From: Symplocastrum torsivum CPER-KK1
GTDB taxonomy: Bacteria > Cyanobacteriota > Cyanobacteriia > Cyanobacteriales > Coleofasciculaceae
Direction: 5' to 3'
Length of the DNA: 64,000 bases
Assembly: GCA_019358875.1 (NCBI GenBank)
Contig: JAHHIF010000033.1
Coordinates: 1 to 64,000 of the forward strand
Part shown: positions 1-64,000 of the stretch, one piece after another
Layout of the letters: the number at the start of each line of letters is the position of its first letter
How positions within the stretch are numbered: position 1 is the first letter of the stretch
Position numbers and translations under genes: made by a program
Notes under the pieces: model-generated
Databases searched by the model: none
What the model was told of the DNA's origin: nothing
The model's input: only the letters and a program-made list of their open reading frames with translations

Positions 1-127
1 AACCCAACATTAAGTTAATTGTTGCTCCTTTTCCTGAACAACAGCGAGGTTCTGACCAATTTTTTTTCAAGCCTTTTCTCAGATCCTCTTGACAACTGCC
101 AGAAAGCCTTAACTTGTCACCAATGGG

Positions 128-331
128 GTGGAACAGTTTGCTGATTGTTGCTCCCCTGACTTTGAGCAATCCGTTCTGGCTCGACGGCAGCTTTATGTCG
201 CCATGACTCGCGCTCAGGATGAGTTACATCTGTTTGGCAGCGGTAAGGCAGCAATTCTGAATGAATTGAAGAAGAGTCAAGGGCTTGATGTGATGTACGA
301 GATGGAGATGAATACCCCTGTTGGTACATGA
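128..331 (+). pseudogene. C-terminal remnant of a UvrD/Rep-type helicase
   Basis: Only about 67 residues are open, starting at an internal GTG. The stretch RRQLYVAMTRAQDELHLFG matches helicase motif VI of superfamily 1 UvrD/Rep/AddA-like enzymes, where the arginines contact ATP, and it lies close to the C terminus as in that family. No Walker A or other motif is visible upstream. Another frame is open from base 3 to 92 without a recognisable match, so the gene may be frameshifted rather than only cut by the window edge. It is probably non-functional here, although upstream sequence outside the window could change that view. Confidence 0.55.
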
Positions 332-453
332 CACAATCAGTGTGGTCAGTTTAATGTAATAGTCCGAAGAGTTGGGCGATCGCCACTTTACAATTGAAAC
401 TCCACAATTTTTTGCGATCGCCTCAACGGTTTTCCGTCACAGGGCAGTCCTCC

Positions 454-545
454 ACAAGAACCGAAGCAAAGCCTAATCTCATTTAACTGCGAGGGGGGTG
501 CGATCGCATCCCTTACCGACCTTCCGTTAATATTAACGGAAGGTC
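454..545 (+). repeat. Compound repeat copy 1 (conserved flank plus 28-bp palindrome)
   Basis: A flank reading CACAAGAACCGAAGC, then a TTTAACTGCGA block, then a GTGCGATCGCA block, leads into the perfect palindrome at 518-545 (half-site GACCTTCCGTTAAT followed by its reverse complement). The same order of blocks recurs at 2492-2597 and, reversed, at 42851-42945. This makes it a roughly 100-bp non-coding unit rather than a lone palindrome. It has no coding capacity and no recognisable transposase partner in the window. Confidence 0.75.
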
Positions 546-852
546 TAGAACTTTGAGAATTTGAAGTGATGGGAGGTGAGGTGCGATCGCGCTTACCTCA
601 GAAGATGCCAGGTGATTGCATTGAGGGGCAGCACGAATATTGGATTCGATGCGATCGCACCCTCTCTCAAGGCAATGCCAATTCACCTTCATCAAGAATT
701 AACAAATAGGGGGTGACACCCCTCATGCCCAGAGGTAATAATAAGGTTAGTAGATGCACCCTGATGACTAGGAGAGCCGCCTCGTGTGACTCTCTTCTTT
801 TTTTTGCAAAGGCTTTGTCCACCTCAACTGGTTGGATGATGCGATCATTTTA

Positions 853-926
853 GAGGCTAAAGCCAAGAGAGTTTCCTCCCGTGGTGCAAAATTTTGCACA
901 TCGGGAAGCATGGCAAACTTGCGATC
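853..926 (+). repeat. CCCGTGGTGC repeat, copy a (AAAATTTT core)
   Basis: The block AGGCTAAAGC...CTCCCGTGGTGC is followed by a 16-bp palindrome GTGCAAAATTTTGCAC (884-899) and CATCGGGAAGCATGGCAAA. It is nearly identical to 2686-2783. The copy at 25166-25245 has the same left part but a different palindromic core. Confidence 0.75.
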
Positions 927-1017
927 GCCTCAGTCAGGCATAATGAGTTCGATGTTAAGTAAGTTGTTGCCGCTAAATGTTTAGCCTGAGATAGACATCC
1001 TCTCTTAAACCACTCTC

Positions 1018-2166
1018 ATGAAAAAGAAACGTCCGCAACAACAAGTAACACCCCCAGCCAAGGGATTGAATATTCTTGCACTTAAGCGTTCAGCCTCAAT
1101 AGCCGAGCCGACACAGGAACAACAAGCCCCGGTATCGATTGAAAAGCTGGAAATAGAGGCGGCACCCCCCCCGGAGCCAGTGGCACACAAACCAGTAGAT
1201 GAGCTTGCTCCTGCATCTTCTTCCGTTTCCACCTTACTCCCAGAGAGTAATGCGATCGCCTCTTACCCAGAACCGACACCGGAGCCACTACCCGAACCAG
1301 TCGCCTCTGACTTAGAACAGAACCCGGAACCAGTAACCGAACCAGTCGCCTCTGACCCCGCTTCGGCGGTCTTATTTCAAGCGGTTGGCATAATCTTCGG
1401 TGAGATAACGACCGATGGGGACAAAACTTTTGTGACAATCGGGGAAAAGTCCTATGCGCTCTATTATGCCAGCACCCACAAGTATGCTTATGAGGCGCTT
1501 AAAAAAGAGATTACTTGTACCGGGATTACTCAGCAAAAGTTAATTGTCTATCCCAAGATTACTCACTTCCCTGGAGGAAAACAGCCCTACCGCCTAGCAT
1601 TCCAACTGGCAGGGTTTGTCGGTCACTCGGCATCTGGAGAAGGACTAGAGAGCGTTCTGGAAGAAAACGAATTCAAAATCTGTGGTTTATGGCAGTTCAT
1701 TCCGGTTTGTCGGGTACCGTGCATCTCAGTGTTTAAAAACTTTGATAAGCAACGGCTTGAGTACATCAAATCGGCACCCTTGGAGAAAAAAGTAAACTTC
1801 ATGAAGGCATCTCACATTCCCGTACTCTGGCGAGATGCCCCTGTGCCCCCATTCCGGTTCAACAAAAACCTGGATAAAGAGACTCAGGGCAAAGCGTCCT
1901 TCGTGCAGATCAAGGCACGGTTCAACAGCGCTAACGACAACTTTGAGTTTATATCGCTTTTAGGAATCCCTTGTGAGTCGGCGCCTAATTACCTAAAAGC
2001 TGGTAAGAAGGATAAAGCTGAGGCAGCAAAGACAAAACTTGCTGCGTCAAAAGCTCGGAAGCCCTCGTCCAAGCCAGTTCCAGTCAACAATGCTGCCCTA
2101 CAAAACGGTGGTGCTACCTCCAAGCCCAAGCCTAAGCCTAAGCTCAAGGTTGTCGCGGATCAATAA
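1018..2166 (+). CDS. Unknown protein with Pro/Glu-rich N-terminal repeats and basic tail
   Basis: A 382-residue protein that I do not recognise. Residues 1-25 are very basic. About residues 40-115 are low-complexity Pro/Glu/Ala sequence with imperfect repeats of the type EPVASD. Residues 120-315 look globular, with mixed alpha/beta character (segments such as FVTIGEKSYALYYAST and YRLAFQLAGFVG). The last 60 residues are again basic (KKDKAEAAKTKLAASKARK, KPKPKPKLK), which suggests nucleic-acid binding, but that is inference. It starts at ATG 1018 and is flanked on both sides by copies of the same compound repeat (454-545 and 2492-2597), so the gene may have moved or been duplicated with them. 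No operon partner is apparent. Confidence 0.7.
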   Translation: MKKKRPQQQVTPPAKGLNILALKRSASIAEPTQEQQAPVSIEKLEIEAAPPPEPVAHKPVDELAPASSSVSTLLPESNAIASYPEPTPEPLPEPVASDLEQNPEPVTEPVASDPASAVLFQAVGIIFGEITTDGDKTFVTIGEKSYALYYASTHKYAYEALKKEITCTGITQQKLIVYPKITHFPGGKQPYRLAFQLAGFVGHSASGEGLESVLEENEFKICGLWQFIPVCRVPCISVFKNFDKQRLEYIKSAPLEKKVNFMKASHIPVLWRDAPVPPFRFNKNLDKETQGKASFVQIKARFNSANDNFEFISLLGIPCESAPNYLKAGKKDKAEAAKTKLAASKARKPSSKPVPVNNAALQNGGATSKPKPKPKLKVVADQ

Positions 2167-2190
2167 AGAGACAACACAACGGCATTTTTC

Positions 2191-2218
2191 GACCTTCAGC
2201 AAATATGAAAGGAAGGTC
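2191..2218. repeat. Degenerate copy of the 28-bp palindrome
   Basis: The outer arms GACCTTC and GAAGGTC are kept at the exact 28-bp spacing, but the core AGCAAATATGAAAG is no longer palindromic. It sits 25 bases after the stop codon of the gene ending at 2166. Confidence 0.55.
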
Positions 2219-2411
2219 AGACAGTTTTGGTTGCCGCGATCGCCTCAGTCAACCCAAATACTCAAAAATTCTAATTGGGGGGTCTGTAGATTTGGAGGGT
2301 GGGGTTTGGTGCGATCGCTCATTCATGCCCTCCCCACTTCTCCAACTAAACTTCCTACGCATCAATCGGCTGCTGTAACGACGGGTTGGGCGATCACAGT
2401 ATGCACAACCA

Positions 2412-2439
2412 GATCTTCCGGTGAATTCACCGGAAGGTC
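2412..2439. repeat. Core-swapped variant of the 28-bp palindrome
   Basis: The arms match the family, apart from GATCTTCCG on the left, and the centre is GTGAATTCAC instead of TTAATATTAA. Both centres are perfect 10-bp palindromes, so base pairing is kept although the bases changed. Confidence 0.75.
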
Positions 2440-2491
2440 TAAAACTTTGAGGCTTGGGTGCGATCGCCTCAACAGTATTTCGTCGCAGGCA

Positions 2492-2597
2492 TTTCTCCGC
2501 AAGAACCGAAGCCGAGCCGAATTTCCTTTAACTGCGAAGAGTGTGCGATCGCACCTCATCAAATATCTCGACCTTCCGTTAATATTAACGGAAGGTC
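2492..2597 (+). repeat. Compound repeat copy 2 (flank plus 28-bp palindrome)
   Basis: The order of blocks is the same as at 454-545: CCGCAAGAACCGAAGC, CTTTAACTGCGA, GTGCGATCGCA, then the perfect palindrome at 2570-2597. It lies between the convergent 3' ends of the genes at 1018-2166 and 2975-3448. Confidence 0.75.
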
Positions 2598-2685
2598 AGC
2601 TCTTGCTGCGATCGCGTTGGACTACCGTCTTCGGCACCAATAATTTGATTGAATTCTAAAGATCGCGACGGGGAGAGTAAATTAA

Positions 2686-2783
2686 CCCGGATGAGAAAAC
2701 TGCCGAGGCTAAAGCAAGGAGACTCCCCTCCCGTGGTGCAAAATTTTGCACATCGGGAAGCATGGCAAAACTTGCGATCGCAC
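2686..2783 (+). repeat. CCCGTGGTGC repeat, copy b (AAAATTTT core)
   Basis: It begins CCCGGATGAGAAAACTG, continues AGGCTAAAGCAAGGAGAC and CTCCCGTGGTGC, and has the 16-bp palindrome GTGCAAAATTTTGCAC at 2736-2751. The left half is shared with 25166-25245 and the right half with 853-926. Confidence 0.75.
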
Positions 2784-2974
2784 CCCAACCACAATCGCCT
2801 AATTCTGTTCCCCATCATCCCAAGTAGGAACACTAAGCGAAGTTTCAATAAACTTCCCCTGTAGGGGTACGGAAACTTTGACCGTCGCCAGGATGAGAGG
2901 AAGCGATCGCCTAGTTGGCTTGTGAGGGAGAAGCGATCGCACACCCATTCAACTACGACATCAAAGAGCCAGTA

Positions 2975-3448
2975 TTAAACCCACCCCACAACACCTCGGA
3001 TTTGAGAAACTGCCAGTTCTCGATCAATCTGTAGCCGAGCCTTGACGATCGCCGTATCCGGCTGCTTATACCAGCGTTGCGATCGCAAGCAGAAGCCACT
3101 GGCTGTGATTGCTTCCCAGGTGTAGCGAGTGCGGTCAACGACTAGCCATAGTTCGTGTTGGCGATAAGTTTCTTGCGGGAACTTGAGGAGACCTATCTCA
3201 GCTAAGACGCTGAGCTTCATCCGCGATCGCTCCAATCGCTTCATCAATTCAAGAAAGCAGTGAGCAGCTCGTCTCGCGTCGTCATGGCTAGGATAACGGT
3301 ATCGATCTCGTGGCTCGAACTTGAAGTCACGCCCACACAGCACGAACCGGAACTTGCAAGCGGCATCCTCAACAAAGCTGACCCGCCATTGAGTTTTAGG
3401 ATATTGGACGCTGAAGCCTTGAGGCTGGATTGTGACGGCGGCGGTCAT
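2975..3448 (-). CDS. Unknown 157-residue protein
   Basis: I do not recognise a family. The protein has no signal peptide or membrane segment, is rich in Arg, Trp and Tyr, and reads like a small soluble protein (MTAAVTIQPQGFSVQYPKTQ at the start, TRYTWEAITASGF near the C-terminal third). Its last 45 codons and 3' flank are duplicated with changes at 31449-31583, next to a recombinase gene; the recurrence suggests a real gene that has moved within this replicon. The nearest gene upstream is the recombinase at 3823, also on the minus strand, more than 370 bases away, so an operon is unlikely. Confidence 0.6.
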   Translation of the reverse strand: MTAAVTIQPQGFSVQYPKTQWRVSFVEDAACKFRFVLCGRDFKFEPRDRYRYPSHDDARRAAHCFLELMKRLERSRMKLSVLAEIGLLKFPQETYRQHELWLVVDRTRYTWEAITASGFCLRSQRWYKQPDTAIVKARLQIDRELAVSQIRGVVGWV

Positions 3449-3614
3449 GTAGGGAAATGTTACTAGCGAACAATATCTTAACCGCCTTTTTACCAGTTCG
3501 TAACTGCCTACAATGCTGAGATGTAGGGGGCGGCTGTGCCAGTTTTCCCGCGATCGTCTCCACAGCCTTTGCTGCCGTTGCTGAGTGGCGCTCTTCCCGT
3601 GCGATCGCGTTGAT

Positions 3615-3653
3615 CAACAAATCAAAACATCACGATGAGGTTTTGATTTGTTG
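3615..3653. repeat. Perfect 14-bp inverted repeat with 11-base loop
   Basis: CAACAAATCAAAAC pairs with GTTTTGATTTGTTG around the loop ATCACGATGAG. There is no U-run after either side, so it is not a classic intrinsic terminator. It could be a processing or regulatory hairpin downstream of the recombinase, or an operator. Confidence 0.6.
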
Positions 3654-3711
3654 GGTAATGGCGCTTCCCGGCTGGCTCAACCCAGAACTCAGAACCAAAT
3701 TATCAATTGGC

Positions 3712-3739
3712 GACCTTCCGTTAATATTAACGGAAGGTC
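3712..3739. repeat. 28-bp palindrome (exact copy)
   Basis: Half-site GACCTTCCGTTAAT followed by its exact reverse complement. It lies 84 bases downstream of the stop codon of the recombinase that ends at 3823 on the minus strand. Confidence 0.85.
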
Positions 3740-3822
3740 GCCGTGGGGTTAACCTTGGAAAGGAGTAAAGACATCGCTTGTCATTTGAGGATTCAGACCC
3801 CACCTGAAAGGTGGTTCCACTC

Positions 3823-5178
3823 TCACTCCAGAACCTTCGACGAAATCGCGGCAAGCGCATCAAGGGCTAGAGTACTCTGCTGTGGAAGAGCATGACGGGA
3901 GTAGATTTTCTGTTGCATTTGCGGGCTATGACCCATCAAGTCAGCCAAAGACTCCATTACTTCCACACTTGCCCCAGAATTCATCAGATGAGCGATCGCC
4001 ATATCCCGAATCAATTGCGGGTTACAAGCTTTCCCAGTCAAGCGGTAAGCGACTTGCTTAAAAAGACTGGAGAACGTTACTGAGGTAAAAGGTTTGCCAT
4101 TTTTCTGAAAAAACACGAAATTGTGATTGGGTTCAAAAACCTGCCGCCAACCACAGCGAGTACCCAATGCATCCACATAACCCTGCCATACCCCTTCGTC
4201 ATCTTCATAGCCAAATAACCAAGCCTCTAGCTCCGGATAATACCACTGTGGAATTGGTATAACACGCTTTTCCCCCAGTTTTGAGTGAGTCTCACTCGTT
4301 TTATAATCCTTTGGTTCCAATTCCAGATACCACAGCTCATCCCGCTTCACCAGCGTGCGTCCCAGTTCCAATTCTCTTACCGTGCTCGGTCGCACCGGAA
4401 TGGCACTGAAAAAGGCAAAAATTAAATATCGTTGAATAGAAGTAGCGATCGCGCTGGTGGAGCGCTGTTGATTGCTCTTATTAATCGGCGTACACTCCGC
4501 CTTCAGTTGTTTGACACAATTGAGAAACTCCGGCCAGTCTATCCACTTTGAAGCGTCATTCGCTACCCTTGGAGTTGTTTTCCCCTGTGCCTGGATATCG
4601 CTCATCAGCGATCGCAGTTCCTTGAACACAGCTTCCTCCCATCTGGAAGTTTTTCTACGGGAACCGCGCTTTGAAACCTGATGGCTAGAAACAGATTCAA
4701 GAAACCTTACTACCCAGACGAGCGCTTTCACCACCTGCAATTCGTAACTCGGAGCCACTTCCCGTTCCAGTCTGAGCCATTGCAGATAATCCTCAACATT
4801 TGCCATTGGTAAGCAGGTTGCCTCCTCTTGAGAAGCTTCTTCTGCTCTCAAACCACTGGGAAAAAACAGTTCGCTTACTCTTAAGTGTGAAAGCGGTACA
4901 ACCGGAGTGCGATGGCGGTGCATCCACCCGAAAAGCAGCCGCACCTGAGTGAGATAGTTGTTAGCCGTCACCGCCGCGATGGACTTCACGCCTTGTGCTT
5001 CAACACCAACAGAAGTCATAAACCTGTAAAACTCAGCCAACTCCTGCCCTAACTCTGGCGTAATTTCAGCCTCCGTCAACCCATAACTAGGCTTTTGAGA
5101 ACGACCAGTAACTCGCCTAGCTTTGAAGTCAGCTTGATGGGAACTCTCGATGGAAGAGGAGTTGGCTTTGGGATTCAT
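3823..5178 (-). CDS. Tyrosine recombinase/integrase
   Basis: A DNA breakage-rejoining enzyme of the phage integrase/Xer superfamily. An N-terminal SAM-like core-binding part (about residues 30-180) precedes a catalytic part. Visible catalytic elements are RPSTVREL (first Arg), LIRDMAIAHLM (the HxxR box, with Gln in place of His), LMGHSPQMQQKIYSR (His, then the Tyr nucleophile). The loss of the first His of HxxR is unusual but tolerated in some families. The frame stays open to a TTG at 5253; the ATG at 5178 (MNPKANSSS) is preferred because the extra 25 residues look non-conserved. The gene runs alone, divergent from the methyltransferase fusion at 5468, with about 290 bases between the starts. 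Other members of the superfamily are at 31.6 and 34.4 kb. Confidence 0.8.
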   Translation of the reverse strand: MNPKANSSSIESSHQADFKARRVTGRSQKPSYGLTEAEITPELGQELAEFYRFMTSVGVEAQGVKSIAAVTANNYLTQVRLLFGWMHRHRTPVVPLSHLRVSELFFPSGLRAEEASQEEATCLPMANVEDYLQWLRLEREVAPSYELQVVKALVWVVRFLESVSSHQVSKRGSRRKTSRWEEAVFKELRSLMSDIQAQGKTTPRVANDASKWIDWPEFLNCVKQLKAECTPINKSNQQRSTSAIATSIQRYLIFAFFSAIPVRPSTVRELELGRTLVKRDELWYLELEPKDYKTSETHSKLGEKRVIPIPQWYYPELEAWLFGYEDDEGVWQGYVDALGTRCGWRQVFEPNHNFVFFQKNGKPFTSVTFSSLFKQVAYRLTGKACNPQLIRDMAIAHLMNSGASVEVMESLADLMGHSPQMQQKIYSRHALPQQSTLALDALAAISSKVLE

Positions 5179-5400
5179 GAATTGATAAACGAAACAACAG
5201 CTCGGAAAGGAAGAGTTTAAAGGAAGCACTCGCTCCCTACTCTTCCCGTCCAACTCATCCGATTAATAATCTCTCCCCTACACACGCTGAAGGGAACTTT
5301 TCTGTCTTTATCCTCAAAAAGCATTGTGCCAAATCCCTGGCAGCGTTCGCATCTATATCCCAGGAAAATTAAAACGATTTTAAGAATGTAAATAATCTCA

Positions 5401-5424
5401 TATAATGGTACTATAGATATAGTA
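5401..5424 (+). promoter_or_regulatory. Possible promoter -10 box with adjacent inverted repeat
   Basis: TATAAT at 5401-5406 is followed at once by TACTAT-AGAT-ATAGTA (5409-5424), an operator-like inverted repeat, about 45 bases before the start codon of the methyltransferase fusion. The -35 region is weak (TTTTAA). Assignment is by pattern only. Confidence 0.35.
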
Positions 5425-5467
5425 GCCGAGACACCCCACTTCTCTCACCAGCCACTAGCGTTAAACC

Positions 5468-8400
5468 ATGACACAAAGGGTCATCACCGCTCACCAAAAA
5501 GCTCCGTCAAATGCTCCCGTTGCTGTGGAGCTATTTGCGGGAGTGGGTGGGTTCTCCCTTGGCATGAAAGCAGCTGGGATAGATGTTGCGTTAGCGGTTG
5601 AATCAGACGAACAGACCCTCGCTACCTACGCTCAAAACTTTCCCTCAACGTCCGTTCTCTGTGCTGATGTGCAAGAGCTGACAGGACTTGAGATCCGCCG
5701 TCTTCTTGAGGTAGCCCAGAACCAACAGGGTAAGAAGTGGGATGGGAAAATTGGTCTAGTCTTTGGAGGTCCTCCCTGTCAGGGTTTATCAAGGATTGGC
5801 AAACGGGATGTGAATGACCCCCGCAATCAACTAATTGCCCATTTCTGTCGCCTGGTCGAAGAACTTCAGCCTACTGCTTTTGTTTTGGAAAACGTTCCCG
5901 ACTTGCTGCTGCCCAAATACGCAGGTTTAATCGAACCTTCCCTGCAACAGCTACAACAGGCAGGGTACAACACCTGGACTTGGGTTCTAAATGCCTTAGA
6001 CTACGGAGTCCCTCAAAGTCGAAAACGGGTTTTTATCGGAGGAATTCTTCACCATACCTCTCCCCAGTTGCCAGTGGCAGCATCTCAAGCCGTTATCGTT
6101 AGGGACGCGATCGCAGACTTAACGTTTCTATCAGAAGAAGCGTTTCCGCAACTCTTCGATACCGATGAATTGCAACTAGAGGAGAAGCAACCCACTCTGG
6201 AAGCTCAGCCTTCCGAGTACAGACTCAAGCTCGAACAGGTATTCCCTTCACCACCCACAACTAATCCTCACCTACTCACGGGCTGTTGCCTCACCCGTCA
6301 CACTCCATCAGTTGTTGAACGATTCAAGGCTACCGCACCGGGAACGACGGAGCCAGAAAGCCGTTTGTACCGCCTTAAGTGGGACGGAGTTGCTCGAACC
6401 TTGAGAGCCGGAACGAGAAGCGACAAGGGACGGCACACCGCTGCACGTCCGATTCACCCCACTCATGCCAGAGTACTCACAGTCCGCGAGGCGGCTCGCC
6501 TGTCCTCTTTCCCGGACTGGTTCCGCTTCCATCGTCGGATTTGGCGGGGTATGAGACAAGTTGGGAATGCCGTGCCACCGCTATTGGCGCTGGCGGTGGG
6601 GGACGCCATTTATCAATGTCTGACACAACTAGAGGGTGCAACAGCAATGGAGACAGCGACTTTAACTGGCGCGATCGCCTCGGGCACTGAGCTGAGCGCA
6701 ATCGCACAAATATCGCCCACTCAAAAGCTTGCTCCAGGTGAGCATCAACTAGACCCCAAATTACTCAAACCCCATCCGCGTAACGCCGCTCTCTATGGCG
6801 AGGATGAAAGTGTTTCGGACTTGGTGGAATTGATTGGCAACTCCAACTGGCTCAAGCCGCTAGTAATTACTCCTGACTTGATCATTATTAGTGGTCATCG
6901 GCGCTGGAAAGCCGCCCTTGAGTTAGGGTGGTTGAGCATCCCCGTAATTGTTAGGGAGTTCAAGGACGCTCTCGCCTCTCTAGAAGCGCTGCTGCTGGAG
7001 AATGCTACCAGGGAAAAAACGATTGAGCAGAAGGTCAGGGAAGCGGCATTATGGCAGGAAATCGAGCAGGAAAGTGCAAAACTTCGACAAGGAACCCGTC
7101 GAGACATCCAGGAAAATTTTCCTGGATGTTGTGAGCCGTTTGGGCAGTCTCGCGATCATGTGGCAAAACGTGTGGGGTTGGGTTCGGGGAAAAGATACCA
7201 GAAAGCCGTTAAAGTGGTTGAGGAAATTAATAAAGCCGTTTCGAGCGGACACCTTACTCGCGCTAAAGCCTTACAAAGTGTTTTGAATCAACAGAGTGTA
7301 GACGGGGCGTTCAAGCTGACTCAAAAACCCGTTGCACAGAGCGACCCGATTTTAGAATTAATTGCTAGCGGAGAGGTTCGCACTCCCAAGCAAGCCCAGT
7401 CGTTGCTAAAGAATCGGCAACGGTTAAAAGAGCGATCGCTCTTTACTCCAACTCACGAGCCTGACTTGTCCAACTTGCTTTCACATCATCTCACCCTAGA
7501 GCCAGGGGGGCTTGTAGAGATTTACGCGCCAGAACTTCCTGACTGGCATCAGCGCCAGGCTCGTATAGAATCAGTGGGTGAGAAGCAGTGTAAGGTATGG
7601 AAGCGAAATGTTCAGACGATGGATATGGAACTACGCAGCTTTCCTCATGCTGATTTGACTCCTCTCCCCTTGTCAGAAGTGCCGGAACTCGAAGAAATCA
7701 GTTCGCGCCTCAAGGCGTTGTACGAAACAGAACGTCTAGATGCATTTGACCGATACATTTTACAGTCGCTAGAGCGTTGCGTAAATTTGACTCCAACTGA
7801 ACGGGAATATCTCCATCAAATTGAGTTGAGATATCAGCAAGGACAACAATCAACCCAGAAGGGAACCGGGAATGGGGAACGGGAAACGGTGAGTCGCGAA
7901 GCGTTCCCCGTTCCCTCCTTAAACCCGTCAGTCCCTGATGTTACTCCCCTACACGAACACTCAATACCTGTTAGCTCTCCTGATGAATATCGTCTCGAAA
8001 CCCTTGAGTTTCCTCTACCTCCAACACTCAACGAGATGATTCGCACAGCTAGAGGCGGTTGGCAAGCTTCAGCTAAACAAAAGCGGGAGTGGACAGAATT
8101 AATTGCCTCTTACTGTAAGGAAGCGTATCAGTTTCAAGGAAAAATTTGGCTGGAGTATGTCTGGCGGGTGAAGAATTTAGCCCGCGATAATAACAACATT
8201 GCCGCCGCGACTAAGTACATTGATGACGGTTTAGTTGAAGCTGGGGTGATTGCAGATGATTCACTCAAATATATCCAGTCTCCAGTCTGCCATTGGTACG
8301 TTCAAAGTTGTGAAGATATGGTTACTGTCAGGGTATCCAACCTGCCGATTTACAACGGAGAGCCATTAGCAACAGTCGGTGGGCTTAGCGGAAAGCATTT

Positions 8401-8485
8401 TGAGCCTGATTGCTCTAGTCAAGAGCGGTACTTCACACCGTTAACTGTATCTGCGTTACCCCTTGGCGCAACTGGCGCTGTCTAG
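5468..8485 (+). CDS. C5-cytosine DNA methyltransferase / ParB-like / RusA-like fusion protein
   Basis: A 1005-residue three-part protein. Residues 18-390 are a C5-cytosine methyltransferase: motif I ELFAGVGGFSLG, motif IV GGPPCQG with catalytic Cys104, motif VI ENVPD, motif VIII QSRKR, and motif X QVGNAVPP. Residues about 425-580 match a ParB/Srx nuclease-like domain (KPHPRN, ISGHRRWKA). Residues about 845-960 resemble RusA Holliday-junction nuclease (PLPPTLNEMI, RDNNNI, IADDS), but the second Asp of the usual D-x-D-N box is Asn, so nuclease activity is doubtful. It contains two repeat insertions in frame: a 26-bp palindrome at 7104-7129 and a G-rich hairpin at 7875-7915. No restriction endonuclease gene is adjacent. 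The methyl-transfer role follows from the family; the role of the fusion is unknown. Confidence 0.85.
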   Translation: MTQRVITAHQKAPSNAPVAVELFAGVGGFSLGMKAAGIDVALAVESDEQTLATYAQNFPSTSVLCADVQELTGLEIRRLLEVAQNQQGKKWDGKIGLVFGGPPCQGLSRIGKRDVNDPRNQLIAHFCRLVEELQPTAFVLENVPDLLLPKYAGLIEPSLQQLQQAGYNTWTWVLNALDYGVPQSRKRVFIGGILHHTSPQLPVAASQAVIVRDAIADLTFLSEEAFPQLFDTDELQLEEKQPTLEAQPSEYRLKLEQVFPSPPTTNPHLLTGCCLTRHTPSVVERFKATAPGTTEPESRLYRLKWDGVARTLRAGTRSDKGRHTAARPIHPTHARVLTVREAARLSSFPDWFRFHRRIWRGMRQVGNAVPPLLALAVGDAIYQCLTQLEGATAMETATLTGAIASGTELSAIAQISPTQKLAPGEHQLDPKLLKPHPRNAALYGEDESVSDLVELIGNSNWLKPLVITPDLIIISGHRRWKAALELGWLSIPVIVREFKDALASLEALLLENATREKTIEQKVREAALWQEIEQESAKLRQGTRRDIQENFPGCCEPFGQSRDHVAKRVGLGSGKRYQKAVKVVEEINKAVSSGHLTRAKALQSVLNQQSVDGAFKLTQKPVAQSDPILELIASGEVRTPKQAQSLLKNRQRLKERSLFTPTHEPDLSNLLSHHLTLEPGGLVEIYAPELPDWHQRQARIESVGEKQCKVWKRNVQTMDMELRSFPHADLTPLPLSEVPELEEISSRLKALYETERLDAFDRYILQSLERCVNLTPTEREYLHQIELRYQQGQQSTQKGTGNGERETVSREAFPVPSLNPSVPDVTPLHEHSIPVSSPDEYRLETLEFPLPPTLNEMIRTARGGWQASAKQKREWTELIASYCKEAYQFQGKIWLEYVWRVKNLARDNNNIAAATKYIDDGLVEAGVIADDSLKYIQSPVCHWYVQSCEDMVTVRVSNLPIYNGEPLATVGGLSGKHFEPDCSSQERYFTPLTVSALPLGATGAV
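7104..7129. repeat. Second palindrome family, copy 1, inside a CDS
   Basis: ACATCCAGGAAAA followed by its exact reverse complement, within the ParB-like part of the fusion gene, where it encodes DIQENFPGCC. Two other copies lie outside genes at 8720-8749 and 57459-57484. Confidence 0.8.
7875..7915. repeat. G-rich hairpin repeat inside a CDS
   Basis: GGGAACGGGAAACG (7875-7888) pairs with CGTTCCCCGTTCCC (7902-7915) with one mismatch around a 13-base loop. It falls in the linker between the ParB-like and RusA-like parts and keeps the frame. Such GGGAACGGGG hairpins are common between genes in cyanobacteria. Confidence 0.6.
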
Positions 8486-8512
8486 CGAGCCAAGAGTACC
8501 GAACGCGCTTGC

Positions 8513-8725
8513 CCAGCAGCAGTAATCCTGGTGCATACCAACGCGGACAACACCCGAAACCCGTTGCAGTTTCTGCCACAGGAGTGCCTGCAAATCAGTT
8601 CGATGGATGCCGATAGCTGGCACTTCATGGCCTGAGACACGTAGGTTCACCAATTCTTTGCCCGTTTGGGATAAGAACTGATAGTTCGTCACCACATTGC
8701 CCACACGTAACGCCTCGTTCAACAT
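8513..8725 (-). pseudogene. Remnant of an FAD-dependent monooxygenase
   Basis: Minus-strand open frame reading RVGNVVTNYQFLSQTG, then VPAIGIHRTDLQALLWQKL. The IHRTDLQ block is typical of the aromatic-ring hydroxylase/UbiH-type FAD monooxygenases (pattern R-x-D-L-x-x-x-L). The N-terminal GxGxxG nucleotide-binding part is missing and the frame ends early, running into the 3' end of the methyltransferase fusion. The apparent start codon is formed by the palindrome at 8720-8749, so the repeat marks the break point. Only the middle part of the original gene is left. Confidence 0.5.
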
Positions 8726-8749
8726 CCAGGAAAATTTTCCTGGATGTTG
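8720..8749. repeat. Second palindrome family, copy 2
   Basis: A perfect 30-bp palindrome with half-site CAACATCCAGGAAAA. It sits at the truncated end of the FAD-monooxygenase remnant and about 200 bases upstream of the decarboxylase gene. Confidence 0.85.
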
Positions 8750-8948
8750 TTATAGTTCAAGTCGTTTTGTGATCGCTGGCTACCGTGCGACAAGGGAAAA
8801 GAGTTGACTGGTACTCTTTATAGAGAAACCCAAACGGGTTTTATTTATAAGGTAATGCGAGATGATCGCGGACTCGAAGAGAGCTGCGCTCCCATCGCAC
8901 GCTCTTTTTGTGGGATTGTTTAGCTCGGTGCTATCTAAGGAAGAGGAT

Positions 8949-10313
8949 ATGCGAGAACTCTTGCAAACAACGGCCCAATTCGCGATTCGCTATCTTGAAG
9001 GCTTGGACGCTCGTAACGTTGTGCCAACCCAGGAAGCGATCGCCAACCTCATCCAGTTTGATGAACCCCTCCCTAATGAGTCTGTCGAACCGGAACTTGT
9101 CTTGCAACTGCTCGATAAAGTTGGCTCACCTGCATCAATGGCACAGGCAGGCTCCCGCTTCTTCGGATTTGTCACGGGTGGTTCCCTGCCTGCCGCTTTA
9201 GCAGCCAACTGGCTCGCCGCAGCATGGGATCAAAATTGTGGACTCTATCGCATCACTCCAGCTACAGCCTTATTGGAAGAGGTAGCTTTGCGCTGGCTAC
9301 TCGATGTACTGCATCTCCCCGCCGAGTGTGGTGGTGCCTTCGTTACGGGAGCAACTGTTGCTAACTTTACCGCCTTAGCCGCCGCCCGCCACGCTGTACT
9401 CGAACGAGAAGGTTGGAATGTAGAAGCAGACGGGTTGTTCGGTGCGCCACCGATTACCGTTGCCGTCAGTGAAGAAGTACACCCAAGCTTGTTGAAAGCG
9501 TTGGGATTGCTGGGATTAGGTCGAAGCCGAGTCGTGAAAGTGCCTGTTGATGGACAGGGGCGGATGCGTCCGGACGCCATTCCACCCCTGACTCGTCCTG
9601 CGATTATCTGTACCCAAGTGGGAAATGTGAACACAGGCGCGTGCGATCCAGTCGGAGCGATTTGTGATCGCGCTAAAGAAATAGGAGCCTGGGTGCATGT
9701 AGACGGTGCATTCGGACTCTGGGCAGCAGTAGCACCATCATTGGCGCACCTCACCGCTGGTATGGAAGAGGCAGATTCTTGGGCGACAGATGCTCACAAG
9801 TGGTTGAACGTGCCGTATGATAGTGGATTAGCGTTTGTTCGCGATGCCCCTGCGTTGCAAGCGGCAATGGCGATTACTGCCGAGTATTTACCCACTGTCA
9901 GCGAGCAGCGCAATCCATCAGATTATACTCCTGAATTATCAAGGCGTGCGCGTGGTGTTGAAGTGTGGGCAGCATTGCGCTCATTGGGTCGCTCTGGTTT
10001 GGCAGACTTAATTGAGCGTACCTGTCGCCATGCTCGACATTTTGCTAAGGAGTTGAAAGCGGCTGGTTACCCGATTCTCAACGATGTGGTGTTGAATCAA
10101 GTCTTAGTGTCGTTTGGGGATGCACAAACCACTCATCGGGTGATTGCCGATATTCAAGCTGAGGGGACTTGTTGGTGTGGCAGTACGGTTTGGCAAGGAC
10201 AGACGGCGATGCGAATCAGTGTTTCGTCTTGGGCAACAACGGATGCTGATGTGGAAAAGAGTTTGGCAGTTATGCTGCGAGTTGCTGGGAAATATTGTTC
10301 TCGTGAATTTTAG
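8949..10313 (+). CDS. PLP-dependent decarboxylase family protein
   Basis: Fold-type I pyridoxal-phosphate enzyme of the group II decarboxylase family (glutamate/aromatic amino acid/diaminobutyrate decarboxylase-like). Signs are the TGATVANFTALAAARH segment, the HVDGAFG block (Asp to the pyridine nitrogen) and TDAHKWLN, whose Lys284 should form the Schiff base with PLP. The substrate cannot be told from sequence. The frame is open from ATG 8862, but MRELL at 8949 after AAGGAAGAGG fits the family N terminus better. The 3' end from 10103 on is duplicated in damaged form at 21687-21900. The gene runs alone, and the next gene is convergent with it. Confidence 0.85.
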   Translation: MRELLQTTAQFAIRYLEGLDARNVVPTQEAIANLIQFDEPLPNESVEPELVLQLLDKVGSPASMAQAGSRFFGFVTGGSLPAALAANWLAAAWDQNCGLYRITPATALLEEVALRWLLDVLHLPAECGGAFVTGATVANFTALAAARHAVLEREGWNVEADGLFGAPPITVAVSEEVHPSLLKALGLLGLGRSRVVKVPVDGQGRMRPDAIPPLTRPAIICTQVGNVNTGACDPVGAICDRAKEIGAWVHVDGAFGLWAAVAPSLAHLTAGMEEADSWATDAHKWLNVPYDSGLAFVRDAPALQAAMAITAEYLPTVSEQRNPSDYTPELSRRARGVEVWAALRSLGRSGLADLIERTCRHARHFAKELKAAGYPILNDVVLNQVLVSFGDAQTTHRVIADIQAEGTCWCGSTVWQGQTAMRISVSSWATTDADVEKSLAVMLRVAGKYCSREF

Positions 10314-10368
10314 GATGAGCGATCAGTTAACGATTGCAGATGTAGGTGTGAGCTACCTCTGCAATTGC

Positions 10369-13300
10369 TTATTTTTGTTTGAAGTTGGCTACAAACTCCC
10401 AAAGACATTTCTTGTTTGGTAGCGGATTCTCCTCACGAGTGGCAGCTAGTGTCTCATCAATTTGCTCTAAACATTTTGCTAGAAACTCAGTTTCTCTGTA
10501 CTCGCCCTCAGCAATATTTACTTCATAATCTTGAACGAGAAGGTTGGCTAGGCTGACTAGCCATAGCAGACAAATACTTGCTTTATGCCAAGCTTGGTAG
10601 TGACGGGAGCGTAAAAATGGCTGGCGTAAAACACCTTGAGCTTTACTTCGGATATTTTCAAGTCTTTCCAGCCAGTTTTTCCTGTGTTCTGCATTGTTAT
10701 TTACAATCGCCCATGCACCAAGTTGAATCAGCTCAAAACCTTTTGACTCCTCTAAACCAGGTTCAAATGTTTCACCTTCTTGTTGGCGGTTTGGCGATGA
10801 AACATGGGCTTCAAGCTGTTTGAATAAGATTGGTAGCCAAAGCTCCGCCACCTGCTCGTCCGACAGCTTACCATCGTTAATCAACGGGATGAGAAAATCG
10901 TTGGTCGTAGACACTACCCAATCTCCCTCGCTGGGGCCGCTCAAACGACGAACGATTTCTGAAAGTTCTGCATTAGATATATCTGTAGGGAATACTTCGT
11001 GCATTTGGTTAAATATTTTCACAAGAAGTTGCCCCAACGCTTCATCTTCTTCTAAATATCTTTTCTGATTTGCCCTGACTCTTAGGTTAAAACCCCACTC
11101 AGCAAGAGTATACGTTTGTTCCAACGAGGTTAGAACTGCAATCGCTGTAAATGCTTCCAATGGCTTAGCCCTAGAGTTCCATAAGGGAGAGAAACTGTTG
11201 GCAGCGATCGCCCGAATCAGCGGAATATCGCTTCCTAATAAAGCCGATAGGAACGGGGGATTTTCTCTGCATCCAAGTCGAGCCACAAGCAGATCGTCAA
11301 AGACCTGTTTTAAGATGAAGGCAAGAGTATGTTTGAGATTCCAAAGTTTAGAGGCATCAGTCTCATTCTCTGGTATTGTAGCTAGAGCTTGCTGCAACTC
11401 TGTAATTATGCTCACGAGTGTTCCTGGGTCTAGCTGAGCCAAAACTTGTGCAGCATAGCGGATTCCATTGTCCTGCAAGCAAGGAACCCAAGTCCGACAA
11501 TCAGCAAATCTCAATAGCTCATCGGATTTTTGTATGGCTTCTGGGAAACCTACATTCAGCATGTCCGTAAGCAACAAAGTTTCAGCATGAGTGTCTGACT
11601 TAAATGACTCAATGGGAAGGTTTAATTGGTCTGGTGCCTTAACGAGGAAATCTTTAAGCCTTAATGAAAGGGTTTCTCCACTGGAAGAAATGATTTGATC
11701 AAGATAATCACTGCTGTTGGGGGTATGATTTAGCCAACTCCATAGTCCAGTCCACAGTTTGATGAAATCGGGGGGACTGGCAGTAATGAGAGCTGGAGCA
11801 AATTGACCTAAGTAAAAATCTGCCTGAGCGGAATCCTCCTCTCTAAACTCAAAGTTTCTTCTTTCCTCGTCTAAATCGCCGTAATTTTTGAGGCGATCGC
11901 CCAATGCGGTTTCATCTAGAGACAGAAGGCTGTCATCTTGCAGAAGGGTCGCAAAGAAAAAGTTGACGTGTGGAATATCGGATAGCTTAAATGAACTCCT
12001 ATCAGCGGACAGTGTTCTTGGTTCGCGAATTGATGAAAACAGTGGAATAATTCTGCTATTGGAGTCAGAGGAAGGATTGAGCAATTCCTGGACATAAGCT
12101 TCTACAGTCGAGAGTACATCGCTGGGAATCGGAGTGATTAGCAATGGGTGATGTTTTGTCGCTCCCTGGATGGAATTTGACAGGTGATAGCCAGTCTTTG
12201 CTTTTCCCTGATTGTCAAACAGCAGGATGTAGCGATCGTGGAATAACTGATCGTTCTTCTCAGTTGTACTTCTCAGATCCAGTAACCGAAACTTCAAACC
12301 AGATAGGAGTAAGTTAATATCCCCTCTATGACAAGCTCCTTTGAGCCGCGTTGCTCGTTGAGGCTCCCTTGGTTGGTTGGGATCTGTGGGGTACTGGGAA
12401 TTGGTTTGGGTATTGGCAAGAACCACATATTCAGCTTGAGCAGCTCTTGCTCTTGCAATCACCTCTATGATCCCTGATTCGTCAAAGTATGGATCGACAA
12501 TCAAAACCTTGCTAATGGATGCGTCATCTGTCAGCGATTGGAGCCACTTGAAGAAGGTAAAGATTCCAGGCTCCTCCATGTTGGCTCCCCAACCATTTCT
12601 GATGAAGAGACCTCCAGAAGGTCTAGAGAAAAGACGTTTCGCAAACTGGTAGATCTGTTGTCCTTCAACAATCCAAGGCGCAGGTTGATAGTTAACAAGG
12701 CTGAGTTGCTGATAGTGAGTTTGCCTAACAGTTTGAGCTTGTTTAATTGGCTTGCTGAGTTTTTTAGCTTTACTATATTCTCTGAGCCAATTTGATTCGA
12801 GTTGTCCTTCAAAGCCATTAATACCTTGATTGAGGTTTACCTGTCTGAAGATTGGAGCTGAGCTTTCGTACCAAATTTCCTCTACGTCTCTATGTTCTGG
12901 CTGTACCCAAATAGTAACGAGATACTTAGTAATTTCCTGCTGAGTTGTGAAACTAACTGACGCACCTGATTCCGTAACTTGAAGAGTTTTCAGGCAGTCG
13001 AGACTAACCTCCTGCTCGTTCCAGAGGCGGCAACGCACTGTAGCCTGAGCGCCGATTGCGAGTACATCTGGCGGAATTTCAATTGTTGCGGTGTAAGCAG
13101 GGGAGTCAAAGCTAACCTGAACTTGTTTTTTTTCGTAGCGATCAGCGGAGGGAAAGCACAGCCATTCGAGATTACCTAATCGCTTACTATCTGCGTCACA
13201 AAAGGCTAATCCTGTTTCCGCCTGCAAGTGGGAGAGGCATTTTTTTGCTAAATTTTCGTGTTGGGGAAATGGTGTACCATCGGCTGCTCGGAAAAGATTC

Positions 13301-14034
13301 AGCTTACCAAGGCGACAAAGTGAACCTATAAATGCTGGAACAACTTCATTAGGGCTAGTAATTGGCTTCAATTCATCAATGACTGCTAGGTGAGACCATG
13401 CGGGTTCGACAAAAATAACTGGTCGAACGATGAACGTTCTTGTTAATTCCCTTTGTGATGCTGCCAGACGAAATTGCCCGCAGGGATGGGGTTGATTGGA
13501 GGAGTTCATAGGCTCAGCAACTCCAATTTGTTGACAGGCTTCCTGCAAAGAGAAACCTTCACAGAGTTTCGTTACCAGATTGAAAATCGTCTTACCACAA
13601 TGGTGAAAATTGAGTCGGTACGCTCGATAGGCATACGGAGTGACCTTCCATTCGGGTAGGAAGTTAGAAATTGACCAAGTGTTTAACTCCCTAAGTATTC
13701 TGGGGATAACCCAACCATATAAGAGGCGATATTCTCTAGTTTCTGCTTTCTTGATTTCAAGTGACCACAGGCATAAATCACAGGCATCTGAACTGTCTGG
13801 GCTGAAAACTCTTGCCAAGTGACGATCCTGGCTTAGCTCATCTAGGGATTGCATAAGATATTTAGGTTTAGGAAACGTATTTGTAGGAGTCCTCAGACTG
13901 GCTGCGGTTTTGGCTCCAAACTTCGCCACAAGTACCACGAAGTTGACCCGCGTTAAACTCTTGATAATCGCCTCATCGTCCATGACTTCCAACTCCTCAA
14001 GCGTGGGCAATCCGTCGCTCGCATGACGTGCCAA
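10369..14034 (-). CDS. Large PLD-like protein resembling the VPA1262 family
   Basis: A 1221-residue cytosolic protein without membrane segments. The N-terminal 250 residues include paired His/Cys stretches, and the middle (about residues 490-680) is phospholipase D-like: VLIVDPYFDESG near 515 and FHDRYILLFDNQGKAKTGYH with His599, an HxD-type catalytic box. The C-terminal 500 residues look all-helical. This layout reminds me of VPA1262-type proteins, which are reported in bacterial defence islands; that is recollection, not a search. It starts 5 bases after the ligase-DHH gene. The frame opens at a TTG (14034); ATG 13980 after a GAGGAG ribosome-binding site is an alternative start. The close spacing argues that it works with the ligase and glycosylase on DNA ends or damaged DNA. 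Confidence 0.6.
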   Translation of the reverse strand: MARHASDGLPTLEELEVMDDEAIIKSLTRVNFVVLVAKFGAKTAASLRTPTNTFPKPKYLMQSLDELSQDRHLARVFSPDSSDACDLCLWSLEIKKAETREYRLLYGWVIPRILRELNTWSISNFLPEWKVTPYAYRAYRLNFHHCGKTIFNLVTKLCEGFSLQEACQQIGVAEPMNSSNQPHPCGQFRLAASQRELTRTFIVRPVIFVEPAWSHLAVIDELKPITSPNEVVPAFIGSLCRLGKLNLFRAADGTPFPQHENLAKKCLSHLQAETGLAFCDADSKRLGNLEWLCFPSADRYEKKQVQVSFDSPAYTATIEIPPDVLAIGAQATVRCRLWNEQEVSLDCLKTLQVTESGASVSFTTQQEITKYLVTIWVQPEHRDVEEIWYESSAPIFRQVNLNQGINGFEGQLESNWLREYSKAKKLSKPIKQAQTVRQTHYQQLSLVNYQPAPWIVEGQQIYQFAKRLFSRPSGGLFIRNGWGANMEEPGIFTFFKWLQSLTDDASISKVLIVDPYFDESGIIEVIARARAAQAEYVVLANTQTNSQYPTDPNQPREPQRATRLKGACHRGDINLLLSGLKFRLLDLRSTTEKNDQLFHDRYILLFDNQGKAKTGYHLSNSIQGATKHHPLLITPIPSDVLSTVEAYVQELLNPSSDSNSRIIPLFSSIREPRTLSADRSSFKLSDIPHVNFFFATLLQDDSLLSLDETALGDRLKNYGDLDEERRNFEFREEDSAQADFYLGQFAPALITASPPDFIKLWTGLWSWLNHTPNSSDYLDQIISSSGETLSLRLKDFLVKAPDQLNLPIESFKSDTHAETLLLTDMLNVGFPEAIQKSDELLRFADCRTWVPCLQDNGIRYAAQVLAQLDPGTLVSIITELQQALATIPENETDASKLWNLKHTLAFILKQVFDDLLVARLGCRENPPFLSALLGSDIPLIRAIAANSFSPLWNSRAKPLEAFTAIAVLTSLEQTYTLAEWGFNLRVRANQKRYLEEDEALGQLLVKIFNQMHEVFPTDISNAELSEIVRRLSGPSEGDWVVSTTNDFLIPLINDGKLSDEQVAELWLPILFKQLEAHVSSPNRQQEGETFEPGLEESKGFELIQLGAWAIVNNNAEHRKNWLERLENIRSKAQGVLRQPFLRSRHYQAWHKASICLLWLVSLANLLVQDYEVNIAEGEYRETEFLAKCLEQIDETLAATREENPLPNKKCLWEFVANFKQK

Positions 14035-14039
14035 GTCTT

Positions 14040-16982
14040 TCAGGTAATCTCAAACCCAAGCGAAGTTAGCAACTCATTCCATCGCTCAACAGGCAAGCTG
14101 CCCCCAGATGCACTATCATGTCCGTGACCGTAGCTTCCTTCTCCAGGCGGCAAGTCCACATTTTTCAAAAAGTCAAGCACATTGATTCCCGATGCAGTTC
14201 TCATGCTGAAGTTAACGCGCCCAGGAATATATCCCTCATTCGCAACCATGACGATATACTTGGGCAATCGAGTGCGCCAGCTTTGGGCAATCAGTGGATG
14301 GATTTGACAAGGTGAGTTAATCCGCACTAAGGCGACATTTCCAGAAAAGACGGGTGCGGCTTTCTTTGCTTGTTCCATCGCTACCTGCACTTCTTTCCGC
14401 GCTATCCGTAATTGTTCAACGTCTTCTGTGTTTGAGTTAACCAGCGATCGCGGATTATCATGAGTCAGCAATGCCCTTACTGCCACCTCTGGATGGTACT
14501 GAGAAGCACGCCGTGCCGCGTTAATCAGAGCAGATGCTTCTTTTAAATACTTGGCAGTGTACTGACTCTTTGCAACTGCCAGCATCTCAAACGGAGCTTT
14601 TTCACCTAAATCGCTAACTATACCAATTGCAGCAATCCAATCTAAATCTGCTACATCTGTCAGAGACGAACACAACTCCCAAACGAGTAGTGATGTATTG
14701 GGGATAGGTTCCCAGGTGTAAGCACTAATCAAAGTATCACCGGACGGAACCCCTTCTGGACGATGGTGATCGATAAAGCAGGTGGGAACGCCAGCAATCA
14801 CGGGTTCCGATTGACTGCCCAAATCGAGAACGAATAAACTATCGAGTGCAGCAGCAATCGCTCGTTCTCGGTTTGCAGGTGTCCAGGCATTGCGATCGCG
14901 ATCTGGTGCAACAAGCTTCACATTCTCAAACCCAGCGCGTGACAACGCTAGCTGCAACACAACTCCCGCCGTCACCCCATCTGCATCCGAGTCGTGCAGC
15001 ACTCCGACAGACTTATCGCGTTCGATACCATCCACAAATGCCTTAAATGCTTCACACGCGGCTTCAAGCGTTGGTGTCTGATTAGTATCGTTTTCCAACT
15101 GAATAACATCAGTTTCTCTCCTATGGGGAATCTCCAATGGTGCGGCAGAATCAACAAATTTTTCAGACTCCTGCGTTGCAGATTCAGCAGACAGCGTTTG
15201 AGCCAAACGGCGAACCGTCTCCAGGGTGTCAATTTCTTCAGGAGGTTTATCATTTCGCACGCGCACAATGCGAGGAAACCGCAGTGCATAACCACTATTG
15301 TGTCGCGAAGATGCTTGCACACGGTCAAACGTCACTTCCAGGACAATGTGCGGTTCCACGATACACACCTTACCATGCGCCAATTCTTGCAAGGTATGGG
15401 CGCGAAACCAATCGGAAAGTTCAGCCACTTGGGCATCGGTTAACCCTGAATATGCCTTACCGATATTCAACAGCGTTGGCTCGGTTTCGCTTTGGCGGAC
15501 GGCAAAGGTATAGTCCGAGAGGAAACGATGCCGTTTGCCACTCCCCACCTCGGCGGCTGTAACAACAACATCCAGTGTTGCCATTGCACGTTTGATTTTC
15601 AACCAATCACGTCCCCTTCTACCGGGTTTGTAGGTTGAATTCAAATCTTTTACCATTAAGCCTTCATTTCCTCTGGCTCTTGCAGCGGTGAATTCTGCAT
15701 CTAAGCCGGAAATATCGCTGACTTGTTGGGAAAGTCCACAGCGTACTCTTTGAGTATCGAGGTGAAGTGATTCAAGAATATTTCGCCGTTTGGCAAAGGG
15801 TTCGTTAATCAGAACTCGCCCAAACGCATACAAGACATCGTAAGCAATGAAAGCAACAGGAACAGCGGCAAGTAATTCGTCTGAAACTTTTTTGCGTCCC
15901 AGTCGCTTTTGCAGTTCTTGAAAGGGGAGGATGCGTTCTCCTTGAATGGGTACAATCTCTCCATCTAAAATTAAATCGGCTGCTTCATCGCTATGTTTTG
16001 AGGCTAAGTTGATAGCCGCAAGCGGTTCGATTAAATCGGGAAAACTGGCGGTAATTTCATCGAGTGTCCGGGAGAAAATAGCAACACCCTTACCATTGCA
16101 AACTGTGCCGTGGAGAATTGAGTTATCTTCCTCTAAGTAAGGGGCAATGTGAACTTGGGCGCGAATCCCGTCATACTTGTCTTCAACCGCAAATCCAGCA
16201 GGCATTTGTTTGGCTACTTCTGTTAAATCGTCGGCGGGAGTTGCCAACATAAATTTAATCGGGTGAAATAGTCGCATTTGGGCTTCGTCAAGTTTCTTAA
16301 GCCTTGCCATTAAGGCAGTTTCGCCAATATCTCCGATTAGCATATTGACCCACTGTACCTTGGAGATATCGGTTTCGTTAAGACGAGCGATCGCATCTTC
16401 AACGGCACCTTCTTTCAGTCCAATCCGCAAATCGCCTGCTAACAGCTTGACGATATACTTGGCTTCTAGAGGTGTTGCCATCTTCAACAACTCTATAACC
16501 AGTTCGGTTTTGCGTTTGGTTCCTGTTGTCGCTGCTAAGAGTTCGAGTTGGTTTGATAAGGAATCAAGGGTGAGAATGGGTTGATGCTGTGAACGTTGTG
16601 GATTATTGGTAAACGCTTCCTCCGTTACGTCACCGGGGTCGCCCAGTTTTACTAATCGTTCTTGAAGGGCTGATTTTTCTTGTTCGCTTACTGCTGCGAT
16701 CGCACTCAGCAAAGCCGCTCCACCTATATTAATAGTACGCTGGTCTCGTAAGGGAAATATATAACCGGAAAAGTATCGTGCAGCTAGTACTAAGTCATTA
16801 TCCGATAGTGAGGTAAAATAGCTACCCAGTAACGATGCTTTTGTCAAGCGCTTTGTTGTTGCTCCAACTTTTTCAGCTACAGAAGCAAAATCAATGAAGG
16901 CTCCAGGATTTAATTCTGGACTTTGATTAAAGTTGGTTTCAGTTTCGACGTTTGGGCGTGTCAACTTGGGGTTTTTAGTCAT
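14040..16982 (-). CDS. ATP-dependent DNA ligase fused to a DHH/RecJ-like phosphoesterase
   Basis: A 980-residue fusion. Residues 25-210 match the N-terminal DNA-binding domain of archaeal/eukaryal-type ligases. The adenylation domain carries EDKYDGIR with nucleophile Lys269, LILDGEIV, and EGLMVKD and DWLKIKR near its end, followed by an OB fold to about 590. From about 640 on is a DHH phosphoesterase: HDSDADG (664-669), LDLGS, FIDHHRP (DHH at 738-740) and GIVSDLGE. The end has a DHHA1-like glycine/histidine block YGHGHDSASGG. Joining a nick-sealing enzyme to a RecJ-like nuclease in one chain is unusual. The start codon overlaps the stop of the upstream glycosylase (ATGA), so translation is probably coupled. 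It would act in DNA end processing or sealing; the pathway is inferred. Confidence 0.85.
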   Translation of the reverse strand: MTKNPKLTRPNVETETNFNQSPELNPGAFIDFASVAEKVGATTKRLTKASLLGSYFTSLSDNDLVLAARYFSGYIFPLRDQRTINIGGAALLSAIAAVSEQEKSALQERLVKLGDPGDVTEEAFTNNPQRSQHQPILTLDSLSNQLELLAATTGTKRKTELVIELLKMATPLEAKYIVKLLAGDLRIGLKEGAVEDAIARLNETDISKVQWVNMLIGDIGETALMARLKKLDEAQMRLFHPIKFMLATPADDLTEVAKQMPAGFAVEDKYDGIRAQVHIAPYLEEDNSILHGTVCNGKGVAIFSRTLDEITASFPDLIEPLAAINLASKHSDEAADLILDGEIVPIQGERILPFQELQKRLGRKKVSDELLAAVPVAFIAYDVLYAFGRVLINEPFAKRRNILESLHLDTQRVRCGLSQQVSDISGLDAEFTAARARGNEGLMVKDLNSTYKPGRRGRDWLKIKRAMATLDVVVTAAEVGSGKRHRFLSDYTFAVRQSETEPTLLNIGKAYSGLTDAQVAELSDWFRAHTLQELAHGKVCIVEPHIVLEVTFDRVQASSRHNSGYALRFPRIVRVRNDKPPEEIDTLETVRRLAQTLSAESATQESEKFVDSAAPLEIPHRRETDVIQLENDTNQTPTLEAACEAFKAFVDGIERDKSVGVLHDSDADGVTAGVVLQLALSRAGFENVKLVAPDRDRNAWTPANRERAIAAALDSLFVLDLGSQSEPVIAGVPTCFIDHHRPEGVPSGDTLISAYTWEPIPNTSLLVWELCSSLTDVADLDWIAAIGIVSDLGEKAPFEMLAVAKSQYTAKYLKEASALINAARRASQYHPEVAVRALLTHDNPRSLVNSNTEDVEQLRIARKEVQVAMEQAKKAAPVFSGNVALVRINSPCQIHPLIAQSWRTRLPKYIVMVANEGYIPGRVNFSMRTASGINVLDFLKNVDLPPGEGSYGHGHDSASGGSLPVERWNELLTSLGFEIT

Positions 16983-17941
16983 GCCTGAACCTCGATAATG
17001 TTCTCCCCTGTGGCAACAACCTTTCGCTTGCTTTTTGTTTTTTTCAGCTCTACGTTAGTTCCCTGGCAGGTAGGGCAAAAGTAAATTATTCGGGTTTTCT
17101 CTCCTTCTTCATCTGCTCTAGTAACTTGACGAAGTTGGCGGATTGTGCCGCCACAGTCTAAACACGGCAGGTTAGTGCGGCGAAAAACGTAGTGCCTTGT
17201 GCCGTACTCGCTTCCAGGTGTGTAGACAAGGGAGGGGTTATTAATAAGATGTGAACGCGCTTCATCTGATACGGTGAAGCCGCCTGTAGCGTAGGCGCGT
17301 TGAGCCATTAAGGGAATTGAATGAATTAGGCGTTCTAGTTCCGATGCTGTCAAATCGGCAACTTTTCGCCACGGATCGAGGCGACAATCAAATAGTATTT
17401 CGGCTCTCAGGTAGTTCCCAATTCCGGCAAGAATCTGTTGATCGAGTAAGGCAGCACCAATGGCGCGATCGCTATTTTCGGGTGTCACCAGCTTTTGCAG
17501 GAACTCAGGTGCATCGAAGGGCTTTTCGTCTGGATAGGGTAGGATATCTGTACCGAGAGTGCGTAAGTTTTCGACAATTTCAAAGGGATTGCCCGTGCCT
17601 AAATCAAAAATGGGTGCAGAGTAAAGAATGGCGCAGGCATCGGGTACGACAATACGCGATCGCTCGCGGCGATCTATTTCTTGGGGTGGATTGTCTAAAA
17701 CTGCCCAACTTCCCCACATCATCAGATGGGAGTGGAAGTAGTAACCACCTTCAATTAAGCCGACTAGGTGCTTGCCATGCGAGAGGACTCGTTCGATACG
17801 CTTGTTGAGTAAGACACCTGGATGCTCTTTTTCCCAAACTTTTGCTGTCTTTGTCCGTGCCAAGAGTGACACGATGGGTTTGCCCCAAAGTGCCTGATTC
17901 AAGGCATCGGCAAACCGTCTGACTTCTGGTCCTTCTGGCAT
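16979..17941 (-). CDS. Fpg/Nei family DNA glycosylase-AP lyase
   Basis: The 320-residue protein begins MPEGPEV, with Pro1 (after Met removal) and Glu2 as the catalytic pair of the Fpg/Nei family. A helix-two-turn-helix region (LLDQQILAGIGNYLRAEILF) and a C-terminal zinc finger (CLDCGGT ... CPTCQG) are present. It excises oxidised bases and cuts the abasic site. The acidic and His/Met-rich central part (YYFHSHLMMWGSW) looks closer to endonuclease VIII/Nei-like proteins than to housekeeping MutM. A basic Lys/Arg-rich tail follows the zinc finger. It overlaps the ligase-DHH gene by four bases and is the first gene of that pair. The AAA-DUF4435 gene ends 190 bases upstream on the same strand. Confidence 0.85.
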   Translation of the reverse strand: MPEGPEVRRFADALNQALWGKPIVSLLARTKTAKVWEKEHPGVLLNKRIERVLSHGKHLVGLIEGGYYFHSHLMMWGSWAVLDNPPQEIDRRERSRIVVPDACAILYSAPIFDLGTGNPFEIVENLRTLGTDILPYPDEKPFDAPEFLQKLVTPENSDRAIGAALLDQQILAGIGNYLRAEILFDCRLDPWRKVADLTASELERLIHSIPLMAQRAYATGGFTVSDEARSHLINNPSLVYTPGSEYGTRHYVFRRTNLPCLDCGGTIRQLRQVTRADEEGEKTRIIYFCPTCQGTNVELKKTKSKRKVVATGENIIEVQA

Positions 17942-18131
17942 GACTGTGAGAGAGTGTTACTTTTTTTACTTTAAAGATGTGGCTACCTCGTCAACATCCT
18001 TCCTCATATAGAGGCTAGACATGGGTATGGAAGCGACTGCGCTCTTGTCCGCCCCGGCTCCAAAAACCCGAGTACACCAAGCGAAGCAGGCAGATTTATT
18101 GATTAAGTATACGATTGGCACGACCTTTAAC

Positions 18132-20099
18132 CTATTGAATGTTTTGGATTTCTTTCAACAGACATACAAAATCGTATGGAATAAGGGACGGCACATCATC
18201 AATCACCTTCGCGATGATCTCCAATTTCAATTGAGATTCTTTTTGAAACCGCCTCAGCTCTTGAAAGGCATTTTTCAGAGTTGTTTCTAAATCATGTCCT
18301 TGGGTATGAAGAAACCATTTGGGCAAGCTTATGACTTGCCCACTGAGGTATTGACATAACAATTTGTCATCTTCGATTGTTGGAAGTATATGAGGTTTTA
18401 CTTTATTTACTACGAAATCAGCTACCTCTTGAAGCCGAGTACTATCAAAAGTTACAAAGTTAGTATAGTTTTCATGCATACTAAGTCCAATGGCACTTCG
18501 TTCTATCCACTTTTCTCGCAAAAGGAAAGCTGCAACAAGAACTGGATCAAGAATATAATTTTCGATGCTATAACGGTTTCCTTTACCAAGAACTTTAATG
18601 CGCTCGTTGCCACAATTGGTTAAATCCCAGTCAATAATCCCGTAGACTGTTCGACTGCCTCCATTTTTCAGTTTATTAACAATGTCTTTTACTTGCTCAC
18701 AATTACCGTTTCCTCTTGCTCCGGATGCAATGAAGTTAAGTGACACTTCGGGTATCAAATACTCTCTTAGCTTTTCATACAATCGTTCATAGAACTGAAC
18801 ATCGTAATGGCTTTCGACAAACACTTGACGACGATTCTCGTAATCTATACTTAAGGTTGGAACCCCAGTAGTCAAAATGGACAAAGCTTTATCTTTCGTA
18901 GTCTTCTGCATCCGTCTTTGATCAGTCTTATACATCGCGTACAGAGATTCTTCTGGAGCAAGAGCTACTGTGGAAGGTGAATGTGTAGTTAGAATCACCT
19001 TAATCCCATGGTGATTGACCAAAACATCTTGAATAGTACTTAAAAGAGATTGAGTCATTGAAGGGTGTAAAGGTGCATCAATCTCATCGAATAATAGAAT
19101 CTTTGGATAATCTACGATTTGACGACGATCTCCTGCATAGTAGAGACACAATGCAAAAGACATTAATACTCTTTCGCCTGAAGACAGATTGTTAAACTTT
19201 ACTTGTGAGTTCCTTATTTTATCAGTGAGAATTGGCTCGTAAGGTCGATCATCATATTTCGGTGGATGGTTAATCCTAAAATCGAGATTTGCTGCTTCAA
19301 GAACACTATTTACAAAATCCCAAGGTGGTTCACCATACCTATCCACGAACTCCTCATCAGTCAAAAAAGTGACGGATTCACCATCGTGATTCGCAACATA
19401 CCTAATTCGATTTCTGAGCCAATTGCTTTGATAGTTAGCAAAGAGACGACTAAATGATTGTTGAAACATATCAATAGGTTGCCAACTGCTGGGAAAGTGC
19501 TCATAAAAATCATTTTCCTCAAAAGCAATAAAGGGCTTATTAGTATTTCTTTGAAAGAGGCTAACTAGTCGTGATCTATTATTAGGATCATTTTGTGTAA
19601 ATCTAGCAGCTACATTTTGAGTTGCACTAGAAGTGGCACTCTGAATTGCTTGGATAATCTGATTTGCTTGCTCTGGAGTACTACCTGTTAAAATTAGTTT
19701 TTCTGGTGTGAGACTTATGAGCTCACTTATCTCAAGTTTGTCTAAATCAAATCGATTCAATTGCTGAAGAGTTTGAGAAATTTGAGGTCGATATTCTTTT
19801 ATATACTGAGAAAGTTCATTCCAAAAATTATATCTTTCTTGAGTGATTTCATAAGGTGCGAAAGCACCTGTATCTTGTGGAATGAGGTTTGTCCAATCAA
19901 ATCTACGAATCGGACGTGTCTGATTGTTTACTACAATATCGTCAATTTGCATTGAGCCATTTTCAATTGCCTCTAGCAGATGACTCTTCCCTGCACCATT
20001 CACCCCTGTGAGAACCACAAAATTAGGTAGTTCTGTTTCTGGGAAAGAAGCTATTGATTTGTGAACCCTGAGAAACGACAATCTCATAGTGTTTGTCAA
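18132..20099 (-). CDS. AAA ATPase with C-terminal DUF4435/TOPRIM-like region (OLD/PARIS-like)
   Basis: A 655-residue protein. The N-terminal half is an SMC/ABC-type ATPase of the AAA15/AAA21 kind: Walker A GVNGAGKS (Lys38), signature LSSGERVLMSFAL, Walker B ILLFDEIDAPLH, and a switch His in TTHSPSTVALA. The C-terminal part (about 430-560) has VFVESHYDVQFYERL, GIIDWDLTN and YSIENYILDP, matching the layout of DUF4435/TOPRIM-type nuclease domains seen in OLD proteins and in AriB of PARIS. Such ATPase-TOPRIM proteins are commonly phage-defence effectors; function here is inferred. It is AT-richer than its neighbours, which suggests separate acquisition. It is the first minus-strand gene of the 10.4-20.1 kb cluster, 190 bases ahead of the glycosylase. 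Confidence 0.75.
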   Translation of the reverse strand: MTNTMRLSFLRVHKSIASFPETELPNFVVLTGVNGAGKSHLLEAIENGSMQIDDIVVNNQTRPIRRFDWTNLIPQDTGAFAPYEITQERYNFWNELSQYIKEYRPQISQTLQQLNRFDLDKLEISELISLTPEKLILTGSTPEQANQIIQAIQSATSSATQNVAARFTQNDPNNRSRLVSLFQRNTNKPFIAFEENDFYEHFPSSWQPIDMFQQSFSRLFANYQSNWLRNRIRYVANHDGESVTFLTDEEFVDRYGEPPWDFVNSVLEAANLDFRINHPPKYDDRPYEPILTDKIRNSQVKFNNLSSGERVLMSFALCLYYAGDRRQIVDYPKILLFDEIDAPLHPSMTQSLLSTIQDVLVNHHGIKVILTTHSPSTVALAPEESLYAMYKTDQRRMQKTTKDKALSILTTGVPTLSIDYENRRQVFVESHYDVQFYERLYEKLREYLIPEVSLNFIASGARGNGNCEQVKDIVNKLKNGGSRTVYGIIDWDLTNCGNERIKVLGKGNRYSIENYILDPVLVAAFLLREKWIERSAIGLSMHENYTNFVTFDSTRLQEVADFVVNKVKPHILPTIEDDKLLCQYLSGQVISLPKWFLHTQGHDLETTLKNAFQELRRFQKESQLKLEIIAKVIDDVPSLIPYDFVCLLKEIQNIQ

Positions 20100-20211
20100 T
20101 ATTCAAAAATATGCAGACGAGTTACAAATTTTTAGGCTGAGTGCCCAGGCTGGAATCATCTGTTCAAATTTTATACAAGCTGCACACATCGGCAGAACTA
20201 TATATTAAGTG

Positions 20212-20430
20212 TCAGATCCGCTGAAGCACAATTTGCTCACGCAGACCTGGCGAGGCTTTGAGCACATCACCAAACACCGGCTCTGACTTGCCCCGCGTAT
20301 AAATATCTGCATGGTCAAACAAACAGGGTAATGTCTGCTTCCAGAGCTGCCTTAATAGCCCGAGATGCACTTTCCCGCACATCTGTAGAAAGCGGTGTAT
20401 CATCCCAAGTGCTGCCAATATTCAAGCAGC
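20212..20430 (-). pseudogene. Aldo/keto reductase remnant with frameshift
   Basis: Joining two frames gives WDDTPLSTDVRESASRAIKA followed by FDHADIYTRGKSEPVFGDVL and SPGLREQIVLQ, the N-terminal part of an aldo/keto reductase with its catalytic Asp and Tyr region. The frame breaks near 20316-20325, where GTTT appears twice in tandem, a likely 4-base slippage insertion. The gene stops after about 75 residues of a roughly 300-residue family and lies upstream of and divergent to pyrC. Confidence 0.65.
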
Positions 20431-20497
20431 CAGTGTACCTGGGCGTTGTTAGCTTGTGTCTTTCTTGCTAAAGCACTAGCGGTTTTATAATTGAGAG

Positions 20498-21550
20498 ATG
20501 CAAAAGCTTACCATGACCCGGCCTGACGACTGGCATCTGCATCTACGTGACGGTGCGTCGCTGAAAGCGGTTCTGCCCCACACGGTGCGTCAGTTTGCCC
20601 GTGCCATCGTCATGCCGAACTTGAAGCCCCCAGTACGCTCGGTAGCTGATGCGGCGGCTTATCGCGATCGCGTCCTCGCAGCGATTCCGGCTGGCAAACA
20701 GTTTGAGCCACTGATGACGCTCTACCTCACCGACAACACCAGCCCCGAAGAAATTATCCGGGCTAAAGAATCCCAGTTTGTCAAAGCGGTAAAGTACTAC
20801 CCAGCCGGTGCAACGACTAATTCAGACTTCGGTGTGACGGACATGAGTAAGTGTGATCGCGTCTTTGAAGCAATGCAGCAGGTAGATATGCCTCTACTAC
20901 TGCACGGGGAAGTGACCGCTCAAGATGTTGATATGTTCGATCGTGAGAAGGTATTTATCGAGCGACATTTGATCCCCCTCAAGCAGCGATTTCCTAACCT
21001 GCGCGTGGTGCTTGAGCACGTTACCACCTCAGATGCTGTGCAGTATGTCCTGTCTGCGAACAACATCGCTGCAACGATCACCCCACAACATTTGTTATTT
21101 AACCGCAATATCCTACTTCAAGGTGCCATTCGCCCCCATTTTTATTGCCTGCCAATTTTGAAACGTGAGGAGCATCGCAAAGCCCTTCTGCAAGCGGCAA
21201 CCTCTGGCAATCCTAAGTTTTTTCTTGGCACCGATAGCGCCCCCCATCCCCGCAATGGCAAAGAAAGTTCCTGTGGCTGTGCGGGTTGCTACTCGGCTCT
21301 GCACGCGATGGAGTTATACACAGAAGCTTTTGAGAGCGTTGATGCACTCGATAAACTTGAAGCTTTCGCCAGCTTCTATGGACCAGATTTTTATCAACTC
21401 CCGCGTAATACTGAACAGATTACTTTGGGCAGAACGACTTGGCGCGTTCCCGATGAAGTGCCATTTACTGAATTCGGACTTGTGCCCTTACGGGCAGGTC
21501 AGGAAATGACGTGGCAAATGCTTGACGCTAGCATGGCTGAAGCTAATTGA
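20498..21550 (+). CDS. pyrC: Dihydroorotase (type II)
   Basis: The third step of pyrimidine synthesis, closing carbamoyl-aspartate to dihydroorotate. The 350-residue length and sequence fit the E. coli-type (class II) enzyme: [10 protein letters not shown] zinc-binding motif near the N terminus, [23 protein letters not shown] (Lys that is carboxylated in this family), LLLHGEV, LEHVTT and GTDSAPH with the catalytic Asp. It is complete and appears functional. It is the only obvious housekeeping-type gene in the window, and it sits between an aldo/keto reductase remnant and a decarboxylase remnant. A 14-bp inverted repeat follows 54 bases after the stop. Confidence 0.93.
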
Positions 21551-21603
21551 TTTGGATGATCGTGTAATAGACACGCTATTCCTTAGTACCACTCGTCATT
21601 GAT

Positions 21604-21671
21604 GGGGTTCGGAATTCGTCCCCTAGGTACGCGATTACCTGTAGTTGTTGCCACTGTGAATTCCGAACCCC
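21604..21671 (+). repeat. 14-bp inverted repeat downstream of pyrC
   Basis: GGGGTTCGGAATTC (21604-21617) is the exact reverse complement of GAATTCCGAACCCC (21658-21671), with a 40-base spacer, followed by CTTTTAGGG. It could be a long-looped terminator for pyrC or the ends of a small mobile repeat; the large loop and short T-run leave this open. Confidence 0.5.
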
Positions 21672-21686
21672 TTTTAGGGTGACCTG

Positions 21687-21900
21687 TACTTAGTATCCTT
21701 TGGAGATGCAAAAACCACTCATCGGGTCATTGCCGATATTCAAGCCGAGGGTACTTGTTGGTGTGGCAGTACCGTTTGGCAAGGACAGACGGCGATGCTC
21801 TCTTAGCGTTTCGTCTTGGGCAACAACGGATGCTGATGTAGAAAAAAGTTTGGCAGCTATACTGCGAGTGGCTGGGAAATATTGTTCTGGTGAATTTTAG
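21687..21900 (+). pseudogene. Duplicated, frameshifted 3' end of the PLP decarboxylase
   Basis: About 210 bases match the 3' end of the decarboxylase at 10103-10313, including TTHRVIADIQAEGTCWCGST at the protein level. After GQTAM the copy reads CTCTCTTAG, a one-base length change that gives a stop, while the rest (SSWATTDADVEKSLA) continues in another frame to the original TAG. The copy is on the same strand as the intact gene, so the two form direct repeats around 10.3-21.7 kb. Confidence 0.85.
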
Positions 21901-22040
21901 GATGAGTGATCGCATAGCTGCCGTCTTTTTACCTAAGTTCGATGTAAGGGACTCGCCAATACACAGGTATCGGAGTAGAACAAGCGACGAAGCTGTAGAC
22001 TCAACATCGGGTATTGTAGAGGCATTAACAAAGTTATTTT

Positions 22041-23300
22041 GTGAACACTTGGTTTGACACCGCACGTTTAGGTATGTTTGTCCATTGGGGACACAGTTCT
22101 CAGCATGGCTGTGAATTGTCCTGGCCTTTGGTGGGTGGTGTATTCAGCCTGCCTTTTTGTAGCGACATTTCTGTTGATGAATATCACAGCAGTGCGAAAA
22201 CTTTCAACCCTCAAAACTACGAACCCAACGAGTGGGCACGTCTCGCTAAAAGCTTGGGTATGCAATACGCTATTCTGACGACCAAGCATCACGATGGCTT
22301 TGCGATGTTCCACACGCAGCCGTCAAACTTCTCCATCCAGCATTCGCCCTACGGCAAAGATCTTGTGCGGGAATTCATTGAGGCGATGCGCTCAGTTGGA
22401 ATTCGCATTGGCTTGTATTTCTCATTAATTGACTGGCATCATCCCGATTACCCGGCATTTACACAAGCTGATAAACCTTATGTTTTTGGTCAGTCTCGTC
22501 AGCCTACCCCCGAACAGTGGGAGCGGTTCATCCCGTTTATGTTTGGGCAAGTGCGGGAGCTCCTGACCAACTACGGCAAAATTGACATTCTCTGGTTTGA
22601 CGGGGCATGGGAGCGCACACCGGAACAATGGCAGGCATCAGCGCTTAACGAGCTGATTCGTTCCTTGCAACCGGAGATTCTAATCAACGATCGCTTACCC
22701 GGATTCGGTGACTTTGACACCCCAGAACAATTCATTCCCCCCCAACCATCTAAGCGAGCCTGGGAAACTTGCATGACTATCAATGAAAGCTGGGGCTACA
22801 ACGCATCTGATCGCCATTTCAAGTCAGCACGTCAGTTAATCCATACACTGTGTGAAGTAGCGGGCAAAGGTGGCAACCTGTTGTTGAACGTTAGCCCGAT
22901 GGGTGACGGTCAAATTCAGCCGGAGTTACTTGAGCGCTTAGCTGTGATGGAAGCCTGGATGTCTAACAATCAAGAAAGTATTATTGGCACTCAGCCAGGA
23001 CTAGAACCGTGGCAATTCTACGGGTCTTCCACGCGGAGGGGTGATCGCATTTATTTGCACTTACTGATGAAGCCCTATGACACCATCTCAGTGCGGGGCG
23101 TGCCGATTAAACACGTTAAATCTGTGCGCGTTCTAGCTGACGGGACGGAACTTCACTACACTACCCGTTGCGCGATCGCGGACTCGATCATGAATCCCAA
23201 CCCCCTAGGTGAGTTAACAATCCAAGTCCCAGAAGCCGTTATTGACCCCCACGCCACCGTTATTGCCATTGATTTCGCTTCAGCTAATGACTCAATCTAA
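22041..23300 (+). CDS. Alpha-L-fucosidase (GH29 family)
   Basis: A 419-residue glycoside hydrolase that releases alpha-linked L-fucose. Family signs are GMFVHWGHSS, TTKHHDGFAMF (paired His in the active site), and ILWFDGAW, whose Asp187 is the expected nucleophile. The fold is a TIM barrel with a short C-terminal beta part. No signal peptide is visible, so it would act in the cytosol. The start is a GTG without a strong ribosome-binding site; no better start exists upstream in frame. The Rieske gene follows 110 bases later with its own ribosome-binding site, and no functional link between the two is evident. Confidence 0.85.
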   Translation: MNTWFDTARLGMFVHWGHSSQHGCELSWPLVGGVFSLPFCSDISVDEYHSSAKTFNPQNYEPNEWARLAKSLGMQYAILTTKHHDGFAMFHTQPSNFSIQHSPYGKDLVREFIEAMRSVGIRIGLYFSLIDWHHPDYPAFTQADKPYVFGQSRQPTPEQWERFIPFMFGQVRELLTNYGKIDILWFDGAWERTPEQWQASALNELIRSLQPEILINDRLPGFGDFDTPEQFIPPQPSKRAWETCMTINESWGYNASDRHFKSARQLIHTLCEVAGKGGNLLLNVSPMGDGQIQPELLERLAVMEAWMSNNQESIIGTQPGLEPWQFYGSSTRRGDRIYLHLLMKPYDTISVRGVPIKHVKSVRVLADGTELHYTTRCAIADSIMNPNPLGELTIQVPEAVIDPHATVIAIDFASANDSI

Positions 23301-23410
23301 GGAAGCTCTGCTAGTTTTCCAACCCAGCCGCCCTAACGTTACCTGGAAAAACGCCTATATTAAAACTTATTGAGCAAGCTCAGGCGAGCGAGAAAGACTA
23401 AGGAGTACCT

Positions 23411-24913
23411 GTGACGACCCAGACTAGTCTGCAAGGGGATACACATGACGCTGTTGAACAATCTTCCGAGGAAGAGAAAGAACTCTTCCAATGGACAAAG
23501 CAGTGGTATCCAGTAGCCGTTGTAGATTTCTTAGACCCATCTCGTCCCCTAGCCATGCAGTTGCTAGGAAAGGATATTGTCTTGTGGCGGGATGGCTCTG
23601 GTCAATGGCGTTGCTTTGAAGATTTTTGTCCCCATCGACTCGCCCCACTTTCGGAAGGTCGCGTTGAGTCGGATGGCACCCTTTTATGTGCCTACCACGC
23701 TTGGCGCTTTGATTCTAAGGGGAACTGCGTCAGCATTCCCCAATCTAAAGATCAGCAGACTGAGGCGAAGCACTGCTCAAACAAACAGTCCTGTGCTGTT
23801 GTCTATCCGACGCAGGAACGTCAAGGTCTTTTGTGGGTATGGGCATCCTCAGGTCAAGAGGCACAAGTTGAAAGTCAATTAAAGATACCGCGAATTATTC
23901 CAGAGCTAGAGGAGGACTCGGATAGGGTAGTGCAGCTCTTTTGGAATGTCCGTGACCTTCCTTATGGATGGGACTTTTTCATGGAAAATGTGGCAGACCC
24001 AGCGCATGTGCCCGTCTCCCATCATGGAATTATGGGCAGCCGATATAAGGATGCCAAGTACTACGACATGATTCGAGTCCGGGAGATGTCTACTCAGGGA
24101 GGTTTCTCCTTTGAAATCACACCAGTTGCTCCAATGCTCAAGCAAAAGGTTCACGACTTTCAACCGCCCTGTCACATGAGAGTTGTCTCAACTTTTAAGG
24201 ATGGCGGCAAGCTCATCCTCGCTTTATATGCCAGCCCAACCCGTCCTGGATGGTGCCGTCATATCGGATGCCAGGTATTAGTCAAGAATGAGGCAGGGAA
24301 ACAGCCGCCAGGTGTGGGATTCTTTGGGCTACCGATGCCGACCTGGTTAGGTCATGTGTTGGCATCTCTGTTCCTGCATCAGGATGCGGTGTTTCTCCAT
24401 TACCAGGAGAAGATTTTAGCCAAACGGGGCAAGGACAGATGGCTGGATGCTGTCTATACACCCAATCCCCAAGACAAGATGGTGATTGCCTTTCGTCAAT
24501 GGCTCTCAAAAAGAGCTGGGGGCGGTATCCCTTGGGATTCAGGATGTAATTCGGAACTTCCATCAGCCGAGCGAGACAAGCAGAAATTGTTTGATGTCTG
24601 GGCAACCCATACTCAACATTGCCAGGTTTGTCAGGAGGCACTGAAAACTATTAACCGTCTTTCTGTGTTGGCTTATGTGGCGGCGGTGGTGTGTTTTGGT
24701 CTAGGCGTGATGGTGGATGCACGAGCTGTGGCGATAAAGGTAGCGGCAGCGCCTCTAGAACAAACAGCCACATCTTTCTTAACTGTTGTCCCTCCTGCGG
24801 GATTTGGGTTAGCGCTATTGAGTGCAATCCTATTGGCAATAGTAGGATACCTGCTTAAGAAATTCAGTCGGCTCTTCTATGTTTATGAGTTTGAACACGC
24901 TCACAATCACTGA
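23411..24913 (+). CDS. Rieske non-heme iron oxygenase, pheophorbide a oxygenase-like
   Basis: A 500-residue protein of the PaO/Tic55/CAO group. The Rieske 2Fe-2S centre uses Cys73, His75, Cys93 and His96 (CPHRLAPLSEG ... CAYHAW). The mononuclear iron site is in NVADPAHVPVSHHG. Near the C terminus, HCQVCQEAL holds the CxxC typical of the chloroplast-lineage members, and two hydrophobic segments (about residues 415-435 and 455-480) would anchor it in the membrane. The start is a GTG eight bases after AAGGAG. Known relatives cut open chlorophyll breakdown products or act as redox proteins; the substrate here is unknown. Confidence 0.85.
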   Translation: MTTQTSLQGDTHDAVEQSSEEEKELFQWTKQWYPVAVVDFLDPSRPLAMQLLGKDIVLWRDGSGQWRCFEDFCPHRLAPLSEGRVESDGTLLCAYHAWRFDSKGNCVSIPQSKDQQTEAKHCSNKQSCAVVYPTQERQGLLWVWASSGQEAQVESQLKIPRIIPELEEDSDRVVQLFWNVRDLPYGWDFFMENVADPAHVPVSHHGIMGSRYKDAKYYDMIRVREMSTQGGFSFEITPVAPMLKQKVHDFQPPCHMRVVSTFKDGGKLILALYASPTRPGWCRHIGCQVLVKNEAGKQPPGVGFFGLPMPTWLGHVLASLFLHQDAVFLHYQEKILAKRGKDRWLDAVYTPNPQDKMVIAFRQWLSKRAGGGIPWDSGCNSELPSAERDKQKLFDVWATHTQHCQVCQEALKTINRLSVLAYVAAVVCFGLGVMVDARAVAIKVAAAPLEQTATSFLTVVPPAGFGLALLSAILLAIVGYLLKKFSRLFYVYEFEHAHNH

Positions 24914-25098
24914 TAGATCAACTAGAGTGAGTACTTTCGCCCCTTGCCGTAGATTCGGTTGACACTTCTGAAACTCAACATCTGAGCTGATGATAGGTCG
25001 TTAAGCCAACTTTCTCTGCAATCTTGCAGTAGAGCGACTTTGCGATCACGACACGAATTCTTGTTGCGATCGCACCTGACGACAGGTTGTCCCACCTT

Positions 25099-25126
25099 GA
25101 CCTTCCGTTAATATTAACGGAAGGTC
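25099..25126. repeat. 28-bp palindrome (exact copy)
   Basis: Same half-site GACCTTCCGTTAAT as the other copies. It lies between the 3' ends of the Rieske gene (plus) and the P450 gene (minus). Confidence 0.85.
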
Positions 25127-25165
25127 ACAAAAAGTGAGAGTGGCGCGATCACGACGAGGAAACTG

Positions 25166-25245
25166 AATTAGCCCGGATGAGAAAACTGATAAGGCTAAAG
25201 CAAGGAGACACTCCTCCCGTGGTGCTTTCATGAAAGCACCACGGG
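25166..25245 (+). repeat. CCCGTGGTGC repeat, copy c with swapped core
   Basis: The left part (CCCGGATGAGAAAACTG ... AAGGCTAAAGCAAGGAGAC) matches 2686-2783. The core is a perfect 30-bp palindrome with half-site CCCGTGGTGCTTTCA (25216-25245) in place of the GTGCAAAATTTTGCAC core of copies a and b. Confidence 0.75.
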
Positions 25246-25320
25246 GAACGTTAGGCAGAACTAGCGATCGCCTACGGCTTTACTCGAAGCTGATCGCACA
25301 GATGACGATATTCCCGGCGT

Positions 25321-26715
25321 TTAAACAGCTGTTGGTGCTACTGTGCGTGCAGAAACCTGATGCGGGCTTTCACCAACTTTGCACATGCGAATTCCACCAC
25401 TTGGTGCTAGGGTTCCACCTCGACGTACAGGTTTGACTTCCTGGGTTTCTAACAGTTCCAACTCGCACTCGTTGAGGATGGTGCTGAGAACCAACGTCAT
25501 TTCATACATCGCTAAGGCTGCCCCTATGCAACGGCGAACTCCACCACCAAAGGGCAGAAACTCATAGGGAGAATAATTCCTTTCGATGAAACGTTCGGGA
25601 CGAAAATTATGAGAGTCTGGATATAAGTCTTCTCGGTGATGAACCAGGTAAATACAACCCATCAGCAGCATACCTGGTTGCAAGTCATAGCCTTGAATTT
25701 GCATCGACTTTTCCACCCGGCGTGGCAGCGTTACTAGGGCTACCGGATGAATCCGCAACGTTTCATTGCAGACGGCGGTGAGGTAGGGAAGTCGGGCAAG
25801 CGCCATCAGGTCAGGGGTGTCTCGATAAGCCGCCAGTTCTGCCATCAGCTTATGTCGGACTTCAGGTAAGCGGTGAACCCAATAGAATGCCCAAGCGAGT
25901 GCCGTAGCGGTCGTTTCGTGTCCAGCTACTAGCAAAGTTATGAGTTCATCGTGCAGTTGGGCATCTGTAAGCCCTTGTCCCTCTTCGTCTCGTGCGCTGA
26001 GTAGTAGTGACAGTACATCTTTCCGCTCCGGGTTAGGCTCAGCCCTTCGCTCTCGAATTTCAGCATAGAGCAGATCATCTGTCTCTTGAATCAGTCGCCG
26101 CACTTTTCCAGCTAGGCTCCAAGAGCCGAGGTCGAGCATCAGTTGTGGGAAGAACACCAAGATTGAGGTGACAGGAGTGGTAATCAGATTGAGTCTCTCA
26201 GCCAACAAGCGTTCAAGTCGTCTGTAGCGCTCGCCCTCATGAAGCCCAAACACTACCTGTAAAATCACTCGCATCGTGATTTGCTGCATGGCATCCCGGA
26301 CGTAAAAAGGTTTGCCAATTTCCCAAGTTGCCATCACCTCACGAGCAATCGTGTAGATCGAGTCACCATAGGCTTTCATCCGTTCGCCATGAAACGGTGG
26401 CATAATTAACTGTCGCCGTCGCCGATGTTGCTTGCCGTTGAGGAGAATCAGCGAGTTTTCACCGAAAATTGGCTTGGCTAAAATGTTGACGTCGCCAGGA
26501 GATGTAATCTCCTTAGTGCTGTCATGAGTAAGAACATATTGTATGGCTTCCGGGTGGTTGAGCAGGATAAGAGGCTCTGGATTAACCGGAGAAATTTCAG
26601 CTTGGAAACAATCGCCAAACCGCTGAAAGTTCGTCCTCATATACCCTAAGGGATTAAATACCCACTGTAACAGCTGAACAAGAGCTGGAGTGTTTGAGCG
26701 AGGAATGCTAGCCAT
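25321..26715 (-). CDS. Cytochrome P450 (CYP110-like)
   Basis: A 464-residue soluble-type P450 monooxygenase. The I-helix carries AGHETTATALAWAF (Thr for proton delivery), the K-helix ETLRIHP (ExxR), and the heme loop FGGGVRRCIGAAL with Cys396 as iron ligand. There is no N-terminal membrane anchor. The overall sequence resembles the cyanobacterial CYP110 family, some of which oxidise fatty acids or alkanes; substrate and subfamily are inference. It lacks an adjacent ferredoxin or reductase gene, so redox partners come from elsewhere. The gene is convergent with the Rieske oxygenase, and the AraC-type regulator is divergent from it about 280 bases upstream. Confidence 0.88.
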   Translation of the reverse strand: MASIPRSNTPALVQLLQWVFNPLGYMRTNFQRFGDCFQAEISPVNPEPLILLNHPEAIQYVLTHDSTKEITSPGDVNILAKPIFGENSLILLNGKQHRRRRQLIMPPFHGERMKAYGDSIYTIAREVMATWEIGKPFYVRDAMQQITMRVILQVVFGLHEGERYRRLERLLAERLNLITTPVTSILVFFPQLMLDLGSWSLAGKVRRLIQETDDLLYAEIRERRAEPNPERKDVLSLLLSARDEEGQGLTDAQLHDELITLLVAGHETTATALAWAFYWVHRLPEVRHKLMAELAAYRDTPDLMALARLPYLTAVCNETLRIHPVALVTLPRRVEKSMQIQGYDLQPGMLLMGCIYLVHHREDLYPDSHNFRPERFIERNYSPYEFLPFGGGVRRCIGAALAMYEMTLVLSTILNECELELLETQEVKPVRRGGTLAPSGGIRMCKVGESPHQVSARTVAPTAV

Positions 26716-26997
26716 AAATATATCTCTATTTGAGCCGGTTCCACGTTTGATGTTATTAGTTTAAAGGCTACACCAGCTAGTTTCTGACTCGCTTTCTGAA
26801 CTCTAGAGCTTTTGTATACGAAGCGATCGCTCCGTATTAGAAACGCCAGGTGGGTGAGAGCGCTCGCTGCTGCAAAAACGTACAAGACACTTCAGGATGA
26901 ATGACAGATGCTGAGGCTACCCATTTAAGGTTGGGACGGCACGAGAGGTTGTCTGTTGCGATGTCATCAGCGAGCCGGAGTAGCGATCACTCCCACC

Positions 26998-27900
26998 ATG
27001 CCCAGAAACGTCATTACCCAACTGAAGTCTGTGTTAACCACTCAACGCCCTCAAGAGACTGCCAAGTTTTGGCGCGATCCAGCGTTGGATAACTTGGAAA
27101 TGTTACGCGCTACTTATCTGACTCAAACGTTTTCACGGCACACCCATGACGGCTACGCCATTGGTGCGGTCGAAGCAGGAGTTCTGGAATTTACCTACCA
27201 AGGTTCTGTTCACCGAGCACCTGCGGGCAGCATTGTTATTATTCATCCTGGAGAAGTTCATACAGGACACACCGGAACCCAAAACGTTTGGACGTACCGG
27301 ATGCTGTATCCAGAGATTTTACTGGTGCAGAAAGCGGCTACAGAACTGGTTAAGCGATCGCCTACGTTGCCCTATTTTCCCAATCCAGTCATTCAGAATC
27401 CGCATTTAGCAGCACAACTGCGACAACTCCACATCCTACTTGAAACATCCACCTCTGTGTTAGAGCGAGAATCTCGATTTCTTTGGATGCTTGCTCAATT
27501 ACTCGCGAGGTATGCACAGTGTCGCTCCCACATTGCACCGTTAGAGAAAGAGCGCCAGATTGTTCAGCGAGTTCAAGACTATCTTATAGCCAACTACATG
27601 CATAGTATTTCGCTGGAGCAGCTAGCTGGCGTTGCCAACCTCAAACCCCTGCGCCTGTTGCGGGTGTTTCGCAAGCATGTTGGGTTACCTCCCCACGCCT
27701 ATCTAGTGCAGACGCGAGTTGCTTATGCCAAAGCGCTCTTGAGTCTGGGATTGCCAATCTGCCATGTTGCTGCCGATACGGGTTTCACTGACCAAAGCCA
27801 CCTCACCCGTCACTTTAAGCGGTTGGTTGGAGTCACCCCCAAACAGTACGCGCTGGGATGCGGCAATAACGTACAAGATTTTCAGATGGAGATTCTCTAG
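26998..27900 (+). CDS. AraC family transcriptional regulator
   Basis: The N-terminal half is a cupin-like effector domain (SRHTHDGYAIGAVEAGVLEF, APAGSIVIIHPGEVH). The C-terminal half is the double helix-turn-helix of AraC proteins (SLEQLAGVANLKPLRLLRVF, then AADTGFTDQSHLTRHFKRL). The start at ATG 26998 (MPRNVITQ) gives the usual length of about 300; the frame also opens at 26956. It directly precedes azlC and azlD on the same strand with 29 bases between, an arrangement often seen for AraC-type regulators of AzlCD exporters, so it probably controls them, possibly in response to an amino acid. Confidence 0.9.
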   Translation: MPRNVITQLKSVLTTQRPQETAKFWRDPALDNLEMLRATYLTQTFSRHTHDGYAIGAVEAGVLEFTYQGSVHRAPAGSIVIIHPGEVHTGHTGTQNVWTYRMLYPEILLVQKAATELVKRSPTLPYFPNPVIQNPHLAAQLRQLHILLETSTSVLERESRFLWMLAQLLARYAQCRSHIAPLEKERQIVQRVQDYLIANYMHSISLEQLAGVANLKPLRLLRVFRKHVGLPPHAYLVQTRVAYAKALLSLGLPICHVAADTGFTDQSHLTRHFKRLVGVTPKQYALGCGNNVQDFQMEIL

Positions 27901-27929
27901 GCTGGAAATGTTTTCAAGCTTTAGCCACG

Positions 27930-28667
27930 ATGACTCGCTCTTGTCTGTCAACCCATTTACCTACGCCATTGTCCGAGTTTTTGGCTGGAAGTCGGGCAAT
28001 TTTTCCACTGGTTGTTGGGGCAATTCCCTTTGGGATTATTTATGGAACGCTGGCAACTGGGAGCGGTCTTTCAGTTGCCGGAACCCTGGCGATGTCTGCG
28101 TTTGTGTTTGCTGGGTCGGCTCAGTTCATCGCCGTGGGATTACTGGCAACGGGAACGGCTCTACCGCTGATTTTGCTGACAACGTTGGTTGTGAATCTAC
28201 GTCACCTGCTTTACGCGATCAGTTTGCTTCCCTACATCAGGCATTTACCTCAGCATTGGAAGATTCCCATCGGCTTCTGGTTGACGGATGAAGCCTTTGC
28301 TGTGGCGATCACCCGCTACAGCCAAAACGACTCCTCACTCCACAAGCATTGGTATTACTTGGGGGCGGTTCTGCTGATGTACGGCAATTGGCAACTGTGC
28401 ACCCTTGTTGGTGTGTCTATCGGGCAACGGCTACCGGGTGCGGCGAACTGGGGACTCGACTTTGCGATGTCCGTTACGTTTATCGGCATGGTAATTCCCT
28501 ACCTCAAGACTCAGCCCATGTTGGTGGCGGTTCTCGTTGCAGGCGTTACGTCACTATTGGCTCACCCCTTACCTCACCAACTGGGCTTGATCGTGGCAGC
28601 ACTGGCGGGAGTTGTCGCCGGATTCAGCACAGAAAAACTCAAACTCAAGGGTGTTCGCGATGAATGA
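27930..28667 (+). CDS. azlC: AzlC family branched-chain amino acid exporter, large subunit
   Basis: A 245-residue inner-membrane protein with about seven hydrophobic segments. Typical AzlC sequence is seen at AIPFGIIYGTLATGSGLS, FAGSAQFIAVGLL and NLRHLLYAISLLPY. With AzlD it forms an exporter for branched-chain amino acids or analogues. It sits between the AraC regulator and azlD, and its stop overlaps the start of azlD (ATGAATGA), which supports an operon with coupled translation. Confidence 0.9.
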   Translation: MTRSCLSTHLPTPLSEFLAGSRAIFPLVVGAIPFGIIYGTLATGSGLSVAGTLAMSAFVFAGSAQFIAVGLLATGTALPLILLTTLVVNLRHLLYAISLLPYIRHLPQHWKIPIGFWLTDEAFAVAITRYSQNDSSLHKHWYYLGAVLLMYGNWQLCTLVGVSIGQRLPGAANWGLDFAMSVTFIGMVIPYLKTQPMLVAVLVAGVTSLLAHPLPHQLGLIVAALAGVVAGFSTEKLKLKGVRDE

Positions 28668-28986
28668 ACTAGTTCTAATTGGCGGGATGGCGCTGATCAC
28701 CTTCTCAATCCGCTATGGGTTGATTGGAATGAGTGGATGTATCCAGCTTTCCCCACAGCTTATGCATTTGCTGCGCTATGTTCCTCCTGCTGTTTTAACC
28801 GCGATCACTATGCCGACCATCCTAATGCCGACCGGTGATGAACTGATGCTCAGTCATACAAATGCTCGATTGATTGGGGCAGCCGCCGCGATTCTTGTTG
28901 GCTATCGGACAAAAAATCTGTTGCTAACAATCCTGCTGGGAATGCTGACGTTTTTCACTTGGCAGTGGCTCCTCCAACTCAACTGA
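28660..28986 (+). CDS. azlD: AzlD family branched-chain amino acid exporter, small subunit
   Basis: The 108-residue membrane protein starts at ATG 28660 (MNELVLIGGMALITFSIRYG), overlapping azlC by 8 bases. It has four hydrophobic segments and the AzlD-like YVPPAVLTAITMP block. The frame is open further upstream to 28612, but the overlap start fits the family length and the operon. Confidence 0.9.
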   Translation: MNELVLIGGMALITFSIRYGLIGMSGCIQLSPQLMHLLRYVPPAVLTAITMPTILMPTGDELMLSHTNARLIGAAAAILVGYRTKNLLLTILLGMLTFFTWQWLLQLN

Positions 28987-29128
28987 AGTTAGTGACTGCA
29001 CTCGTCGCGATCTCCTCTTATAAATGGTTTGAAAAGGCTGAAAAATAATAGAGTTTGCGTAAGTATCGGGTCTAGAGTGTGGGTGGCAAGATTGCTCACC
29101 CCGCCGCACTGCTTAAACTTGCCCTGGC

Positions 29129-29818
29129 TTAGGGAATATAGGGAGACTCTAGAGCGGGAGCACGGCTAGTCGCGACCAGACCCTGATAAATTGAGGTGGC
29201 GACTTCAGCACGGGTCGCGGCGCGATTGGGATTGAGAAAATCAATGTTGGGGTAGTTCACGGTGAGGTCGCGGAAGGTCGCCGCCGCCACACCATCAAGG
29301 GCATAAAAAGGAATTGAATTGTAGTCACGGAAGCCACCGATCACGCTGGCATTGGTTCCATTCGGCTTAAACTGTAGACCGCTCGCCAGAGCGACTAAAA
29401 CCTGAGCGCGGGGCATGGGCTGAGCTGGGTTAAAGACTTTGCCAGGATAACCACTGAGAAAGCCTTCGGTGTAAGCGGTTTGGATGGCGCTGGCGGCCCA
29501 ATAGCTGCTCTTCACATCACGAAAACGAACGGCACTGCGAACAGTTGGTCGCTCGAATGCCTGCCCGACCAAGATGGCAAACTGGGCACGAGTAATCGGC
29601 TCGTCGGGACGAAAGCTACCGTCGGCAAAGCCGCGAATCACACCGCGCTCGACGAGTGCTTGAATGAATGGTGCTGCCCAATAATCTGACGGTACATCTG
29701 AAAAAGTGGTTTGCGCTTGAGCCGGAATCTGTCCCACTAGTGAGACCAGTGTTGCAACGGTCAGGCTGAGGGACATTAATCGAATAAATCTGCTAGAAAA
29801 TTTAGCTTGAATAGACAT
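29129..29818 (-). CDS. Secreted SLH-domain protein
   Basis: 229 residues with a Sec signal peptide (basic start, hydrophobic stretch to about residue 28, cleavage near QAQ-TTF). Three S-layer homology modules follow: FSDVPSDYWAAPFIQALVER, FRDVKSSYWAASAIQTAYTE, and a weaker third around residues 165-220. SLH modules bind cell-wall-linked polymers. The protein has no extra catalytic domain, so it is likely a small wall-associated protein. It is convergent with azlD and has no operon partner. Confidence 0.88.
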   Translation of the reverse strand: MSIQAKFSSRFIRLMSLSLTVATLVSLVGQIPAQAQTTFSDVPSDYWAAPFIQALVERGVIRGFADGSFRPDEPITRAQFAILVGQAFERPTVRSAVRFRDVKSSYWAASAIQTAYTEGFLSGYPGKVFNPAQPMPRAQVLVALASGLQFKPNGTNASVIGGFRDYNSIPFYALDGVAAATFRDLTVNYPNIDFLNPNRAATRAEVATSIYQGLVATSRAPALESPYIP

Positions 29819-30345
29819 GAGTAATGAGTCGATGATGAGGTAGAAATTGGTCGAGAACGGTGCAATCGAGCACTGAAACGCTCGGCTTGCTCATAGTATT
29901 TATTAAGGTTTTCACCCCTCCTCTTCCGTCACTCTGGGGTGAAACCTTGATTTCTCGTTGGCTGAAATGGCGAAAATTCGTTGATTTTTCCGAGACTGAT
30001 GAAAGAGCGCTAATCTGTTGACGGCAAAAAAACCAAACTGATTGAGGCTTTCAGGTGTTGCTACGAGGGACACTGAGTTTTTATGGATGAAACTGATTCC
30101 TGATTCCAGAAAAACTCTCTCGATCAGGATTGTTTAAAAATGTCGCTTCGCTAACGCAGCAGCGCGGGTGCGATCGCGTTCTTCCTCGGAGTCAAGCTAT
30201 CAAACCTGTAAATCACCTTCAGCGAGCGTATTATGCGGAAAGAGTCGGCATAAACGCTACATTAAGGTTTTATGGTATTGCACAGAATCATTCAGCCTAT
30301 ATACCCGCTGCGGGATCTTCTGCGGAAGCGTTCTGCATAAGAATT
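29819..30345. other. Long upstream/intergenic region
   Basis: No supported gene. An open frame at 30130-30360 continues in frame into the cassette gene but has no family-like content. A possible attC end (GTTAAGC, 30346-30352) closes the region. Confidence 0.5.
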
Positions 30346-30352
30346 GTTAAGC
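30346..30352 (+). other. Possible attC R' core (GTTRRRY) upstream of the cassette
   Basis: GTTAAGC fits the GTTRRRY core. The next 30 bases (CTGCTGCATGTACTTCACCA) resemble those after the R' core at 30846-30852 (CTTGCTGCATATCCTTCACT), as if two related cassettes started here. A full matching attC upstream was not found; only partial pairing (TTATGCGGAA with TTCTGCATAA) is seen. Confidence 0.35.
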
Positions 30353-30381
30353 CCTGCTGCATGTACTTCACCACACCTCTT

Positions 30382-30759
30382 ATGCCAGAGAAATCTGCAC
30401 CAGAAATTGAACTGATACGCGCAGCGTATGCTGCCTTCAACGCGCGAGATATTGATGCCGCCCTCGCCCTCATGACTCCCGACGTGGCTTGGCCGAAGGC
30501 GTTCAAAGGCGGCTTTGTTCGTGGGACTGAAGAAGTCCGCGCTTACTGGACCCAGCAGTGGAGCGAGATCAATCCACACGTCGAGCCGATTGCCTTTTAC
30601 CCGGAAGATGCTGGGCAGGTGTTGGTCGAGGTGCATCAGGTCGTGCACGACCTGACCGGAGCTGTGCTTGCCGATGAGCACGTTGGTCATCGTTATACCA
30701 TTGAGCATGGCTTGATTCAAACCCTGGAAATCTGTCCACCTCCATTGTCGGGTCACTGA
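30382..30759 (+). CDS. SnoaL/NTF2-like protein in an integron-type cassette
   Basis: About 125 residues from ATG 30382 (MPEKSAPEIELIRAAYAAFN) or 132 from 30361. The pattern (IRAAYAAFNARDIDAALALM, then VRAYWTQQW) is that of the SnoaL-like/NTF2 fold, often small ketosteroid-isomerase-like or binding proteins. The stop codon is directly followed by an attC-like site (30760-30852), which is how integron cassettes are built. Its base composition is GC-richer than the flanks, in line with transfer. Function is unknown. Confidence 0.75.
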   Translation: MPEKSAPEIELIRAAYAAFNARDIDAALALMTPDVAWPKAFKGGFVRGTEEVRAYWTQQWSEINPHVEPIAFYPEDAGQVLVEVHQVVHDLTGAVLADEHVGHRYTIEHGLIQTLEICPPPLSGH

Positions 30760-30852
30760 GCCTAACAAGGCGCTATAACGAACGGCGGGGTAGTGTCTGG
30801 CGCCGAGAGGTTGCTTTTCCTCCCGCCGTCACTGAGTTTTCAGCCGTTAGGT
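30760..30852 (+). other. Integron attC-like recombination site
   Basis: The 93-base site starts with GCCTAAC (R'', fits RYYYAAC) and ends with GTTAGGT (R', fits GTTRRRY). Between them the arms pair imperfectly, for example ACGGCGGG with CCCGCCGT. The AACAAGGCGCT next to R'' is typical of many known attC sites. It begins one base after the cassette gene stop. No IntI gene is in the window, so this would be an orphan (CALIN-type) site. Confidence 0.7.
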
Positions 30853-30912
30853 CTTGCTGCATATCCTTCACTACACCCTGACTGCCTGACAGAAGTGGGG
30901 CGGCACCAAGCT

Positions 30913-30940
30913 GACCTTCCGTTAATATTAACGGAAGGTC
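30913..30940. repeat. 28-bp palindrome (exact copy)
   Basis: Same half-site GACCTTCCGTTAAT. It lies between the 3' ends of the cassette gene (plus) and the 2OG oxygenase remnant (minus), 61 bases after the attC-like site. Confidence 0.85.
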
Positions 30941-31026
30941 GGGAGGTTTAAGGGGGTGCGATCACGTTGGGGTGAAATGGGGTAGTTTGGCGCGATCGCC
31001 TTACACCAAATCATCCCATAGCCCAG

Positions 31027-31452
31027 TCACTTCCCGTTCGGCTTCAAAAAGTACATCACATCGGAGCGCAGGACATATTTCCTCCCTCGAATGACGCGAG
31101 TACCCTCGTGTAGCAGCTCATGGCGGAAGCACAAAGCCATACCGTTTTTGGGAACTACGGATACATCGGGTACCGCCTCTTTTTCGAGTAATGCAAGATA
31201 GTGCTGGTGAATATAGAAGCGAGTGTCGCCCCCTTCAAACCCATCGCTGAGGTAGATCATTTATGAACCATCCCCATGTGGTGCAAAGCGCTGACCGGGG
31301 TCGTAGCGGTAGAATCGGAGGCGCTCATTCAGCCCGCCCACCGTCCAGTTATCGATGGTCGCGGGGACATATTCAGCAATCCGATGCCATAAGTCGGCTG
31401 CACGCTGCTTATCATCTAGGATTACTCGATCGTTATTGCGAACGCGCCCCGT
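31027..31452 (-). pseudogene. Broken 2OG-Fe(II) dioxygenase
   Basis: The first part reads NNDRVILDDKQRAADLWHRI ... RFAPHGDGS, ending in the iron-binding HxD motif, and then hits a TAA at 31261. The frame resumes at once with MIYLSDGFEGGDTRF ... LLHEGTRVIRGRKYVLRSD, which carries the distal His and the 2OG-binding Arg. Family members have about 10-15 more residues between HxDG and the MIYL strand, so a small deletion and a stop have split the gene. The N terminus is cut at the duplicated fragment 31449-31583. It was probably a prolyl-4-hydroxylase-like enzyme. Confidence 0.7.
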
Positions 31453-31583
31453 TCAACTACGACACCGAAAAGCTTCAGCATTAAACCCACCCTACAACTC
31501 CTCGTATTTAAGAAACTGCCAGTTCCCGGTCGATCTGTAGCCGAGCCTTGACGATCGCCGTATCCGGCGGCTTGTACCAACGT
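31449..31583 (-). pseudogene. Duplicated 3' end of the unknown gene at 2975-3448
   Basis: About 135 bases match 2944-3076 with scattered changes, including the block CTGTAGCCGAGCCTTGACGA and the following GATCGCCGTATCCGG. It covers the last 35 codons and the 3' flank of that gene. It sits exactly between the broken dioxygenase and the recombinase at 31641, both on the same strand. Confidence 0.75.
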
Positions 31584-31640
31584 GCCAAGCGCTTGCTGTC
31601 GGACTGCCTTTCTGTCGTCGCTGGCTAGTGTGAGGTAAGA

Positions 31641-32306
31641 TTACTTTGTAGTCTTGTGCTGTTGTGGGGTGTCGGAAAAGGTGCATTTCCCGTCACTCTC
31701 TCCCGGTTTCTGTGACGGATTCCCCACAGGAGAAATCATTGCCAATGAGGCGATCGCCCCTCGCACTTGGTCAGGTCTGACCTCCAAATACTTCTGAAGC
31801 TGACTCAAGTTCCTGTGACCGCTGACTTCTTGGACAATTCGCAAAGGGATGCCTGCATCTGACATCTGGGTTAATGCCGTGCGTCTTAAACTGTGAGTTG
31901 ATGCTCCATAAATGCCAACTCTTAAGCAAGCTTTTTTAAAGACTCTCGCAGCGGAGTCCACATTTATAGGGTTGTGACCGTCAAGCCCTGGAAACAGATA
32001 GAGGCACTCATTTGGCGCTTGGTAACTCGTGAGCAGCGAGCGCAAGTCTTCAAAAACCGGGATAGTACGTGTAGCAAGCTTCCCTTTCGTACTCCCTTTG
32101 CGGATAATTAGTTCAGGTCTAACCTGTCCATTAGGTGCATAGACATCAGCAACTTGCAGCGTAACTGCCTCATTAATCCGACAAGCACAGAATAGGCAGA
32201 TGCCGAACAAAGCGTGATCGCGTTGTGTTGGCAAACCCTTGCTAAAAAGCAACTGGATTTCAGCTTGAGTAAGAATCTTTGCTTTGCCGTGTCGGTCGAT
32301 TTTCAT
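31641..32306 (-). CDS. Short tyrosine recombinase (catalytic domain only)
   Basis: 221 residues corresponding to the catalytic domain of Xer/phage integrases; the N-terminal core-binding domain is absent. All catalytic positions are visible: CRINEA (Arg), GSTKGK (Lys), THSLRRTAL (HxxR), VSGHRNLSQLQKYLEV (His and Tyr). It starts at MKIDRHGKAKILTQAEIQLL. The short form could be a genuine small recombinase or the remains of a longer one; the intact active site favours function. The neighbours are truncated or duplicated gene pieces, as expected around an active integration region. Confidence 0.85.
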   Translation of the reverse strand: MKIDRHGKAKILTQAEIQLLFSKGLPTQRDHALFGICLFCACRINEAVTLQVADVYAPNGQVRPELIIRKGSTKGKLATRTIPVFEDLRSLLTSYQAPNECLYLFPGLDGHNPINVDSAARVFKKACLRVGIYGASTHSLRRTALTQMSDAGIPLRIVQEVSGHRNLSQLQKYLEVRPDQVRGAIASLAMISPVGNPSQKPGESDGKCTFSDTPQQHKTTK

Positions 32307-32471
32307 GGGGAATTTCGTTCTTCTCCATGATTTACCGCAATCAGGTGGTGCCTGTCTACTGGTGAGTCAAATAACGACTTGGATTGCCTGACAAAAGCCT
32401 GTACCATCGGCATCGAAGAACAACCCACGCCTAGCGCTGTCATAGATAAAGCGATCGCTCAGCCAATTAAA

Positions 32472-32663
32472 TTAAGCCAAGGAGAGTACCTCACCTGTTG
32501 TGACTTCGCACTGAATCAATTCAACCCGTTGCTGTAGAACAGCTTTATCTAGATCGGTTAGGATTAATCGGCTACCTGCCATCAATAACTGTTGGGTTAG
32601 TTCCTGTCCGAAGCCACCGGCTGCACCCGTAATCAGCACCACTGCCTCGCGTAGCTGGGTCAT
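32472..32663 (-). pseudogene. Truncated short-chain dehydrogenase
   Basis: The N terminus of an SDR with the TGxxxGxG motif (VVLITGAAGGFGQELTQQLL) and the Asp after the second strand (LILTDLDKA). It ends after 63 residues, where the family is about 250 long, so the catalytic Tyr-x-x-x-Lys is missing. It lies 27 bases downstream of a complete SDR gene on the same strand. Confidence 0.7.
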
Positions 32664-32690
32664 ATCGAAAGCTCCCTCTTATCGCTTGGA

Positions 32691-33668
32691 TCAAATTTTA
32701 GGTGAACTGAGTGCATTTAGTAGTAGCAGTGACCAAGGCACCTTTATATTAGGAACCAGCCCAGCGTACTTTCTCAAGAAGGGCAATGCAAATGGAAGTA
32801 GGAAACGGAGAGAGCGTAAGGATACAGGAAGCTCGCCGTTCTGATCTACCAGTCCATAGTGTTGAGCCAGTTCGGCAACAATCTGCACCCGACCTGTCCG
32901 ACGCATCACAGTTGGGTCGGCTGCCAACGCCGCGATGACTCGTCCTGTTAGCAAAGGAGTTTCCCAGTTGTAGCCCTCCCTGATCGCTGAGGTTTGTGGG
33001 TCAGCCGCACGGCTTTCATCCATTTCGGCAGCCAAACGGGAAATGTGTTCAGTACCAACAATCCCAGGCCAGATTGAGAGCGAAGCAACGTTATGCTGTT
33101 TGAGTTCGACAGCCATTTCAGCCGCTAAGCGATCGCAGGCGGCTTTGCCTGCACCATAGGGAACACCAAAAATGTAAGACAGCCCCCCCCATGAGGAGAT
33201 AGTGCAAATGAGTCCTTGCTGATGTGCCGTCATCAGGCGGGCAGCAAAAACACTGGCAACATAGTGACTGCGAAGACCAACATTGTTACAAGCATCCCAA
33301 AAACTCGGTTCGCTCTCCCAGAAAGGCTTCCCATTAGCGTTACCCAGTGCTTGTACCCCTGAGTAAACATTATTGACTAACAAGTCAAGCTGTCCCTGCT
33401 CGTCTTGGATGCGCTCAAACAGCAAACGCACTTGCTCGTCCGAACTGTGGTCTACATAGACGGGAAGGCATACACCACCAGCTTCCTCAACAGCTAATTG
33501 TGTCTCACTCAGGCTCCCTGAGATGTTATCTCCAGAGTTGGAACTCTCTTGAGTGCGACCTGTGATGTATACGGTTGCACCTGCCTCACCGAGTCCAATC
33601 GCAATTCCTTTACCAATCCCCCGTGTTGCACCTGTGACCAATGTCACTTTGCCTTCAAGGTGTTTCAT
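32691..33668 (-). CDS. Short-chain dehydrogenase/reductase
   Basis: A 325-residue NAD(P)-dependent oxidoreductase. VTLVTGATRGIGKGIA is the cofactor-binding TGxxxGIG loop, LLVNNVYSG the NNxG-like block, and SSWGGLSYIFGVPYGAGKAA gives the catalytic Ser and the Tyr-x-x-x-Lys. The C-terminal 60 residues go beyond the SDR core (LPFALPFLRKYAGLVPNIKV). This extended form resembles dehydrogenases of the DHRS1 type; the substrate is unknown. It was probably transcribed together with the truncated SDR downstream. Confidence 0.88.
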   Translation of the reverse strand: MKHLEGKVTLVTGATRGIGKGIAIGLGEAGATVYITGRTQESSNSGDNISGSLSETQLAVEEAGGVCLPVYVDHSSDEQVRLLFERIQDEQGQLDLLVNNVYSGVQALGNANGKPFWESEPSFWDACNNVGLRSHYVASVFAARLMTAHQQGLICTISSWGGLSYIFGVPYGAGKAACDRLAAEMAVELKQHNVASLSIWPGIVGTEHISRLAAEMDESRAADPQTSAIREGYNWETPLLTGRVIAALAADPTVMRRTGRVQIVAELAQHYGLVDQNGELPVSLRSLRFLLPFALPFLRKYAGLVPNIKVPWSLLLLNALSSPKI

Positions 33669-34285
33669 GTTCGCTTTTTTTATTTACCTAGTATACGGAC
33701 GCGCTCGTACCTGGGAATTTTTTGAACGCCGTAACAGGGGACAGCCGTTGCAATTCGTGCCACGGGATTTCGCCTGAAGTCTATCACGATGTGGCTGTTG
33801 CAACTCTCTAAACAGGTCGTCTCTGAGAAAGACTGACCCACCCCCTGTACCTGTCATTTTCAGAAGAGGACTTCATCATAATCCACGGAAAAATAGGCTT
33901 TCCAAGCTGCGATGAACACAAGTTTTGTACCAGAAGTGCAGTTCACTGACTGTAAAATACCAGAAGTGCAGTTCATTGCATGGTTTGCGTAATGCCCACC
34001 ATTACTCTTTCAAAAACGGCTGACTTTTTGATGGCTTAATGTAACAGGTTTATGAAAGCCGCCTGAGTTGAAGTTGCTGTGGGTTAGTCAAGGCTTTCAA
34101 AAACGAGTGTTTGAGAAAGAACCACGTCATATTGAAGTCGTCTTCTGATGTTGCTGAACTCCTCTTCTGGTTAATGCAATCGTCTTCTGAAAATGACAGG
34201 ACTCCACCCAAATCCCCCCACCCCGTTCTCATAATCCCTTCTCACAATCAAATGTTTCCGGCGAACACAGAACGCACGCGAGAAT
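33669..34285. other. Non-coding region with inverted and direct repeats
   Basis: No supported gene. A 17-bp inverted repeat (CCTGTCATTTTCAGAAG, 33850-33866, and its complement at 34184-34200) brackets 350 bases. Inside are two 21-bp direct repeats, TACCAGAAGTGCAGTTCA plus three more bases, at 33928-33948 and 33958-33978 (30-base period), and a TGAAAGCC...GGCTTTCA hairpin (34053-34099). Confidence 0.6.
33928..33978 (+). repeat. Two 21-bp direct repeats, 30-base period
   Basis: TACCAGAAGTGCAGTTCA followed by C/T-TG occurs twice, starting at 33928 and 33958. The spacing is close to three helical turns, which suits binding of one protein to one face of the DNA. They lie between the divergent or unrelated neighbours at 33668 and 34286. 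Confidence 0.65.
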
Positions 34286-34402
34286 TTACTTATCCTTATC
34301 GCCAAATGCCGATATTCCGTTAAATAGCATCAGCAGTCCGCTAATTAATATAACTAGGGCTAACCCACCTGCCACTAAATCCATTAAGGAAGTTGTTTCC
34401 AT
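34286..34402 (-). CDS. Possible 38-residue single-span membrane protein
   Basis: A short frame from ATG 34402: METTSLMDLVAGGLALVILI and then SGLLMLFNGISAFGDKDK, stop at 34286. A hydrophobic stretch of about 20 residues is followed by a charged tail. No strong ribosome-binding site is seen. It starts 26 bases downstream of the recombinase stop at 34429, on the same strand. It could be a small membrane protein or toxin-like peptide; the chance that it is not a gene is considerable. Confidence 0.4.
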   Translation of the reverse strand: METTSLMDLVAGGLALVILISGLLMLFNGISAFGDKDK

Positions 34403-34428
34403 TGTTCTTGTCGCTCTCTGTGATTAAC

Positions 34429-35346
34429 TTAGTCTTCTTCTTCCCCAATCAACTCGACCGCACGCGCTAAATCGTGTTCAGACGGTTGGCAGTAACGACG
34501 AGTCGTATCTAGACTCTCATGTCCAGCCAGCGCCGCAACCTTCTCCAGTCCCACACCTGCATCAACCAGATTTTTGCAGAAGGTATGTCGCAAACTGTGG
34601 GGAGAAAAGTTCTCCAAGTCGCCCTTGTACTTCTCCAAGATGTTTTGCAGTCCCCGCACCGTCACAGCCCCCCGCTGTCCCACAACTACGGGCGTATCTT
34701 TCCCGACATGGTCAGAATAACCCAACAACAACAATGCACTTCGGGCATCCTTATTGAGCGGAATCTCACGGCGCTTCGACCCTTTACCCGACCGCACGAC
34801 TAACATCCCTTTGCGATCGCTAATCCTCACGTCACTCCAGCGCAGCGCACAAAGTTCTCCAGCACGGAGTCCAGTATTGAGCAATAGCTGAACCACCCCC
34901 AAGTCCCGTGAGTTGCCACCGCGTTCGACGCGCCGTAGCAAGGCATTTTGAGCAAGGCGGTCGAGCCACTTGGAGGAGGAGCGTACTTCCTTGACGGCTT
35001 TGGGAATCTTGGGCAGAGCTTCAATTAATCCCTTCTCCAACGCCCAAGTGAGGAACGTGCGGATTGTAGACAACTTACGATTAATACTTTGGGGTTTAAA
35101 GTTGAGTGTGACCAAATGTTGTTTGTATTCTCGCAGGTCAATGGAGGTGACTAGGGGTAGAGACAACTCTTGCCTTTGATTACTTTTAAACCATCTGGCA
35201 AAAGCATCTAAGTCACACAAGTAATTTCTAGTGGTGTGATAACTTTTTTCTTGTGACTCCAGCCAGCGGAAAAACCCGTCGCGGGAGGCAGCATAATTAT
35301 ACGAGGAGTTTTTTGGGCGATAATTGGCGAGGTGAGTAATGGGCAT
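34429..35346 (-). CDS. XerC/XerD-like tyrosine recombinase
   Basis: 305 residues, the usual Xer length. An N-terminal core-binding domain (FFRWLESQEKSYHTTRNYLC) precedes a catalytic domain with TGLRAGELCALRW (Arg), GKGSKRREIPL (Lys), PHSLRHTFCKNL (HxxR) and LAGHESLDTTRRYC (His and Tyr nucleophile). All key residues are present. On a plasmid it could resolve multimers or integrate elements. The start is ATG 35346; the upstream 229 bases have no gene. It differs clearly from the recombinases at 3.8 and 31.6 kb. Confidence 0.9.
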   Translation of the reverse strand: MPITHLANYRPKNSSYNYAASRDGFFRWLESQEKSYHTTRNYLCDLDAFARWFKSNQRQELSLPLVTSIDLREYKQHLVTLNFKPQSINRKLSTIRTFLTWALEKGLIEALPKIPKAVKEVRSSSKWLDRLAQNALLRRVERGGNSRDLGVVQLLLNTGLRAGELCALRWSDVRISDRKGMLVVRSGKGSKRREIPLNKDARSALLLLGYSDHVGKDTPVVVGQRGAVTVRGLQNILEKYKGDLENFSPHSLRHTFCKNLVDAGVGLEKVAALAGHESLDTTRRYCQPSEHDLARAVELIGEEED

Positions 35347-35575
35347 CGACGAGGTTTCGTTGAGCGTAGGGGGGATGTGTGCGGATAATACTAATTATAC
35401 GTGCAGTTTCATCCAACTACGTCGCTTGGGTGTTCCAGCTAGTTGGGGTAAATATAGGGTTCGCACCACCAGAGGTAAAGTAGTTCTGTAAACCTTGTAC
35501 AGCCTATGTTATTCGAGAAATCATTTTTGGTAAGCGTCGTGAGATGCAATATGGGCAAATTACAGATGAGTCCTT

Positions 35576-36409
35576 TTACTGTGTCCAACTGCATTCCACA
35601 GGGTAATGATCAGAGATGTTATCCAAATCGCTCTGGGTTAACACCTGAGCCCTGGGATTAAGAAGGGATAACTGATAATTGGCAAAGATAAAGTCTATTC
35701 TCACAGGTGGAAGGGGTGCTTTTCCCTTATCAGGTATATTTGTCGGAGCAGAAACAGTATATCTATCCCGGCTTTCTTTACACAGGTCAATTAGACCAAT
35801 GTCAAGTAGACGCTGCATTGGGCGATAATCTATTGACCATTTACCAAGGACTTCGAGCGTGCCGTCTTTAATTGACTCAATGGTCTCATGACCGCTCATG
35901 AAATGTAGACGTAAATCGAGCTTCTGGAACAATGCTCGTCTGAGTTCATCTGTATGAAATTCAGCATCTAACGGAGATACTATGTTCATATCCCCCATCA
36001 CGATAAGTGGTTCGGAAATCTTCTGAATTATTTCAATAAGTTCAGAAATCTCCTCATTGCGAGCCGCCACACTCTTATGAGTTAAATGAACGATGAGATA
36101 GTGAATACTGCAGATCTTGACGTGTAAAATCCCATGAAAAAATTTTTCCTTAGGGGTGGGGTATACCTCAATCGGGTATTTTGAAAGCACTCCAACAAAG
36201 TTAGCTCTGGGCATCTGGCAGAATTCGGCATGAGTGTAATCACCCCATATCTTGCCATGCTCTTGGAAATGCTTCGAGTTAAACTCTTCAACTTCCATAA
36301 GTCCAACGACATCATATGAATGCTGCTTAAGCCATGTATCGAGTTGCTCAGCTCTTGGAGGCGGACACCCATTGAAAATGTTGTAGGTAAGAATATTGAA
36401 TTGTCTCAT
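35576..36409 (-). CDS. Endonuclease/exonuclease/phosphatase family hydrolase
   Basis: A 277-residue EEP-fold enzyme. Family blocks are ILTYNIFNG (Asn), VVGLMEVEEF (metal-binding Glu), VMGDMNIV (catalytic Asp and Asn), RIDFIFA and the terminal SDHYPVECSW (Asp-His pair). These enzymes cut phosphodiester or phosphoester bonds using Mg2+. There is no signal peptide. Whether it acts on nucleic acid, lipid or sugar phosphates cannot be told. It lies alone on the minus strand. Confidence 0.85.
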   Translation of the reverse strand: MRQFNILTYNIFNGCPPPRAEQLDTWLKQHSYDVVGLMEVEEFNSKHFQEHGKIWGDYTHAEFCQMPRANFVGVLSKYPIEVYPTPKEKFFHGILHVKICSIHYLIVHLTHKSVAARNEEISELIEIIQKISEPLIVMGDMNIVSPLDAEFHTDELRRALFQKLDLRLHFMSGHETIESIKDGTLEVLGKWSIDYRPMQRLLDIGLIDLCKESRDRYTVSAPTNIPDKGKAPLPPVRIDFIFANYQLSLLNPRAQVLTQSDLDNISDHYPVECSWTQ

Positions 36410-36496
36410 CGGTGCTTCTTCCGTCTTAAACCGTGGTTGAAGGTATTTTCTATTCCCGCTTTATCTGTGGGCTTTGAGCAAGGATTTTTTGGCTAA

Positions 36497-36568
36497 CTAA
36501 GGTGAAATTAAGTTGAGAAAGATGTCACTCACGGTCTGAAAACCATCGGGAAGGAATTTGGTTGTCAT
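36497..36568 (-). pseudogene. N-terminal remnant of a PhnB-like VOC protein
   Basis: A 23-codon frame MTTKFLPDGFQTVSDIFLNL ending at TAG. The start matches the common N terminus of PhnB/glyoxalase-type proteins (KFLPDG-x-x-TV) and then loses similarity. It lies about 50 bases downstream of the intact VOC gene on the same strand. Confidence 0.4.
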
Positions 36569-36616
36569 GAGTCCTTCCTCTTTCACAGAATGAATAGGAC
36601 TTTTCGCTCGTTGAGC

Positions 36617-37045
36617 TTAGGCAGATTTGCTGTCGTTGAGTTCTTGCTCAAGCTGCTCATCCCAAAAGGCGGCTTCAACCTTATGTCCATCTGGATCACG
36701 CACAAAGCAACCGTAGTATGGCTCACTGTATTGGGGTCTGCCACCTGGCGCCCCTTCATCTGTGCCACCTGCTGCCAGTGCTGCTTCGTAGAAGGCATGA
36801 ACGGCTTCTTTCGTGGGAGCGATAAAGCCAATATGAGTACCATTGCCAACTGTTGCCGGCTGTCCATCGAGCGGTGTTGCCACCCAAAACTCTGGGTACT
36901 GTTTGCCATAAGCAATCGCACCTGGATGTTCCATCAGTCGCTTACAGCCTAAAGGGGGCAACACAGCGTCGTAAAAAGCGATTGCCCGCTCAAAATCATT
37001 GGTGCCAATCGAAACGTGCGAGAGAATGCTGGGATTCTCATCCAT
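36617..37045 (-). CDS. VOC (glyoxalase/dioxygenase superfamily) protein
   Basis: 142 residues with the paired beta-alpha-beta-beta-beta layout of the vicinal oxygen chelate fold: HVSIGTNDFERAIAFYDAVL at the start (metal-ligand His) and YYGCFVRDPDGHKVEAAFWD near the end (RDPDGH, second His and Glu). Such proteins include glyoxalase I-like enzymes and fosfomycin or bleomycin resistance proteins; the substrate is unknown. A second VOC-type N terminus follows downstream as a remnant, so a pair of VOC genes may once have existed. Confidence 0.85.
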   Translation of the reverse strand: MDENPSILSHVSIGTNDFERAIAFYDAVLPPLGCKRLMEHPGAIAYGKQYPEFWVATPLDGQPATVGNGTHIGFIAPTKEAVHAFYEAALAAGGTDEGAPGGRPQYSEPYYGCFVRDPDGHKVEAAFWDEQLEQELNDSKSA

Positions 37046-37082
37046 ATCTGAATCCTCGCTTTTTTACTGTTGAGACATCCTC

Positions 37083-37571
37083 TTAAGGATTTTTACTCCT
37101 AGCTTCATCACTTTCAAGAATCTCACGACGAACATCGTCTAAACTTTCACCATCTTCTAGAGCATCACTCCAGGTTTCAAGTCCATCCGCATCAGCCTCA
37201 CGACCTAGCACATCGCGATAGATGTCGTTAATCCGCTCTTTCGCCTCTTCACTATTAGCAATGTTTTCACGCACATCATCAAGTGAATTACCTTGGCGTA
37301 TTACCGTTCTTGACCAGTCTGTGAGTCCTTCCCGTTCGGCATCACGACCTAGCACATCTTCATAAATGTCTCTGACTTCCTGACGTACTTCTCTCCTTTC
37401 GCGAACCGGGCGTCGATTGTCCTGAAAATCATATCTTGTACAACTAACTTGGTTGTAAGGATTCACAACACAAAGGCTCTGTGCCTGGGCAGGAGCGGCA
37501 GCCGCCAATGATATTAAACCAAAAACACTCAGAACACTCTTGACCACTGAAGCTTTCAGGGTAGTTTTCAT
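37083..37571 (-). CDS. Secreted DUF4214-like repeat protein
   Basis: 162 residues. A signal peptide covers about residues 1-31 (AAAAPAQAQ cleavage region). Two copies of a repeat follow: VRDIYEDVLGRDAEREGLTD and INDIYRDVLGREADADGLET, each ending in a DDVRENIANSEEA-type block. This (LGRxxxxxGLxxW, SLDDV, SxEA) is the DUF4214 pattern, found in surface and secreted proteins. Its upstream region (37661-37743) is shared with that of the CHAT gene, suggesting common regulation. Confidence 0.8.
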   Translation of the reverse strand: MKTTLKASVVKSVLSVFGLISLAAAAPAQAQSLCVVNPYNQVSCTRYDFQDNRRPVRERREVRQEVRDIYEDVLGRDAEREGLTDWSRTVIRQGNSLDDVRENIANSEEAKERINDIYRDVLGREADADGLETWSDALEDGESLDDVRREILESDEARSKNP

Positions 37572-37660
37572 GGCTTGTTCCTCTGTTCGTTTGACTTATA
37601 GAGCCTGTTGAACAATTACTTATGTATAGTCTTAGCAAGAGGCGTTGCCTCTTCCTCAAG

Positions 37661-37743
37661 TGAACCTCTATTAACAAGTCAGTTGTTGTCAGATATAATG
37701 CTGCCAAGATTTACAAAAGTTCACTTTTTGCGCCGAGGTGGCT
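37661..37743. repeat. 83-bp direct repeat, copy A (bounded by GTGAAC/GTTCAC)
   Basis: TGAACCTCTATTA...AATGCTGCCAAGATTTA..AAAGTTCAC matches 41508-41590 at roughly 80 percent. The inner part is bounded by an inverted GTGAAC/GTTCAC pair. It lies about 90 bases upstream of the DUF4214-like gene and just downstream of the CHAT gene. Confidence 0.75.
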
Positions 37744-37839
37744 CTCTTTATCCGGTGTAGCTGGGACAAAGCTAGAGTTGGCGTTGAAGTCACCGGAAAC
37801 GAATGTAACAGTTGAGAGCTGATTGGGAATACACTCCGT

Positions 37840-40800
37840 TTATTGCATTGCCCTCCAATCTCCAGAAGGGATAAAAGCTGCCCAATAGTAAGGATGCTGG
37901 TACTGTCGGTTCTGGAGCATTTCTAGTTGAGTTTGACGCAGAGCTTCTGAGCGCTCAACGTTAGCCATTAAGCGCTTGTAATAGCTCACCATCAGGTCTT
38001 TTGTGCCAAAATCATCGACTATCCATAGGCTTTGGAGCTGACTGTCGGTTCCAGCAACAGCCAAGGCGCGACGCAAGCCATAAACTCCGTCCCCGTTGGC
38101 AACATCTCCCAGTCCGGTTTCACAAGCTGAGAGTACCACTAACTCCGTCCCCGATAAGTTCAGTCCAGCCGCTTCCAAAGCCGTTAGCACTCCATCTTCA
38201 CTGCCACTTTGACGGGGGTTGAACCCAGCTAGAGCAATTCCCGAACGCAGTAGGGGGTTCTCGGTGTTGCCAGAAGTGGGTGGGATTTGATTGAAGGCAC
38301 CCTCTTGAAACAATGAGCGGGAGAAATCTGGCGGTGCAACTAAGGGAACGTTATTGAGGAAGAAGCCGTGAGTCGCAATATGCAGAATTTTGGGACTTTG
38401 GAGTTGCTTGAGGGCATTTTCAGTTGCTTGTGAGCCAGTCAGCACCGTGACTCCTGGTAGCATGGGGGCAATCGCTTCCGCTTCCATAGCCGTTCCGGGT
38501 AAGGGACCGACTTGAATTTGGGCGAGTTCTGTAGAGCGCTGGTTGAGAGTGCTGCGAGTTGTGGCAACAGGCACGGACGGGTTGCCTGGTTTGTCATAGT
38601 CAGGATTAGCGAACAGCACGGGTGAGGAGCTGCTTTGGGTAGGATTTTGCAAGCGCAACAGGTCGCGTCCAGAACTCAGGTAGGTGATGGAGTAGTTTTC
38701 TACTAGATAGCGATTATTTTCATCAACCAAGGCAGCGAAGGGAATCAGGTTAAGTTGGCTGTCCGGGGAAAGCAGCACGGTGCGGCTGTTGCCCAGAAGC
38801 TTACGAACGGGCTGCATCAGGAGTTCATCCAGCGTCCGGGCGACTGGCTTGACATTAGAGGAAAGGGGAAAGCGCAGGGCTTTGCGGAAGTCAGCAACCG
38901 CTTGGTTGATGGGTGCGGCTTCGCCTAAGTCTACCCATTTGGGTTCGCCCGTAGAGTGCAGGACGTAGGCGACGTAGCGAGGGGCACCCCAATATTCATC
39001 TGGTTTTGTGGCTTTGGGGTTGAAGGGGTAGTACAACATCAGTTCTACCAAGGCGGCATCAGGGGGAATGAGCTGTTGTACGGCTTCAATAGTGACGGGT
39101 TGAGATTCGGTGCGGAATTCGGCGCTGCGTGTCGAGAGGAGGCCTTCGAGTTGGTCAGCTTGGGCTTTGAGGCTGGCAACTTGCTGGCGGTATTGGTCGC
39201 TTGGGAGATTACCAGTTCCCTTAAACAGCAGTGCTGCCAGTTGGGAGCGACTAGCCGCCAGTTCGTTAAGTAATTTCTGGTCTTCGGGTTTGAGGTTTTG
39301 ACGCAAGGTTTGCAGGCTGTCGCTGAGAGCATCGAGGACTATGCCTTTGCGTTGGAGGATGGTAGTCAGGGCAAGACGGGCAGCTTCGGGGTTGTTAGGT
39401 GCGTCCTGGACGTGCAAGGAGACAGTCCTGTTGGTTGTACCCGAGAGGGTGGCAATGTAGTCGCGTTTTCGGGCTTCCGAGCCAGTGGTGAAGATGAGGG
39501 CAAGGTTGCGTTCTTCAATGTTGGTGCCACGAGTCTGGAATTCAAGGGTACGGGCGATGTTCCCCTGTGCCCAGTACAGCCCTGCCAAATTGTTGAGACT
39601 ACTAGCAACATCGGGATGCTCTTTGCCCAGCACTTTCTCAAAAATTGCCAAGGAGCGTTGGTATAGGGGTTCGGCTTGGCTGTAGTTCCCCTGTGCCTGG
39701 TACAGCCCTGCCAGATTGTTGAGACTGGAGGCAACATCGGAATGCTCTTTACCCAGTACCTTCTCGCGGATTGCTAAGGAGCGTTGGTGAAGCGGTTCGG
39801 CTTGGCTGTAGTTCCCCTGTGCCCGGTACAGCACTGCCACATTGTTGAGACTTAGGGCAACAAGGGGATGCTCTTTGCCCAGCACTTTCTCAAGAATTGC
39901 CAAGGAGCGTTGGTACAGGGGTTCGGCTTGGCTGTAGTTTCCCTGTGCCAAGTATAGATTTGCCAGATTGTTGAGACTAGTAGCAACAGCGGGATGCTCT
40001 TTACCCAGCACCTTCTCGCGGATTGCCAAGGAGCGTTGGTACAGGGGTTCGGCTTGAGTGTAGTTCCCCAATTCCCAGTACAGCAATGCCAGATTGTTGA
40101 GACTAGTAGCAACATCGGGATGCTCTTTGCCCAGCACTTTCTCAAAAATTGACAAGGAGCGTTGGTACAGGGGTTCGGCTTGGCTGTAGTTTCCCTGTGC
40201 CCGATACAGCTCTGCCAGATTGTTGAGACTTAGGGCAACAGCGAGATGCTCTTTGCCCAGCACCTTCTCGCGGATTGCCAAGGAGCGTTGGTACAGGGGT
40301 TCGGCTTGGTTGTAGTTCCCCTGTGCCAAGTATAGATTTGCCAGATTGTTGAGACTAGTAGCAACAGCGGGATGCTCTTTACCCAGCACCTTCTCGCGGA
40401 TTGCCAAGGAGCGTTGGTACAGGGGTTCGGCTTGAGTGTAGTTCCCCAATTCCCAGTACAGCAATGCCAGATTGTTGAGACTCGTAGCAACATCGGGATG
40501 CTCTTTGCCCAGCACTTTCTCGCGGATTGCCAAGGAGCGTTGGTATAGGGGTTCAGCTTGGCTGTAGTTTCCCTGTGCCCGATACAGCTCTGCCAGATTG
40601 TTGAGACTGGCGGCAACATCAGGATCTTCTTTGCCCAGCACCTTCTCGCGGATTGCTAAGGAGCGTTGGTACAGGGGTTCAGCTTGGCTGTAGTTTCCCT
40701 GTGCCCGGTACATCTCTGCCAGATTGTTGAGACTTTGAGCAACATCGGGATGCTCTTTGCCCTGCACCTTCTCCCATATTGCCAAGGAGCGTTGGTACAG

Positions 40801-41274
40801 GGGTTCGGCTTGGCTGTAGTTTTCCATATACTGGTACAGCAATGCCAGATTGTTGAGACTTTGTGCAACAGCGAGATGCTCTTTGCCCAGCACCTTCTCG
40901 CGGATTGCCAAGGAGCGTTGGTACAGTGGTTCGGCTTGGCTGTAGTTCCCCATTTCCCAATACAGATTTGCCAGAATGTTGAGACTAGTATCAACAAGGG
41001 GATGCTCTTTGCCCAGCACTTTCTCACGGATTGCTAAGGCGCGTTCTACCAAAGGTATGGCAGCAGCGTACTCACCTTGACTGTAAAGCTGAACTACCTG
41101 TTGATTCAGCAGCCGATTAGCTTCCTCCAGTTCGGCTGAGTGTTGAGCTGACTGGGGAGGATTAGCTTGTCCTACCACTGGCGCTGGCAAGGGGGCTAGT
41201 AACCCCATGACTCCGATGAGTGTAACAACAGCCCACGGTAGTTTTCTCCTGACTCCTGCTTTTGCCCTCATCAT
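37840..41274 (-). CDS. CHAT-domain protein with tandem TPR repeats
   Basis: 1144 residues. A signal-like N terminus (about residues 1-36) is followed by tetratricopeptide repeats of the 42-residue type; eleven carry nearly the same QAEPLYQRSLAI..KVLGKE core, so the DNA is a tandem array of 126-bp units (about 39.6-41.0 kb). The C-terminal 400 residues form a CHAT protease-like domain with HIATHG (His969) and LSACETG (Cys1051) as the dyad. CHAT proteins are caspase/separase relatives, and TPR-CHAT proteins are known as proteases in type III CRISPR and gasdermin defence, but no such partner is visible here. The gene is bracketed by 83-bp direct repeats. Confidence 0.92.
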   Translation of the reverse strand: MMRAKAGVRRKLPWAVVTLIGVMGLLAPLPAPVVGQANPPQSAQHSAELEEANRLLNQQVVQLYSQGEYAAAIPLVERALAIREKVLGKEHPLVDTSLNILANLYWEMGNYSQAEPLYQRSLAIREKVLGKEHLAVAQSLNNLALLYQYMENYSQAEPLYQRSLAIWEKVQGKEHPDVAQSLNNLAEMYRAQGNYSQAEPLYQRSLAIREKVLGKEDPDVAASLNNLAELYRAQGNYSQAEPLYQRSLAIREKVLGKEHPDVATSLNNLALLYWELGNYTQAEPLYQRSLAIREKVLGKEHPAVATSLNNLANLYLAQGNYNQAEPLYQRSLAIREKVLGKEHLAVALSLNNLAELYRAQGNYSQAEPLYQRSLSIFEKVLGKEHPDVATSLNNLALLYWELGNYTQAEPLYQRSLAIREKVLGKEHPAVATSLNNLANLYLAQGNYSQAEPLYQRSLAILEKVLGKEHPLVALSLNNVAVLYRAQGNYSQAEPLHQRSLAIREKVLGKEHSDVASSLNNLAGLYQAQGNYSQAEPLYQRSLAIFEKVLGKEHPDVASSLNNLAGLYWAQGNIARTLEFQTRGTNIEERNLALIFTTGSEARKRDYIATLSGTTNRTVSLHVQDAPNNPEAARLALTTILQRKGIVLDALSDSLQTLRQNLKPEDQKLLNELAASRSQLAALLFKGTGNLPSDQYRQQVASLKAQADQLEGLLSTRSAEFRTESQPVTIEAVQQLIPPDAALVELMLYYPFNPKATKPDEYWGAPRYVAYVLHSTGEPKWVDLGEAAPINQAVADFRKALRFPLSSNVKPVARTLDELLMQPVRKLLGNSRTVLLSPDSQLNLIPFAALVDENNRYLVENYSITYLSSGRDLLRLQNPTQSSSSPVLFANPDYDKPGNPSVPVATTRSTLNQRSTELAQIQVGPLPGTAMEAEAIAPMLPGVTVLTGSQATENALKQLQSPKILHIATHGFFLNNVPLVAPPDFSRSLFQEGAFNQIPPTSGNTENPLLRSGIALAGFNPRQSGSEDGVLTALEAAGLNLSGTELVVLSACETGLGDVANGDGVYGLRRALAVAGTDSQLQSLWIVDDFGTKDLMVSYYKRLMANVERSEALRQTQLEMLQNRQYQHPYYWAAFIPSGDWRAMQ
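39600..41040 (-). repeat. Tandem 126-bp coding repeats in the CHAT-TPR gene
   Basis: Eleven units encode NNLA-x-LY-x-x-x-GNYSQAEPLYQRSL with few differences, and the DNA is almost as similar as the protein. This suggests recent unit duplication or gene conversion and a variable copy number. Confidence 0.85.
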
Positions 41275-42009
41275 CTCTATTACCCTGAGTTTGTTGTCCT
41301 AATTCTCTAGCTGTCAGAGAAACCTAGATTATGCCGGAAGTGGAAAATTTTTGAGCCTAGCCTTTTGCTTCACTTCCATGCAGGCGATCGCATCCACTCT
41401 GCCACATCGAGATAAAGAGAGAGCGCAAGTCGTAGTTAAGATAAATAATTAACCAACTTTTATTGTTTATAAATTGGCTGGGTGCCTACTCACTCAACTT
41501 GCTCTTGTGAACCTCTATTAGCTAGTCAGTTGCTCAAAGACAGAATGCTGCCAAGATTTAAAAAAGTTCACATTCAGCGCCTACGCGGCTCCGATCAGGT
41601 GGTTGAGTACCCACCCTCCTTCCAATAGTTAGCCAGTCATATCCCTGGCTTATCAATTGTGTCGTATTTCACGGTACTTACTTCCGATAACTCACATAAG
41701 GTGAGGTAGGAAAATGGCTCTAATGACGGTATAGCGGCAATTGGGCTAATACCGGAAATTTCTAGAACTTAGGTAGCGAAAAATCGCCTTCTATTGAGAA
41801 TGACCCCCCGATTCTTGCAACTCATTGATAAGCTGACTTATCACCGATTGGGACACAATGCCTTTTGTGCTAAATTGGCACAAAATAAAATACCCAGCCA
41901 GATAAGTGAGGTAAAGGAGTACAACTATGATTTTATTCGCCTTTCAGTAGTTATTCGGCAGCGGCTCAAGAGAGGGCAAGAGCGATCACATTTTTAGTTG
42001 GGGCGGAAT
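41275..42009. other. Upstream region of the CHAT gene and spacer
   Basis: It contains the second 83-bp repeat (41508-41590). A 67-codon frame at 41794-41997 is not convincing. Nothing else is recognised. Confidence 0.5.
41508..41590. repeat. 83-bp direct repeat, copy B
   Basis: Matches 37661-37743 in the same orientation. It lies 234 bases upstream of the CHAT start codon. Because both copies sit upstream of minus-strand genes they may carry a shared control region; they also bracket the CHAT gene. Confidence 0.75.
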
Positions 42010-42567
42010 TCAAGCCTCTAAGGGCATATTGTTGGACTGCTGTAACTCACGGTACATGATCACACGTTTATCAATTGGCAATCCCGCCTCAGCTTCTTGA
42101 TACCTGAGCTGCTGAAAACCAGAGGTTAGTTCAACCTCTGCTAAAATCTGAAACCCAAGTTTTGCATAGAAAGGGGCGTTCCACTCAATGTCACGGAAGG
42201 TCGATAACAATATCCGGCGATAGTTCTGGTGTTTTGCCCAAACACAAACTATTTCGACAAGTTCGCGTCCAATACCTCTACGTCCATAAGCTGGATGTAC
42301 GTCAATTTGTTGTAGATAAGCATTTCCATCAACATCCTGGCTGATTGCATACCCGACAGGTGTCTCACGCTCGTCTACAGCAACCCACACCCGACCTTCT
42401 CGAAACTGTTGGGTGACGAAGCCCAACGAGAGGGGTTCCGCGTCAACCAGAAAAGCGTAAGGCGTGTCACAAAACAATGTGGCGGCGGCTTGTTCTATCT
42501 CAGCCAGCATTAATAAATCCTCAATTCGAGCGGCTCGAATCTTGTAGCTTGGGAAAAGAGCGTTCAT
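42010..42567 (-). CDS. GNAT family N-acetyltransferase
   Basis: 185 residues. The acetyl-CoA binding motif appears as LQQIDVHPAYGRRGIGRELV (Q/R-x-x-G-x-G/A type loop), followed by ILLSTFRDIEWNAPFYAKLGF, the usual FYxxxGF ending. The substrate is unknown. It is on the minus strand, preceded by a repeat-rich region of about 860 bases that separates it from parB. Confidence 0.88.
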   Translation of the reverse strand: MNALFPSYKIRAARIEDLLMLAEIEQAAATLFCDTPYAFLVDAEPLSLGFVTQQFREGRVWVAVDERETPVGYAISQDVDGNAYLQQIDVHPAYGRRGIGRELVEIVCVWAKHQNYRRILLSTFRDIEWNAPFYAKLGFQILAEVELTSGFQQLRYQEAEAGLPIDKRVIMYRELQQSNNMPLEA

Positions 42568-43427
42568 GTGAGATTTGTGGCGATTACCTAACGGGGTGAT
42601 AACTATAACCGAAACCGAGGGAGAAAGTGCTGCGGGCTTTTGGTTAAGGAACGTTATCGTTAATAGATGTTGGAGACAACTCTTTCAGTTCCCTTGAGCC
42701 TTTGCTTAATTCCATCTGACAGAACTCGTCAGCGCTCACTGATCCCTACGCTGAACCAAAAGCCAAGAGCCACCACCCACGCGCTAGTAAAACTAGAGAT
42801 TTCTGGGGAACACCCCCTGCGGCTTTGGACAGAACAGCCGCCTAGCTGCCGACCTTCCGTTAATATTAACGGAAGGTCAGTTGCGATCGCACCTTCGATC
42901 ACGGGTAAAAGGGATTAGGCTCGGCTTCTGCTCTTGTGGGGGTTGGGTAAGGCGACCTTTGAGGCATGGCATTTTGCTCGAACGGCTATAGCTAGCGTAA
43001 CCGAGGTGTTAGATCATCACTCAACCGATATGGCTCCTGGCGGTAAGAAGGTGGTTGCTATATGCGATCGCGGCTATCGTACCACCTTCAGACACTTAGA
43101 TATCAGGATGCCCAAGAGTCGGATTCAGTTTGGCTCTCTTAAGGATGCACGTTTGCCACAGCTTTGAGAAACGTGCGATCGCACTTCCTGACATAAACCT
43201 CATCCACGTTCTCGACTTTGCTCCTTGCAGAGTAACAATACCTCACGATTGTTTTTGAGGGAAGCAACAAGTTCTGAAACCACTGAAGGACTTGTCGGAA
43301 ACAACCAGCAGGTCGGACGGGGATAATTCCCAAAAGACCTTGAGAGAACGCCCACTTCAAGACCCCCATGCGGTAAGCCTAGTCTCCCGGTTTCCTGGCA
43401 GCAAAGCTAAAGTTACGGACGCTTCCG
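42568..43427. other. Repeat-containing region downstream of parB
   Basis: No supported gene; short frames (42667-42918, 42934-43167) run through the palindrome or lack any family pattern. It holds compound repeat copy 3 (42851-42945, reversed). A centromere-like site for the Par system could lie here, but no repeat array was recognised. Confidence 0.5.
42851..42945 (-). repeat. Compound repeat copy 3 (reverse orientation)
   Basis: The palindrome at 42851-42878 is exact. Read on the minus strand the flank shows CACAAGAGCAGAAGCCGAGC and GTGCGATCGCA as in copies 1 and 2, so the whole unit, not only the palindrome, has moved and inverted. Confidence 0.7.
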
Positions 43428-44648
43428 TTACTGAGAGCGGAAATCGCTCCCGTCATCGGACTTTAGTTTATTATTCAATAGTTTTTGCAACACAACCAGT
43501 TTGTCTTCAAGCGTCTGCTGAAGTTCTTGTAGTTGTTCTGACGAAGCCTCTACACTTGTCAAATCAAGCTTTTGAATACTGGATAGAAAGCGATCAACCT
43601 GTTTATCTCGGATTGCCGATGTCGAGTGCTGTATATATTGTGATTTTTGTTGAATAACCCACTGTTGAGTTTGCGTTGTAGAAAGGTTTTGCCTGAGAAC
43701 TTCTCTAATGCCTTTTTCACGAAGCTTCAAGGCTTGTCGCTCGGAAATCTTGAGTTCTGATGCTGAAAGTCGATTCAGAATCAGAGCTTGGGCACAACCG
43801 AGTGACTGCTCACGGACTGCTGCCTTCAAGTCGGAAGTGAGATTCAGAGCCGGAAAAATATTTCGATTTAGCGAGGCGGGATGTTCCTGCAAGCCTAGAA
43901 AAATCAGAAAAACCTGAGATTCAATCGGGTCAACCTCTAGTTGCTCTAAAACAACGTGTTGTTGCTCATGGTGCTGTAAATGCAAACGTTCTCCCAGGCT
44001 TTGCTTCTTTCGCTTCAAGCGGGTCAAAACCCGATTAATAATCCGTGGGACTTCTTCGGGAGGCAGCTCAGGGATTTCATCACAGGCGATCGCCACTAAT
44101 GTCTCTGCTTTATCGAGAGCATTTAAGCCACGTCGATGTAAGCTTGTGAGATAAGCTTTACGACGCAGCACTTTGGAATGATCAGGTTTTGCGGTGAAAA
44201 CCGCCTCTATTGTATCCCATCCTAGACTTTTAGCCGCCCGCCAGCGGCACTCTCCATCAAACAACATACCGTCTTCAAACAGGATAACGGGGTCGAGTTG
44301 TCCTTCCTGTTGTAGAGAGAGCGCCATCGAATCGACTTCTTCAGTAAACGTTTTACGTGGCTGGTCGGGGTTTGGCTGAATTTTGTCAATTGGATATTGA
44401 TTGATACTCTGACTTTGTTTCAGGTGTTCCCGTAGTTCGCGAATTTGGTTTTGTAACTGCGGACGAGCTTGCTCTTGAGATTGCAAGCGCAACTGCTCAA
44501 TTTCAGTAATCAGGTGCTGTTCATGACTAACCTGTTGACTAAGCTGCTCTTCAAGTCTCTTGAGCTGCTCCCGTAAACTGTAAACTTCTTGAGTTTGATC
44601 AACTTCAGAAAAAAAGCGATCAACGTCGAGCCGATTTCGCTTTGCCAC
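43428..44648 (-). CDS. parB: ParB-like partition protein
   Basis: 406 residues. The N terminus has a coiled-coil stretch rich in Gln and Glu (about residues 15-85). A ParB/Srx domain follows: PIDKIQPNPDQPRKTF, SLQQEGQLDPVILFED, and GECRWRAAKSLGW (in place of GERRYRA). A long helical C-terminal part (residues 190-400) probably contains the DNA-binding and dimer regions. It is translated right after parA with a 29-base overlap. It would bind centromere sites and stimulate the ParA ATPase for segregation. Confidence 0.85.
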   Translation of the reverse strand: MAKRNRLDVDRFFSEVDQTQEVYSLREQLKRLEEQLSQQVSHEQHLITEIEQLRLQSQEQARPQLQNQIRELREHLKQSQSINQYPIDKIQPNPDQPRKTFTEEVDSMALSLQQEGQLDPVILFEDGMLFDGECRWRAAKSLGWDTIEAVFTAKPDHSKVLRRKAYLTSLHRRGLNALDKAETLVAIACDEIPELPPEEVPRIINRVLTRLKRKKQSLGERLHLQHHEQQHVVLEQLEVDPIESQVFLIFLGLQEHPASLNRNIFPALNLTSDLKAAVREQSLGCAQALILNRLSASELKISERQALKLREKGIREVLRQNLSTTQTQQWVIQQKSQYIQHSTSAIRDKQVDRFLSSIQKLDLTSVEASSEQLQELQQTLEDKLVVLQKLLNNKLKSDDGSDFRSQ

Positions 44649-45444
44649 GTTTTCCTCCGGTAATTTCTTGCTGAATCGCTAAAGCGATCGCTCCTATTGG
44701 CTCTAAGGCTGGATGGGTTGTACGGTGTACTCTTAATGGAACAGCTTCTGACCAGGCATTTGTAAAGGCAGTGTAATGCCTAATAGCCGGAAATACACGA
44801 TACCCCCGTGCCTCGTATCTTGGAGGAAGTTCTTTCGAGAGGCGCTGATGTTCCGCTCCATCTTCTACGTTGTTGATCACAAACCCCAGAAAAGCTGGTG
44901 GTGATGACAGTTGAAGCTCTTGAACATTAGCAGCATACCAATCTAATAGTACCCGTGTCCCATCAACTGCCTTGGCATCCGGCATTAGAGGGACTAGCAG
45001 ATGTGTAGCTGCAATTAAAGCCGACTTGGGAATTTGCTCTAGTGTCGCTGGACAATCAAAAATGATCAAATCATGAGTTAACGGATATTCCGAAAGAGCT
45101 TCTTGCAGGAGATAACTTCCACCTGCCTGAGTTAGATTGGGCATAATCTTGAACAGAGCACTTCCGCCTTGAAAGACTTCCAGCTTACTGACGTGTTGCT
45201 CCCACACGGGAATTAAGGTATAAGTGCCGTCAAAGAAGCCAGAATAAATCCAAGCCGTAGTGGCTTTGGGTGCAGGAGTCTTACTCAACCGACAAGCTAC
45301 ATTGAGAGAGCCTTGCGGATCAAGGTCGAAAATTACGACTCTATGTCCTAGTCGAGCCACTTCATAACCGAGGTTAGCTGCCAGAGTCGTCTTTCCAACG
45401 CCTCCTGCACCCGTCATGATGGCAAGTCGTATTTGATTGGGCAT
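44620..45444 (-). CDS. parA: ParA family partition ATPase
   Basis: 274 residues from ATG 45444 (MPNQIRLAIMTGAGGVGKTT); a TTG two codons earlier is also open. The P-loop is GAGGVGKTTLAANLGYEV, so the signature Lys of the deviant Walker A motif (KGGxGKT) is replaced by Ala, while the second Lys is kept. VVIFDLDPQGSLNVA is the Walker A' block and LIIFDCPATLEQIP the Walker B region. The gene overlaps parB by 29 bases. It partitions plasmid or chromosome DNA. The lost signature Lys may change dimer-driven ATP hydrolysis. Confidence 0.85.
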   Translation of the reverse strand: MPNQIRLAIMTGAGGVGKTTLAANLGYEVARLGHRVVIFDLDPQGSLNVACRLSKTPAPKATTAWIYSGFFDGTYTLIPVWEQHVSKLEVFQGGSALFKIMPNLTQAGGSYLLQEALSEYPLTHDLIIFDCPATLEQIPKSALIAATHLLVPLMPDAKAVDGTRVLLDWYAANVQELQLSSPPAFLGFVINNVEDGAEHQRLSKELPPRYEARGYRVFPAIRHYTAFTNAWSEAVPLRVHRTTHPALEPIGAIALAIQQEITGGKRGKAKSARR

Positions 45445-45601
45445 AACCAAAGGATTGATAGTTGAAATAATTCTTGTACTGTAGCGTTACGGTACGTCTC
45501 ATGACTTAGTATCAGCGATTCTTCTGTTGTTTCGGGCGATGATACGCATCTCTCCACCAACGCCAAAGTATTTTGGATAGAGTCAAACTTGCCATTCAAA
45601 C

Positions 45602-46786
45602 TTAAACCTTAAGAAGCCCAATGAGTAAGGCAATGGGTGCTGCAAGTAACATCCACATCGTAGGTTGCAAGCCATACTGTTGAGCAACCCAACCCAGTAC
45701 AAACGGGGCTAAACCACCCACGAAACCCACCAGGTTGTTGAGTGTCATGACAGTTCCACTCTGCCCTGGCATCGCTGTGTACAATCGCCCCTGAAGAATT
45801 GAGTACCAGCCCGCATTCAGGAACCCCAGAAAGCCGAGAATGATTAACTTGACATTGAGACTGGGCACAACCAAAAAAGCCGGGTAAAGACACAAAACAA
45901 TGATGGCGCTAACCCTCAAATAAGCGAGTCCTTGCACTCGTTCAAGTAAAGGAATGAGAAGAAAATCTCCGAGTAAGCCAAACCCCAACCATACCGTGAT
46001 AGCAAAACTCGCCTGCGTGTTGCTTGCACCGACGACATCAACAAAATACAGTGCTAAAAAACCGCGCAGAACATCCAACATTAAATCCGAAAATTGCAAT
46101 AACGTTAACCAACGTAGTATGTTGCGTCGTTTTAAGGCGTTGATAGCTTGACAGATACCATCGTTGAAACTCTGTATTGGCTGTTCAACTTGAGATGAGG
46201 CGGTTAAAGTTGCGATTGGATACTTCCACAAGATTCCTACCAGTAATACCGTTAGTACTGCCAAGATTAAAAAGACACTTCGCCAACTTTGATTTAATGC
46301 TATGGCACCTGCTAAAGCCAAAGGTCCCATCACATTGCCAACTGAACCCGCCAATGTCCAACGTGCCATGTTTTGCTCGTGGCGCGTTGGTTCGATGTCC
46401 ATCAACGTCGCCTGGGAAAGGCTGACAAAGGAGCCAGAGGCGGGATAAAACAGTACAAACGCGGCTAATAACCCGAAAAAGTGATGAGTCAGAGAAATGA
46501 GTAGTAATGCGAAAGCAAAAGCAATACCTCCCGCCAAAATCAATTGCCGTCGCTGACCCAGATCTCCTAAAATCCCCAGAATGGGTTCTATCAAGCTGCT
46601 GATTGTATTAGGTATCGTCAGCAACAGTCCCACCTGCACATAGGAAAGATGCAAATCATTCCGAATCAACGGATAGGCTGCACCCCCCACTCCATCCACC
46701 AGCTCGTCTAATAATTCAATCACCAGGAAGATAACCGTCAATAGAATGACAGTCCTGGTCGTTTTGTTTTTACCATCCAATGACAT
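45602..46786 (-). CDS. Major facilitator superfamily transporter
   Basis: 394 residues with about twelve hydrophobic segments. The loop between segments 2 and 3 reads GILGDLGQRRQLILAGG, matching the MFS motif A region (GxLaDrxGRR). The protein begins near the membrane (MSLDGKNKTTRTVILLTVIF). The substrate is unknown; drug or metabolite efflux is common for such 12-segment proteins. It is on the same strand as parA, 158 bases upstream, but probably an independent gene. Confidence 0.88.
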   Translation of the reverse strand: MSLDGKNKTTRTVILLTVIFLVIELLDELVDGVGGAAYPLIRNDLHLSYVQVGLLLTIPNTISSLIEPILGILGDLGQRRQLILAGGIAFAFALLLISLTHHFFGLLAAFVLFYPASGSFVSLSQATLMDIEPTRHEQNMARWTLAGSVGNVMGPLALAGAIALNQSWRSVFLILAVLTVLLVGILWKYPIATLTASSQVEQPIQSFNDGICQAINALKRRNILRWLTLLQFSDLMLDVLRGFLALYFVDVVGASNTQASFAITVWLGFGLLGDFLLIPLLERVQGLAYLRVSAIIVLCLYPAFLVVPSLNVKLIILGFLGFLNAGWYSILQGRLYTAMPGQSGTVMTLNNLVGFVGGLAPFVLGWVAQQYGLQPTMWMLLAAPIALLIGLLKV

Positions 46787-47472
46787 CGTGAAATTCTCCC
46801 ATCCTCAAACTTTGAACACCAGCGCAACATCTTCAAGGGCGTTGGCGAGAAAGGAGGGGGAATCCACGAACAAACTCTCCGCCTTAGTTGTAAGGCGAAT
46901 CGGCAGTTGGAACGGGTTCTAGAAGATTACCAGGGAGGGAAAGTCATAGAAGCGAAGGGTAAAGAAAAGACTTGCAAATACGTCTGTAGCTCATTGTAGG
47001 CGTACCAGAAGAGATTGTCTTTTTTACGGGTTGAAACTTTAAAACTCAAAATTTGTAACAACACACATATACTGTCGAGGCGGTTGCAATGCGATTGCCA
47101 CTCGGTTTTTACGAGGAGCGATCGCGTTTTCCCTTGTTTTGTAAAATCGTGTTTCCTAGTCTCAAGCAGAAGATCATGCAAAAACCATCGGTCTAAAAAC
47201 AAGTTATGCCGCTAGTTGGTCAGTGAGGGCAGCAGCCTAAAAGTTATCTGTGAGCATTCAGAGCCAAGCCAACTGCATTTTGTAGTATATTGTATTACGA
47301 TTGATGTGGTTCACAGATTGTTGCTATTGCCTATGATTCAGCAGCTCTATCTAAAAGTGTTTTTTATTTGGGAAGAGCCTAAACCCTTGATTGAAGCTCC
47401 ACGGTGGTTAACCTTTAAGCCTGTCAATGCAATGCATGACAACCTACTGATCTCAATACACTGGAGTTCACT
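46787..47472. other. Gene-free region with one protein-like but startless frame
   Basis: From 46784 to 46999 the plus strand has an open frame reading FEHQRNIFKGVGEK ... KANRQLERVLEDYQGGKVIE and ending at TAG. It has no start codon and no recognised family; it may be a gene remnant. The rest shows nothing clear. Confidence 0.35.
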
Positions 47473-47943
47473 ATGATTCGACCGAGCACACCCGATGACA
47501 CCACCGCGCTAATCGCCATAGCTGACGAGATCGGCTTCCAGCCGAACGAGCTTGAAGAGTTGAGTGAAATGCTGTCCAATTACTTCAGTTGTGATAGCAA
47601 CAGCGATCGTTTCTGGCTCACCGACGACGACAATGGGCCGGTTGGGGTCGCCTACTGTGAGCCGGAACGGATGACCAATCGGACGTGGAATCTGCAATTG
47701 ATCGCCATCCAACCTGACCGCCAGGGACAAGGACGCGGTGCAACACTGCTACGCTACGTTGAAAAAACGTTGACGGCGTGCGGTGGGCGTATGCTGCTGG
47801 TGGAAACGTCAGGGCTACCGGACTTCGAGCGCACGCGGGCGTTCTACGCGAAGTGCGGTTACGAGGAGGAGGCACGCATTCGCGACTTCTACGCGGCGGG
47901 TGATGATAAGGTCGTGTTCCGCAGAGTGTTGAACGCAGACTAG
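47473..47943 (+). CDS. GNAT family N-acetyltransferase (cassette-like)
   Basis: 156 residues. The acetyl-CoA loop is LIAIQPDRQGQGRGATLLRY (RQGQGRG) and the C-terminal FERTRAFYAKCGYEEEARIR completes the GNAT fold. GC content is visibly higher than in the surrounding AT-rich DNA, which suggests transfer. The stop codon is followed by an attC-like site (47974-48060) and another GNAT gene, so it may be an integron-type cassette. Substrate unknown. Confidence 0.88.
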   Translation: MIRPSTPDDTTALIAIADEIGFQPNELEELSEMLSNYFSCDSNSDRFWLTDDDNGPVGVAYCEPERMTNRTWNLQLIAIQPDRQGQGRGATLLRYVEKTLTACGGRMLLVETSGLPDFERTRAFYAKCGYEEEARIRDFYAAGDDKVVFRRVLNAD

Positions 47944-47973
47944 ACAATGGTCTGGGCAATGGGTGACGGGCGG

Positions 47974-48060
47974 GACTAACAACCCAGTTGGAGTGGACTA
48001 GCCAGAGATCTTGGTGGAGTTGCAAAGGTTACTTGCAGCCGCTCAACAGGAACGTTAGCT
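47974..48060 (+). other. Weak attC-like site between two GNAT genes
   Basis: GACTAAC at the left and GTTAGCT at the right pair through CTAAC/GTTAG, and inner arms CCAGTTGGAGTGG and CCGCTCAACAGG pair imperfectly. Both ends miss one position of the RYYYAAC/GTTRRRY consensus. The 87-base size and position 31 bases after the stop fit an attC site. Confidence 0.35.
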
Positions 48061-48103
48061 GGCTTCATTGCTTGGGAACCTTCGGCGTTAACTGGAGTTT
48101 TAT

Positions 48104-48589
48104 ATGGAAGTGCAAATTGAACCTTACGACGCTCAGCAACTTGATGCAGTCATTCGTCTTTCGCTTCGAGCCTGGACTCCGGTCTTTGAATCGATTCAGA
48201 ACGTGCTGGACGCTGACGTGTACCGAGCATTCTATCCCGATAATTGGCGTGTGAGCCAGCAAAAAGCTGTCGAAGATGTCTGTGCTGCTGAAGACACAAA
48301 TGTATGGGTTGCAATCGCCACTGGTTCAACCGTGGGCTTTGTAGCCGTGAAACTAGACTCCGAGTCCAGCATGGGTGAAATCTACATGGTCGCTGTCGAT
48401 CCAGACTTTCAAGGTCACGGCATTGGCAGCGCTCTGATAGAATTCGCTCTTGCTTGGATGAAAAATGCTGGGATGTCTGTTGCTATGGTCGAAACCGGAG
48501 GCGATCCCGGTCATACCCCAGCACGTCGCACCTATGAAAGGCTGGGCTTCAGGTTGTTACTGATCGCCAGATACTTCAAGAAACTCTAG
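48104..48589 (+). CDS. GNAT family N-acetyltransferase
   Basis: 161 residues. MVAVDPDFQGHGIGSALIEF is the acetyl-CoA binding loop (QGHGIG) and TPARRTYERLGFRLLLIARY is the usual C-terminal strand-helix. It starts 43 bases after the attC-like site. It is similar in type, not in close sequence, to the GNAT upstream. Substrate unknown. Confidence 0.88.
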   Translation: MEVQIEPYDAQQLDAVIRLSLRAWTPVFESIQNVLDADVYRAFYPDNWRVSQQKAVEDVCAAEDTNVWVAIATGSTVGFVAVKLDSESSMGEIYMVAVDPDFQGHGIGSALIEFALAWMKNAGMSVAMVETGGDPGHTPARRTYERLGFRLLLIARYFKKL

Positions 48590-48889
48590 TTAAACCGAAT
48601 TAGGTCAGGAAGTGCTGCTGTTTGGTCGAGGCAACTATATATGTTGTGGCTTTTTTATCCTCCGGATTAGTGCGATCACTGAGCTTGTAAAGTGCGTTGC
48701 TGATAAGTAAACGCACCACTCCGTTGGGCATCCTGCAAATGCTGTCCTGCTTCTATCTGAACATGACAGCAACTGTCAGAGCCTACCCCACTACAGTGTA
48801 CTAGTCCAAGCAATTTATGAAATAAGGGCTTGACATTCTTGGTTAGTACATTTAACTTAGTAGTTAATTAACTGCGCGGTTAAATACAG
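48590..48889. other. Promoter region of the ArsR-SRPBCC module
   Basis: About 260 bases without recognised content, ending in the tandem palindromic operator at 48852-48883. Confidence 0.5.
48852..48883 (+). promoter_or_regulatory. Tandem palindromic operator for the ArsR-type repressor
   Basis: TTAACT-TAGT-AGTTAA (48852-48867) is followed directly by TTAACT-GCGC-GGTTAA (48868-48883). These are two abutting 16-bp inverted repeats ending six bases before the ATG of the regulator, an arrangement expected for autorepression by a dimeric ArsR/SmtB-type protein. Confidence 0.65.
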
Positions 48890-49240
48890 ATGTCTAGCGA
48901 TCGCTTGAGTGCCACCTTTGCTGCTCTTGCCGATCCCACGAGACGGGCGATTCTAGCTCACCTCGCCAAGGGTGAGGCATCGGTTACGGAGTTAGCCGAA
49001 CCCTTTGAGATGAGCCTTCCTGCCATTTCCAAGCATCTCAAAGTGCTGGAGCGTGCCGGACTAATCACGCGGGGGCGAGAGGCTCAGTGGCGACCGTGCC
49101 AGCTCAACGCCGAGGCACTCAAAGACGTAGAGGACTGGCTCGAACAATATCGCCAATTCTGGGAGTCAAGCTTTGATCGGCTGGATGATTACCTGCACGA
49201 GTTACAAACCCAGGAGAAAGAAAATGGGCAACAAGAATGA
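48890..49240 (+). CDS. ArsR family helix-turn-helix regulator
   Basis: 116 residues. The N-terminal winged helix is of the ArsR kind (ATFAALADPTRRAILAHLAK, SVTELAEPFEMSLPAISKHL with the recognition helix, then GLITRGREAQWRPCQL). It has no metal-binding CxC motif, so it is probably of the SRPBCC-linked subgroup rather than metal-sensing. It overlaps the next gene by 17 bases and its operator lies just upstream, so it likely controls the AHSA1 genes that follow. Confidence 0.9.
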   Translation: MSSDRLSATFAALADPTRRAILAHLAKGEASVTELAEPFEMSLPAISKHLKVLERAGLITRGREAQWRPCQLNAEALKDVEDWLEQYRQFWESSFDRLDDYLHELQTQEKENGQQE

Positions 49241-50216
49241 TTCCACTGAGGCTCAATGTGATCGCGAAATTGTCATCACTCGCGTCTTCAATGCACCACG
49301 CGAACTAGTGTTCAAGGCGTGGACAGAGCCAAAACATATTGAGCAGTGGTGGGGTCCGAAAGGCTTCACAACCCGTGTCGAACAGATGGATTTCAGACCC
49401 GGCGGCACTTGGCGCTATGTGATGTGTAGTCCCGATGGCACCGAGTATCCGGGGAACGGTGTTTTCAAGGAAGTCGTACCGCCCGAACGGATCGTCGCCA
49501 CCGATCAATTTGATGAAGGCTTTGAACAGGTGGTGAAGGTAGACCTACCCAGCGGCACTATCGTAACGACAGCCATCTTTGAGGACTTAGACAATAAGAC
49601 TCGCCTCACCCTACGAATTATGCACTCCACTGCCGAAGATCGCCGCAAACACGAGGAGATGGGCGTTATTGGAGGATGGAATTCCAGCTTCGACTGTCTT
49701 GATGAGTTCTTGGCGAAGATGGTCGCCGATCAGAGGAATCGTCTAACGTTGACGTTGCCGTCCGATCAAGAAATTGTCGTGACACGGGTCTTCAATGCCC
49801 CACGCAGGCTTGTCTTCGAGGCATGGACTAAGCCCGAATATGTAAAGCGCTGGTTTGGCGGTTGCACAAGCATGACCGTGACCGTTTGCGGAATCGACCT
49901 GCGCGTGGGCGGCACTTGGCGCTATGTCTTGCATGACTCCAGCAACGGCACTGACCACGGGTTCTCAGGAGAGTACCGCGAGATTGTGCCACCGGAACGA
50001 TTGGTTTCCACCGAACGTTACGAACCGATTCCTGACAGCGACCACCTGAATACGCTAACCCTAACCGAACAAGACGGGAAAACAACACTGCACATCCATA
50101 TCCAGTACCCGTCGGTTGAGCAGCGGGATGGACATCTTCACTCAGGTATGGAGATGGGGATGCGCCAGACGCTGAACCGCCTCGAAGAACTCCTCGAATC
50201 CATGGCATCAAAATGA
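49224..50216 (+). CDS. Tandem AHSA1/SRPBCC domain protein
   Basis: 330 residues from ATG 49224 (MGNKNDSTEAQ). It contains two copies of an AHSA1-type SRPBCC domain: residues about 13-165 (IVITRVFNAPRELVFKAWTE, WWGPKGF, DFRPGGTWRYVM) and 182-328 (IVVTRVFNAPRRLVFEAWTK, DLRVGGTWRYVL). The hydrophobic-pocket fold binds small molecules or acts as an Hsp90-activator relative; the ligand is unknown. The ArsR-SRPBCC pairing is a common operon. The internal similarity points to a domain duplication, and a third copy follows as a pseudogene. Confidence 0.88.
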   Translation: MGNKNDSTEAQCDREIVITRVFNAPRELVFKAWTEPKHIEQWWGPKGFTTRVEQMDFRPGGTWRYVMCSPDGTEYPGNGVFKEVVPPERIVATDQFDEGFEQVVKVDLPSGTIVTTAIFEDLDNKTRLTLRIMHSTAEDRRKHEEMGVIGGWNSSFDCLDEFLAKMVADQRNRLTLTLPSDQEIVVTRVFNAPRRLVFEAWTKPEYVKRWFGGCTSMTVTVCGIDLRVGGTWRYVLHDSSNGTDHGFSGEYREIVPPERLVSTERYEPIPDSDHLNTLTLTEQDGKTTLHIHIQYPSVEQRDGHLHSGMEMGMRQTLNRLEELLESMASK

Positions 50217-50335
50217 ACTAACCGAGTGCGGGACATTAGCCTGTTTGCTAAAATGTATCGCCGCTACTCTTAACAGTAATTCAATTACTTGCATGGATAT
50301 CTGCACGAGTTGCACTCTTGAAATGGAGATGAAAT

Positions 50336-50751
50336 ATGGTCACCCAAAACAGTGAGGCAGCGGCAACGTCCGAACGCTTACTCACCATCACCCGCATCTT
50401 TGATGCACACGTAGTATTGTGTTTTAAGTCTGGACAGAGCGCGAACACCTGATGCGTTGGTGTGGTCCACGCGACTTCACAATCCTGTTTAGCTCGGCGG
50501 ACTTCCGACCGGGTGGTGCCTACCGCACCTGTTTGCGATCGCCCGAAGGCAAAGACTATTGGTTACAGGGCGTTTATCGCGAGATTGTCGGGCTGGAACG
50601 CCTCGTCTTCACCCATGCCTGGGAGGACGAGGACGGCAAACCAAAACACGAAACACTCGTAACAGTGACCTTTGCAGAGCATGATGGCAAGACAAAGCTG
50701 ACCTTGTTGTTTATTACTCCCGGTGAAGGAACTCACAACCGACCGATTTGA
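50336..50751 (+). pseudogene. Frameshifted third AHSA1/SRPBCC gene
   Basis: From ATG 50336 the frame reads LLTITRIFDAHVVLCFKS and stops soon after; shifting frame near 50433 gives WTEREHLMRWCGPRDFTI and DFRPGGAYRTCL, and continues to 50751. It matches the domains of the preceding gene. A single length change of one or two bases is enough to break it. Confidence 0.8.
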
Positions 50752-50760
50752 TATGTCGTT

Positions 50761-51597
50761 ATGCAAAAACAAACATCAGATGTGATAGACCTTGATGCCT
50801 ATTTTCAACGCATTGGCTACAGTGGCAAGCGCTCCCCAACCCTTGAGACTTTACAGGCAATTCACCAGCACCACGCAGAAGCCATAGCATTTGAGAACCT
50901 CAATTCATTTCTCAAACAACCTGTTCTCCTTGATGTCACATCCCTACAGCAAAAGTTGATCTACCAGAGGCGTGGTGGCTATTGTTTTGAGCAGAATCGC
51001 TTGTTCCGGTCAGTCTTGATCGCCCTTGGCTTTCAGGTCACGAATCTGGCAGCGCGTGTGTTGTGGAACCTTCCTGAAGGGACAATCACTCCTCGCACTC
51101 ATATGTTGCTTCAGGTGGATATTGACGCACAGAAATACATTGCAGATGTTGGGTTCGGAGGATTAACACTAACGGCACCGCTGTCTCTTACACCGGACAT
51201 CGAGCAGAGTACACCCCATGAACCATTTCGATTGCTCACGACTGACCACACCTACATCATGCAGGCATATCTCGGTCAGGAGTGGAAATCCCTTTACCGC
51301 TTTGAGCTTCAAGAACAACAGTTACCCGATTACGAGGTGAGCAATTGGTATGTTTCCACCCATCCCAGCTCACTGTTTGTCACTACACTGATTGTGGCTA
51401 GACCTGATACAGATTGTCGATACGCCTTGCGAAATAACCAGTTGACAACGCATCACTTGGGCGGTCGAACAGAACAGAGTGTACTGATTACTGTGACAGA
51501 GTTACGTACTGCACTGGAGGATGTATTTCGTTTGAAGTTACCCGTAAGCGCGAATATTGACGGTGCCTTACAACAGTTAGTGCAGCAAATTAATTGA
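50761..51597 (+). CDS. Arylamine N-acetyltransferase
   Basis: 278 residues of the NAT family, which moves acetyl groups from acetyl-CoA to arylamines and hydrazines. The triad is visible: RRGGYCFEQN with Cys75, TPRTHMLLQV (His) and YIADVGFGG (Asp). The start follows the SRPBCC remnant by nine bases, so it may be read from the same ArsR-controlled promoter. It ends 66 bases before an exact palindrome that separates it from the convergent helicase. Confidence 0.92.
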   Translation: MQKQTSDVIDLDAYFQRIGYSGKRSPTLETLQAIHQHHAEAIAFENLNSFLKQPVLLDVTSLQQKLIYQRRGGYCFEQNRLFRSVLIALGFQVTNLAARVLWNLPEGTITPRTHMLLQVDIDAQKYIADVGFGGLTLTAPLSLTPDIEQSTPHEPFRLLTTDHTYIMQAYLGQEWKSLYRFELQEQQLPDYEVSNWYVSTHPSSLFVTTLIVARPDTDCRYALRNNQLTTHHLGGRTEQSVLITVTELRTALEDVFRLKLPVSANIDGALQQLVQQIN

Positions 51598-51662
51598 TGG
51601 CAGTAGAAAATACTATTTCTCTTGTGTCACTTTAGGCGATCGCATCCAACTCTCAAAATTCC

Positions 51663-51690
51663 GACCTTCCGTTAATATTAACGGAAGGTC
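51663..51690. repeat. 28-bp palindrome (exact copy)
   Basis: Half-site GACCTTCCGTTAAT. It sits between the convergent 3' ends of the NAT gene (51597) and the helicase gene (51695), only four bases beyond the helicase stop. Confidence 0.85.
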
Positions 51691-51694
51691 AGAT

Positions 51695-54286
51695 CTAGCG
51701 CCGCCATTGCAACTGTTCTGCAAGTCGCAGCATAAACTGACGTGCCAGCCTGATGGCTTCAAGATACTGCTGCTCCGTATTATGCTCTGACCAACTTCTC
51801 CCAGTTTTCTCCTTAATAAACCCAAAAACGGCCGCATGAACCAACGCGGAATTGCTGCGGAAATCCGGTTCGTGACCCTTGGCTTCGACTCGTGCGATCG
51901 CATCAATTAGCAACTGGGTTGGACGTTCAACCAACGAGCAACCATTGGTTCCATCTGGAATTAGATGCTTGGCATTAAACAAATTATTAATTAGACTCCG
52001 CACCTGCGCTCCATAACGAGCTTGAGTTTCCAGCTTCGCTTTGTCAGGACGCGCAACTGCCTCCGGGTGCGGCACCTCCACCACTTCCGTTGCCAACTCC
52101 GCCTCTAACCCCTTGAGAAACAACTCATAAGCTTGAGCAGGCATCGTATCCTTCAGCCGGACACCCCCAACAACAATCTCACCCTCGTCGTCCAAATCGA
52201 AGCCACGTTTTTGCAGTACCACTCGCCGAGAATAGTCTCGGTAAGAAATCAGTGACTCACCCACCAAAATCTGCCAGTCCAACCCAATGTGGGAGAGAAA
52301 ATTCGCAGGACTTAACTCCCTAACTTCCCTAGATTTACTGACATCCACCCCTACACCCTTGGGAAAATCATTCCACGCGGGTGTAATCTGCACACTTCGG
52401 TCATCAAGAACTGCTTCCACTTGAATAGAGTAGGTTCTGACGCTTCTAATTTGGCTCAACTTTTCACTAATCGCATCGACTTCTTGCTGCCAAGGTAAGG
52501 GAGTGGACTTCTCCTGCGTAACATCTCCGGCAAGCGGAGGCGAGTCTTGCTCCTCCCGTTGTGTTCCCCCGAAGTTTTTGGAGGTCATGTCTTCATCCAC
52601 ACCGTAAGAACCACCCGACTCCGACACCCGTGGACTCAACCCATTCCCATCAGACAAGTTCCCCGTCGAACGCAGTTCTTCCACTAACGAAAACTTGGGC
52701 AAAACTTCCTCCTTCGCCACCACTGGCACTCGCAGTTGCAAGACATCTCCGGGTTTCACCGTTGAAGTATCACTTAAATTGAGAATCGTTTCCCCAGCTT
52801 CGTACTCTGTTGTCAGCAACGGACGTACCCGTTCCCGCACAACGTCTTCTCGAATTACATCCGATGTCACACCCTGCTGAAACTTCCCAAATAACTCCCT
52901 GAGTCCTAACGCCGCATGAGTGACGACAACGCCCCAATTGGGATGAGTTAATTGGGGAAAGTTACCCGGTGCTTCCCCTGGCACTCGCCGCAAGGCTCTT
53001 CCCCATTCCTGTTCGGCAGGAGACATACTTTTGAGAATACACAAGCAGCAGGAGACGGAAATCCACTTATGGTCAAATCCGACACCGACTAATCCGCAAT
53101 GCACAATCACCCAGTAGTCACCGTTGTAAAAGCGCGACAAAATTGAGCTGGGACGACCGGCTAGGTCGTAAGAGTCATGCTCAGAATGGATAACACCGAC
53201 TCTTCCCTCCAAGACGGGGAAATTCTCTTCTAATAACTTGGCGACTCGATGGGTATGAGGAATGTTGAGCGCCCGGACGAGCATCGCCTGGGGTTGTCCT
53301 GTGCGTTCGCGCTTTCTCAATAAGATATCCACTGCCATCTCTAAGACGGGTATTGAGAAGGAATCGGCAAACAGAATCTGACGGAACCACTGCTTATCTG
53401 TCTCGGCTTTGTTGAGAAATTCCTCAAAGCTATATTCAGTTTCTGAGCCATCCTCCTCAACTAAGAACGCCGTAGAGGTGGCTTCTTTGTACATGAGCTT
53501 TTTAATCGGAGGTGGCTCAAGCGACCAGGCTTCCTGAAGGGTAAACTCATAATCAGCAACGGGTGCATATTTCAGCACGCTGCGTCCCAAGGCATCCGAC
53601 TCTTCTACTTGGGTATACCGAACGTGAGGCAGTGGTTGAGCATCGGAGCGGAACTTTGACCCGGTAAAATAGGTTAGTAACGCAAGGTCGAAGTAATTGC
53701 AAATCGTTCGATAACTATTTGCCGCCGAGAAATGCGCTTCATCGGTGATGAGGACACCCACTGAATTGGGTTCTATATCTCCTCGGCTTACTAAATTCAC
53801 CAAAAACTGTCGATTGCCAACCAGCATATCGGCTGTGTCTAGACAATAGGCATAGCTGTTGAAATCGCTGGCATCTAACTCAACAATCTTGGGGGGTGGC
53901 ACTCCTGGGGGCAGAATCTTGAGCTGATAAAGCGGCCATTGGTCGTAGAGTGGACGATGCTTGTGGTCAGTCGGGAAGTCCCTCAAAAATCGGCTGCGGA
54001 GTGTGCAATTATCCGACAAGAACAAGGCTGTTTTTCCCAGCATCCAGGGTGCAAGGATAAAGGGAGTAATCGCTTGCATCAGGGTTTTACCTGTACCAAC
54101 GCCTGCGAGAATTAACGCCGCCTCTCGCTGATGTCCATCCATCTCTCCTCGACAAGCTTTCTGGTAGATGGCGAGTAGTGCTTGTTGCTGATGGGGATAA
54201 AGTTCTGTCTGTCCTTGAAGTATCCGGTGCAGGACAAGCGAGTGATACTTTAGGAAGTAATTGTCATCTGACCTCATCACTTGCAT
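51695..54286 (-). CDS. DEAD/DEAH-box helicase-like protein
   Basis: An 863-residue superfamily 2 ATPase. YPHQQQALLAIY is the Q-motif-like entry, LAGVGTGKTLMQA Walker A, VLITDEAHF Walker B (DEAH), and TYFTGSKF the next conserved block; motif VI lies in PAEQEWGRALRRVPGE. The C-terminal 350 residues are unique and have no recognised domain. It resembles plasmid- or phage-borne helicases of restriction-like systems, but no nuclease domain is seen. A small HNH gene is just upstream on the same strand (73 bases), so the two may form a unit. Confidence 0.82.
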   Translation of the reverse strand: MQVMRSDDNYFLKYHSLVLHRILQGQTELYPHQQQALLAIYQKACRGEMDGHQREAALILAGVGTGKTLMQAITPFILAPWMLGKTALFLSDNCTLRSRFLRDFPTDHKHRPLYDQWPLYQLKILPPGVPPPKIVELDASDFNSYAYCLDTADMLVGNRQFLVNLVSRGDIEPNSVGVLITDEAHFSAANSYRTICNYFDLALLTYFTGSKFRSDAQPLPHVRYTQVEESDALGRSVLKYAPVADYEFTLQEAWSLEPPPIKKLMYKEATSTAFLVEEDGSETEYSFEEFLNKAETDKQWFRQILFADSFSIPVLEMAVDILLRKRERTGQPQAMLVRALNIPHTHRVAKLLEENFPVLEGRVGVIHSEHDSYDLAGRPSSILSRFYNGDYWVIVHCGLVGVGFDHKWISVSCCLCILKSMSPAEQEWGRALRRVPGEAPGNFPQLTHPNWGVVVTHAALGLRELFGKFQQGVTSDVIREDVVRERVRPLLTTEYEAGETILNLSDTSTVKPGDVLQLRVPVVAKEEVLPKFSLVEELRSTGNLSDGNGLSPRVSESGGSYGVDEDMTSKNFGGTQREEQDSPPLAGDVTQEKSTPLPWQQEVDAISEKLSQIRSVRTYSIQVEAVLDDRSVQITPAWNDFPKGVGVDVSKSREVRELSPANFLSHIGLDWQILVGESLISYRDYSRRVVLQKRGFDLDDEGEIVVGGVRLKDTMPAQAYELFLKGLEAELATEVVEVPHPEAVARPDKAKLETQARYGAQVRSLINNLFNAKHLIPDGTNGCSLVERPTQLLIDAIARVEAKGHEPDFRSNSALVHAAVFGFIKEKTGRSWSEHNTEQQYLEAIRLARQFMLRLAEQLQWRR

Positions 54287-54359
54287 CAGGGAGTGGGGAT
54301 AGACGTTCGTTTCAATTTCTCTTGGGCAGTGGAGACTCTTTCAGGCGCCGGATTGTTCT

Positions 54360-54599
54360 CTACTCTCCTTCAAGTTTGTCGGATTTGCGTCTGTTGCAAT
54401 CTGTACATAAGGCTAGCGCATTCCACACTTCGGTGGCTCCTCCTTGAGCAAAGGGGAGTTTGTGGTCGGCTTCAAAATTCTCCTCGCTCAAAGTTGTGCC
54501 ACAGTACTGACATTTGTAATTCGCTCTCCGCAAAATCAAGAGTTTTTGAGTTTTTGTAAAGCAGCGTCTTGCCAACTCAAATGTTCCTTCGGCTCTCAT
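54360..54599 (-). CDS. Small HNH endonuclease
   Basis: 79 residues. YKCQYCGTTL, ADHKLPFAQGG and NALALCTDCNRRKSD form the HNH/beta-beta-alpha-metal nuclease motif, with two CxxC pairs binding zinc. It starts ATG at 54599. It lies 73 bases ahead of the DEAH helicase on the same strand. Such tiny HNH proteins act as nucleases in mobile elements and defence loci; function is inferred. Confidence 0.85.
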   Translation of the reverse strand: MRAEGTFELARRCFTKTQKLLILRRANYKCQYCGTTLSEENFEADHKLPFAQGGATEVWNALALCTDCNRRKSDKLEGE

Positions 54600-54895
54600 G
54601 CAAGGCTATTTTAAAGCTTACAAACAGTTGTGTTCGGCTTAGTCGCGATCGCGCACTCGCTCGGTTGAGGGGTATTTACAGCCGCGATCGCACCTAACCC
54701 CACTTCCAAACCTATTGACTCAAAAATCAGGAGCTATGAATATTGGTGCTGAGAGGCGATCGCACAATGGCTCGAAGCCAGTGGAGAAAACGAGCGGATG
54801 ATACCCCTCATTTCACAATGTAATCACAAAGCCTTTAATGCAATATCGCACTTTACAAAAGTGTTTGTCTATTGTGTTAAGCATTGTTAATTTCA

Positions 54896-56568
54896 TTAGC
54901 CTAAATGATTTGAAAGTCTCAAAGCCAGCCCTGCAAGGGCAAGAACGGGATTGGCTGCCGTGCTGATGGGCATGACAGACATATCACAAATATATAGTCC
55001 AGTGGTGCCTCGAACTTTGAGGTCTTCATCTACAACCGACTCATTATTGAAGCTAGCGTTGCGGTTAGCTTTCCACGCCATCCGCAAGGTGCCACAGGAG
55101 TGATGAACAGTACCCCAACCAAAAGGCCATTGCTTGCCAGTACCCTCGCCATACTCACCGGTAACAAAGTCCACATCGTTGAATTCTGCGAAAACACGGT
55201 TTCTTGTTTGGTTGAGTAAATCGAAAAACTCTTGTTGTCCTTTACTCCAGCCTGCGAGAGCCGGGAAGCGAGACTGCAGTAAATCATTCAGATTTGAAAA
55301 GCGTTTGAAGCTGATGTCAGGAGTGTAGTTATCGTTGGCGTGGGAGAAAATTCCATTCTCATCATCAAGGCAATTCCCAAAGCTGAACTTGATATCTACA
55401 CGGTTTTTACTGGTATCATCAACGATTGGTTCGGCAGACAGATCGTTGTTTCTCAAGTGCCAGTATTCGTGATTGACATTCATTTCGATATTGAAAGGAT
55501 AGATGACATGACCATTAACATCACGATTGCCACGTGAGTAGAAGATGAGCTTTGCATGATCACTGCGACTGAGGTCAATCCGTGAACTGTTTCTTCCCAC
55601 AGACGAGACATAAGCCTGAGACTCCCCGGTAACAGGATGGTCTGTTAAGCCAAAACCTACCAGTTGCTGAATATGATCAGGCAGGCTTTGATAGACAGCG
55701 GAGCGATTGATCAGCTTGGGACTTTCTGTAGAACCTGCAGCAATGACAACTTTAGGGGAGTAGTAGCTGACCTGCTCTCCTGTAATAGTGTTAGTAGTTT
55801 TGACTTCATACCAGTCAAACGGCACGCTTTGGATGGATTCTACAAAGCTGTTGAGCTTGATGAAGAGTCCTTTACTGTTTTGATCAGCACCAGGTGTTAG
55901 GCCAACCTGGTTGATAAGCAGTTCAGCCGTGTTAAACACACCTGTTGATTCTACAAAGAATTTATCCTGAGGTGTGCCGTCGGGATTAAGATATGGTTGA
56001 TGCAAGGCACGAGGCGTCTGCTTTATCTCAAAATCATCATTCAGATCGCTGTTCTGAAATACTTCACTAGGTCTTTCGCCTTATCGCCCAGTGAGAACGA
56101 TGTATTCATCCGGTCAGTGGCCAAGTCGAAGTACTTTGAAACCAAATCCTGACGCACGTTTTCTGGAAAGAACTCCATCTCCCAACTCTGAGGTTCCGGA
56201 ATCAGTCCAGACCAAAAAATAGAACGCCCACCAAAACATAATTGGGGCTTAGCACCAATGTAATGAGAATCGCTAGGTAACTGATTAAAGTTGCCTACTT
56301 CAAAGTGCGTGGCCACCGAACCGTTGGGTATGCGACTGATGTTATAGACATGGGTCGGATAAATGAAGGAACCAGCGTCCAAGACCAAAATGCGATGACT
56401 TTGCCCCAGCCGATCCGCCAAGTCGTCCGCCAGGATGCCGCCGCCTATCCCAGAACCAATGATAATGAAGTCAAAATCTTTATTGTCGCCGTCATAGTCT
56501 CGGATTAAGCGAGTATGGGCTTGAGGTTTTTCTGCAACCAGATTTACGTAATTGTTCTGAAATGGCAT
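54896..56568 (-). pseudogene. GMC family oxidoreductase split by a frameshift
   Basis: Two frames form one gene. The first (56568 to 56041, 175 residues) has the FAD-binding IIIGSGIGGGILADDLA and ILVLDAGS. The second (56040 region to 54896) continues with VFQNSDLNDDFEIKQTPRAL, IAAGSTESPKL, and near its end SCGTLRM, LYICDMSVMPISTAANPVL, the C-terminal GMC block with the active-site His/Asn area. The break lies near 56050-56060 and needs a one- or two-base change. The joined length (about 555) is normal for the family. The gene is inactive unless this is a sequencing error or a programmed shift. Confidence 0.75.
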
Positions 56569-56694
56569 CTGTCTTATCCTTGGCTTTTCAGAATTACTTT
56601 AGTTACTAAAATACATGAGCTCACTTGACTAGGCAGTATAGGAAAGCTCTGATAATCTAACTGACCCACCAATGCTGGCTAACTACGTATTCAA

Positions 56695-56910
56695 CGTCAG
56701 ATGTGCTGGATAACACCTTTACCTTCCAGGATTATCCGTCAGATCTGCTGGATAATACCCTAGTTTTAAGGAATTAAACAGAAATTTTGTAGGTTAAGTT
56801 CGGGATATTAAGTGTTATCCATCACTTTTGATAGTTAATCCGGAAATTTTAGGTGTTATCCGTTACTTTTGCTGGATACCACCCCCTATATCGGACTTAT
56901 CCAGCCTTAT
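56695..56910. repeat. Iteron-like cluster, possible replication origin or operator array
   Basis: CGTCAGATGTGCTGGATAAC and its near copy CGTCAGATCTGCTGGATAAT start at 56695 and 56737 (42 bases apart). In the other orientation GTGTTATCCATCACTTTTG and GTGTTATCCGTTACTTTTG start at 56812 and 56853 (41 apart). All share TTATCC or GGATAA, and further TTATCC copies occur at about 56732, 56898 and 56908. The spacing of about four helical turns suits cooperative protein binding. Confidence 0.55.
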
Positions 56911-57458
56911 CCTAATGTCGCAACCTACTGCTCCAATGCGGCTTTATTGCTGGAAGCAGAGCCATATTGGAGCATACTAGGGCGGAATATTGGAACGAGT
57001 GAGATCGCTCCTCGCTGATTTGTTGGGTTGAGTACTGTCAAGTCCTTGCTTGTGAATCAGTAGATAACGTGAAACCAAACATGACTCGATTGGGCGGTCG
57101 CACCAGGATTGAGGTGGAGAAGCAGTGATGAGTGTCGGGTTTCATCCTTTAACCCGACCTACAAGATCGGGCGATCGCATTCAGTTAAAGGATACAATAT
57201 CAGTGACTTTGCTCTAGACTTGAAGACGCTCCAAACTCATTGGTTGTCTCGATCCCAATCCCAGAGTCAAAGCTCTGCATAGTGATGTTCGTGAAGGAAA
57301 GTATGGTGTAGATGAAGGGGTTGTATGCAAAGGAGGCAGTGCTGCCGATGAGTTGTGGATGGTGAAGATTTAAACATACGTCTACATGAAAAAGCTGTAA
57401 CAAGCGTTACGCGAATGTTTGGGGCAGCTCACATAGAGTTTTTTCCTTAAAAGTCGGG

Positions 57459-57484
57459 ACATCCAGGAAAATTTTCCTGGATGT
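57459..57484. repeat. Second palindrome family, copy 3
   Basis: A 26-bp perfect palindrome with half-site ACATCCAGGAAAA, identical to the copy inside the methyltransferase gene. Confidence 0.85.
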
Positions 57485-57730
57485 TGTCATCAGTTTCGGC
57501 AATCTCGCGTGATGCGTTAGCTCTTAAGAAAGCCGCTCCAAAGAGAGCAGCAGCGCTGACGCTCGTGCCTCGCTATCGCTTTGCTACGCAAACGCAAACG
57601 CAAACCCATCACGCGCTCGCTGGCATTATGATCGGCAATCTCTATCTCTAGTAAGAAGGAAGAACCTGATATAGCTCTAAGATGGGGAAACTACTCTGCC
57701 TTCGGTAAGAATTACGGAGTAATTTTTGCT

Positions 57731-58627
57731 ATGCCCAACAGCATCGGTGATGTTCTTGAACCCGAAGTTAAAGATTTGGGTGGATTTGAGGCAAGGCGCG
57801 TCTTGCCTCACCCCACTCGGCAGATGGTCGGACCGTTCATCTTTTTCGACCATCTCGGCCCTGCTACCTTGGCAGCGGGTCAAGGGATGGATGTGCGACC
57901 GCATCCGCATATCAATTTAGCGACGGTGACTTACTTATTTGAAGGGGTGCTGCTCCATAGCGATAGTCTCAATGTTGTTCAAGAAATTCATCCTGGAGCA
58001 GTTAACTGGATGACGGCAGGTCGTGGCATTGTCCATTCGGAGCGATCGCCCAATGCCGAGAGGAGTCGCGAAAGACGGCTACATGGCATTCAGACGTGGC
58101 TCGCACTTCCAGAGGAACATGAGGAGACCGAACCTTGGTTTCGTCACTACTCAGCTACTGATATCCCCACTTGGCAAGATGGGGGTGTCGAAATCACACT
58201 GATTGCAGGGCAGGCGTATGGTCGCACCTCCCCCGTCCAAACGTTCTCGCCGATGATTTACCTCGATGTACAACTGCCAACTGGAACTCAGTTCACGCTG
58301 CCTCCGGACTATAGTGAACAAGCCGTCTACAGTGTTACAGACGGTCTGAGCCTAAATGGCGAACCGCTGGAGCCACAACGAATGCTCGTACTGAACCCCA
58401 ATCGGACTGTGAGCATTAGTGCGAAAGCCGACGCTCGTTGCATTGTGGTAGGTGGTGAACCTGTCGGTGAGCGGCACAAGTGGTGGAATTTTGTCTCTAG
58501 CCGCCTTGAGCGCATTGAGCAAGCGAAGGCGGACTGGAAGAACGGACGGTTTGAGCGGGTTCCACACGAAACGGAGTTTATCCCACTGCCTGAAGAACCC
58601 CTTTCGCTGCCTGAACAACCCATGTAA
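57731..58627 (+). CDS. Pirin family protein
   Basis: A 298-residue two-domain cupin. The metal-binding set is visible in [18 protein letters not shown] (two His) and the following [38 protein letters not shown] is typical of the pirin core. Bacterial pirins bind Fe and may have quercetinase activity or regulate enzymes; the role here is unknown. It ends nine bases before a WD40 remnant. Confidence 0.9.
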
Positions 58628-58635
58628 AGGTAGTG

Positions 58636-58809
58636 GTTTATGGGATACAACTATCAAGCTTTGGGATGTTCACACTGGGCAGGAACTTCGCACACTCATA
58701 GGGCATTCAGATGCAGTTTTTTCCGTTGCTTTTAGCCCAGACGGACAGACCTTGGCTACTGGAAGTAAGGAAGGATAAAACCATCAAGATTTGGCAAGTC
58801 CCTCAATAG
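58636..58809 (+). pseudogene. WD40 repeat protein, 3' remnant
   Basis: A plus-strand piece reads [20 protein letters not shown] and [16 protein letters not shown], then shifts frame to [11 protein letters not shown] and stops. That is one and a half WD40 blades with the usual GH...WD signature. The beginning is missing and a one-base shift breaks the end, so this is the 3' end of a lost WD40 gene. Confidence 0.75.
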
Positions 58810-58900
58810 AAGTTTATTTGAGAGTGATCGTGCTTTGCCTCAGAGGTGTGATCGCTCCATCCTCTTCCCAATAAATCCTCACCTATAAAGGGTTTCTTCT

Positions 58901-59025
58901 CAAGGAAGGTACGCCTGCCCCCGTGAAAAACTGCCAGACTTAGAATAGGATGAGTTTCTGAGGTTCCCTGTGAAGCTAGAGAACATACTTTTACCCCTAG
59001 GAATCCTGGCAGTGGTAGCGATCGC
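58901..59025 (+). repeat. Left direct repeat (SOUL promoter and first codons)
   Basis: 125 bases match 59953-60077 with few changes, starting CAAGGAAGGT and running through the GTG start of the SOUL gene and its first 18 codons. Confidence 0.85.
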
Positions 59026-59095
59026 ACCATCCTCCTCCAAGCCCACTCCCGCAAAGCTGAAGCAGTACCAAAAGCGATCGCTCTCACTCCCATAA
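58970..59095 (+). pseudogene. Truncated SOUL heme-binding gene copy
   Basis: GTG 58970 opens VKLENILLPLGILAVVAIA, the membrane-anchor start of the intact SOUL gene at 60022, and then continues into unrelated residues to a TAA at 59095. Only the signal-anchor part is kept. Confidence 0.75.
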
Positions 59096-59131
59096 GCTAC
59101 GATAAATCCGAAGACCTTCTAGAGAAAACCC

Positions 59132-59476
59132 ATGTCTGAGCAAGTGCGTTACATTACCAACGAGCAGGGGGAGCGAGTTGGCGTCTTGTTAGATTTGGAA
59201 GCGTATAATCGACTAGCGAACCCATTAGCTCTAGATGACGAGTGCTTAATTGGCTTAAGCCAAGATGAGCTGCAAGCGTTAGCCGATAGTAAGCTAGCTC
59301 CCGCCGCACAAAATCAATTGAACGATTTGCTAGTTCAGAATGCAGAATCTCAACTCTCTGCCGATGAAGTTGCAAATCTAGACCGTCTCTTAGCACAAGT
59401 CGATCAACTAACAATTCTCAAAACCAGAGCCAGATACACTCTACACTGCCTAGAAACATTGGCAACGGTAGCGTGA
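59132..59476 (+). CDS. Unknown small acidic protein paired with an HNH gene
   Basis: 114 residues, acidic, without membrane segments. The start YITNEQGERVGVLLDLEAYN resembles the N-terminal strand-helix of antitoxin-like proteins, and the rest is predicted helical with many Leu and Gln (LDRLLAQVDQLTILKTRARY). Its stop overlaps the GTG of the HNH frame (GTGA), so the two are translationally coupled. An antitoxin or accessory role is a guess from layout. Confidence 0.65.
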   Translation: MSEQVRYITNEQGERVGVLLDLEAYNRLANPLALDDECLIGLSQDELQALADSKLAPAAQNQLNDLLVQNAESQLSADEVANLDRLLAQVDQLTILKTRARYTLHCLETLATVA

Positions 59477-59901
59477 GCGCTTATATTCCTGTTGAGTTGC
59501 AGTGACAAGTTCGCTCCCATTTTAGGAATTGCTGCGCCTACTGCCGCACGGCTGAAGCTCTGACGGTTGCAATTTTTGAATTTGAACACATTGTCCCCCG
59601 CTCGGCTGGTGGAGAGACAATTTTCCAGAATCTCTGCCTCTCCTGTCCTACCTGTAATCGCTACAAAGCCACTCTCCAAACAGCATTAGACCCCACTACC
59701 CAGCAGACGGTTCCTTTGTTTCATCCCTATCATCAAGTGTGGGAGGAGCATTTTACGTGGAGTGAGGATGGGACAGAGTTAGTAGGGTTGACACCTATTG
59801 GTCGAGCAACAATTGCTGCATTGAAGATGAATCGTCCCCAGTTGATTCGGGTGCGTCGGATGTGGGTGAAGGTAGGGGAACATCCACCAAAATTTGAGTG
59901 A
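59473..59901 (+). pseudogene. HNH endonuclease gene with in-frame TGA at codon 11
   Basis: GTG 59473 opens SAYIPVELQ, then TGA (59503-59505), and the same frame goes on with QVRSHFRNCCAYCRTAEAL, EFEHIVPRSAGGETIFQNLC and SCPTCNRYK. These are the CxxC, E-H and CxxC parts of an HNH nuclease. The stop replaces what is probably CGA (Arg). No downstream start exists before the first CxxC. The downstream part is well kept, so the stop looks recent. Confidence 0.75.
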
Positions 59902-60021
59902 GCGAAGAAGTGCTGTGTCGAGAGAGAATTGCGATCGCATGATTGCGCTGTGCAAGGAAGGTGCGCCTGTCCCGGTGAAAAACTGCCAGACTTAGAATAG
60001 GATGAATTTCTGAGGTTCCCA

Positions 60022-60642
60022 GTGAAGCTAGAGAACATACTATTACCCGTAGGAATCCTGGCAGTGGTGGCGATCGCTTTCTTCGCCTACAGTGCTACTG
60101 CTGCTCCCTTACCAGAAGGATTTCCCCCTCCAACACCAGAAGGGCAAATTGAAGTCAAACAATATCCGGCATACCGTTCTGCCACAGTTCGCTATTCAGG
60201 AGAACTCTCAATGGCAGCCAATAGAGCGTTTGACCCTCTCTATCGCCACATCAGCTCTAACAATATCTCCATGACGGCTCCAGTGGAAACCCGTTATCCA
60301 GTTAGCACTCTGGAAGCCAGTGAGATAGGCGCACCCAATGAACGAGGTGAAGCGCTTGTTTCATTCCTCTACCGCAGCACTGACATCTACCCTTCTGAGA
60401 TTGCACAAAACATTCAGGTAGAAGATATCGCATCCATGACAGTCATCAGCCTTGGGCTAAAAGGCAGCTACGATTACTCCAGCTACCAAAAGAACATAGA
60501 GCGGTTACGAGAGTGGTTAGCGCAGCACCCGGAGTGGACTGTCGTCGGTTCACCTCGCCGCTTCTTCTACGATGCTCCCTATGTCCCCGAACCTGCCAAG
60601 CGCAGTGAAATCCAAATTCCAATTCGTCGGGTAGATGGTTAG
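60022..60642 (+). CDS. SOUL family heme-binding protein
   Basis: 206 residues starting at GTG. A signal-anchor (LLPVGILAVVAIAFFAYSA) is followed by the SOUL domain: IEVKQYPAYRSATVRYSG, RHISSNNISMTAPVETRYPV and FFYDAPYVPEP at the C terminus. The family binds heme or tetrapyrroles. The location at the membrane or periplasm follows from the N terminus. Its promoter and first codons are duplicated at 58901-59025. It overlaps by four bases the convergent ABM gene. Confidence 0.9.
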   Translation: MKLENILLPVGILAVVAIAFFAYSATAAPLPEGFPPPTPEGQIEVKQYPAYRSATVRYSGELSMAANRAFDPLYRHISSNNISMTAPVETRYPVSTLEASEIGAPNERGEALVSFLYRSTDIYPSEIAQNIQVEDIASMTVISLGLKGSYDYSSYQKNIERLREWLAQHPEWTVVGSPRRFFYDAPYVPEPAKRSEIQIPIRRVDG

Positions 60643-60935
60643 CGAAAAGCAACGACCTCATAGTGTTCCACTGTTGGGAATGGGTCATAAAAGTGATGCA
60701 ACAAGGAACGCCACTCTTGGTACTCTGGCGATTGTCGAAACCCAATGGTGTGATCTTCTAACGAATGCCAGCGCACAAGTAGAATATAGCGGTTTGTGGT
60801 TTCTAAGCAACGTTGGAGTTCATGAGAAATATACCCTGGCATGGAGGCAATGATGGTTGAAGCTGTTTTAAAAGCCGTTTCAAACTCATTAACCATACTG
60901 GGCTTAACATCAAGGATTGCAACCTCTAGTATCAT
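60639..60935 (-). CDS. Antibiotic biosynthesis monooxygenase (ABM) family protein
   Basis: 98 residues from ATG 60935 (MILEVAILDVKP). The ferredoxin-like dimeric alpha+beta barrel pattern is seen: VNEFETAFKTASTIIASMPG, RYILLVRWHSLEDHTIGFR and WRSLLHHFYDPFPTVEHYEV. The frame extends upstream to 60971. Such proteins include small monooxygenases and stress-response enzymes; substrate unknown. Its end overlaps the SOUL gene by four bases, convergent. Confidence 0.88.
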   Translation of the reverse strand: MILEVAILDVKPSMVNEFETAFKTASTIIASMPGYISHELQRCLETTNRYILLVRWHSLEDHTIGFRQSPEYQEWRSLLHHFYDPFPTVEHYEVVAFR

Positions 60936-61015
60936 GGGCTGGATGTTTTTACCACGGATACTATAGTACAAGGTACGCTCTTGGTCGCGGATGCTTTCAC
61001 AGCACCCCCTTCTCT

Positions 61016-61642
61016 TTAGTAAGATTGGCGCAACCTGAGTGCATGTACAATACTCAATACATCATGAGTCCACTGAGGAAGGATTAACGTCATGGCAATT
61101 TCTTCTAGGGTGTGAATAATGCCGACTGTGATCGCAAGACTCAGCGTCAATCCTCCATAACCAAAGCCGAACAGAGCGATCGTGGCAACAAACAGACTGA
61201 CTCCCCAAGCTTTGGCTGAATATGTGTGATAGCTGGCGGGTTGACCGTATTTGGCTAAATTGACGACCCACCAAATCAATTGAATGCCCACTACCGCACT
61301 CAATCCATGAGAGAAGGCGATAACTACATCAGAATGCACCAAAAAGGCACTAATTCCAACGCAAATATACAGGCAGACATCAGCCCAACTATCAGCCCTT
61401 CTCAGGGAAGCTGTACTAACACCCAGACGGCGTGCAATGACACCATCAAAGATATCTGAGAGAAACGCTGCCACAAACCCAACAATGAACCAGGCATCTG
61501 TCTTGCCATCGATCGCATTGAGTAGTAGTAACGGTCCTATGAAAAAACGGAGGATGACGAGTGCGGCAGGAACAAATTGAATTACTGCCGCCAAGAGTGA
61601 GCGAGAGCTTTCGGTTTTCGCAATTTCACTTGTGTTGTTCAT
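61016..61642 (-). CDS. CDP-alcohol phosphatidyltransferase family protein
   Basis: 208 residues with about six hydrophobic segments. The catalytic motif is DIFDGVIARRLGVSTASLRR followed by ADSWAD, matching D-G-x2-A-R-x8-G-x3-D-x3-D except that the central Gly is Leu. Such enzymes exchange CMP and an alcohol head group on phospholipids. The substrate is not clear. It is a separate minus-strand gene between ABM and the transglutaminase. Confidence 0.82.
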   Translation of the reverse strand: MNNTSEIAKTESSRSLLAAVIQFVPAALVILRFFIGPLLLLNAIDGKTDAWFIVGFVAAFLSDIFDGVIARRLGVSTASLRRADSWADVCLYICVGISAFLVHSDVVIAFSHGLSAVVGIQLIWWVVNLAKYGQPASYHTYSAKAWGVSLFVATIALFGFGYGGLTLSLAITVGIIHTLEEIAMTLILPQWTHDVLSIVHALRLRQSY

Positions 61643-61999
61643 AAGTCCTTTCGCAACAGTGCTTCGATTAACCTGAGTTTTGCCGAAATCTGTGTTGCAA
61701 TGGGGCTTATTGTGACCAGTTTCCTTGAAAGTCTACCCAGTTGTGATTAAAAACCTGGGTTTAGAGTGGTGATGGCTTGAGCCTTGGTAGGACAGTTGGA
61801 GAGATTGGCACTCTTGTTCAGGACAGCGAATACACTCTCACCAACCCCTCGCAACTCTTCATACAGGTAAGTGAAAGGAGGGAGCGATCGCTCTTGGTTT
61901 GACTTGTGACATGGGGTACACTCATCACTCCAGAAAGATGTTACAACTTGCCACAGCAAGTAGGTTTTAGAGATTAGTCACCGAAAAAGGAATCTGGCA
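61643..61999. other. Intergenic region, nothing convincing
   Basis: A 70-codon minus-strand frame (61747-61959) contains LYEELRGVGESVFAVLNKSA and could be a transposase remnant, but no family pattern is firm. I see no other feature. Confidence 0.35.
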
Positions 62000-62635
62000 T
62001 CACACCACAACCTTATTTTTGGTGGGATTAGCTTTCACAATAAGATTGTATTTCTCTAGCGAATTCAAAGGGACATCAGGAAGGTTACTAAGCAAATCAT
62101 TCCAGGTGCTATGTGCTTGTAAAGCCTGTACAATTACTGAAAGTGGTTCAGATAAAATATTCTGAAAATCGGCTTCTTGCGGAAATTGAATTCTAAAGGC
62201 TAATTGCTCTTGTGGAGGTGTAAATTGAGCATTGACACCCCCGCGATTTCCTCGGGCATCAACTCGATACCAACCAATTTTTGGTAAATAAACTGCATTG
62301 AATCCGTGTAAGCTGTAAGGTTCGCCATCATCATTAACACTCAATCGCTGATAGCAGAAGCCTGCCGGAATTGCGTTTGCCCGTAGTAACGTCGTTAGCA
62401 AATGACTCTTAGCATAGCAATAACCTGTTTTATATTCGAGTACATCTGACGCTCGACAGGTAACAGGATTCATCTGATAATCGTAGCTGTGAGAGATTTC
62501 ATCACGAACCCATTCAAAAGAAGCTTTGGCTATCGCCTCTACTGTTTGGTGTTCCGTTGCAATTTTCTTGGCAAGTTCTAGAATCGTAGGATGTTGCCAG
62601 TCAATAATTTCACTAGCTTGTAGATAACTCTCCAT
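62000..62635 (-). CDS. Transglutaminase-like (papain-fold) protein
   Basis: 211 residues. The catalytic triad of the transglutaminase superfamily shows in YKTGYCYAKSHLLTTLLRAN (Cys), YSLHGFNAVYL (His) and WYRVDARGNRGG (Asp). It lacks a signal peptide. Such bacterial proteins are often peptidases rather than cross-linking enzymes. The gene ends at 62000 and lies 50 bases downstream of the XRE regulator on the same strand, so the two may be cotranscribed. Confidence 0.88.
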   Translation of the reverse strand: MESYLQASEIIDWQHPTILELAKKIATEHQTVEAIAKASFEWVRDEISHSYDYQMNPVTCRASDVLEYKTGYCYAKSHLLTTLLRANAIPAGFCYQRLSVNDDGEPYSLHGFNAVYLPKIGWYRVDARGNRGGVNAQFTPPQEQLAFRIQFPQEADFQNILSEPLSVIVQALQAHSTWNDLLSNLPDVPLNSLEKYNLIVKANPTKNKVVV

Positions 62636-62685
62636 ACGCTTGATTTCTCCTCTTGGTTTCCACAGGTATTCAATACTGCCATCCC

Positions 62686-63546
62686 CTACCAGTTAACCAC
62701 CACTTCTAGCTTTTTCAGATTGGCTTGCGTCACCTCATCTGCCGGAAACAGACTTTCAATCCGCAACTCCTGCAACGTGATGTCGTGAGGGGTGCCTAAC
62801 GTAGCGATCGCCGAAAATAAGCTAAGGCTCAGTCCGTCTTTGACAAACTGTACCGTCAACAAGGGTAGTTGCCAGGTGCGGGGTAGGGATTGCTGCCACA
62901 AGTGGGGGACATCTGGATAAGCTTGTAGTTCTTGGAAAAGAGCCATAGATTCATCGCTATGTCCATCGACGAACGCTTCTCGATACACCCGTTGAATCAG
63001 ATGGCTGGCGATTTCTTCCCAATTCCCCACAAACGGCTTGAATCCTTGAGGATGGAACATCAGTCGCATCAGATTGATTTTGCCGTCGATGCAGAAGCGG
63101 CGTTGCAACTCGTCTGGATGAATTAACCAGTTGGTTAAGCGTTGCGCTGACGTATTGCTCTGGAGCAAATTCCAGTAGCGATCCATCACCAATGCCGGAT
63201 AGGGTTCTTGCTGGCGCAAGATAAACTCTATGGCTTTGCGGATGGGTTCTACTTCAGGCGCTGATAAATCGCTTTGGGAATAAATCGGCGCAAAGCCCGC
63301 CGCTGTGAGCATGATGTTTTGATCGCGCAGAGGAACATCGAGCACAGCCGCCAGTTGCAGCACCATATCCCGACTGGGATTGGCTCTGCCTGATTCTAAG
63401 AAGCTGATGTGGCGCTGAGAGACATTGCCAGCCAAAGCCAAATCGAGTTGACTCAAACCCCGTTGATTGCGCCAGTGTTTGAGCAGATTCCCAAAGGATG
63501 CGTCTCGGTTGGGAGTCGATTGCGTTGAGGTTAAAGGGATCGCCAT
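62686..63546 (-). CDS. XRE family regulator with MmyB-like ligand domain
   Basis: 286 residues. The N-terminal helix-turn-helix is of the Cro/C1 type (FGNLLKHWRNQRGLSQLDLA, NVSQRHISFLESGRANPSRD). The rest matches the MmyB-like domain (PYPALVMDRYWNLLQSN, and the C-terminal LPADEV area), which binds fatty-acid-like ligands in structural homologues. It is followed by the transglutaminase gene. The upstream gene starts divergently at 63690, so the 140 bases between them probably hold both promoters. Confidence 0.9.
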   Translation of the reverse strand: MAIPLTSTQSTPNRDASFGNLLKHWRNQRGLSQLDLALAGNVSQRHISFLESGRANPSRDMVLQLAAVLDVPLRDQNIMLTAAGFAPIYSQSDLSAPEVEPIRKAIEFILRQQEPYPALVMDRYWNLLQSNTSAQRLTNWLIHPDELQRRFCIDGKINLMRLMFHPQGFKPFVGNWEEIASHLIQRVYREAFVDGHSDESMALFQELQAYPDVPHLWQQSLPRTWQLPLLTVQFVKDGLSLSLFSAIATLGTPHDITLQELRIESLFPADEVTQANLKKLEVVVNW

Positions 63547-63689
63547 CTTACTATCCTATTACCTCACAGGTAATTGCCTCTATTATCTCTTGGGGTCACA
63601 ATCAAAGCAACGGGATTGATAGCGAACTTTTTACGCTTCGCCAAACCAAGTCCCTGTTGAAGTGTTGATAACAAAAGGAAAGTGAACCG

Positions 63690-64000
63690 ATGTCCAATGC
63701 AACTTATCTACAGCGGCAAATCCCTACATCCAAAAAATTTCTGTCAACCCAATCGCTTTATCTGCTGCTAGCGATTATTGGTGCGATCGCGCCTTGGAGC
63801 GTTCTGCTGACTTTCTTTTTCCAGAATGGTCTTTCTCTCAATTTGTTTTTCCAGAATGCATTCGCTAATCACGTCGCTTCTGCTGTGGCAATAGATTTGC
63901 TCATTTGTGCAGATGTCTTCTTCTGTTTCTCATTTATTGAGCTGAAGCGATCAGGTTTGTCTCGTCGCTGGTTGTTTGTTTATGTTGTCGCTACTTTTGG
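63690..64000 (+). CDS. DUF2834-like membrane protein (partial)
   Basis: An open frame from ATG 63690 runs off the window. It reads SLYLLLAIIGAIAPWSVLLT, FFQNGLSLNLFFQNAFANHV, AIDLLICADVFFCFSF and RSGLSRRWLFVYVVATF. This is the pattern of the DUF2834 family, small proteins with three or four membrane segments. The last part is outside the window. It is divergent from the XRE regulator, which could control it. Confidence 0.75.
   Translation, partial: MSNATYLQRQIPTSKKFLSTQSLYLLLAIIGAIAPWSVLLTFFFQNGLSLNLFFQNAFANHVASAVAIDLLICADVFFCFSFIELKRSGLSRRWLFVYVVATF

Follow-up and report, generated by a model that had tools for sequence, protein, structure and literature searches.

In the alternative excision repair route of UvsE/UVDE, the UV damage endonuclease cuts so that one end is a 3'-OH and the lesion lies on the 5'-phosphate side. 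The nuclease that acts downstream in the UVDE pathway of fission yeast is the FEN1 homologue Rad2; to our knowledge, none has been assigned to follow UvsE nicks in bacteria. Nei-type lyases leave blocked 3' ends, and Nei-type glycosylases are expected to leave a 3'-phosphate.

A fusion between an MBL (RMMBL) nuclease and LigB has been reported from Opitutus terrae and Antarctic Dry Valley metagenomes (PMC10140301). The bacterial LigD proteins, which combine ligase, phosphoesterase and polymerase, and the LigC complexes have been linked to base excision repair (PMC5663958, PMC4770248). RecJ of Deinococcus radiodurans (DrRecJ), a DHH/DHHA1 enzyme, prefers ends that mimic 5'-dRP and acts in long-patch base excision repair with PolA and LigA, ahead of sealing by the ligase (PMC7515722). 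Its two metals are bound by D79, D81, D83, D135, H159 and D223, and R109, R280, S371 and R373 contact the 5'-phosphate (PMC4846377). RecJ2 of Methanocaldococcus jannaschii (MjaRecJ2) is a 3'->5' enzyme and is inhibited by 3'-phosphate (PMC5615345).

Here, we analysed a gene of Symplocastrum torsivum CPER-KK1 that codes for a DNA ligase joined to a RecJ-like phosphoesterase. It lies in a stretch of 64,000 nucleotides of contig JAHHIF010000033.1, hereafter the window.

Domain architecture and active sites of the fused protein

The fused gene for an ATP-dependent DNA ligase and a DHH/DHHA1 phosphoesterase occupies positions 14040-16982 (minus strand) of the window. It starts with ATG and runs without interruption for 980 residues. 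An assembly artefact or a chance ORF was ruled out by the identical fusion architecture found in several other genomes. The N-terminal 595 residues make up a complete archaeal/LigI-type ATP-dependent DNA ligase, whose three Pfam domains all score above the cut-off. These are the N-terminal domain DNA_ligase_A_N (residues 29-199, 16386-16898, minus strand; 115 bits, full-length profile match), the adenylation domain DNA_ligase_A_M with EDKYDGIR and EGLMVK (residues 245-464, 15591-16250, minus strand; 145 bits) and the OB-fold domain DNA_ligase_A_C (residues 486-579, 15246-15527, minus strand; 41 bits). The TIGR00574 profile (dnl1, archaeal/LigI type) gives 280.5 bits for a curated cut-off of 217.8, and the nearest solved sequence is that of the thermostable DNA ligase 2cfm. 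The nucleotidyltransferase motifs are complete, with K269 in EDKYDGIR followed by SRT, LDGEIV, EGLMVK and WLKIK. With the LigB 'cisplatin damage response' equivalog TIGR04120, the ligase reaches 338 bits, below the cut-off of 400. No MBL domain was found in the fused protein by Pfam, the ligase beginning at residue 29, and no Lhr helicase or MBL exonuclease gene adjoins it; the adjacent genes in the window code for a Nei glycosylase, a VPA1262-family protein and an AAA ATPase.

For the C-terminal part, Pfam detected DHH (residues 660-772, 26.9 bits) and DHHA1 (residues 910-973, 18.6 bits), both just under their curated cut-offs of 28.1 and 25.9 bits. As Pfam alone is insufficient as proof of a DHH domain here, we used structure and a family alignment. 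The AlphaFold2 model of this module has a mean pLDDT of 92, and its best fold match is DrRecJ 5f54 (Z 32.4, rmsd 2.8, 319 residues). The three DrRecJ structures 5f54, 5f55 and 6lrd score Z 32.2-32.4, 6lrd being the complex with 5'-P-dSpacer, an abasic mimic. A profile of the DHH family likewise retrieved RecJ as the first match in both NCBIfam and PDB. The fold does not reveal polarity, since the 3'->5' enzyme MjaRecJ2 also matches, at Z 30.6. Together, the model, the fold match and the alignment establish a RecJ-type DHH and DHHA1 core at residues 641-980 (14043-15062, minus strand), which is predicted to be a nuclease of 5'->3' polarity. The DSDADG, DHH, SxR and GHGHD motifs are all complete in the fused protein and are almost invariant in an alignment of 84 DHH relatives. 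In that alignment, DHH at residues 738-740 (14763-14771, minus strand) corresponds to motif III, and GHGHDSASGG at residues 952-961 (14100-14129, minus strand) to DHHA1 motif VII, with H955 as the counterpart of DrRecJ H397. Unlike in bacterial RecJ, the chain stops at residue 980 directly past DHHA1, with no OB-fold after it, and the DHH half scores 41-46 bits with the bacterial RecJ equivalog TIGR00644, far below the cut-off of 397. Stand-alone DHH relatives are mostly ~330-390 residues long.

According to the alignment and the motif positions, the metal ligands of DrRecJ correspond to D664, D666, D668, D720, H739 and D791, and its 5'-phosphate pocket residues R109, R280, S371 and R373 to R695, R825, S926 and R928, respectively. 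The R825 assignment relies on the match between NAARR in this protein and the NAxGR motif V of the RecJ from the same genome. The four pocket residues are identical in eight of eight fused proteins. Only one of the eight departs at a metal ligand, namely H739, and two have lost or replaced the residue corresponding to H955. In the wider DHH family, the 664 position is His or Asp, the 695 position Arg or Lys (Lys in 35 of 84 sequences) and the 926 position mostly Ser or Ala (Ala in 45 of 84). Beyond the fused proteins, the 5'-phosphate pocket thus varies.

The two halves are joined by a weakly conserved linker of ~44 residues (597-640; 15063-15194, minus strand), with disorder predicted at 599-633. 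The linker varies in sequence and in length across relatives (13-44 aligned residues). Between the window's protein and its relatives, the ligase and DHH identities go together (93/91, 71/70 and 79/79%), with 19-61% for the linker. The three non-saturated pairs gave dN/dS values of 0.11-0.18 (ligase) and 0.09-0.14 (DHH half); those of the linker are 0.4-1.06. Both modules are thus under similar purifying selection, and the tether is hardly selected. The full-length model has a pTM of 0.50 and a pLDDT below 50 at 599-633, and with this low pTM and disordered linker, the active sites have no fixed placement relative to each other. A DNA path shared by both sites, for which the earlier note had suggested a look at the predicted structure, is therefore not predicted.

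That note, made from the letters alone, had read a ligase and a RecJ-type DHH part in a single uninterrupted frame. The 980-residue ORF, the Pfam ligase domains, the DrRecJ match over 319 residues and the motifs kept in 84 relatives confirm this reading, and Lys269, EGLMVK and the DHH at 738-740 are where it had placed them.

Partner genes in the window and at related loci

The gene upstream of the fusion (16979-17941, minus strand) overlaps the start of the ligase by 4 bp. It codes for a 320-residue Nei/Fpg-type DNA glycosylase (endonuclease VIII-like) with H2TH and Fapy N-terminal domains, an MPEG N-terminus and two CxxC pairs, for which the best NCBIfam match is endonuclease VIII (Nei). The glycosylase that had been proposed to supply the nick is thus real. 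No polymerase is encoded in the operon of the fused gene. On its other side, with a start only 5 bp beyond the stop of the fused gene and in the same orientation, lies a gene for a VPA1262-family protein (10369-14034, minus strand; 607 bits with NCBIfam NF040699). It is absent from all related loci examined and looks like a local neighbour. Beyond the glycosylase gene, an AAA ATPase is encoded at 18132-20099 (minus strand). Its C-terminal part matches the ATPase-Toprim/AriA-type proteins of PADLOC and, weakly, DUF4435, which makes it a candidate OLD-like defence protein. Elsewhere in the window, a 1005-residue ORF (5468-8485, plus strand) combines a C5 cytosine DNA methylase (residues 20-382) with a ParB N-terminal domain (residues 437-512); its C-terminal end appears RusA-like by eye, which Pfam did not call.

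The DHH family, which has no name, extends beyond the fusion. Scanning 84,980 species with its alignment yielded 168 relatives, and we analysed the genetic environments of the best 80. As these were chosen by similarity, the following proportions are not a census. Among these best 80 of 168, uvsE adjoins the DHH gene at 33 loci, downstream of it in most, a ligase gene does so at 17 and a Nei gene at six; neither uvsE nor a ligase gene is nearby at 32 (~40%). Of the 31 gene pairs with uvsE downstream, 25 show an overlap of exactly 4 bp with the DHH stop, plasmid loci accounting for three of them; we took the uvsE start nearest to the DHH stop, which favours short distances but not the exact 4-bp value. 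Nei genes neighbour the ligase or DHH genes at nine related loci (L037, L038, L046, L063, L066, L093, L142, L143 and L148). The Nei-ligase-DHH order is found in cyanobacteria as well as at deep-branching Bacteroidota/Rhodothermota loci. At the Microcoleus locus L046, genes for UvsE (225 bits by Pfam), Nei, ligase, Crp and DHH stand in a row. The link to lesion-nicking enzymes that had been proposed is thus present here and at these nine loci through Nei, and through uvsE for the stand-alone DHH proteins.

The window's own genome has a uvsE gene, unlinked to the fusion. UvsE is encoded in all seven of the 391 genomes of the order that carry the ligase and/or the DHH protein, as compared with 109 among all 391 (p = 1e-4 by genome and 1e-3 by genus in a hypergeometric test that ignores kinship).

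Other features were observed at individual loci. In L046 (Microcoleus sp. FACHB-1515), DHH is directly followed, at 11224-12899, by genes for an N6/N4 DNA methylase and a restriction enzyme of the EcoO109I type. Loci L044, L045 and L047 share a conserved cyanobacterial cluster of uvsE and DHH, followed by a gene for a haem-oxygenase-like protein (PF14518) and three more genes. The megaplasmids of Deinococcus aetherius (L032, 11974-13050) and D. taeanensis (L034, 8974-10050) code for stand-alone DHH relatives of 43-45% identity that are annotated as hypothetical and have no uvsE or ligase gene nearby. Going by the record titles, organisms of deserts, soil crusts, lichens and leaf surfaces are among the carriers, as are Deinococcus organisms.

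Distribution and history of the fusion

The fusion is rare: a full-length search recovered one fused copy among 386 phylum-wide genomes. No plasmid or phage relative of the full fusion covering 80% of the query was found. Fused proteins are encoded at L037, L039-L042 and L055, in Coleofasciculus, Calothrix, Nostoc and Dulcicalothrix. One genome (G468) has two full Nei and ligase-DHH copies, at L142 and L148, with 93% and 78% identity to the copy in the window.

The DHH tree, built from 84 rows, unites the fused proteins in one clade (one change, support 100/98), nested in a group whose members have a ligase gene adjoining, uvsE adjoining or neither. In the ligase tree, the DHH-associated ligases split from the LigB-like enzymes that marine and other cyanobacteria possess (support 100/100), and the fused ligases lie in one clade together with one ligase-only genome. 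Adjacent separate ligase and DHH genes occur in relatives, often in the order Nei-ligase-DHH. In several genomes whose closely related DHH gene has no ligase neighbour, the cognate ligase (51-66% identity) is encoded at another locus. Because the fused DHH clade sits among split-gene relatives and the ligase tree agrees, the order of events is separate ligase and DHH genes, then a single fusion, and later losses. The fusion is therefore derived, a late and single event in one cyanobacterial group, and the pairing of separate genes is older. An ancient fusion is rejected.

The fused gene is dispensable, as seen from genome G652 and from Aliterella atlantica. At L147 of G652, which belongs to the fused clade, a 606-residue ligase is kept and no DHH match was found anywhere in the genome, a secondary loss of the nuclease half. 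At L038 of A. atlantica (8115-11035), the ligase frame is broken near residues 324-337 and the DHH part is intact, which reflects either a decayed copy or a sequencing error. L144 (G430) is apparently a decaying copy: Nei is followed by a ligase without ~356 N-terminal residues and by a DHH part that reaches the contig end.

Proposed function and comparison with known systems

Given its partners UvsE and Nei, the DHH protein is most simply explained as a 5'->3' excision nuclease that acts after incision and is tethered to the ligase in the fused group. On balance, we consider it likely that the fused protein represents the trim-and-seal half of an excision repair module initiated by lesion nicking. 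The Nei glycosylase/AP lyase encoded by the overlapping gene would open the strand at oxidised bases; in many relatives, and possibly here from the unlinked gene, UvsE would do so at UV photoproducts. The RecJ-type core would then take hold of this strand, opened or displaced, at its 5'-phosphate end and degrade it 5'->3', which would remove the damaged or abasic residue. The gap would be refilled by a general polymerase encoded outside the operon, and the ligase, kept near by its flexible tether, would seal the nick. This order of events, a hand-off between the halves and a benefit of tethering are what we infer from the arrangement. The reading draws on the gene linkage, the match to DrRecJ and its abasic-mimic complex, the pocket kept in the fused proteins, the role of DrRecJ in long-patch repair and the similar constraint on both halves. 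Against it speak the match to the 3'->5' enzyme MjaRecJ2, the varied pocket in the wider family, the missing OB-fold, the ~40% of the 80 loci with neither uvsE nor a ligase gene nearby and the dispensability of the fused gene. The 3'-phosphate expected after Nei would be an obvious target for neither half, and other enzymes would be needed for its removal. The compact base-excision-like pathway imagined in the earlier note is thus only partly supported: the fusion, the RecJ type and the link to lesion-nicking enzymes stand, but the operon has no polymerase gene and no common DNA path is predicted. Whether UvsE or Nei, DHH and, in some cases, a cognate ligase form a dedicated bacterial excision repair pathway that is so far undescribed, and whose nuclease and ligase merged in one cyanobacterial group, is a slightly more doubtful proposition, to which we give a little under even chances.

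Other activities of the DHH half can be imagined. Its direct tethering to an ATP-dependent ligase could suggest aprataxin-like proofreading, in which it would clear 5'-adenylated or otherwise unsealable 5' ends left by aborted ligation at damaged nicks; unsealable 3' ends generated by the Nei neighbours might well provoke such abortive adenylation. We consider this unlikely, as stand-alone proteins prevail among the DHH relatives, many of which have uvsE rather than this ligase as a partner, and as the pocket fits a 5'-monophosphate site and not an adenylate site. The blocked 3' ends left by Nei-type lyases raise the possibility of a 3'->5' exonuclease that trims them before sealing, which appears rather unlikely given that the commonest partner, UvsE, leaves a 3'-OH and places the lesion on the 5'-phosphate side. 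The RecJ 5'-phosphate pocket residues are, moreover, all kept in the fused group. MjaRecJ2 provides a precedent for 3'->5' polarity with the same core fold, but it is inhibited by the 3'-phosphate (PMC5615345).

The DHH half might also be a nucleotide housekeeping enzyme, i.e. an NrnA, pAp or cyclic-dinucleotide phosphodiesterase with no joint DNA function with the ligase, and the methanogen pAp phosphatase 8a8k is indeed among the better fold matches (Z 29.5). Nevertheless, NrnA-type chains score Z ~19-21, clearly below the 32 of RecJ, the family profile finds RecJ first, and the partner genes code for DNA repair enzymes, all of which makes this role quite improbable. Lastly, the VPA1262-family and AAA genes that adjoin the Nei/fusion pair, together with the resemblance of the AAA protein to PADLOC defence ATPases, could indicate an anti-phage defence island. 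We give this very little credence, because neither the ligase-DHH nor the Nei protein has a PADLOC match and neither neighbour is present at any related locus examined. Trimming and sealing after lesion nicking thus remains our preferred reading.

In the literature searched, which covers subscription journals poorly, we came across neither a ligase fused to a RecJ-type DHH protein nor the present DHH family in association with UvsE or Nei. The fusion, found in one of 386 genomes and in no paper, does not belong to a widely characterised family. We regard it as a composite repair ligase, and the repair module behind it is possibly new. As a natural tethered nuclease-ligase, it lets one ask if coupling of trimming and sealing limits the exposure of repair intermediates.

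Among described proteins, the MBL-LigB fusion is likewise a single chain in which a repair nuclease accompanies an ATP-dependent ligase of three domains (PMC10140301). Its nuclease is N-terminal and of the metallo-beta-lactamase fold, and its ligase is LigB-type, whereas in the fused protein described here a RecJ-type DHH/DHHA1 core is at the C-terminus and the partners are Nei and UvsE. DrRecJ has in common with the DHH half the DHH/DHHA1 core fold, the metal site, the 5'-phosphate pocket residues and the inferred position in the pathway, but it is a separate protein with an OB-fold and a further C-terminal domain, at ~20% identity (PMC7515722, PMC4846377). As for UvsE/UVDE repair, we found no description in the literature of a DHH nuclease in this role, and uvsE is the commonest neighbour of the present DHH family. 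With its 4-bp overlap with downstream uvsE in 25 of 31 pairs, and its fusion to a ligase gene beside Nei in other genomes, the DHH gene is a concrete candidate for the post-UvsE nuclease. Finally, LigD and the LigC complexes similarly bring ATP-dependent repair ligases together with end-processing activities (PMC5663958, PMC4770248); the fused protein differs from them by having no polymerase domain, another phosphoesterase and a LigI-type ligase with a DNA-binding domain.
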